Source: Nitriliruptorales bacterium (GTDB lineage: Bacteria > Actinomycetota > Nitriliruptoria > Euzebyales > Egibacteraceae). Taken from it: a stretch of 32,310 nt of DNA. Below, one piece after another: positions 1-32,310 of the stretch. How positions within the stretch are numbered: the first letter of the stretch is position 1; each line of letters opens with the position of its first letter. A program made the position numbers and the translations under genes. The notes beneath the pieces were generated by a model. The model saw only the letters and a list, made by a program, of their open reading frames with translations, was not told where the DNA came from and searched no databases. The stretch spans positions 1 through 32,310 of the forward strand of contig WHTC01000011.1 in assembly GCA_009379795.1 (NCBI GenBank), written 5' to 3'.

Positions 1-554
1 CGCCGCAGCGCCTCCTCCTCCCGGGTCCGCTCGGCCTCGATCGCGCGGCGCTCGACCTCGGCGAGATAGTCAGCGCGCCCGCGCGCCACCTCGCCGGCGA
101 CCAGTGCGGCCACCAGCCAGCCGACGAACCACAGTGCCCCGGTGGCGTCGAGCAGGTGCCCGCGCGGGGACACGAGGTCGACCGCGACCAGCGCGGCGAA
201 CAGCGCCGTGGCGGCAGCCAGCGCCTGCACGCGCCGCCTCGCGGCCATCGCGCTGAACAGCGCGAGGACGAACGCGATGGTGAAGAACGCGCCCGGGTAG
301 CCGAGCAGGTCGTAGAGGAAGGCGCTGGTAGCGGTCACGGCCAGCACCAGGGAAGGATTGCGGCGGCGCAACGCCAGCACGGCACCGCCGAGGACGAGCA
401 GGGCGTAGGCCCTCCAGTCCGGCATCGGGGTGCCGGGCACCGCATGGCCGGCGACGAGTGCGGTACCGATGCTGGCAGCAGTCGCGGCGGCGAGCGCCAA
501 CGCGAGGTCGATCGCCGCCTGCCGCCGCGGGGTCGCCAGCCAGTCCCTGGTCAT
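1..554 (-). CDS. Sensor histidine kinase, N-terminal part (truncated by window edge)
   Basis: The minus strand is open from an ATG at 554 to the window edge (about 184 codons). About six hydrophobic segments (near residues 15-36, 49-62, 68-83, 88-104, 107-122 and 134-150) are followed by a charged helix rich in Glu and Arg. This layout is typical of actinobacterial NarL-type two-component kinases, in which a multi-TM sensor leads into the HisKA_3 dimerisation helix. The kinase and ATPase domains would lie beyond position 1, so family membership is inferred from architecture alone. A TATCGT hexamer (561-566, read on the minus strand) lies 6 nt before the ATG with no Shine-Dalgarno sequence, so the mRNA is probably leaderless. 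Other multi-TM signalling proteins remain possible. Confidence 0.6.
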   Translation of the reverse strand, partial: MTRDWLATPRRQAAIDLALALAAATAASIGTALVAGHAVPGTPMPDWRAYALLVLGGAVLALRRRNPSLVLAVTATSAFLYDLLGYPGAFFTIAFVLALFSAMAARRRVQALAAATALFAALVAVDLVSPRGHLLDATGALWFVGWLVAALVAGEVARGRADYLAEVERRAIEAERTREEEALR

Positions 555-790
555 ACCAGGACGATAGGCCGCCGGGACCCCGCTGTCATCGCCGCCGGGG
601 ACGATATCGCGCCTACTCCCTGTGCAGTAGACGCCCGCCGGGCTGAGCAGCGGCCATTCCGCCGTAGGTCCAGCGGAAGGGTATGGGCGGTGGTGTCGCA
701 GTCGTCGATAGGGCCATGCTCCAGGCGACGACATCCTCGAGGGAGCCGAACCCGCCGCGTTTGAGCCGCCGGCGCCCGCAGCTGTCGCAC

Positions 791-1636
791 TCAGTCGGGT
801 CGCTTGGTCAGGTCGTCCAAGGCTCGGTTCACGGTGGCTCGCGCTTCGCTGCCATATTGGGCTGCCGAGGCGAGACGCTCGAAGATCTTCGAGTAGAGCC
901 GGATCTCCTGGGGTTGGGCCAGCGTGAGTTCGGCGGAGAAGGTTTCTACTAGGACCATCCTGTCGTCGTAGACCCAGAATCCGTGGATCGGAGACACGGG
1001 GTAACGCGTGTCGAAGGGGATGACTCCGACCTTGAGGGTGCGCATGGAGATGAGGGCGAGTAACCGGTCGAGTTGCCCTTCCAGGATCTCCGGCGGGCAG
1101 GTGAGATAGCGCAGGGCGGCTTCGGTCATGACGAAGTGGAATCTGCGTCCTGGCTGGTAGAGGGTCTCCTGGCGTCGCATGCGGGTGTGTACGCCCTGGT
1201 CGACGTCGTTGGGTACGCCGTAGACGTGGACGATCTCGGCGAGCCGGTGCTGGGCGTACCCAGCGGTTTGGAGCAGACCGGGGATGTAGGTCGATTCAAA
1301 GGCCCGGATCGTTGTGGCTTTGGCCTCGATGTCGACCAGGGCCTGTTGCCGGGCATGCGTGCCTGTTCGTAGCTGGCGCTGCCATTCGGCGTATCGCAGC
1401 TCCAGGGTATGCAAGCTGGCGAGCAGGTCGGATCGGGCATGATCGGTTCCGGTAGCGCGCGTCCAGGCGGTGATGTCGCTCTCGCTGGGGGTCTGTCGGC
1501 CCAACTCGATCTTGGAGATCTTGGAGGCTTGCCAGCCGAGCGCCTCCGCGAGTTCCTTGCCGGTGCGTCCGGTGCGTTGGCGGAATTCGCGGAGCCGCTG
1601 CCCGAGCGCTTCACGCTCCTGCTGAATGTTGTTCAA
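791..1636 (-). CDS. XRE-family helix-turn-helix regulator with DUF5753 domain
   Basis: The N-terminus (about residues 10-65) is an XRE helix-turn-helix (GQRLREFRQRTGRTGKELAEALG, shortened here to its first and last parts: GQRLREFRQ and ELAEALG), followed by SKISKIELGRQTPS typical of recognition-helix regions. The remainder matches the DUF5753 ligand- or partner-sensing domain common in Streptomyces XRE proteins (YIPGLLQTAGYA, RRQETL, VIPF, HGFWVYDD). It is the third gene of a unit with a DUF6879 protein and a small conserved protein. The frame is open up to an ATG at 1681, but that start would overlap the upstream gene by 71 nt; the TTG at 1636 overlaps it by 26 nt and is preferred with low certainty. 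By analogy with WhiJ-type regulators it probably binds DNA and is modulated by its neighbours; that role is inferred. Confidence 0.85.
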   Translation of the reverse strand: MNNIQQEREALGQRLREFRQRTGRTGKELAEALGWQASKISKIELGRQTPSESDITAWTRATGTDHARSDLLASLHTLELRYAEWQRQLRTGTHARQQALVDIEAKATTIRAFESTYIPGLLQTAGYAQHRLAEIVHVYGVPNDVDQGVHTRMRRQETLYQPGRRFHFVMTEAALRYLTCPPEILEGQLDRLLALISMRTLKVGVIPFDTRYPVSPIHGFWVYDDRMVLVETFSAELTLAQPQEIRLYSKIFERLASAAQYGSEARATVNRALDDLTKRPD

Positions 1637-2168
1637 TCTCGTGCTTGTGATCGAGGTGCCAGGTCTGGAACGGGGTTGCATGATGCCAGGCGAGGTCGCG
1701 GTAGTAGTTGGCGCGGATGATGGCGTCCGGGTCCTCGATCAGCTCCGCGGCTACGGGATGGTCGTCTGCGTCGAAGTGCAGCCGGGCGAGCCGGTGGCTG
1801 TCGAACAGCCAGTAGTCGGAGTCGGGTAATCCCAGCTCCTGTGCCCGCTGCCGGGGCAGGTAGCGGATGTCCTCGCCCGCCTGGATGTTGTAGTGGCACA
1901 GCCAAGCTTCGTAACGCAGGTACTCGGTGAGCGGCTCGGGGACCACGCGCACCCGTTCGATCCGCTTGCCCTGCGCTACGGCGGCGCGCATGGTATCCAG
2001 CCAGGGCCAGAACCAATCCAGCGCGTCGACCTTCTCTCCAGCGACGTATTGCCGGTACGCCGTCGCCTCCTCCCCGATGGAGTACTCGTCGCGGGTTTCC
2101 AGCCGCCAAGCGGTGTGCTCGAAGCCGGTGAACAGGACGCTGAAGTCCTCTCCGACGAGCCGCGCCAC
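1611..2168 (-). CDS. DUF6879 family protein
   Basis: This soluble 185-residue protein begins near the LVGEDFSVLFTGFEHTAWRLE stretch (its key parts are FxxLF and the HTAWRLETRDEY motif) that marks the DUF6879 family, and continues with WPWLDTMRAAVAQGKRIERVRVVPEP and YEAWLCHYNIQAGEDIRYLPR blocks. Members are regularly encoded next to XRE/DUF5753 regulators in actinomycetes; their biochemical role is not established. The GTG start abuts the stop of the preceding small gene (TGAGTG), with GGAGAAG upstream, so translation is probably coupled. The last 26 nt overlap the start region of the XRE gene. The module resembles XRE plus DUF397 regulatory pairs, with DUF6879 in the partner position. Confidence 0.85.
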   Translation of the reverse strand: MARLVGEDFSVLFTGFEHTAWRLETRDEYSIGEEATAYRQYVAGEKVDALDWFWPWLDTMRAAVAQGKRIERVRVVPEPLTEYLRYEAWLCHYNIQAGEDIRYLPRQRAQELGLPDSDYWLFDSHRLARLHFDADDHPVAAELIEDPDAIIRANYYRDLAWHHATPFQTWHLDHKHEIEQHSAGA

Positions 2169-2366
2169 TCACTTCTCCTCGGCGTAGCGAAGAAGCTCTC
2201 GCGGGATCTCCACGAATGTCTCGTCAGCGAGGACGTCACGCAGGTCCCCCAGCGCCTCGGGGTCGCTGACCTTCCTCCCCTGAACCACGTAGGTCCCCCT
2301 GTCCGTGGCATACAACGTGGGGCAGCCGCCCGAGGGCGAGTCCGTGCCGAGGAACCGCAGTCTCAT
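2169..2366 (-). CDS. Small conserved protein of the XRE/DUF6879 module
   Basis: A 65-residue protein with an N-terminal block LRFLGTDSPSGGCPTLYATD followed by GTYVVQGRKVSD and a C-terminal VEIPRELLRYAEE. I recognise this as the small protein often encoded just before DUF6879 and XRE genes in Streptomyces-like genomes; no function is known to me. The ATG at 2366 is chosen because a good Shine-Dalgarno (AGGAG) lies just upstream; an in-frame ATG at 2411 lacks one. It is the first gene of the three-gene unit. TTTC..GAA motifs directly upstream (2383-2402) could be the operator for the unit's own regulator. Confidence 0.75.
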   Translation of the reverse strand: MRLRFLGTDSPSGGCPTLYATDRGTYVVQGRKVSDPEALGDLRDVLADETFVEIPRELLRYAEEK

Positions 2367-2799
2367 GGTGACTCCTGAGAGATTTCGGAAGATTTCTTGG
2401 AAGCTGAGCATGGCTCAACTCATGCGTGACGTCAAGGGCCCTCGCGTCTATTCACGGTGCAAGGGATTGCTGCTTGTGGACCGTACCGCCGTCTTTCTAG
2501 AAATACTCAGACATTCCTTGGAGCCACGCATCGAGCGGCCATAGGCTGCTGGCGAGCACGCGGCACAGCCGCGTGGGCCAAAGGGAGGGCACGGAATGCA
2601 GCGGGCTGGTCGGCAGGTGACAGTGCGCTGTCCGGGCTGCTCGGGGGGTCCGGCGGGCGAGCGTGCACGCGCCGGTCGTTCACTGGCAGTAGGCGAAGGG
2701 TTGCAGGTCAGCGGTCGGCGGGATGGCTGTCTCTTGTGCTGTCCCCCGGCCGCTCCAATCAATCGGATGGCGGCCGTCGAGGCTGCCAGGAGGAGGGTG
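2367..2799. promoter_or_regulatory. Spacer with TTTC..GAA motifs, likely divergent promoters
   Basis: This 433-nt spacer holds no gene I can defend, apart from a possible 5' extension of the plus-strand ORF to the ATG at 2596. Near the start of the minus-strand module it has TTTCGGAA (2383-2390) and TTTCTTGGAA (2393-2402), in phase one helical turn apart, and farther out a perfect palindrome TTTCTAGAAA (2494-2503). Such sites are plausible operators for the XRE regulator encoded downstream; this is inference. G+C is lower than in the rest of the window around 2440-2530, as expected of promoter DNA. Confidence 0.4.
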
Positions 2800-3369
2800 A
2801 TGGTCGTGGGGACCAGTTCGCGACGGCTTGCCGTCGCAGCGCTGCAGCATGCTCGGGAGCAGATAGGTGAGCTTGGCGAGGCTGGCGCGTGGCAGGCGTG
2901 GCAGGACGATCGGATCGTGTGGGATCTGGCCGCCGGGCCGGACGGGAAGCCGGCGTCGCTGTTCCTGGCGGGTCATGTGCTGATGACCGCGGAGCCGGAT
3001 CGCCGCTCCCCGGCCGCGCTGCTGGCCGCACAGTACGTGGTTGGTGCGCTGCTGCTGGTGCTGACCTGGCACGGCTGGCCGCCCTCGTCACCGTGGTCGG
3101 TGGCTCGCACCGGGCTGGTCGCCGGGCGGCACCCGCGGGAACGGCGCGTCGACCCTGGTGATCCTGGGAAGGGAGAGGATCCCTTGGCGCGGGCGCTGGC
3201 AGCGCTGGGCCAGGCCTGTGATCAGGCGCGGTCACGCCCGGCAGTGCTGCGAGAGCTCCGCCGGTTGCATCACGGCCTCGCCCAGGTCCGCGGCGCGCTC
3301 GTACAGGAGGAGCAGGCGGCGGCCAGGCGCGCCCGCCCAAGACCCGGAGCGTATGGCTCGGTCAGGTGA
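2800..3369 (+). CDS. Hypothetical protein
   Basis: I do not recognise this 189-residue protein. It has an amphipathic N-terminal helix (LAVAALQHAREQIGELGEAG), a WQAWQDDRIVWDLAAGPDGKPAS stretch, a hydrophobic segment (about residues 77-90, VVGALLLVLTWHGW) and a charged C-terminal helix (LRELRRLHHGLAQVRGALVQEEQ). The ATG at 2800 follows AGGAGG with suitable spacing. The frame is open upstream to an ATG at 2596, which also has a GGGAGG and would add 68 residues including CPGC and CLLC pairs; that part has weaker G/C third-position bias, so I prefer the shorter form. Its 3' end overlaps the convergent DUF368 gene by 8 nt. It may be accessory DNA, like the regulator module beside it. Confidence 0.5.
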   Translation: MVVGTSSRRLAVAALQHAREQIGELGEAGAWQAWQDDRIVWDLAAGPDGKPASLFLAGHVLMTAEPDRRSPAALLAAQYVVGALLLVLTWHGWPPSSPWSVARTGLVAGRHPRERRVDPGDPGKGEDPLARALAALGQACDQARSRPAVLRELRRLHHGLAQVRGALVQEEQAAARRARPRPGAYGSVR

Positions 3370-4318
3370 GATCATCGTCGGCCGGGTCCGCGCGCGCCCC
3401 TCGTCCGACGAGGGTGGCCTGGGCGGCGCGGCGGCTGTTGCGGTCGCCGGAGCGGACCAGCAACCGCACGGCGGTGAAGCCGGCCACCGCCAGGGCGATG
3501 ATCGCGGCCACCTCGGCCAGGTCCGACGGTGGGGCGAGCATCCCGCGGTCCTCGTCGAGCCAGGGCCACAGGGCACGCAGGGATCCGGCCATCAACCCGA
3601 CCAGGGCGGCCATGGTCACCGACTGGTGCCGCTCCAGCAGGTAGCCGAGCACCTTGGAGAACATGCCCAGGCCGATGGCCGCACCGGCCACGAACACCAG
3701 CACGTAGAGCACGTCGAGGTTGCGCAGCGCCTGGAGGGTCGGCTCGTAGATGCCGATGACCAGCAGCACGAACGACCCGCTGACTCCCGGCAGGATCATC
3801 GCGCAGATCGCGATCGCCGCCGCCCCGAACACGCCGATCAGCGGCGGGTCGGCGATCGTCTGGGGCGGCAGGGCCACGACGACGAACGCCACGAGGGCCA
3901 ACGCCACCGCAACGGTGAGTTCGCGCCCGTTGCGCCGCTGGATCCGTCTCCAGGGCACGATCAGTGAGCCGGCGATCAGGCCGAAGAAGACCGCGGCGGT
4001 CTGCGACCGATAGTTCTCCAGCAGCGCCGGGATCACCGCCGCGCCGATGCCGAGCGCGACGACGATGCCGCCGCCGAGCGGCAGCACCAGGCGCCAGTGC
4101 ACCTCGGCGAAGTGCCCGCGGGCGCCCGGCAGATCGCCTCGCAGCACCCGCATCGCGGCCGAGGCGAGCGCTCGGATGGAGCCGACGAGGGCCTCGTAGA
4201 TGCCCACGATGAGCGCGACGGTGCCACCGCTGACGCCGGGGATGACGTCGGCGCCGCCCATCAGCATTCCCTGAGCGAAGTGCAGCGCGGGAGATCGACT
4301 GGGAGATCGCATCGCCAC
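3362..4318 (-). CDS. DUF368 (PopT-type) membrane protein, probable polyprenyl-phosphate translocase
   Basis: This 318-residue integral membrane protein carries the two DUF368 signature repeats: GGADVIPGVSGGT near residue 22 and ILPGVSGSFVLLVIG in the middle, separated by many hydrophobic helices. DUF368 proteins (PopT) have been shown in other bacteria to recycle undecaprenyl phosphate across the cytoplasmic membrane for cell-envelope synthesis, in parallel with DedA-family proteins. Transfer of that function here is by family membership. The start is GTG at 4318; an ATG two codons on is equally possible. It lies 19 nt after the treY remnant on the same strand and could share its transcript. 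The C-terminal tail after the last helix is Arg- and Asp-rich and cytoplasmic-looking. Confidence 0.88.
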   Translation of the reverse strand: MAMRSPSRSPALHFAQGMLMGGADVIPGVSGGTVALIVGIYEALVGSIRALASAAMRVLRGDLPGARGHFAEVHWRLVLPLGGGIVVALGIGAAVIPALLENYRSQTAAVFFGLIAGSLIVPWRRIQRRNGRELTVAVALALVAFVVVALPPQTIADPPLIGVFGAAAIAICAMILPGVSGSFVLLVIGIYEPTLQALRNLDVLYVLVFVAGAAIGLGMFSKVLGYLLERHQSVTMAALVGLMAGSLRALWPWLDEDRGMLAPPSDLAEVAAIIALAVAGFTAVRLLVRSGDRNSRRAAQATLVGRGARADPADDDLT

Positions 4319-4337
4319 GCAGCGTAGCGCGCCACCG

Positions 4338-4596
4338 TCACACTCCGAACGGCCGCCGGACCGTGCGCTTCAGCGGTGTGGCCCAGTCCACGTCGAACAC
4401 CGACCCGGCCGGCCCGGAATGGCCGCCCGCCAGCAGCGCCCGCCATAACGGCGTGGCGAACCCGGCGCTCAAGTGGTTCGGGACGATGTCGACGACCAGC
4501 CCGAGGCCGGCGGCGTGCACCGCGGCAGCCAGTGCCCGCATGCCCTGCTCGCCGCCCAGCGCTTCGGCGCCTCGCGATCGGTTCAGGAAAAGGGGG

Positions 4597-4604
<8 letters not shown>
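4338..4604 (-). pseudogene. treY: Remnant of treY (malto-oligosyltrehalose synthase), internally deleted and truncated
   Basis: The 88-codon frame contains ALGGEQGMRALAAAVHAAGL, then GLVVDIVPNHL and VFDVDW, which match the conserved stretch of TreY around its GLxVDIVPNH motif and FDIDW. A full TreY is about 700 or more residues. Here the usual first 60 or so residues (the RLQ start and the SHGYDVVD region) are missing and the frame stops soon after FDVDW. The ATG overlaps the glgX stop (ATGACTGA), as expected of an original glgX/treX-treY operon. I infer that deletions removed most of treY and any treZ. It could still be translated as a short peptide, but no catalytic TreY function is possible. 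Confidence 0.75.
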
Positions 4605-6741
<2,137 letters not shown>

Positions 6742-6778
6742 CCAACACTCCTGTCTGCCCGCTCGTTGAGGAACCACC

Positions 6779-8125
6779 ATGCCGCCCTCCTCCGGGCATG
6801 ACAAGGCCGACGCCGCGCTGAGCGCGGAGCAGGCCGCCGGCGCGCCGGCGGAACTGCGCGGCCGCCTGCACAGCTGGCGCCATCCGGCAGTCCTGTCCGC
6901 GGCCGGACTGTCGGTAGCCGCGGGCTTCGCGCAGTTCTCCGTCACCGCCGCGCTGCCCGACGTGGCCGCCGCCTTCGGCGAGATCCGCCCGGACGACGCG
7001 AGCATCGCGGCACAGGCGGGGCTAGCGGCAACCACGCTGGGTCTGGGGCTGGCGGTGATCCGCTTCGCCTCGCTGGGAGCGCTGCCGCTGTCGGCACTGG
7101 CCGACCGCGCTGGGCGGCGGCGGGTGGTGCTCACCTGCGCGGCGCTCGGCCTGCTGTTCACGGTGGCCGCGGCCTTCAGCCCCGGCTTCTGGTGGTTCGT
7201 GGCCATCGCCGCCGTCGGCCGGCCGCTGCTGTCCACCACCAACGCCGTGGCCGGAGTGATCGCCGCCGAGGAGACCAGAACCCGTGACCGGGCCTACGCC
7301 CTCGCACTGATCACCGCAGGCTATGGCATTGGGGCGGGAACAGCGGCGCTGCTGCGCGGCATCATCGGGGAGGCGCTGGGGTTCCGCGAGCTGTTCGGGC
7401 TGGCCGTGGTCTTCCTCGTCGCCGTGCCGCTGCTCGGCCGGATGCTGGAGGAGCCGGCCCGCTTCAACCGGGTACGGGCGCTGGGCGCCGCGCGCCGCTG
7501 GTCGCTGGATGGCATCCCTCGCTCAGGGCTGCTCGGCGGGCGATTCCGCATCATGGCGCTGACCACCCTGGCGATCGCGTTCCTCACCGGGCCGGTCAAC
7601 ACGTTTCTGTTCCTGTTCGGCGAGAACGTGCTGCACATGACCCGCGCCACCACGGCGCTTGCGGTGATCGCCGCGGCGCCCATCGGGCTGCTCGGCCTGC
7701 TGAGCGGCCGGGCGCTCGCCGACCGCCTGGGCCGAGTGCCCTCGGCCGCGGGGGCGCACGCGCTGATGGCGATCGCGGGGGTCATCACCTACAGCGGCAC
7801 CCCGACCGGCCTGATCGCCGGCTATCTCGCCACCATCTACGCGGCCTCGGCCTACGCCCCGGCCCAGGGAGCGCTCGCCGCGGAACTGTTCCCCACCAGC
7901 ATGCGGGCGACTGTGGCGGGCGCGATCACCGCCGTCAACGTGATCGGCGCGGTGCTTGGGTTGGTGGGCTTCGGCATGCTCACCGACCGCTTCGACAGCT
8001 TTGGGATGGCCGCGATCGGCATCGCCGCGCCGGTCCTGCTGATCGCGCCACTGTATCTGCGCCTGCCCGAAACCCGGCACCTGGAGCTGGAGCAGTCCGC
8101 TCCGGAGGAGATCTCGCCCGCATGA
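6779..8125 (+). CDS. MFS transporter
   Basis: This 448-residue protein has about twelve hydrophobic segments and the major-facilitator motif A in the loop after TM2 ([11 protein letters not shown]), with a matching [10 protein letters not shown] loop in the second half. The end ([11 protein letters not shown]) resembles the PETR motif of sugar-porter-like members, but the substrate cannot be read from sequence. The ATG at 6779 has GAGGA upstream at suitable distance. It lies 60 nt upstream of the nitrile hydratase-like genes on the same strand, so it may import or export the substrate or product of that enzyme (inference). It is divergent from glgX. Confidence 0.88.
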
Positions 8126-8185
8126 CCGGTATGGTGCAATCAGGGGACCAGCCGGACCGGCGGGCGCTCGCAGAAGGGATCACCC

Positions 8186-9214
8186 ATGGCCGAACACCCC
8201 CACGGCCCGCATCTGCAGGATGCGGAGGGCCACGTAAGGGCCGTCCAGTCGGATCTGGAGTACCTCCGCAGGAAACGGCTCGAGCCGCGCATCCTGCACT
8301 TCGCGCGCCGCGGATTGGTATCCCTGGCGGATCTCCTGCGCGCGCACGCTTTCCTGGCCGCCGTGCCACCGGAGCGTGACGGCGCCGGGCCGCCCTCGCT
8401 CGAGGCGCGGATCCGTGGCCTTGAGGACTCCCTGGATGCCCTGGTCACCGGCATCGCGACCGCCACGATCCCGGTGGTCGGCGAGGCGGTCCCCATCGAC
8501 GACACGCGCAGGGAGCGCGGGGACTATGACCCGTTCTTCGTGCTGGCGAAACGCTCCTATACCGGCGCCCTGGAGGAGCGGCTGGGCCAACTGGAACGCG
8601 AGCTCGGCGAAGCCCACCTGGTGCTGCGCGCCTTCACCCAGGCGCTGCTGGCAACGGGCCGGGTGACCCAGGAGCAGCTCGACGCTCGCACGCGGCAGCT
8701 GTCCAGCCTGGGGTACCGCAACGGCGCGCGGATCGTGGCCCGGGCGTGGGTTGACGAGGACTTCAAGCGCCGCCTGCTCCACGAGGGCCGGCCGGCCGTG
8801 CGCGAACTCGACATCCCACCCGGCCGCCTCGGTCGCCTGGGGGTGGCCGAGAACACCGCCGACGTGCACCATGTGGTGGTCTGCACGCTGTGCTCGTGCT
8901 ACCCCCACGACCTGCTCGGGGACCCCCCCTGGTGGTACCGCACCGACGAGTACAAGCAGCGGATCGTGGTCGACCCCCGCGGGACCCTGCGGGAGATGTT
9001 CGGCCTGGAGTTGCCGGACGGCGTACGGGTGAAGGTGCACGACAGCACGTCCGACGTGCGCTGGATGGTGCTGCCGACGCGACCCTCGGGCTCCGAGGGC
9101 ATGACCGAGGAACAGCTTGCCGACCTCGTCACCTCAGAAAGCCTGGTCGGGACCGCACCGGCGCGGTCGCCCCTCGAGCGGTCAGCGGAGCCGACCTCCG
9201 CGCCGGGACCGTGA
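8186..9214 (+). CDS. Nitrile hydratase/thiocyanate hydrolase alpha-type protein with N-terminal extension
   Basis: Residues 145-325 match the nitrile hydratase alpha (thiocyanate hydrolase gamma) fold: NGARIVARAWVDEDFK, then the metal-site motif VCTLCSCYP with Cys233, Cys236 and Cys238, then WYRTDEYKQRIV, VHDSTSD and VLPTRPSGSEGM. A Thr between the first two Cys is the usual cobalt-type form. The protein is 342 residues against about 200-240 for the family because of an N-terminal region of about 145 residues that I cannot assign; it is helical and charged, and could be a divergent beta or activator-like domain. The ATG has AGAAGGGA upstream. Its TGA overlaps the GTG of the next gene (GTGA). 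Expected chemistry is hydration of a nitrile-like or thiocyanate-like substrate; the true substrate is unknown. No amidase is nearby. Confidence 0.85.
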   Translation: MAEHPHGPHLQDAEGHVRAVQSDLEYLRRKRLEPRILHFARRGLVSLADLLRAHAFLAAVPPERDGAGPPSLEARIRGLEDSLDALVTGIATATIPVVGEAVPIDDTRRERGDYDPFFVLAKRSYTGALEERLGQLERELGEAHLVLRAFTQALLATGRVTQEQLDARTRQLSSLGYRNGARIVARAWVDEDFKRRLLHEGRPAVRELDIPPGRLGRLGVAENTADVHHVVVCTLCSCYPHDLLGDPPWWYRTDEYKQRIVVDPRGTLREMFGLELPDGVRVKVHDSTSDVRWMVLPTRPSGSEGMTEEQLADLVTSESLVGTAPARSPLERSAEPTSAPGP

Positions 9215-9495
9215 CCGCCGGCCTGGACCTGGGGCGTGGGCGCTTCCAGGTGGGTGACCGCGTCCGCGTGCTCCTCGAGGCACGCGGCGGCAACCCCCGT
9301 ACACCGTCCTACGTCCACGGCCGCACGGGCCACGTGACGCACGCCTACGGTGTCCTGGTGAACCCGCTGGACCACGCCGACCCCTACCCCCCGCTGTACA
9401 CGGTCGTCTTCGAGGTGGCGCACCTGTTCGATCCGGCCAACCCGGACCAGGTCGCGGTCGACCTGCACGAGGACTGGCTGGAACCGACCGCCTGA
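9211..9495 (+). CDS. Nitrile hydratase beta subunit C-terminal domain, stand-alone
   Basis: This 94-residue protein matches only the SH3-like C-terminal half of nitrile hydratase beta (like the thiocyanate hydrolase alpha subunit): FQVGDRVRV, then PSYVHGRTGHV, LYTVVFE and VDLHEDWLEP. The Arg of the YVxGRxG motif, which in known enzymes contacts the oxidised metal-binding cysteines, is present. The usual N-terminal helical half of beta is absent and is not encoded as a separate gene in the surrounding region. The GTG start overlaps the previous stop by 4 nt, so the two proteins are almost certainly made together and form a complex. It is the last gene of the transporter/hydratase unit. Confidence 0.85.
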   Translation: MTAGLDLGRGRFQVGDRVRVLLEARGGNPRTPSYVHGRTGHVTHAYGVLVNPLDHADPYPPLYTVVFEVAHLFDPANPDQVAVDLHEDWLEPTA

Positions 9496-9530
9496 AGCAG
9501 TCAGGGGACCGCCCGCTCCCCTCCCACCCC

Positions 9531-9658
9531 GCCGGTCAGCTCCATGTGAAGCTCACCCTCCACGGACTGACCGATCAACTTCACAACACGCCGCCGGTCA
9601 GCTTCACGTGAACGTGACCCTCGCGTCCGTGACCGGTCGTCTTCAAGTGAAGCTGAGC
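9531..9658. repeat. Diverged tandem repeat (period 62) with TTCACGTGAA-type palindromes
   Basis: The spacer between two convergent genes contains two diverged copies of a 62-nt unit starting GCCGGTCAGCT at 9531 and 9593. Each unit has GTCAGCT-TCA-GTGAA followed by TGACCG and CTTCA. Cores are TCCATGTGAA (9541-9550), TTCACGTGAA (9603-9612, perfect palindrome) and TTCAAGTGAA (9642-9651); a TTCAC half-site is at 9580-9584. The last two cores, with flanking AGCTGA/TCAGCT, can also pair with each other as a long hairpin. It may be a terminator, protein-binding sites or a decayed mobile repeat; I cannot tell which. Confidence 0.5.
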
Positions 9659-9671
9659 GGCACGCCTTTCC

Positions 9672-10796
9672 TCATCGCCGGGAGGCGAGGTCGGCGAGAA
9701 TGCGCTCCAGGTCGGCGGTCACCACCGGCCACGCCCAGGACTCCTCGACGAAGGCGCGGCCCGCGCGGCCCATCGCCGCACGCCGCTCGGGGTCGGCGAG
9801 CAGGCCGGCGACCGCCGCACCGACCTCGGTCGGCGAGCGCCCGTCGACCACGAAACCGGTCTCGCCGTCGCGTACCGTCTCAGGGGCGCCGCCGGACGCC
9901 CCGGCCACCACCGGCACGCCGCAGGCCTGCGCCTCCAGGTAGACGATGCCCAGCCCTTCCACGTCCAGCCCGAGCTTGCGGGTGCGGCACGGCATCGCGA
10001 ACACGTCGGCGGCGGCGTAGTAGGTGGGAAGGTCGCCCCAGGCGGCCTCCCCGGTCAGCACGACCAACCCGTCGAGTCCCAGGTCATGGATGCGCCGTCG
10101 CAGAAGGTGCCGGAGCGGCCCGGTCCCGACGATCAGCAGGCGGGCATCACCGATGCGCGCGCGGATCCCTGGCCAGGCCTCGATCAGCACGTCCTGACCC
10201 TTGCGATGCACCAGGCGTGAAAGGCACACGGTGAGTGGCACGCCCTGGGGAATGCCGTGGCGGGCGCGCACAGGGCTGCCGTCGATCTTCGGGTCGAACT
10301 GTTCGATGTCGACCCCGGGAACGACCATGTGCACCGGCGCGCGGCCGTGCGTCCAGGGCGCCAGTTGATCCCGGGTGAAACGGCTGAGCGCACCAAGAGC
10401 ATCGACCCTCGCAGCGATGCGCGCAACCAGCGGCCCAAGACCCACCCGCGCCATGCCCGCTTCGTGACCCATGGTGAGCGCGAGCGCGGGCAATCCGATC
10501 TGAGGCGCCAGTTCGGCCAGCGGCCAGGCGACGCCGAAGACGACCACCTGGGCGTCATGCTCCCGGGCGGCGGCACGGATGGTGCGAGCAAGCGCGGGCG
10601 TGGGCAGCAGCGGGCGCCGTCCGATCCGGTCGATGCGCCACGCCTGGGCGGCGTCGTAGGCGGTGTCCCCCGCCCAGTGCGCGGTGAGCACGCGGGTCTC
10701 AGACGGGTCCAGACGCCGGACCAGGTTGACCAGGAACTGCTCGATGCCCCCGGGGCGGGGTGGGAAGTCGTTGCTGACCCACAGCGTTCTGGTCAC
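9672..10796 (-). CDS. pimB: GT4 glycosyltransferase, PimB-like mannosyltransferase
   Basis: A 374-residue GT-B enzyme. It has the N-terminal VSNDFPPRPGGIEQFL motif, a nucleotide-sugar domain with VCLSRLVHRKGQD, and the Glu-x7-Glu region in ADVFAMPCRTR followed by DVEGLGIVYLEAQACGVPVVAG, then GGAPETVRDGETG. These blocks closely follow mycobacterial PimB', which adds the second mannose to phosphatidylinositol mannoside with GDP-mannose on the cytoplasmic face of the membrane. That activity is inferred. The GTG start overlaps the stop of the M48 gene (GTGA), and its only ribosome binding site lies within a 16-bp hairpin arm, so expression probably depends on translation of the upstream gene. Confidence 0.82.
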   Translation of the reverse strand: MTRTLWVSNDFPPRPGGIEQFLVNLVRRLDPSETRVLTAHWAGDTAYDAAQAWRIDRIGRRPLLPTPALARTIRAAAREHDAQVVVFGVAWPLAELAPQIGLPALALTMGHEAGMARVGLGPLVARIAARVDALGALSRFTRDQLAPWTHGRAPVHMVVPGVDIEQFDPKIDGSPVRARHGIPQGVPLTVCLSRLVHRKGQDVLIEAWPGIRARIGDARLLIVGTGPLRHLLRRRIHDLGLDGLVVLTGEAAWGDLPTYYAAADVFAMPCRTRKLGLDVEGLGIVYLEAQACGVPVVAGASGGAPETVRDGETGFVVDGRSPTEVGAAVAGLLADPERRAAMGRAGRAFVEESWAWPVVTADLERILADLASRR

Positions 10797-12169
10797 CGCG
10801 GCCTGACTCCCTTTTCCTCAGCCGGCACTGTGGCCGATTGGTCGGTGAGGAAAAGGGAGTCACTCACCCCGAGGCCGGGCCCGAACAGTGCGTAACGCCG
10901 GCCCATCTCCAGGCGCTCGACGGCGGTCGGGTGGGTTCGCCACAGCAGGTGGGCCCAGCGCGGTGGCCAAGGGTCACCAAGATTGGCCTCAGCCAGCGCG
11001 TAGTGCATCGTGATGTACGCCTGCACATCTTCGGTGTACTGCAGGGACGCGAGATCGGCCGCAGCCTCGGCGTCGCGGCTGACCAGGTTGGCCACCGGCA
11101 GGCTCGTCACGTGCAACAGCGCCACGACCAGCAGCACGGCGGGTAGCACCCGTGGGTCGGCCTGGCCGGCCTGCCGTCCGAAACGGACCCGGACGCGCAG
11201 CAGGGCCGCCAGCGCGTAGGCCAGGGTGACCGTTCCCGCTCCGCCGAGCAGCACTCCCCTGAGCAGGTCCCCGTGGCGGTCGTGTCCGAGTTCATGCGCG
11301 ACGATCACCCCAACCTCGTCCGGGGAGCGGCTGGCGATCAGCGTGTCATACAGCACCACCCGCCGTGTGCCGCGGAGTCCTGAGACATAGGCGTTCTCTT
11401 TGGTCGTCCGCCGGCTGGCGTCAGCGACCAGGATGGTGTTGACCGGATCCCCGGCGCGCGCCAGGACCGTCTCGACCTCCGCGCGTAACGGGCCCTCGGG
11501 CAGCGGGGCAAGGCGGAACCACAGCGGCTCCATCACCAGGGGGGAGGCGAGCGCCAGCAGGACCGTCAGCCCCGTGGCGGCGAGTCCCGCGACCGGAGGC
11601 CAGGCACGCGGGAGGCGCCGGACCAACGTGACTCCACCTGCCACGAGCAGCGCCACGGCCAGCCAGGACGTACCCCGGCCCACCAGCCAGTCCCGCGCCC
11701 ATCCGGCGAGGTCCTGCGTGCGGAACCCCCATGCGCCCTCATGCACAAAGCCAGCCCAGAACGACAACGGCAAGCGGCACAGATCGGCGAGGACGACGAC
11801 ACCGAGCGCCACGATGGTGGCGGCACGGGCAGGACGCTGCAGTCCGATGCGCTCGACCACCCGGTTCACCATGCGCCGCCCCCATGGGGTGAGGGCCGCG
11901 GACGCGGGCGCAGCCAGACCGATGAGCAGCGACGCCAGCGCGACGGCGCGCAGCGGAGCCCGGTAGGCCTCGACCCGGCCCAGGAAGGCTGGGGTGAAGA
12001 AGGTCGTTCCGTCTGGGGCAGGACCAAGATCGGGCGCCAATGGGCGGAAGATCTGCGCGCCCACCCCAGCGACCACGACGGCCAGCGCCGCCAGATGCGC
12101 CAGCAGCAGAGGCCAGGCCGGCCGCCGCGCCACAGTGCCAGCTTCTGGGGCGCGCCCGACCAGGGTCAA
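10793..12169 (-). CDS. M48-family membrane metalloprotease (Ste24/HtpX-like)
   Basis: This 458-residue membrane protein has several N-terminal transmembrane helices, a soluble zinc-protease core with the HELGH motif (IVAHELGHDRHGD) and the third ligand Glu in SRDAEAAAD, plus ENAYVSGLRGTRRVVLYDTL, a typical M48 block. THPTAVERLEM near the C-terminus is also conserved in the family. M48 enzymes cleave membrane or misfolded proteins; no substrate is predictable here. The start is probably TTG at 12169, with AAGGAT upstream; start choice is moderate. The last codons form one arm pair of a perfect inverted repeat and the stop overlaps the pimB-like start, so the two genes form an operon. Confidence 0.87.
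   Translation of the reverse strand: MTLVGRAPEAGTVARRPAWPLLLAHLAALAVVVAGVGAQIFRPLAPDLGPAPDGTTFFTPAFLGRVEAYRAPLRAVALASLLIGLAAPASAALTPWGRRMVNRVVERIGLQRPARAATIVALGVVVLADLCRLPLSFWAGFVHEGAWGFRTQDLAGWARDWLVGRGTSWLAVALLVAGGVTLVRRLPRAWPPVAGLAATGLTVLLALASPLVMEPLWFRLAPLPEGPLRAEVETVLARAGDPVNTILVADASRRTTKENAYVSGLRGTRRVVLYDTLIASRSPDEVGVIVAHELGHDRHGDLLRGVLLGGAGTVTLAYALAALLRVRVRFGRQAGQADPRVLPAVLLVVALLHVTSLPVANLVSRDAEAAADLASLQYTEDVQAYITMHYALAEANLGDPWPPRWAHLLWRTHPTAVERLEMGRRYALFGPGLGVSDSLFLTDQSATVPAEEKGVRPR
10805..10861 (-). promoter_or_regulatory. 16-bp perfect inverted repeat covering the pimB-like ribosome binding site
   Basis: In the minus-strand mRNA, GACTCCCTTTTCCTCA (10861-10846) pairs perfectly with TGAGGAAAAGGGAGTC (10820-10805) across a 25-nt loop. 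Both arms lie in the last codons of the M48 gene. The purine-rich 3' arm holds the only GGAG-type sequence before the pimB-like GTG at 10796, so the folded RNA would hide it. Ribosomes finishing the M48 gene would open the hairpin. There is no U-tract, so a terminator is less likely. Confidence 0.6.
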
Positions 12170-12224
12170 ATGACAGGATCCTTCTCACCGAGCGGGTTCA
12201 CCGCCGCGGATGCTGCAGGGTCGC

Positions 12225-12268
12225 CGTTCAGGCTAGCTTGCGCCAGCGTTCAGGCTAGCTTGCGCCGG
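12225..12268. repeat. Tandem 22-bp duplication
   Basis: Two head-to-tail copies of a 22-bp unit beginning CGTTCAGGCTAGCTTGCGCC (12225-12246 and 12247-12268), differing only at the penultimate base (A/G). The second copy contains the end and stop codon of the small Cys-pair gene; the first lies just downstream of that stop. It looks like a recent slippage or unequal-crossover duplication. The 22-nt length is not a multiple of three, but the first in-frame stop precedes the extra copy, so the protein is unaffected. Confidence 0.8.
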
Positions 12269-12447
12269 CGGGCAGGTGTATAGCGGTTCTCCGGGGCCAG
12301 TCCTGCCGCGGACAGCGTCCGCAGCGCCCGCTCCTCGTCGGCGTCGAACACGATGGCACCCTCTGGCCGGTCCAGCAGAAACGTCACGATGCAATCGTCG
12401 CATGCGGCGGTAGCGCGCATCTCGCAGGAGTCGCAGTCGATGAGCAC
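12250..12447 (-). CDS. Small protein with two Cys-x2-Cys pairs
   Basis: A 65-residue protein with CDSC (near residue 5) and CDDC (near residue 16), followed by VTFLLDRPEGAIVFDADEERALRTLSAAGL. Similar short proteins occur in many actinobacteria without known function; the Cys pairs suggest zinc or iron-sulfur binding. The GTG at 12447 follows GGGGAG with good spacing; the frame is open further upstream to 12561, but that part has no Cys/hydrophobic pattern and overlaps the neighbouring gene. It lies between the NYN gene and the M48 gene on the same strand. Annotation as a metal-binding protein is an inference from the Cys pattern. Confidence 0.65.
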   Translation of the reverse strand: MLIDCDSCEMRATAACDDCIVTFLLDRPEGAIVFDADEERALRTLSAAGLAPENRYTPARRRKLA

Positions 12448-12532
12448 GGTGTCTCCCCATGGTCGCCCCGCGCGGCCCTCTGCCACGCCTCGGCTTTCGA
12501 ACCCTAGAAGGCTGATACGACAGGAATACCGC

Positions 12533-13837
12533 TCAGGCGCCTGCGCTGTGCAGGAAGGCACGCGCGGAGGTCACGTTGGCCCCCAGTTCAGCGACATCGG
12601 CGCGCACCCGGCGATCGCTGGTGGCGACCAGGACCGGCTGGTCGACGGCGAAGCCGCGCACCAGCGCCACGATCCGCGTGTCCGCATCCTCCTCCCCGGT
12701 AGTGAAACACAGGCGCACGCCTCGCGGGGGCCGGCCGGTGCCGTGCAGTACCTCGGTGCCGTCGAAGACCACGGTCATCCGCCGATCGAAACGCGCGGCA
12801 AGGCCGCCGGCCAGCCGCAGCAGCCAGCCGCGCTGGTCCTCCAGGGCAGCCAGCGGGCGCCCGGCGGGGTCCTTGGTCAGGTTGTAGCCGTCGAGGAGCA
12901 CCTCGATGCCGGGAACCTGAAGGAGGGCGTGCACCGCCAACGGGTCGTCCTCCAGCAGCCCCGGCGGCAGCCTGCAGGGGCGGCCTGCGGTGGCGGCAGG
13001 GACCTCGCGCGGCACCTTGGCCGGCCCGTGCGCGTTCGGCGGGACGTCCCCGGCGACGTCCTCAGGGTCACCGGCGAGGTCCTCCAGTAACCCGGCGTCC
13101 TCTCCGGTGTCCAAAGGCTCGACCCGCCCTGGCTCCGCGCCCGGCTCCAGTGCCCGGCGCAACCTCCCGGCCAGCGACTCCAGCCGGGCCGCGACCTCCG
13201 CGACCCGCGCGTCGTCCATGCGGACCCGCTCGGTCGCCTCGTCCAGTCGCCGGCGCAGCCGAGCGGTCTGGCGCTGCGCCCGGCGGCGCTCGGCGGCCAA
13301 CTGGGCGCGCAGGTCGTCGCTCTCGGCCTCCAGGGCCGTGACCCGCTCGGCCAGGCGGGTCTGCTCGGCTTCCGTCTGGCGACCGCGCTGCTCCGCCGAA
13401 TCGGCCCGGCGGCGGTGGGCGTCACGCTCGGCGCGTGTGGCGACGAGTTCATGAGACAGCCTCCCGCGCGCCAGCGCATCCGTCTCGGCCTCCTGGCGGC
13501 GAGCGGTCTCCGCCGCCGCGCGGTCCCGGGCGGCGAGGCGATCGGCGCTCTCAGCGGCGACCACCGCCAAGTCGTCCCACCGGGCGCGGGCGGCCAGCGC
13601 TGCGACGGTGTCCTCGGCTCCGTAGGCGAGCAGCAGTCGGCCCGCGTCGGTGGTCTCGGAGGCGACCCACAGGCGGCGCTCCTCCAGTTCCTCCCCCACG
13701 GTCTTCCGCAGGCGCGAGTCAGCTGTCAGCGCCTCGGCGATCGCCCGGCGCGGCCGGCTGGCGGCCAGCCGCTCCGGCTTCCACCCCGCGAATGGCCGCA
13801 GCGCCGTCGGCAGCGAACTGCGATCGGTCCGCTCCAT
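12533..13837 (-). CDS. Coiled-coil protein with C-terminal NYN (YacP-like) putative RNase domain
   Basis: The C-terminal 150 residues form a NYN/PIN-like fold: VLLDGYNLTK, MTVVFDGTE, FTTGEEDADTRIV and VATSDRRVRADVAELGANV, with the acidic residues expected of the metal-dependent nuclease site. The central part (about residues 100-240) is a long Arg/Glu/Ala coiled coil. The N-terminus (SLPTALRPFAGWKPERLA) matches the start domain of actinobacterial NYN proteins. Related YacP/Rae1 proteins cleave mRNA on ribosomes; the activity here is inferred. The first ATG is at 13837, but family-like coding sequence (LADLPTNLWGPLLRAVRRA) continues upstream in frame to the stop of the previous gene without any ATG, GTG or TTG, so the real start may be CTG 13927 or ACG 13942. 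Confidence 0.8.
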   Translation of the reverse strand: MERTDRSSLPTALRPFAGWKPERLAASRPRRAIAEALTADSRLRKTVGEELEERRLWVASETTDAGRLLLAYGAEDTVAALAARARWDDLAVVAAESADRLAARDRAAAETARRQEAETDALARGRLSHELVATRAERDAHRRRADSAEQRGRQTEAEQTRLAERVTALEAESDDLRAQLAAERRRAQRQTARLRRRLDEATERVRMDDARVAEVAARLESLAGRLRRALEPGAEPGRVEPLDTGEDAGLLEDLAGDPEDVAGDVPPNAHGPAKVPREVPAATAGRPCRLPPGLLEDDPLAVHALLQVPGIEVLLDGYNLTKDPAGRPLAALEDQRGWLLRLAGGLAARFDRRMTVVFDGTEVLHGTGRPPRGVRLCFTTGEEDADTRIVALVRGFAVDQPVLVATSDRRVRADVAELGANVTSARAFLHSAGA

Positions 13838-13948
13838 GGCGCGCCGTACGGCGCGGAGCAGCGGACCCCACAGGTTCGTGGGCAGATCGGCGAGGACCTC
13901 GACGGCGCCGGGGGTGGATGATCTCAGAGCGGGATCGGTCGTCTCGGC

Positions 13949-14233
13949 TCACTCCCCCCGCCCCACCACTTGACCGACCGCGTGCGGCTGGCCGGCCGCG
14001 CCCGGCACATCGACGATCTCGATGACGTCGTGTGCGGCTCCGCACCAGCGGCAGCCCACGGACAGCACGGTGACTTCGCTGCGCTCCTCCTCCTCAGCTA
14101 CGCCCGCCCCCGACAGGTCGAAGTGCCAGAAGCGCCGCACTCGCTCGGAGGTCACCACGTCGAAACGCGTGAGGTTCCCGCACGCGCTGCAGCGGTAGCG
14201 CGTTGCGGGCGCCAGCCCCGACGGCTTATCCAC
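13949..14233 (-). CDS. Small zinc-ribbon-like protein
   Basis: A 94-residue protein with CSACGN near the N-terminus and CRWCG near residue 61, enclosing TRFDVVTSERVRRFWHFDLSG and a Glu-rich stretch. Two Cys-x2-Cys pairs at this spacing suggest one zinc ribbon. Proteins like this are common in actinobacteria and lack a defined role. The GTG at 14233 follows AAGGAG at 6-7 nt. Its stop immediately precedes the N-terminal coding region of the NYN protein, so the two are probably co-transcribed. Whether it binds RNA, ribosomes or another partner cannot be told. Confidence 0.75.
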   Translation of the reverse strand: MDKPSGLAPATRYRCSACGNLTRFDVVTSERVRRFWHFDLSGAGVAEEEERSEVTVLSVGCRWCGAAHDVIEIVDVPGAAGQPHAVGQVVGRGE

Positions 14234-14401
14234 ACCGGTCTCCTTCGTATGCCGGGCCTCCTGATGGTGCCGAGGGTAGCTTGGCTGCTCACGGACTCCA
14301 CGGTGGCCTGCGGGAAGCGCAACGGGATGGCGAACAGGACAACCCGCCTCGGCCGTCGCCGGATCGCCCGGTGCCCTGCGCAGGACGCCGGACCGGTGGG
14401 G

Positions 14402-14932
14402 TCAACCGCCACCGTCGCGAGCGCGTGGGAAGGTCGGGAAGGCCAGGCCGGGATGCGCGCCCTCGCGCTCGATCTGATCGACCACCCCCGCCGCCCCGGC
14501 GGCCAGGGCGTCGCGGTCCACTCCCTGATGGGGGGACGGGTAGGGGGCCATGTACGCGACGGACCGGCGCAGCAGCGTCAGCGCGCCGGTCGCGTTGCCG
14601 CGCTGGGTGTGCGCGCAGCCGACCGCCACCTGCGTGACACCCTTCCAGTAGTCCCGGTCGCCGGGATCGATCTCACGGGATTTCCAGATCCATTCGAGAA
14701 ACTCGTGCGCTTCGAAGAAGCGCTGCGCGTCGAACAGCGCGGCCGCCCGGGACAGCGCCTCCCCGACAGTGGACACGACGTCTTCAGGATCGGCGTGATC
14801 CGCCATCTCGTCGATCGCTCCGTAGGGCAGCGGCCGGCCGAAGCGGTCCCGGGGCCGGGCGTTCTCCGCCCGCCCCTGCGCGTTGCGATCACGGTCGGGG
14901 ACCCGGTCTCCCACCAGTTGTCGAGGTGACAT
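14402..14932 (-). CDS. DUF309 domain protein
   Basis: A 176-residue protein. Residues about 60-140 contain the DUF309 signature: RFFEAHEFLEWIWKS, then DRDYWKGVTQVAVGCAHTQRGNATGALTLLRR (quoted here by its two ends, DYWKGVTQVAVGC and GNATGALTLLRR). The family is a small all-helical fold of unknown function. The N-terminal 45 residues are polar and probably disordered. The ATG at 14932 has no Shine-Dalgarno; TAGCCT (14939-14944 on the minus strand) lies 6 nt upstream, so the transcript is probably leaderless. It is divergent from the WhiB gene, and the 14238-14401 spacer downstream holds nothing I recognise. Confidence 0.85.
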   Translation of the reverse strand: MSPRQLVGDRVPDRDRNAQGRAENARPRDRFGRPLPYGAIDEMADHADPEDVVSTVGEALSRAAALFDAQRFFEAHEFLEWIWKSREIDPGDRDYWKGVTQVAVGCAHTQRGNATGALTLLRRSVAYMAPYPSPHQGVDRDALAAGAAGVVDQIEREGAHPGLAFPTFPRARDGGG

Positions 14933-15017
14933 ACACGCAGGCTAGCGGGCATTGGAAGTCCCACGCGGAGCGGATCAGGGGAACCAACGCGGAAAGCCGT
15001 GCGTTGACCGGTTCCAG

Positions 15018-15326
15018 ATGGATGTGTCGCCACCTCCGCCCGCCATCTCCGCCATCTCCGTCACACCGCAAGGGACCGCGTTGCACCACGACGAGGACTG
15101 GGTCCTCCGGGCCGCCTGCCGAGAAGCAGATACGGGACTGTTCTATTCAGCCGACGAGGCCGACATCCGCCGCGCCCTGTCGTTCTGCGCCCGCTGCGAG
15201 GTGCGGCAGGAGTGCCTGAACGTGGCGATGAGCCGCCAGGAGGCATTCGGCGTGTGGGGCGGGACGCCAGAGGCCCACCGGCGGAGGATCTTCCGTCGGG
15301 AGCGGCGGCAGCGCCCAGCCGCATGA
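15018..15326 (+). CDS. WhiB-family iron-sulfur transcription factor
   Basis: This short protein has the four cluster-binding Cys of WhiB factors: Cys34 (AACRE), Cys57 and Cys60 (FCARC) and Cys66 (QECL), followed by the GVWGGT turn and a basic C-terminus (RRRIFRRERRQR) that would contact DNA. WhiB proteins bind [4Fe-4S] and work with the principal sigma factor. Which subclass this is cannot be settled. The ATG at 15018 gives 102 residues but lacks a ribosome binding site; TTG at 15081 follows AGGGA and gives an 81-residue form beginning HHDEDW, and is a serious alternative. It is divergent from DUF309 and convergent with the aminotransferase gene. Confidence 0.87.
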   Translation: MDVSPPPPAISAISVTPQGTALHHDEDWVLRAACREADTGLFYSADEADIRRALSFCARCEVRQECLNVAMSRQEAFGVWGGTPEAHRRRIFRRERRQRPAA

Positions 15327-15356
15327 CCGGCCGCCCACGAGCAACCCGCGCTCCGG

Positions 15357-16430
15357 TCAGCCGCCGGCATCGGTGACGGCGGCGCTGAGACGCCGCACCG
15401 CCTCCCCGATCTGCTCTTGCTGGACGCCGGAGAACGCCAGCCGAAGGTGACGCTCGCCGCCGTCGAGGAAGAACTCCGTGCCCGGGACGAAGGCCACGCC
15501 GTGCCGCTCGGCGGCCGCGTGGACGGCGCCCGCTTCGGTTCCCTCGGGCAGTTGCAGCCATAGGAAGTAGCCGCCCTGGGGGCGGACGTAGCGCGCTTCG
15601 GGCAGGTGTTCGTCCAGCGCGTCGCACATCACCCCAAGCCGCTCTGCGAGCGCCTTGCGGGCAAGTTCCACCGACGCCTCGAAGACCCCTGAGCCGAGCA
15701 GGTCGGTGACGATGGCCTCGGGCAGAAACGACGGCGAGATGTAGGTGTCTACAGCCAGCGCGGTCAGACCGTCGACCAGGGGTTCGGGCACGATGAGGTA
15801 CCCGACGCGCAGGCCAGGCGCCACCGTCTTGGTGAACGAGGTCGACCACACCACCCGCTCGGGTGCGAGATCGTGCAGGGCGGGGACCTGATCGCCCTCG
15901 AAGCGCAGCAGGCGATAGGGGTCGTCCTCGAAGATCAGCAGATCCCGCTCGCGGGCCAGTTCGGCGAGCCGTCGCCGCTTCGGCGGCGACAGCGTGCAGC
16001 CGGCAGGGTTGTGGAAGGTCGGGATGGTGTACAGCAGGTCTGGAGTCTCGGCCTCGGCCAGCGCCTCGACGTCGATCCCATCGGCCTCCAGCGGGACCGA
16101 GGTGATGCGGAAATCCCGGTCGGCGAAATTCTTCAGTGCCCGGTCGTAGGTCGGGGCTTCCAGCGCGACATGCGCCTGGCCGGCGCGCCGCAGATGCTCG
16201 GCGATGAAGGCCACGCCCTGGAGCGAACCGTTGACGACGAGGATGCGCTGAGGATCCACCCCGTGGCGGGCCGCCAGGGCCTCGCGGAGGGGCGGGTAAC
16301 CGCCGCCCGGGCCGTACGCCAGGACGGTGGCGGCTTGGGCGTTCAGAGCTCGCGCAGACGCCTCCCGGATCGCCGGGATCGGAAGCAGGTCGGGCGTGGG
16401 GACGCCGCGCGCGAGGGAGATGACCGTCAC
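15357..16430 (-). CDS. PLP-dependent class I aminotransferase (LysN/2-aminoadipate type)
   Basis: A 357-residue fold-type I aminotransferase. It has YGPGGGYPPLREALA, the NGSLQG phosphate-cup region, TIPTFHNPAGCTLS, FEDDPYRLLRFEG and the PLP lysine Lys201 in STSFTKTVAPGLRVGY, with PQGGYFLWLQLP near the C-terminus. These features fit the MocR-like/LysN clade that acts on 2-aminoadipate, branched or aromatic amino acids; substrate is not predictable. The GTG at 16430 is preferred over the TTG at 16454 because TACGGT (16438-16443, minus strand) sits 7 nt upstream, consistent with a leaderless start. It is divergent from the AsnC-domain gene, which could respond to its amino-acid substrate. Confidence 0.87.
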   Translation of the reverse strand: MTVISLARGVPTPDLLPIPAIREASARALNAQAATVLAYGPGGGYPPLREALAARHGVDPQRILVVNGSLQGVAFIAEHLRRAGQAHVALEAPTYDRALKNFADRDFRITSVPLEADGIDVEALAEAETPDLLYTIPTFHNPAGCTLSPPKRRRLAELARERDLLIFEDDPYRLLRFEGDQVPALHDLAPERVVWSTSFTKTVAPGLRVGYLIVPEPLVDGLTALAVDTYISPSFLPEAIVTDLLGSGVFEASVELARKALAERLGVMCDALDEHLPEARYVRPQGGYFLWLQLPEGTEAGAVHAAAERHGVAFVPGTEFFLDGGERHLRLAFSGVQQEQIGEAVRRLSAAVTDAGG

Positions 16431-16540
16431 GCCTCGAACCGTACTGCTTCGCAAGGCGCTGCCGCGCTCGTCCGCCCGAACGTCGGAACAGGGCCAACCG
16501 GTCCCGGTCCGGCCGGCGCAATCCGACTAGGCTGCAGCTC

Positions 16541-16834
16541 ATGATCACCGCAATCGTGCTGCTCCACGTGGACGTAGCGGCGATCCCCGAGACCGCCCAG
16601 GCGATCGCCGATCTGGACGCGGTCTCCGAGGTGTACTCGGTCACCGGCGACTGGGAACTGGTCGCTATGGTGCGCGTGCACGCGCACGACGAGATCGCCG
16701 ACGTCGTGACCGGCGCGATCGCCAAGGTGCCGGGCGTAACGGCGACCCACACGATGGTGGCCTTCCGCGCGTACTCCACCAGCGACCTCGAGCGCCTCTG
16801 GGGCGTGGGCTTCGACGCCGACGAGGGCGTGTAG
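16541..16834 (+). CDS. Stand-alone Lrp/AsnC ligand-binding (RAM) domain protein
   Basis: A 97-residue protein that consists only of the AsnC C-terminal ligand-binding fold: ITAIVLLHVDVAAIPETAQ, then VYSVTGDWELVAMVRVHAHDEI and PGVTATHTMVAFRAYS. There is no helix-turn-helix. Such single-domain proteins bind amino acids and oligomerise; some influence full-length Lrp regulators or enzymes. TAGGCT (16528-16533) lies 7 nt before the ATG with no Shine-Dalgarno, so a leaderless mRNA is likely. It is divergent from an aminotransferase and convergent with trpD, separated from the latter by a strong inverted repeat. Confidence 0.87.
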   Translation: MITAIVLLHVDVAAIPETAQAIADLDAVSEVYSVTGDWELVAMVRVHAHDEIADVVTGAIAKVPGVTATHTMVAFRAYSTSDLERLWGVGFDADEGV

Positions 16835-16867
16835 ATTCGACGCCGCGCCAATCAACGAGACACCACT

Positions 16868-16915
16868 CAAGATTGAACCGTAGGCCTCGGATATGAGGGC
16901 GACGGTTCAATCTTG
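16868..16915. terminator. 14-bp perfect inverted repeat between convergent genes
   Basis: CAAGATTGAACCGT (16868-16881) and ACGGTTCAATCTTG (16902-16915) are perfect inverted repeats with a 20-nt loop, placed between the convergent asnC-type and trpD genes. The arms are lower in GC than the surroundings and lack U-tracts. It can serve as a bidirectional transcription stop. A small mobile inverted-repeat element is another reading. Confidence 0.55.
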
Positions 16916-16961
16916 GACAGGTGGGCCAGGTGGCGGCCTTCAGGTGGCGGCGCTCAGGCGC

Positions 16962-18020
16962 TCAGGCGGTGGCGTCGCGCTGGGCGCGCGAGACGGCGAT
17001 CCAGCGCTCCAGCACTCCCGCCGCGGAACCCCCGTCGATCGCACGCGCCGCCGCCGCCAGGCCCTGCTCCCAGGAGGTCACACGGTCGGCCGCCACCAGG
17101 GCGGCGGCGGCGCCGAGCAGCACGATGTCGCGAGGGGCGCCCGGCTTGCCGGCAAGGACGTCCTCGGCGATCTCGCGGTTGCGCGCCACGTCGCCGCCGC
17201 GCAGGTCGCCGATGGTGGCCGTCGGCAGGCCAAGCCCGGCAGGGTCCAGCCGCCACTCCCGCACGTGGGACCCGCTGACCTCCCACACCGTGGACGGGCC
17301 GGTGGTGGTCAACTCGTCGAGCCCGTCGGTGCCGTGGAAGACCAGGGCGTGGGCGGTGCCCAGACGCGCGAGCACCCCGGCCATGCGCGGCGCCATGGTC
17401 GCGTCGCTCACGCCGATGGTCTGGTGCGCGGCCCCGGCCGGATTGGTGAGCGGCCCGAGGAAGTTGAACACCGTCGGCACACCCAGCTCGCGGCGGGCGG
17501 GCATCGCGTGGCGCATCGCCGGATGGAAGGTGGGCGCGAAGCAGAAACCGATGCCCACCTGATCGATGCACGCCGCCACCCCTTCCGGCGGCAGATCGAT
17601 CACGACCCCCCATGCCTCCAGCAGATCGGCCGATCCGCAGCGCCCGCTGGCCGCACGGTTGCCGTGTTTGGCGACCCTGGCCCCGGCGCCGGCGGCGACC
17701 AGCGCAGCGAGCGTGGAGACGTTGAACGTGCCGGCGCGGTCGCCACCGGTCCCGCAGGTGTCCACCAGGGGGTTGCCAGGCTGCGGGAGACGCACGGGCA
17801 CCGGTAGAGCGGCCGCACGCATGGCCTGGACCAACCCGGCGATCTCCTCCGCGGTCTCGCCCTTCATGCGCAGCGCGGTGACGAACCCGGCCACCTGCGC
17901 GGAGGTCGCGTCGCCCGCCATGACCGCGCCCATGGCGGCCGCGGCGGTGTCCTCGTCGAGGTCCTGACCGGCGACGATCTGTCCCAGGATCTCAGGCCAG
18001 CGCAGTGGTGCGGCGCTCAA
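16962..18020 (-). CDS. trpD: Anthranilate phosphoribosyltransferase
   Basis: TrpD joins anthranilate with PRPP in tryptophan synthesis. This 352-residue protein shows the family blocks in order: LRMKGETAEEIAGLVQAMR, the PRPP-binding DTCGTGGDRAGTFNVST, ARVAKHGNRAASGRCGSADLLEAWGV, FCFAPTFHPAMRH, and NFLGPLTNPA. The start is TTG at 18020, which overlaps the stop of the receiver-like gene; a GGGGGGG tract is upstream. Upstream in-frame sequence to 18509 belongs to the other gene's antiframe and is not part of TrpD. No other trp gene is present, so it is separated from the trp operon. It is probably translationally coupled to the receiver-domain gene. Confidence 0.93.
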   Translation of the reverse strand: MSAAPLRWPEILGQIVAGQDLDEDTAAAAMGAVMAGDATSAQVAGFVTALRMKGETAEEIAGLVQAMRAAALPVPVRLPQPGNPLVDTCGTGGDRAGTFNVSTLAALVAAGAGARVAKHGNRAASGRCGSADLLEAWGVVIDLPPEGVAACIDQVGIGFCFAPTFHPAMRHAMPARRELGVPTVFNFLGPLTNPAGAAHQTIGVSDATMAPRMAGVLARLGTAHALVFHGTDGLDELTTTGPSTVWEVSGSHVREWRLDPAGLGLPTATIGDLRGGDVARNREIAEDVLAGKPGAPRDIVLLGAAAALVAADRVTSWEQGLAAAARAIDGGSAAGVLERWIAVSRAQRDATA

Positions 18021-18490
18021 TATCCGGCCCCCCCGAGCGGCGACCCGCTGGTGCCCTCGGGGACGCCGAGGACCTCGGGCAAGTCGCCGGTCGAGCCCAC
18101 ACCCGGCAGATCGGGCACCCGCTCGCCCTCGACCACCGCAGCGATGATGCTGTGCAGGTTGAACGGGTCGGGTGGCTTGATGATGAAGGCGTCGGCCTCG
18201 GACCACTTGGCGAGAAACTTGTCCTGGTCCCGGGCGATCAGCAGGACCACCGGTGGCACCTCCTGGCCCATCCGCTCGCGTGCCTTGATGTCGCGCGACA
18301 GCGCGAAGCCGCCGGTCGGGGCGGTGTCGGCGTCGGCGAGCACGAGGTCGAACCCGCCGACATCGTCCAGCTGCCGCACGGCACGCTCGGGTGTGCGCAC
18401 CTCCAGCAATTCGATGTCCTGTTCGCCGATGAGCGCGCTGGTGAGCTGCGCCGAGACGCCGGGATTCTGGTTGACGACAAGGACCTTCAC
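18017..18490 (-). CDS. Orphan receiver-domain protein with degenerate acidic pocket
   Basis: A 157-residue protein with a CheY-like receiver fold (residues 1-120) and a Gly/Pro-rich tail, with no output domain. The phosphoacceptor position is Asp53 (DLVLADAD), and Lys105 (IIKPP) is conserved. The usual acidic pair after strand 1 is replaced by Asn7 and Gln8 (VLVVNQNP), and the conserved Thr/Ser switch position reads Ile85 (VVLLIA). Phosphorylation by a canonical mechanism is therefore doubtful; it may be an atypical or constitutive receiver. The GTG at 18490 has GGAG upstream. Its stop overlaps the trpD start (TATTGAG). Whether it influences tryptophan synthesis or is just co-transcribed is unknown. 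Confidence 0.8.
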   Translation of the reverse strand: MKVLVVNQNPGVSAQLTSALIGEQDIELLEVRTPERAVRQLDDVGGFDLVLADADTAPTGGFALSRDIKARERMGQEVPPVVLLIARDQDKFLAKWSEADAFIIKPPDPFNLHSIIAAVVEGERVPDLPGVGSTGDLPEVLGVPEGTSGSPLGGAGY

Positions 18491-18624
18491 GAGGTGCTCC
18501 GGTTCCCATTCCTCACGGGCGCGACGGGCGCGCACGGTTGCCAGCCTATTCCCGAACCCTATCCTGGCACCCGCGGCTTCGGAAACCCTAACTCTTGTGC
18601 GGTTGACCTGACCGGGAGGACCGA

Positions 18625-19068
18625 GTGACGACGAGCGAGCGGCCGGCGTTCCGCCTCACGCCTCAACGGGCGGCGGTGCTTGAAGTCGTACGTGCGGCCA
18701 CCGACCACCCCACGGCCCGCGACATCTACCGAAGGGTCCGCGCCCGCCAGCCCGGCATCGGCTTCGCCACGGTCTACCGCACCCTCAACCTGCTCGTGGC
18801 CCATGCCGAGATTCTGGAGTTGCAACTGGGGGACGGCGCGGTCGCCCGATACGACGGCAACACCGGACATCACGACCACGTCCTGTGCGAGGCTTGCGGC
18901 GCGGTAGCCGATGTCCGCGTCGAACTCCCCGCGCTCGCGTGCTTGAAGGCCGAGGCCGCGTCCGGCTTCGCCGTCAGCGGCTACGAACTGCAGTTCCGCG
19001 GGCGCTGCCGCGACTGCAGCCGGCCCGACCAGGAGACCGCGCACGCTGCGGAGCAGGCGGTCGGCTGA
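18625..19068 (+). CDS. Fur-family metalloregulator
   Basis: A 147-residue Fur/PerR/Zur-type repressor. The winged helix is residues 10-62 (LTPQRAAVLEVV and GFATVYRTLNLL). The dimerisation half has HHDH (82-85), the zinc-binding Cys88 and Cys91 (CEACG) and the second pair Cys128 and Cys131 (CRDC). This set fits iron-, peroxide- or zinc-responsive members; which metal is sensed cannot be settled. The GTG at 18625 follows GGGAGG. It is convergent with korB, sharing a hairpin that spans both stop codons. Nearby iron-sulfur genes are plausible targets, but I see no clear Fur box in this window. Confidence 0.92.
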   Translation: MTTSERPAFRLTPQRAAVLEVVRAATDHPTARDIYRRVRARQPGIGFATVYRTLNLLVAHAEILELQLGDGAVARYDGNTGHHDHVLCEACGAVADVRVELPALACLKAEAASGFAVSGYELQFRGRCRDCSRPDQETAHAAEQAVG

Positions 19069-19074
19069 GCCCGC

Positions 19075-19084
<10 letters not shown>
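19059..19084. terminator. Shared bidirectional hairpin over the fur and korB stop codons
   Basis: GGTCGGCTGAG (19059-19069) and CTCAGCCGACC (19074-19084) form a perfect 11-bp stem with a CCCG loop. The stop codons of the Fur-family gene (19066-19068) and of korB (19075-19077, minus) lie inside opposite arms. Only six bases separate the two genes, so the stem is encoded by both C-termini. It should act as a terminator in both directions, although no U-tract follows. Confidence 0.7.
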
Positions 19085-20096
<1,012 letters not shown>

Positions 20097-20097
<1 letters not shown>

Positions 20098-21998
20098 CAC
20101 GCGGCCTCCTGAAGCTCGCTGAGCTGTTCGACGATCGCCTGTTCCAGCTCGCGGGAGGTGAACGGCAGCCCGGCGATCCGGTTGTAGCCGCGGATGTCGA
20201 CCAGCGACTCGGCGCGCAGCAGCATGCGCAACTGCCCGTCGTTCATCTCCGGGACCAGCACCCGGTCGAAGGAGCGCAACACATCAACGGTGTTGGACGG
20301 GAACGGGTTGAGGTGCCGCAGGTGCGCGCGCGCGACCTGCAGCCCGCGGCGGCGGACCTTGCGCACCGCCGCCTCGATCGGCCCGGCGGTCGAGCCCCAG
20401 CCCAGCACCAGCAGGCGAGGCCGAGCGCTGCGGTCCGATCCGACGTCGACCTGAAGCGATGGAATGGTGTCGGCGATGCCCGCCACCTTGGCCGCCCGCA
20501 GCTTGACCATCCTGTGGTGGTTGTCGGGTTCGTAGGAGATCGCGCCGGTGCCGTCGGCCTTCTCCAGCCCGCCGATGCGGTGCTCCAGACCGGCCGTGCC
20601 CGGGATGGCCCAGGGCCGGGCCAGGGTCTCCGGGTCGCGCAGGAACGGCCAGAACTCGCCATCGTGGTTGGGCTCGGAGGCGAAGCGCACCACCTGGGAG
20701 AGGTCAGGCAGGTCATCGAGATTCGGGAGCCGCCACGGCTCGGCCCCGTTGGCGAGGTAGCCGTCGGACAGCAGCATCACCGGCGTGCGATAGGTCAGCG
20801 CGATGCGCACCGCCTCGATCACCGCGGAGAAGCAGTCGCCGGCGCTGCTGGGCGCCACGACCGGGACCGGCGCCTCACCGTTGCGGCCGAACATCGCCTG
20901 CAGCAGGTCGGACTGCTCGGTCTTGGTGGGCAGACCGGTCGACGGGCCACCACGCTGGATGTTGATGATCAGCAGGGGCAACTCGACGCTGACCGCCAAG
21001 CCGATGGTCTCGCCCTTCAGCGCGATACCGGGCCCGGAGGTCGTGGTGGCCGCGAGGTTGCCGGCGAAGGCGGCGCCGAGCGCGGCGCCGATGCCGGCGA
21101 TCTCGTCCTCGGCCTGGAACGTGCGCACCCCGAAGTTCTTGTGCTTGGACAGCTCGTGGAGGATGTCCGAGGCCGGGGTGATCGGGTACCCGCCGAGGAA
21201 CAGCGGCAGGTCCGCGCGCCGGGCCGCGGCGATCAGGCCGTAGGCCAGCGCGAGGTTGCCGGTCATCTGCCGGTAGCGCCCGGGGGGCAGCGGCGCGGGC
21301 CGCACCTCGTAGGCGTGCGCGAACAACTCGGTCGTCTCACCGAACGCGAACCCCGCCTCCAGCGTGCGGACGTTGGCCTCGGCGATCTCCGGGCGCGTGC
21401 GGAACTTCTGACGCAGCCACCGGATCGTGGGCTCCGTTGGGCGCGAGTACATCCAGCACATCAGCCCAAGCGCGAACATGTTCTTGGCGCGCTGCTTGTC
21501 CTTGGACCCGAGGTCGTGATCCTCCAGCGCTCCCAGCGTCATCGAGGTGATCGGAACCTGAACGACCTGGTAGCCCTGCAACGTGTCGTCGGACAGGGGG
21601 TCCACGTCGTAGCCGGCTTTGCGCAGCCCCGCCCGGTTGAACGCGTCGCTGTTGACCACCACCATGCCACCGGAGACCAGATCGTCGATGTTGGTCTTCA
21701 ACGCAGCCGGGTTCATCGCCACCAGGACATCCGGGGCGTCCCCCGGGGTGAGGATGTCGTGATCGGCGAAGTGCAACTGGAAGCCGGACACCCCGGGCAG
21801 GGAGCCCGCGGGCGCGCGGATCTCTGCAGGGAAGTCAGGGAGGGTGGCGACATCGTTGCCCAGTTGGGCGCTGACGGACGTGAAGCGGTCACCGGTCAGC
21901 TGCATCCCGTCACCGGAGTCACCGGTGAAACGGATGGTCACCGTATCGATCTGCCGCACGTCCTTCTGCGGAGGTGCGGGCGGGGTCTCTACCGCCAT
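20097..21998 (-). CDS. korA: 2-oxoglutarate:ferredoxin oxidoreductase alpha subunit (fused gamma-alpha)
   Basis: This 633-residue protein fuses an N-terminal gamma-type domain (FTGDSGDGMQLTGDRF, LPGVSGFQLHF, NPAALKTNIDDL) to the alpha domain (MTGNLALAYGLIAAA, GGYPITPASDILHEL, FQAEDEIAGIGAALGAA, TTTSGPGIALKGE, NIQRGGPSTGLPTKTEQSDL). The YPITPAS motif contacts the thiamine-substrate site. Length and order match actinobacterial KorA. The C-terminal part (LVLGWGSTAGPIEAAV) is the usual CoA-side domain. The ATG at 21998 follows AAGGAT. It is the first gene of the korAB operon and divergent from the cysteine desulfurase. Expected partner is a ferredoxin not encoded here. Confidence 0.93.
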
Positions 21999-22211
21999 GG
22001 GCGATCCTTATTCAGGGGAAAGCGTGCCCGGCCGTCGGATAACCAATGGTAACAGGCGACTTCCGGCAGCGGCCTGACCAACTTGGCTGATGGGGGAATA
22101 CGTGATTGCCGGGGTGGGATCCTGCGCCTCCCTCGCCCGGGCTCCTCACAGCCTCCCCTGTCCAGGGGACCAGCCGGGGACAGCCGGGCCGCAGGGTCCA
22201 TAGTGGAGGAC

Positions 22212-23366
22212 ATGCAGCGCCGTGTCTACTTGGACCACGCCTCCGCCACCCCCTGGCACCCCGCGGCGCTCGCGGCCGCCGCGCAGGCGTCCGAGCACCT
22301 GCCGGGCGACCCCAGCCGGGCCCACGGCGAGGGGCGGGCCGCCCGGGACCTGCTGGAGTCGGCGCGGGCGGCGGTCGCGGCCACGCTGGGTGCGGCCACC
22401 GAGCGCGTGGCCTTCACCTCGGGCGGGACCGAGGCGGTGCACCTGGCGGTGCGTGGGACCGCAGCCGCCAACCGCACCCGCCCGAAGCGCATCCTGTCGA
22501 GCGCGGTGGAGCACAGCGCCGTGCACGCAGCGGCGGAGGCCACCGACCACGAGCACGTGCGCGTGGCGGTGGACCGCGAAGGACGGATGGACCTGGACGC
22601 GCTAGACGACGCCTTGCGCGGAGGCGCGGCGCTGGTCAACCTGCAGCACGCCAACCATGAGGTCGGCACGCTGCAGCCCGTCGCCGAAGCCGCGGCGCGG
22701 TGCCGCCAGGCCGGCGCGCTGCTGCACGTCGACGCCTGTCAGACCGCGGGCCGCCTGCCGGTGGACCTGCACGCCCTCGGTGCGGATCTGGTGAGCCTCT
22801 CGGGCGCGAAGTTCGGCGGGGGGCGCGGCATCGGCGCACTGGCCTGGTCACCGCAGGCGCGCTTCCGGGCACTGCTGACCGGCGACGAGCGCGAGGCCCG
22901 CCGCCGTTCGGGGCTGGAGCACCTGCCCGGCGCGGCGGCCTTGGCCGAGACCCTGTTGCAATCGGCTCCCAACGACCCCGCCGGGAACGCGGCGGCTGAG
23001 CGCACCCGCTGCGACCGGCTGCGCCGCCGTCTGCGCGCCCTGCTGGCCGCGGGCGTGGAAGACCTCGAGGTGCACGGCCCGGCAACCGGGGCCGCGCCGC
23101 ACATCGTGGCCGTCTCAGCGCTGTACGTGGAAGGTCAGGCGCTGCTGGCCGAACTGGACCGGGCCGGGTTCGCGGTGCACTCCGGGTCATCCTGCGCGAC
23201 GACCTCGGGGGAACCCTCCCACGTGCTGGTGGCGATGGGCGCGCTGACCCACGGTCACATACGAGCTTCGGTGGGTCACGGCGTGGGGGAGTCCGACGTG
23301 GAGGCGTTCGCGCAGGCGGTGGCGGACGCCGTCGGTCGCCTGCGAGCCCGGGTCGCGATCCGCTGA
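22212..23366 (+). CDS. Cysteine desulfurase (NifS/IscS-like)
   Basis: A PLP enzyme that removes sulfur from cysteine as a persulfide. VYLDHASATP starts the fold; His101 (AVEHSAV) stacks on the cofactor; Lys200 (LSGAKFGGGRGIGAL) is the Schiff-base lysine; Cys328 (HSGSSCATTSGEPSHVL) is the persulfide cysteine, in a short loop as in NifS-type enzymes. The residue before the lysine is Ala where His is usual (SGHKF), a mild oddity. The ATG at 22212 is close to GGAGGA; GTG at 22203 is an alternative. It is 31 nt upstream of the TusA gene and close to erpA, pointing to sulfur transfer or cluster assembly. No IscU or SufB-type gene is in the window. Confidence 0.88.
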   Translation: MQRRVYLDHASATPWHPAALAAAAQASEHLPGDPSRAHGEGRAARDLLESARAAVAATLGAATERVAFTSGGTEAVHLAVRGTAAANRTRPKRILSSAVEHSAVHAAAEATDHEHVRVAVDREGRMDLDALDDALRGGAALVNLQHANHEVGTLQPVAEAAARCRQAGALLHVDACQTAGRLPVDLHALGADLVSLSGAKFGGGRGIGALAWSPQARFRALLTGDEREARRRSGLEHLPGAAALAETLLQSAPNDPAGNAAAERTRCDRLRRRLRALLAAGVEDLEVHGPATGAAPHIVAVSALYVEGQALLAELDRAGFAVHSGSSCATTSGEPSHVLVAMGALTHGHIRASVGHGVGESDVEAFAQAVADAVGRLRARVAIR

Positions 23367-23397
23367 GCGCTCCGGCGACGACATACGCTTGTCCCCG

Positions 23398-23643
23398 ATG
23401 AGCCAGTGCCCACACACCGCCCCGGCCGTGGTCGACGCGCTCGGCAAGACCTGCCCCATCCCCGTCATCGACCTGTCACGGGCGATTGGCAACGTGCAGG
23501 TCGGTGAAGAGATTGTGGTGCTCGCCGACGATCCCGGCGCCAAACTCGACATCCCCGTCTGGTGCCGGATGAAGTCGCACGAGTTCCTCGGCATGACCGA
23601 GGCCGAGGTGGGCTGGCGCTTCCGGGTCCGCCGAGGGGTCTAA
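23398..23643 (+). CDS. TusA-family sulfur carrier protein
   Basis: An 81-residue TusA/SirA-fold protein with the catalytic CPxP motif (GKTCPIPVIDL, Cys19) at the start of helix 1 and a typical VLADDPGAKLDIPVWCRM second strand-helix. TusA proteins carry persulfide sulfur from a cysteine desulfurase to tRNA thiolation, molybdenum-cofactor or other acceptors; which acceptor is used here is unknown. The ATG at 23398 is preferred: TACGCT (23384-23389) lies 8 nt upstream and there is no Shine-Dalgarno, consistent with a leaderless start. A TTG at 23389 in frame is possible. It follows the desulfurase directly, a natural donor. Confidence 0.88.
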   Translation: MSQCPHTAPAVVDALGKTCPIPVIDLSRAIGNVQVGEEIVVLADDPGAKLDIPVWCRMKSHEFLGMTEAEVGWRFRVRRGV

Positions 23644-23688
23644 GCGCCTCCCGGCAGGTCGTGAGGGCTCCCTGTGGATGACTAGTTA

Positions 23689-24063
23689 CTAGTGGAAGCT
23701 GTCGCCACAGGCGCAGGTCGACTGCGCGTTGGGGTTGTTGATCGCAAAGCCGGCGCCCTGCAGGCTGTCGACCCAGTCGATCTCGGTGTCGCGCAGGTAG
23801 GGGGCGCTCATCTTGTCGATGCGGACCGGGACACCCTCCAACGTCGCGATCTTGTCGCCGTCGAGTTGGCGGTCGTCGAAGAACAGCGCGTAGCGCATAC
23901 CCGAGCAGCCCCCGGGCTGCACCGCGATCCGCAGCGCGACCTGCTCGGAGTTCTCCTCGCGGCCAATGAGCTCCTTCACCTTCGCCGCAGCGGACGTGGT
24001 GAGGATGATCGGGCTGTCCTCGACGGTCTGCGGACTCGTGGTGCTCGTGTCGCTCATGCTCAT
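23689..24063 (-). CDS. erpA: Iron-sulfur cluster insertion protein ErpA/IscA (A-type carrier)
   Basis: A 124-residue HesB/IscA-type protein that carries iron-sulfur clusters to target enzymes. The three conserved ligands are Cys53 (QPGGCSGMRY) and Cys117 and Cys119 (STCACGDSF), near the C-terminus as in the family. The ATG at 24063 follows GAGGG; a second ATG two codons on and an upstream TTG are possible. The stop TAG is immediately followed in frame by TAA. It is convergent with the TusA gene, making a small sulfur/iron cluster that could serve KorAB, NadA and the lipoyl system around it. Confidence 0.9.
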   Translation of the reverse strand: MSMSDTSTTSPQTVEDSPIILTTSAAAKVKELIGREENSEQVALRIAVQPGGCSGMRYALFFDDRQLDGDKIATLEGVPVRIDKMSAPYLRDTEIDWVDSLQGAGFAINNPNAQSTCACGDSFH

Positions 24064-24134
24064 GCGGTGACCCTCGCTCGGGGACAAAGCTGACGTTGTC
24101 GAGTGTAGCGACTCACAACCGCTTTCCCGAGCGG

Positions 24135-24650
24135 TTATCGCTCAGCGATGTCGGCGATCCGGGCTGCGGTGATCTCCAGCAGCGCTTTCGGGGTCAGCGG
24201 GAAGACGGTCTCGGGGGTGCCGGCCGCCGCCCAGACCTCCTCGTAGGCCAGCAGGTCGGCGTCCAGCAGCGTCGGCAGCGGCTGCGGGTGGCCGAAGGGC
24301 GCGGTCCCGCCGATCGGGTAGCCGGTCGCGGCGCGGACGGTGCCGGCGTCCGCCCGCGTGACGCCGTTCACGCCCAGCGCCTTGGCGACCTTCCCGTAGT
24401 CGGCCCGGTTGCGACCGCTGGTCAGCGCCATCAGGGGCCCCTCGGCGCTGACCAGCACCAGGGACTTCACGATCGCTCCGACCTCGCAGCCGATGGCCGC
24501 CGCCGCGTCCTGGGCCGTCCGCGTCCCCGCAGGGAAACGGGTGACCTCCAGGCGCAGCCCGAGCGCCGCGGCCGCCTCCAGAACCCGCCGGCTGTTGCGG
24601 TGCAGGCCTGCCGGTTGCCCGGTCATGCTCCCACGCTGCCCCTCGCTCAT
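24135..24650 (-). CDS. YbaK/EbsC-family aminoacyl-tRNA deacylase
   Basis: A 171-residue protein with the YbaK/EbsC editing fold: AIVKSLVLVSAEGPLMALTSGRN (key parts: the catalytic-region Lys in IVKSLV and the LTSGRNR block), then DAGTVRAATGYPIGGTAPFGH, the usual GxxxGGxxPFG motif. Family members hydrolyse mischarged tRNAs such as Cys-tRNA(Pro). Substrate is inferred from the family only. The ATG at 24650 overlaps the glycerate kinase stop (ATGA), so the two genes are translationally coupled although functionally unrelated; an in-frame ATG at 24626 is also possible. Confidence 0.88.
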   Translation of the reverse strand: MSEGQRGSMTGQPAGLHRNSRRVLEAAAALGLRLEVTRFPAGTRTAQDAAAAIGCEVGAIVKSLVLVSAEGPLMALTSGRNRADYGKVAKALGVNGVTRADAGTVRAATGYPIGGTAPFGHPQPLPTLLDADLLAYEEVWAAAGTPETVFPLTPKALLEITAARIADIAER

Positions 24651-25735
24651 GCTTCCACTTTGGCCGCCAGGTCGGCGGCGCGCTCCTCGACCAGAGCCGC
24701 GGCGCGCTCCAGCCCCTCGGGTCCCAGATCGGCGACGGCATCGAACGCCGCGCCGGCGCCGTCGTGCACCCGCCCGGCGATCGCCAGGACCCGTACGCCG
24801 AAGTTCCGTGCCCGCCCGAGAACATAGTTCGGCGCCTTGCCCGCCGCGCTCTGCGCGTCCAGTGACCCCTCGCCGGTGATCGCGACGGCGGCCCCCCGCA
24901 GCGCAGGCTCCAGGCCGACGAGGTCGGCGACCGCATCCGCGCCCGGCACCAGCTTGGCGTTGCAGAAGGCCAGCAGCGCGAACCCCAGTCCGCCGGCGGC
25001 TCCCGCGCCGGGAAGGTCCCGCCAGGGACCCCCCTCCAGATCCCGCTCAACCGCGTCGGCGAAGGCCCCCAGCCCCGCCTCCAGCAGCCGGATCCTCTCG
25101 GCGTCCGCGCCCTTCTGCGGACCGAACACCGCGGCGGCGCCGTCAGGCCCGAGCAGCGGGTTGGTGACATCGCTGGCGACGGTGACCGGCACGCCGATGT
25201 CGGGGCCGCGCACGATCCGGGCGGTGTCGCCCAGCCAGCGCCCCCCGACCTTGACGCCGTTGCCGTCCTCGCGCAGCAACCGGTGGCCCAGGGCGGTGAG
25301 CATCCCGCCACCGCCGTCCACCGTCGCGCTGCCGCCGAGCCCGATGATGATCGCGGTGGCGCCGCCCTCCACGGCGGCGCGCAGCAACTGCCCGACCCCG
25401 TAGCTGGTGGTCAGCAGCGGATCGCGCTCCCCCGGGCCGAGCCGTGACAGCCCGCAGGCAGCGGCGGCCTCGACGAGGGCCCGGCCATCGGGCAGCCGGA
25501 GCCAGGCGGCCGCGCCTGCCCGACCGCGGGCGTCCGCCACGTCCGCCTCGACGCGCTCGGCGCCCGGCACCCCGGACTCCACGACGGCCAGGGTGCCCTC
25601 TCCCCCGTCGGCCATGGGGACGATCACGACCTCGTCATCAGGGCGGACGCGCGACCAGCCTCTGCGCATGGCGCGCGCGGCCTGGTCAGCGGACAGAGTG
25701 CCGGCGAACTTGTCGGGTGCGAGGACGACCTTCAT
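24647..25735 (-). CDS. glxK: Glycerate 2-kinase (GlxK/GarK family)
   Basis: A 362-residue glycerate kinase of the GlxK/GarK family, which phosphorylates glycerate at the 2-position in glyoxylate or glucarate use. Motifs are APDKFAGTLSADQAARAM, VPMADGGEGTLAV, IIGLGGSATVDGGGGMLTALG, ASDVTNPLLGPDGAAAVFGPQKGA and ITGEGSLDAQSAAGKAP. All are family hallmarks. The ATG at 25735 begins the conserved MKVVLAPDKF; TACACT (25744-25749, minus strand) lies 8 nt upstream with no Shine-Dalgarno, so the mRNA is probably leaderless. It is divergent from nadA. Confidence 0.92.
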   Translation of the reverse strand: MKVVLAPDKFAGTLSADQAARAMRRGWSRVRPDDEVVIVPMADGGEGTLAVVESGVPGAERVEADVADARGRAGAAAWLRLPDGRALVEAAAACGLSRLGPGERDPLLTTSYGVGQLLRAAVEGGATAIIIGLGGSATVDGGGGMLTALGHRLLREDGNGVKVGGRWLGDTARIVRGPDIGVPVTVASDVTNPLLGPDGAAAVFGPQKGADAERIRLLEAGLGAFADAVERDLEGGPWRDLPGAGAAGGLGFALLAFCNAKLVPGADAVADLVGLEPALRGAAVAITGEGSLDAQSAAGKAPNYVLGRARNFGVRVLAIAGRVHDGAGAAFDAVADLGPEGLERAAALVEERAADLAAKVEA

Positions 25736-25767
25736 CGGTGCGGAGTGTAGGCGATGGTCCCGGCTGC

Positions 25768-25795
25768 TATCCTGGGGTAAGTGTAATATATACAC
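25768..25795 (+). promoter_or_regulatory. Putative nadA promoter -10 and adjoining palindromic operator
   Basis: An extended -10 (TGC then TATCCT at 25768-25773) is followed by GTGTAATATATACAC (25781-25795), a palindrome with perfect 5-bp arms and an AT-rich centre. It would lie at the transcription start, so a protein bound there could repress nadA. This AT-rich island stands out in a GC-rich window. The regulator is unknown; NAD-synthesis regulators such as NrtR are candidates only by context. Confidence 0.5.
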
Positions 25796-25848
25796 GAAGT
25801 CCCCGGGCGGCGCCCTCCGGCGCTCCGGGCTCGACGCGAGGGGCAGTC

Positions 25849-27039
25849 ATGGCGCAGGCCACCACCTTGTCCGAGGCCGCCGCTTCCACCCCGCTGCTGC
25901 TGCTCGGCCGCCGAGCCGACCCGGACAGCGAGCGGGGGACGGTCTGCCCCGGAGTGGTGCCCGATCCCGAGGATCCCGCCCTGATCGAACGCGCCCGCGC
26001 CGCGCGCCGCGCCCTGGGTGACGAGGTGATGGTGCTCGGGCACCACTACCAGCGCGACGAGGTCATCGCCTTCGCCGACACGCGAGGCGACAGCTTCAAA
26101 CTCGCACGCGATGCCGCAGCCAGCGGGTCGCCGCTGATCGTGTTCTGCGGCGTGCATTTCATGGCCGAGACCGCCGACATCCTGACGCCCGGGACCACCC
26201 AGGTAGTCCTTCCGGACCTCGCCGCGGGGTGCTCGATGGCCGACATGGCCGAGATCAGCCAGGTCGAGGCCGCCTGGGTCGACCTGGCTGAGGCGGGCTG
26301 CGACGCGGTCGTGCCGCTGACCTACATGAACTCCTCGGCCGCGATCAAGGCGTTCACCGGCCGGCACGGTGGCGCCATCTGCACCTCGTCCAACGCCGAG
26401 CGGGCGATGTGCTGGGCATTCGCCTCACGCTCCGATGCCGGCGACCGGTCCCAGGTGCTGTTCCTGCCCGACCAGCACCTGGGGCGCAACATCGCGGTCC
26501 GGGAACTGGGGCTGTCCCTGGCGGACTGCGTGGTCTACGACCCGCGCAAGCCCGGTGGCGGGGTGGACCCGGCCGACCTCCGCCGCGCCAGGGTGATCCT
26601 GTGGAAGGGCCACTGCTCGGTCCACGGCACGTTCACCGAGGCCCACGTCGACCTGGCGCGCGCGCGTATCCCCGGCGTCAGGATCCTCGTTCACCCCGAG
26701 TGCCGGCACGAGGTGGTGAGCAAGGCCGACCTGGTCGGCTCGACCGAGTTCATCGTCCGCACCATCCGCGAGGCGCCTGCCGGCACGAAGTGGGCGGTGG
26801 GAACCGAACTGAACCTGGTCGGCCGTCTGGCCCAAGAGCACCCGGAGCAGACCGTCACCTTCCTGAACGAAACCGTGTGCTTCTGCGCCACGATGAACCG
26901 CATCGACCTGCCGCATCTGGTCTGGGCGCTGGAGGAACTGGTCGCCGGCCGCGTCCCCAACCGCATCACCGTCGATCCGGAGACCAGCAGGTTCGCCAGC
27001 CTCGCCCTCGATCGCATGCTCGCGCTGCCCGGTACCTGA
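25849..27039 (+). CDS. nadA: Quinolinate synthase NadA
   Basis: NadA condenses iminoaspartate with dihydroxyacetone phosphate to quinolinate, using a [4Fe-4S] cluster. This 396-residue long form shows VLGHHYQRDEVIAFAD, CGVHFMAETADIL, Cys128 (AAGCSMADM), Cys256 (WKGHCSVHGTF) and a C-terminal CFC pair (Cys344 and Cys346, ETVCFCATMN), of which one should be the third ligand. HPEC at 282-285 is another conserved site. The ATG at 25849 follows GAGGGG. No nadB or nadC follows; downstream is convergent gcvT. The upstream palindrome may control it. Confidence 0.93.
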   Translation: MAQATTLSEAAASTPLLLLGRRADPDSERGTVCPGVVPDPEDPALIERARAARRALGDEVMVLGHHYQRDEVIAFADTRGDSFKLARDAAASGSPLIVFCGVHFMAETADILTPGTTQVVLPDLAAGCSMADMAEISQVEAAWVDLAEAGCDAVVPLTYMNSSAAIKAFTGRHGGAICTSSNAERAMCWAFASRSDAGDRSQVLFLPDQHLGRNIAVRELGLSLADCVVYDPRKPGGGVDPADLRRARVILWKGHCSVHGTFTEAHVDLARARIPGVRILVHPECRHEVVSKADLVGSTEFIVRTIREAPAGTKWAVGTELNLVGRLAQEHPEQTVTFLNETVCFCATMNRIDLPHLVWALEELVAGRVPNRITVDPETSRFASLALDRMLALPGT

Positions 27040-27073
27040 GCGCCGCGTCAAGGGTGCAGTCGCGACGCCGGGG

Positions 27074-28189
27074 TCAGTTGCGCGGGTTCGCGTCGACGAA
27101 CGGCGGGCGCACGACGTCGGCGGCCACGGCCTTGCCGCGCACGTCGACTTCGACGTGGTCTCCCAGCGCAACACCGGGATCGAGGTAGGCCAGGGCGATG
27201 CCGTGCCGCAGCGTGGGCGAGAACGTGCCGCTGGTGGTCTCCCCCGCCGGTTCGCCCCCAGCGCTGACCATGCAGTGCGCTCGCGGGACTCCCCGCGACA
27301 ACGCCCGGAGGCCCCTCAGGCGCCGGCTCGGCCCGGCCTCCTTCGCGCGGACGTAGGCGTCACGCCCCACGAACTCGCTCGCCGCGCGGACCGCCCAGCC
27401 CAGACCCGCTTCGACCGGCGAGGTCGCTGGCGAGATGTCGTTGCCATGCAGGGGATAGCCCATCTCGAGGCGCAGCGTGTCCCGCGCACCCAACCCCGCA
27501 GGGGTCACGCCGGACTCGAGCAGGCGGTCCCAGAGCATGGGCGCCTGCTCCGCCGCGACGAATGCCTCGAACCCGCGCTCGCCGGTGTAGCCCGACCGGG
27601 CCAGCACCTGCGCCCCGCCCGCGCCGGCTTCCCCCGCCTGGCCAGTCAGCGGGCGGCAGTCCAGGTAGGACATCCGGGCCACCGGCAGCCCTGCGCGGGA
27701 CGCCAGGTCCGGCGCCAGCGGCCCCTGCACCGCCAGGCACGCCAGGTCGTCCTTCACGTCGGCCACGTCCGCACCGCCCACCTCGGCAGCACTCGTGCGC
27801 AGCACGGCGGCCACCCGGCCGGCGTTGGCGGCGTTCGGCACCGCGAAGAATCCCCAGGGCAGGCGGTACAGCAGGAGGTCGTCGACGATGCCGCCGACCT
27901 CGTCCAGACACAGCGTGTACTGAGCCCGGCCGGCATCCAGCACGGCCGCGTCGTTGCTGAAGGCGCGCTGGACCGCCGCCAGGGCGCCTTCGCCGGTGAC
28001 GCGCAGCGTGCCGAGGTGGGACAGATCGAAAACCCCGCAGCGCTCGCGCACCGCGCGGTGCTCGCCGACCACCGTGCCGTAGTCCAGGGGCATGTCCCAG
28101 CCGCCGAAGGCGGTCATCCTCGCCCCGAGGGCGCGGTGGCGCCCGTCAAGGGGTGAGCGTCGCAGCGGCTCGGTTACCGCCTCAGCCAT
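27074..28189 (-). CDS. gcvT: Aminomethyltransferase (glycine cleavage T protein)
   Basis: GcvT releases ammonia and passes the methylene group from lipoylated H protein to tetrahydrofolate. The 371-residue protein has MTAFGGWDMPLDYGTVVGEHRAVRE, GVFDLSHLGTLRVTG, SYTGERGFEAF-type block (RSGYTGERGFEAFV), DTLRLEMGYPLHGNDI and SPVEAGLGWAV, with the folate-site Asp/Asn positions in the usual places. FSPTLRHGIALAYLD is the C-terminal block. The ATG at 28189 follows GGAGGA. It is divergent from lpd, whose product is the L protein of the same system. gcvH and gcvP are not in the window. Confidence 0.92.
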   Translation of the reverse strand: MAEAVTEPLRRSPLDGRHRALGARMTAFGGWDMPLDYGTVVGEHRAVRERCGVFDLSHLGTLRVTGEGALAAVQRAFSNDAAVLDAGRAQYTLCLDEVGGIVDDLLLYRLPWGFFAVPNAANAGRVAAVLRTSAAEVGGADVADVKDDLACLAVQGPLAPDLASRAGLPVARMSYLDCRPLTGQAGEAGAGGAQVLARSGYTGERGFEAFVAAEQAPMLWDRLLESGVTPAGLGARDTLRLEMGYPLHGNDISPATSPVEAGLGWAVRAASEFVGRDAYVRAKEAGPSRRLRGLRALSRGVPRAHCMVSAGGEPAGETTSGTFSPTLRHGIALAYLDPGVALGDHVEVDVRGKAVAADVVRPPFVDANPRN

Positions 28190-28323
28190 GGCCTGTCCTC
28201 CGTCTTCGCTCGCCCCACCCGAGGGCCGACTCTAACCCGGCCCGGGGGGAAGATGGCACGTGACCTCCTGGATAGGATTGGCGGAGCCGTACCAGCCTCG
28301 ACACCACGATCCGGGAGCACCCC

Positions 28324-29727
28324 ATGGCCGACAGCTACGACGTCGTCATCCTCGGCGCGGGAACCGGCGGGTACTCGTGCGCATTCCGCGCAGCCGACCT
28401 CGGCCATTCCACCGCCCTCATCGAACGCGAGAAGGTTGGTGGTACCTGCCTGCATTGGGGCTGCATCCCGACGAAGGCGTTCCTCCAGGCCGCCGAGGTC
28501 GCCGAGCACGCACAGGACGCGGACAGCTACGGCGTGCGGGCGAGCTTCGACGGGATGGACATGCCGGCGCTGGTGAAGTTCAAGAACCGCATCGTGGAGG
28601 TGAATTACAAGGGCGTGGAGTCCTCCCTGAAGGCACGCGGCGTGGACCTGATCACCGGCGTGGGGCGACTGAAGGATGCACGCACGCTCGTGGTCCAGAC
28701 CGACGAGGGCGAACGCACGATCACCGCCGACAAAGCGCTGGTGCTGGCCACCGGTTCCAAGCCTCGCGGCCTGCCGGTCGAGGGCGCCGAGGTCGACGGC
28801 GAGCAGATCATCACCAGCGACCACGCGATCTATCTGGGGAAGGCGCCGCAGCGGCCGATCGTGATCGGGGCCAGCGCCGTCGGCGTCGAGTTCGCCACCG
28901 CCTTCCGCGGCTTCGGCGCCGAGCAGATCACCCTGATCGAGGCGCTCGACGCGATCGTGCCGCAGGAGGACGTCGACAGCTCCAGGGCCCTGCACCGTGA
29001 CTTCCGCCGCTCGGGCATGAAGGTGATGGTCGGCGCGACGGTCCACAAGGTCGAGAAGGGCTCCGACGGCGTGCGGGTGTCGATGGAGAGCGGCGACAGC
29101 GTCGAGGGCGACATTCTCCTGGTCGCCATTGGCCGGCGCCCCGTCAGCGAGGACATGGGCCTCGACGATGCCGGCGTCACCCTCGACCAGGGCTACGTGG
29201 TCGTCGACGAGTACTGCCGCACGGGGCTCGACTGGGAAGGCGGGGCGCAGTACGCCGTCGGCGACGTCATCCCGACGCTGGGTCTGGCGCACGCCTCGTT
29301 TCAGGAGGGCTTCCTGGTCGCCGAGCACGCCGCGGGCCAGCGCGTCACCCCGATCGACTACGCGGGCATCCCCCGCGTCTACTACTGCCACCCCGAGCTG
29401 GCCAGTGTCGGCTCCACCGAGCAGGAGCTCAGCGAGCAGGGCGTGGAGTTCGACAAGAGGTTGTTCCCGTACAGCCACAACGCCCGCGCCATGATGATGA
29501 AGGGGACGGGACACGTGAAGGTGCTCGCGGGCAAGCACGGCGGGCGAGTGCTCGGCATCCACATCGTCGGCGCGCACGCCACCGATCTGATCGCCGAGGG
29601 CCAGCTGATCTACAACTGGGAGGCGCTGCCCAGCGACGTCGCGCAGTTCATCCATCCGCATCCGACCCTGTCCGAGGCGATCGGCGAGGCGCACCTGCAG
29701 TTGGCGGGCAGACCGCTGCACGGCTGA
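28324..29727 (+). CDS. lpd: Dihydrolipoyl dehydrogenase (E3)
   Basis: The flavoprotein reoxidises dihydrolipoamide of 2-oxoacid dehydrogenases and the glycine cleavage system. The 467-residue sequence has the FAD GxGxxG motif (LGAGTGGY), the redox disulfide Cys42-Cys47 (GGTCLHWGCIPTK), the NAD-binding GASAVGVEFA and the C-terminal active-site HPHPTLSEAIGEA with the His-Glu pair. LHW between the cysteines is common in actinobacterial forms. The ATG at 28324 follows GGGAG. It heads an lpd-sucB-lipB group and is divergent from gcvT. Confidence 0.95.
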   Translation: MADSYDVVILGAGTGGYSCAFRAADLGHSTALIEREKVGGTCLHWGCIPTKAFLQAAEVAEHAQDADSYGVRASFDGMDMPALVKFKNRIVEVNYKGVESSLKARGVDLITGVGRLKDARTLVVQTDEGERTITADKALVLATGSKPRGLPVEGAEVDGEQIITSDHAIYLGKAPQRPIVIGASAVGVEFATAFRGFGAEQITLIEALDAIVPQEDVDSSRALHRDFRRSGMKVMVGATVHKVEKGSDGVRVSMESGDSVEGDILLVAIGRRPVSEDMGLDDAGVTLDQGYVVVDEYCRTGLDWEGGAQYAVGDVIPTLGLAHASFQEGFLVAEHAAGQRVTPIDYAGIPRVYYCHPELASVGSTEQELSEQGVEFDKRLFPYSHNARAMMMKGTGHVKVLAGKHGGRVLGIHIVGAHATDLIAEGQLIYNWEALPSDVAQFIHPHPTLSEAIGEAHLQLAGRPLHG

Positions 29728-30011
29728 CGGCATCCTGGGCAGGGGTCAGGAAGACGAGCGACCGAGACGGATCCGAGGGAGCGATGGCCGACAGCAGCCG
29801 ACGTCGCCGACGAGGTGGGCCGGCGGACGGCGGGAGCCCCGAAGGCGGCACTCGCCGACGGCGCCGACGTGGCGGGCCTCCTTCCCCCGAACCCCGGCGT
29901 CGCCGACGAGGTGGCGGCACCGACGACCAGGCGACCGCACCGCAGGAGGGCTCGGGCTCGCCCAGCGGGGCGCCCAGCGCCCAGGAGACGCCATCTCGAA
30001 GGAGTACCAAC

Positions 30012-31421
30012 GTGGCAACCGAAGTCACCCTGCCCCAGCTCGGCGAGAGCGTCACCGAGGGCACCATCACCGCCTGGCTCGTCGACGTCGGCGATACCGT
30101 GAATGCCGACCAGCCGCTGTTCGAGCTGAGCTCGGACAAGATCGACACCGAGGTACCCGCCCCCGCCAGCGGGGTGCTTACCGAGATCAGGGTCCAGGTC
30201 GACGAGACCGTGGACGTGGGCACGGTCGTGGCCGTGATCGGTGGTGAGGAGGAGGCGACCGGCGACGGGCGAGCGCCCGACACCGCGACCGAGGAGCAAC
30301 AGGCTCCCGCGGAGCAGGCCGAGGCGGAAGCCGAAGGCGGCGACGCCGAGGCGGCAGCCCCGGTCACCGAGCGCGAGCGGGTCGCCGGGGAGGAGCCCGA
30401 GGAGCGGCCCGAGCCGGCCACAGCCACCCCCGAGCACGCCGAGGGCGTCAGCGCGGAGGGTGACGGCGGAAACGGCCGCACCGAGGGTGTCCTGGCGTCC
30501 CCGATCGTACGCCGCATGGTCGCCGAGCACGACCTGGACCTGTCCTCGATCACCCCGTCGGGTGAGGGCGGCCGGGTCACCCGTGAGGACGTCGAAGCGG
30601 TCATCGTCGCGCGCGCACCCGGGGAGGCCGAGCCTGAAACGCGGGCCGAGCGCGCCCCGCAGCCCGAGCGCCGGGCCCCGGTGCCGTCCGGGGAGCGCGA
30701 GAGGACCGAGGATCTGTCCCGGATCCGCCGCCGTATCGCCGCGAAGATGATGGAGTCGATGCAGTCGTCGGCCCAGTTGACGACCGTGCAGGAAGCCGAC
30801 ATGACCGGGATCATGCGGCTGCGCGAGCAGGTGAAGGATGGCTTCAAGGCGCGCGAGGGCGTGTCCCTGTCGCCGTTCGCCTTCCTGTGCCGGGCGGCGG
30901 TGATCACGGTGCGCCGTCCCGAGTTCCAGATGGTCAACGCGCAGGCCGACTGGGAGACCGGCAGGGTCACCTTCCACGACTACGTCAATCTCGGCATCGC
31001 CGTGGACACCGAGCGCGGCCTGATGGTACCGAACATCAAGAGCGCCGACGACCTGACCCTGCCCGCGCTGGCGCGGGCGATCAACGAGGTCGCCAACAAG
31101 GCTCGGGGCAAGGGCAAGCTGGAGATGCAGGACATCGAGGGTGGCACCTTCACCCTGACGAACACCGGCAGTCGCGGTGTCCTGATCGACACCCCGATCC
31201 TGAACCACCCCGAGGTGGCGATCCTGGGCACCGGCGCGATCCAGAAGCGTCCGGTGGTGACCTCGGACGAGACCGGGGACTCGATCTCGATCCGCGACAT
31301 GGTCTACCTGTGCCTGACCTACGACCATCAGTTGCTGGACGGCGCCGACGCCGCCCGCTTCGTGACCGACGTCGCACAGGTGGTCGAGGACCACGACTGG
31401 GCCCAGGAGATCGGGTACTAG
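30012..31421 (+). CDS. sucB: 2-oxoglutarate dehydrogenase E2 (dihydrolipoamide succinyltransferase)
   Basis: The E2 core of a 2-oxoacid dehydrogenase. One lipoyl domain (residues 1-77, lipoyl Lys43 in LSSDKIDTE) is followed by a Glu/Ala/Pro linker, a peripheral-subunit-binding domain (LASPIVRRMVAEHDLDL) and the catalytic domain ending in TYDHQLLDGADAARFV with the His and Asp of the transferase site. The GTG at 30012 is chosen for AAGGAG upstream. The frame continues to an ATG at 29784, adding 76 Arg-rich residues. Context (lpd, lipB) and the actinobacterial gene order suggest the succinyltransferase, but a branched-chain or pyruvate E2 is not excluded. No E1 is present here. Confidence 0.88.
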   Translation: MATEVTLPQLGESVTEGTITAWLVDVGDTVNADQPLFELSSDKIDTEVPAPASGVLTEIRVQVDETVDVGTVVAVIGGEEEATGDGRAPDTATEEQQAPAEQAEAEAEGGDAEAAAPVTERERVAGEEPEERPEPATATPEHAEGVSAEGDGGNGRTEGVLASPIVRRMVAEHDLDLSSITPSGEGGRVTREDVEAVIVARAPGEAEPETRAERAPQPERRAPVPSGERERTEDLSRIRRRIAAKMMESMQSSAQLTTVQEADMTGIMRLREQVKDGFKAREGVSLSPFAFLCRAAVITVRRPEFQMVNAQADWETGRVTFHDYVNLGIAVDTERGLMVPNIKSADDLTLPALARAINEVANKARGKGKLEMQDIEGGTFTLTNTGSRGVLIDTPILNHPEVAILGTGAIQKRPVVTSDETGDSISIRDMVYLCLTYDHQLLDGADAARFVTDVAQVVEDHDWAQEIGY

Positions 31422-31424
31422 ACG

Positions 31425-32132
31425 ATGACCACGACGGCTCTCACCGGGACGCGGGCGGGATCGGCGGCCGCGCCGCTGATGCTGTCGGTCTGGGCCGGCG
31501 AGGAGGTCGCCTACGAGGATGCGCTGCGCTGGCAGCGCATCCTCGTGTCAGCACGCGCCGAAGATGCGAGCGACGATGTGCTGTTGACCCTGACCCACGA
31601 CCGGGTCTACACCGCCGGGCGCCGCGCCGACATCGCCCATCACGTCCTGGGCACATCCAGCATCAGGGTCGTGCAGACCGACCGCGGCGGGGACGTCACC
31701 TATCACGGCCCCGGGCAGTTGGTTGCCTACCCGATCGTGCGCCTGCCCCACCGCAAGGCGATCCGTCCCCACGTCAGTGCGCTCGAGGATGCCTGCGTGC
31801 GCACGGCCGCCGCCTTCGGGATCACCGCGGGCGGGAACCTCAAGCGGCCAGGGGTATGGGTGGGCAACAGGAAACTCGCCGCCGTCGGTGTGCGCGTCGA
31901 CCAGGGCGTGACCAGCCACGGACTGGCGTTCAACGTCACCACCGACCTGGCGGACTTCGACGGTCTGGTCCCCTGCGGCATCACCGACGGCGAAGTCTGC
32001 TCGCTGCGGTCGCTGGGTGTGGACACCACCGTCGAGGAGGTCCGCCCCCGCCTGGTCGCCGCTCTGGGTGCGACGCTGGGCCGCACGGTCCACGCGGCGT
32101 CACGCGCTGACCTTGGGCTTGTCCGGGCCTGA
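31425..32132 (+). CDS. lipB: Lipoyl(octanoyl) transferase LipB
   Basis: LipB moves the octanoyl group from acyl carrier protein to the lipoyl lysine, the first step of lipoate assembly. The 235-residue protein has HDRVYTAGRRAD, DRGGDVTYHGPGQLVAYPI, the catalytic Lys150 (GVWVGNRKLAAVGV) and Cys184 (GLVPCGI), with SHGLAFNVTTDL. The N-terminus to residue 20 is poorly conserved. It begins 3 nt after the sucB stop, so it is in the same operon. Its product would serve the E2 just encoded and the glycine cleavage H protein. lipA, often next, is not within the window. Confidence 0.95.
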   Translation: MTTTALTGTRAGSAAAPLMLSVWAGEEVAYEDALRWQRILVSARAEDASDDVLLTLTHDRVYTAGRRADIAHHVLGTSSIRVVQTDRGGDVTYHGPGQLVAYPIVRLPHRKAIRPHVSALEDACVRTAAAFGITAGGNLKRPGVWVGNRKLAAVGVRVDQGVTSHGLAFNVTTDLADFDGLVPCGITDGEVCSLRSLGVDTTVEEVRPRLVAALGATLGRTVHAASRADLGLVRA

Positions 32133-32209
32133 CACCGCATAGCCGGCCGGTCCACCCTGGACTGCGCATGATCCAGGAGAACCGGCGTGTCGTGTGCTTC
32201 ACTGCTGCA

Positions 32210-32310
32210 ATGACTACGCCCCCGGACCCCGGATCATTCGACCAACCACCACCAGGCTCGTCCGGCGCGCCGGGCCCTGGCTCATGGACTCCTCCCGGTG
32301 CCCCCGGCCC
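32210..32310 (+). CDS. Start of a Pro/Gly-rich protein (truncated by window edge)
   Basis: From the ATG at 32210 the frame stays open to the window end: TTPPDPGSFDQPPPGSSGAPGPG and more (only the opening and composition given). Such Pro/Gly/Ser-rich N-termini are typical of actinobacterial membrane proteins before the first helix (for example DUF4190- or RDD-type), but nothing diagnostic is visible. No clear Shine-Dalgarno precedes it. The 32133-32209 spacer has a short GTCCA/TGGAC stem (near 32149-32162). Confidence 0.45.
   Translation, partial: MTTPPDPGSFDQPPPGSSGAPGPGSWTPPGAPG

Follow-up and report, generated by a model that had tools for sequence, protein, structure and literature searches.

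A two-gene, actinobacterial lineage of the nitrile hydratase/thiocyanate hydrolase superfamily without a recognisable N-terminal half of the beta subunit

Background

Nitrile hydratases (NHases) are industrial catalysts which need the N-terminal half of the beta subunit (beta-N) with its essential Arg, and nearly all of them also depend on a separate activator, by which the metal is inserted and cysteines are oxidised. How, then, should one understand a locus which encodes an NHase-type alpha protein together with the C-terminal domain of beta (beta-C) only? Such a locus lies in the stretch of DNA studied here (contig C433, 32,310 nucleotides, hereafter the window), which comes from an actinobacterial assembly of about 3.65 Mb in 511 contigs, 95% complete. 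An initial annotation, made from the window alone, had described an MFS transporter, a 342-residue alpha-type protein with an intact CTLCSC metal motif and a short beta-C as one unit, related to NHase or thiocyanate hydrolase (SCNase) and possibly acting on a substrate other than classical nitriles. In this study we compare the locus with its relatives in other genomes, and we weigh what the alpha protein, the beta-C protein and their hosts imply for the parts of which such an enzyme is built.

Results

The locus and its neighbourhood

The three genes were confirmed at the positions given in Table 1, all of them on the + strand. The GTG start of the beta-C gene overlaps the stop codon of the alpha gene as GTGA, and the match to NHase_beta_C (PF02211) spans nearly the whole beta-C protein. 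The earlier description of the alpha protein and its metal motif also stands, although it was silent on the 144-residue N-terminal region being a conserved domain, with which the protein is called the fused alpha below. The window neighbours scanned comprise an XRE/DUF5753 regulator, an undecaprenyl-phosphate translocase-like gene, a GlgX-type amylase, a GT4, an M48, an NYN and an aminotransferase gene; as had been claimed, no amidase, activator or cobalt transporter is among them, the stronger fact for the activator being its genome-wide absence, to which we return.

Table 1. Features of the locus, in window coordinates
Feature	Position	Strand	Details
MFS transporter	6779..8125	+	448 aa; Pfam MFS_1 E=1.6e-29; 60-bp gap before alpha gene
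Fused NHase-type alpha protein	8186..9214	+	342 aa; Pfam NHase_alpha E=9.4e-65
Alpha N-terminal domain (aa 1-144)	8186..8617	+	predicted all-helical; 28 invariant residues; no Pfam/PDB match
Conserved loop I(D/E)(D/E)xRxERGDY (aa 104-114)	8495..8527	+	invariant R108, E110, R111, G112, D113, Y114
NHase alpha catalytic domain (aa 145-324)	8618..9157	+	Pfam and PDB sequence match
Metal-binding motif CTLCSC (C233, C236, C238)	8882..8899	+	sequence; identical in 12/12 clade members
Pocket His241	8906..8908	+	H in 12/12 clade members
Free-standing NHase beta C-terminal domain	9211..9495	+	94 aa; PF02211 E=7e-15
Beta-C Arg30	9298..9300	+	alignment to 3qxe_B; invariant in 9/9 sequences aligned

The interval that separates the beta-C gene from the glycosyltransferase gene convergent with it contains a palindromic repeat, about GGTCAGCTTCACGTGAAGSTGACC, three times (window positions 9534-9661). 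With one mismatch allowed, its core has 18 matches on both strands of the source genome, against 0 for a reversed-pattern control; most of the copies inspected are intergenic, and the repeat thus resembles a REP- or terminator-like dispersed element.

The two-gene form in other genomes

Among about 85,000 species genomes scanned, eight other actinobacterial loci with a fused alpha came to light, at 58-64% identity, their hosts including Nitriliruptoraceae, Blastococcus, Nocardioides aequoreus, Streptosporangiales and Acidimicrobiia. Whole-genome searches contributed three further genomes (G009, G136 and G409), which makes 12 with the source genome. The fused alpha is rare: it was found in 3 genomes of the 397 sampled from the phylum and in 4 of the 66 from the class, and a plasmid search for its N-terminal domain gave no match.

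A short beta-C is linked to the fused alpha in all 12 genomes, although this does not prove an obligate pairing of the two, because their genes are not adjacent in two genomes: in G009 they are separated by a LacI-type regulator plus a CMD/AhpD-like CxxC protein, and in G409 by the CMD/AhpD-like protein alone. Base-level reading of nine loci showed that the beta-C start either overlaps the stop codon of alpha or lies about 12 nt or less from it. A normal beta that was frameshifted or truncated is ruled out, as is a chance reading, the short beta-C and the fused alpha having been kept together in 12 genomes. The co-occurrence count which the initial annotation had called for thus favours the pair and leaves the MFS gene beside alpha in the source genome only; the pair itself, as a member of the NHase/SCNase superfamily in which no beta-N half can be recognised, is borne out, and its architecture recurs in 11 other genomes. 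Loss of the metal motif in close relatives, which had been named as a sign against this interpretation, was looked for as well, and the motif is intact throughout. A literature search, which covered part of the literature, found no description of a fused alpha with a short beta-C, and the form is not among the six NHase gene organisations given in a review (PMC7193024).

Position of the fused alpha and its beta-C within the superfamily

When the AlphaFold2 model of the 342-residue protein (pLDDT 81) was compared with the PDB by Foldseek, it hit NHase alpha chains (E=1.8e-16), and the protein has both the PF02979 alpha fold and the C(T/S)LCSC claw of the superfamily. Against the NHase equivalog TIGR01323 it scores 205 bits, under the cut-off of 249.85; five other clade members score 189-211 bits, while a three-gene relative (281) and a classical relative (299) pass. 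Its score against TIGR03887, the model of SCNase gamma, is 155.8 bits, again under the cut-off (291.45). As for the partner, the locus encodes only beta-C, so that the full two-domain beta of nitrile hydratase is lacking, and without a beta-N it does not make up the three subunits (betaN, betaC and an alpha-like gamma) of thiocyanate hydrolase. Because the defining features of each enzyme were tested and are not found here, we file the locus as neither, and regard it as a distinct two-gene lineage of the superfamily. Of 49 alpha domains placed in a tree, the 12 fused ones make up one side of a single branch with support 100/100 and length 0.88, and this clade is grouped, with moderate support (94/85), with the split-beta three-gene NHases of other actinobacteria.

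The Thr of the CTLCSC motif is a signature of the cobalt type, and from it the fused alpha is probably of that type. Among the alphas compared, the residue following CSCYP is His in all fused forms, Trp in classical NHases, Arg in the three-gene group and Ile or Leu in a few; Arg is also found at this position in thiocyanate hydrolase (R136, SCNase gamma). By the claws C108-C113 of Pseudonocardia thermophila and C128-C133 of Thiobacillus thioparus, we take His241 to be the counterpart of W116 of the P. thermophila NHase and of R136 of SCNase gamma. The titles of two PDB entries, NHase W116R and SCNase R136W, tell that the same position was chosen by others for an exchange between the two enzymes. 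A different substrate, as proposed early on for this locus, gains some support from this residue, and the pocket His suggests a third substrate class beside those of NHase (Trp) and SCNase (Arg).

The N-terminal domain of the fused alpha

The N-terminal region contains 28 invariant positions, and its conserved loop reads IDDTRRERGDY in the window protein. Since this domain stands where no beta-N is found, the most serious alternative is that it is itself a beta-N or an activator, fused to alpha and diverged past recognition, in which case the locus would be a rearranged betaN-alpha plus betaC from which nothing was lost. The order of elements in beta-N is a helix, RxG, a helix with DEFR and another helix, and the helix order which the AlphaFold2 model of the whole protein predicts for the N-terminal domain (H13-41, RRG, H47-58, H72-92) resembles it; moreover, one hhalign run put RRG-x-ADLLRA on ARG-x-DEIRRA, and sister lineages carry a separate beta-N. 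However, when the domain was compared as a profile of 13 rows from the 12 genomes (one present twice) with a broad beta-N profile, the hhalign score was 16.8, within the range of 60 column-shuffled versions of which the best reached 22.1, whereas the true relatives used as positive controls against classical beta scored 97 (activators) and 164 (three-gene beta-N). Where the catalytic Arg of beta-N would fall, different members have R, Q, G, A or L. Furthermore, no convincing Pfam family matches residues 1-144, and the domain modelled alone, at a low-confidence pLDDT of 62, has no fold match by Foldseek. With Pfam, Foldseek and the controlled hhalign comparison all failing to support a beta-N hidden in the alpha N-terminus, we hold this explanation to be doubtful, though it deserves to be kept in mind. 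In either case, beta-N is missing or beyond recognition at these loci, and what they have in its stead is a conserved helical domain.

Catalytic residues and inserted genes

If the pair is not an altered arrangement of known parts, it may still be asked whether it is an enzyme at all. The loss of beta-N removes an Arg which classical NHases require, betaR56 variants being inactive (PMC7193024), and in two genomes alpha is separated from beta-C by the gene for a CMD/AhpD-like CxxC protein, to which one of the two adds a LacI gene; on these grounds the pair could have ceased to be a hydratase and be a metal-binding protein which serves, for instance, in redox chemistry, in maturation or as a sensor. 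Against this, the metal-claw residues, D286 and R292 of alpha and the Arg of beta-C are all invariant, as expected for a catalytic site that has been kept; Arg30 of beta-C belongs to a GNPRTP motif and falls, in the alignment, on the Arg which full-length beta subunits carry in (H)TRxPxY. We therefore consider the loss of hydratase function unlikely.

The inserted CMD/AhpD-like protein has a CEYC motif and is seen between alpha and beta-C at 3584-5410 of locus L046 and in the matching region of L068; it is a possible maturation or redox partner in those two related genomes. Genes like M24-family metallopeptidases or creatinases, of at least two subfamilies and mostly divergent, were also met beside the fused alpha (L009, L011, L013, L046, L048 and L010): three genomes have orthologous divergent neighbours, two have the other subfamily, one more lies nearby, and the window has none. 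Absent from the window and suggestive only, the M24 gene was set aside as a functional partner. The M24 neighbours together with the inserted LacI gene give hints of a catabolic use.

The MFS transporter

The MFS gene had been regarded as part of the unit, and an operon of transporter and enzyme, with the MFS protein as importer of the substrate, would agree with the shared strand, the short gap before alpha and a best match to aromatic-acid/H+ symporters, the latter below the cut-off of that model. Yet the MFS gene lies beside alpha in none of the 11 other genomes; three related genomes encode homologues with 46-50% identity, on contigs other than that of alpha, and the search of the other eight gave none. 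The transporter is thus ruled out as a conserved partner, and we give little credence to such an operon.

Beta-N and activators in the host genomes

A missing subunit could also be encoded elsewhere, and we searched the whole assemblies of the 12 hosts. The beta-N model (Pfam NHase_beta_N, PF21006) has no match anywhere in 8 of them, among which are G009 (98% complete, 20 contigs) and Nocardioides aequoreus. The search itself works, because in a control set it matched beta subunits, with activator-like second hits beside them, in 35 of 297 actinobacteria. The accessory-protein model TIGR03889 reached its cut-off in 0 of the 12 genomes; looked for by both models, an activator elsewhere in the genome is therefore rejected for most hosts. 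The eight genomes that lack a detectable beta-N have no NHase alpha besides the fused one, the two partial alpha matches of G409 being one gene split over contigs that share 308 identical bases, while the beta-N of the other four is explained by the additional NHase alphas which those genomes also have. A beta-N gene too diverged for PF21006, or one in unassembled parts of metagenome-assembled genomes, is conceivable. The constant pairing of this alpha with a full beta or an activator encoded elsewhere, which had been set out as the outcome to speak against the two-gene form, fails in view of the eight genomes in which neither is detectable.

The source genome itself does encode, at other loci, a full beta and also a free-standing beta-N. 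One locus (L021, contig C217, 5711-7907) is an NHase with the split order betaN-betaC-alpha, after which comes a CbtA cobalt-transporter gene, with ABC-transporter-like genes preceding the locus and a UbiD-type decarboxylase further on; a second (L022, contig C146) has a full beta and alpha; and a third (L023, contig C52) has an alpha near the contig end, then a flavin-reductase-like gene. For a genome of this size, four NHase alphas are worth noting. That the pair is an ordinary nitrile hydratase which relies on the beta-N, full beta or activator of such loci is suggested by the source genome's three, but is contradicted for the clade by the eight hosts in which neither a second NHase alpha nor a beta-N nor an activator could be detected, by the clade's own pocket residue and by its scores under the equivalog cut-off which a three-gene relative passes, and is very improbable.

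Discussion

We interpret the locus, with a probability of roughly 0.6, as a two-gene, activator-free, Co-type enzyme of the NHase superfamily, in which the N-terminal domain of alpha stands in place of beta-N. According to this interpretation, the alpha domain would bind low-spin Co(III) in its CTLCSC claw, where the cobalt would activate water or the substrate, and the free beta-C would form a complex with it, closing one side of the metal site and supplying one conserved Arg. The tethered helical domain would occupy the place of the beta-N half. Because the essential Arg of classical NHases sits in beta-N, a second Arg must come from elsewhere, and the invariant RxERGDY loop is, judged by its conservation, the best candidate to provide this Arg and the Tyr normally contributed by beta-N.

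Maturation would have to differ too. Since most hosts have no beta-N-like activator, the tethered domain may serve as a built-in maturation chaperone; alternatively, maturation might be intrinsic or spontaneous, or might proceed via unrelated proteins, among which the CxxC CMD protein is a possible helper in the two genomes carrying it. The reaction is probably one in which the metal assists in hydrating or hydrolysing a small substrate with a C-N triple bond or a related one, and His241 may alter the specificity. The fuller proposal, namely a self-maturing two-subunit cobalt hydratase or hydrolase in which an unrelated helical domain replaces both beta-N and the activator, with a His pocket and a substrate that is neither a classical nitrile nor thiocyanate, is put forward only tentatively. 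A natural lineage apparently without beta-N and activator is a direct test of which NHase parts are required, and it could offer a simpler scaffold for catalysts.

Comparison with known systems

The closest known systems are the split-beta three-gene NHases of actinobacteria (L016 and the C217 locus of the source genome), which share a free beta-C of about 95 aa, an alpha with CTLCSC and the same side of the alpha tree; they differ in having a separate beta-N gene, an Arg after CSCYP, an alpha without the N-terminal domain and the gene order betaN-betaC-alpha, whereas the order is alpha-betaC in the fused form. The SCNase of Thiobacillus thioparus, in the same superfamily, has a split beta, a CTLCSC claw and, as is presumed for the fused form, cobalt, but consists of three subunits including an equivalent of beta-N, and carries Arg136 in the pocket where the fused form has His. 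Classical Co-type NHases, such as those of Pseudonocardia thermophila and Pseudomonas putida, share the alpha fold, with a TM of about 0.8 to the target, as well as the metal motif and the beta-C Arg, and are set apart by a full-length beta, a separate activator, Trp116 in the pocket and an alpha without the N-terminal domain. Finally, the eukaryotic fused NHase of Monosiga brevicollis is likewise a non-standard subunit fusion with no known activator (PMC7193024, PMC2603476); while half of beta is absent in the fused-alpha form, the Monosiga protein has its beta subunit joined to alpha.
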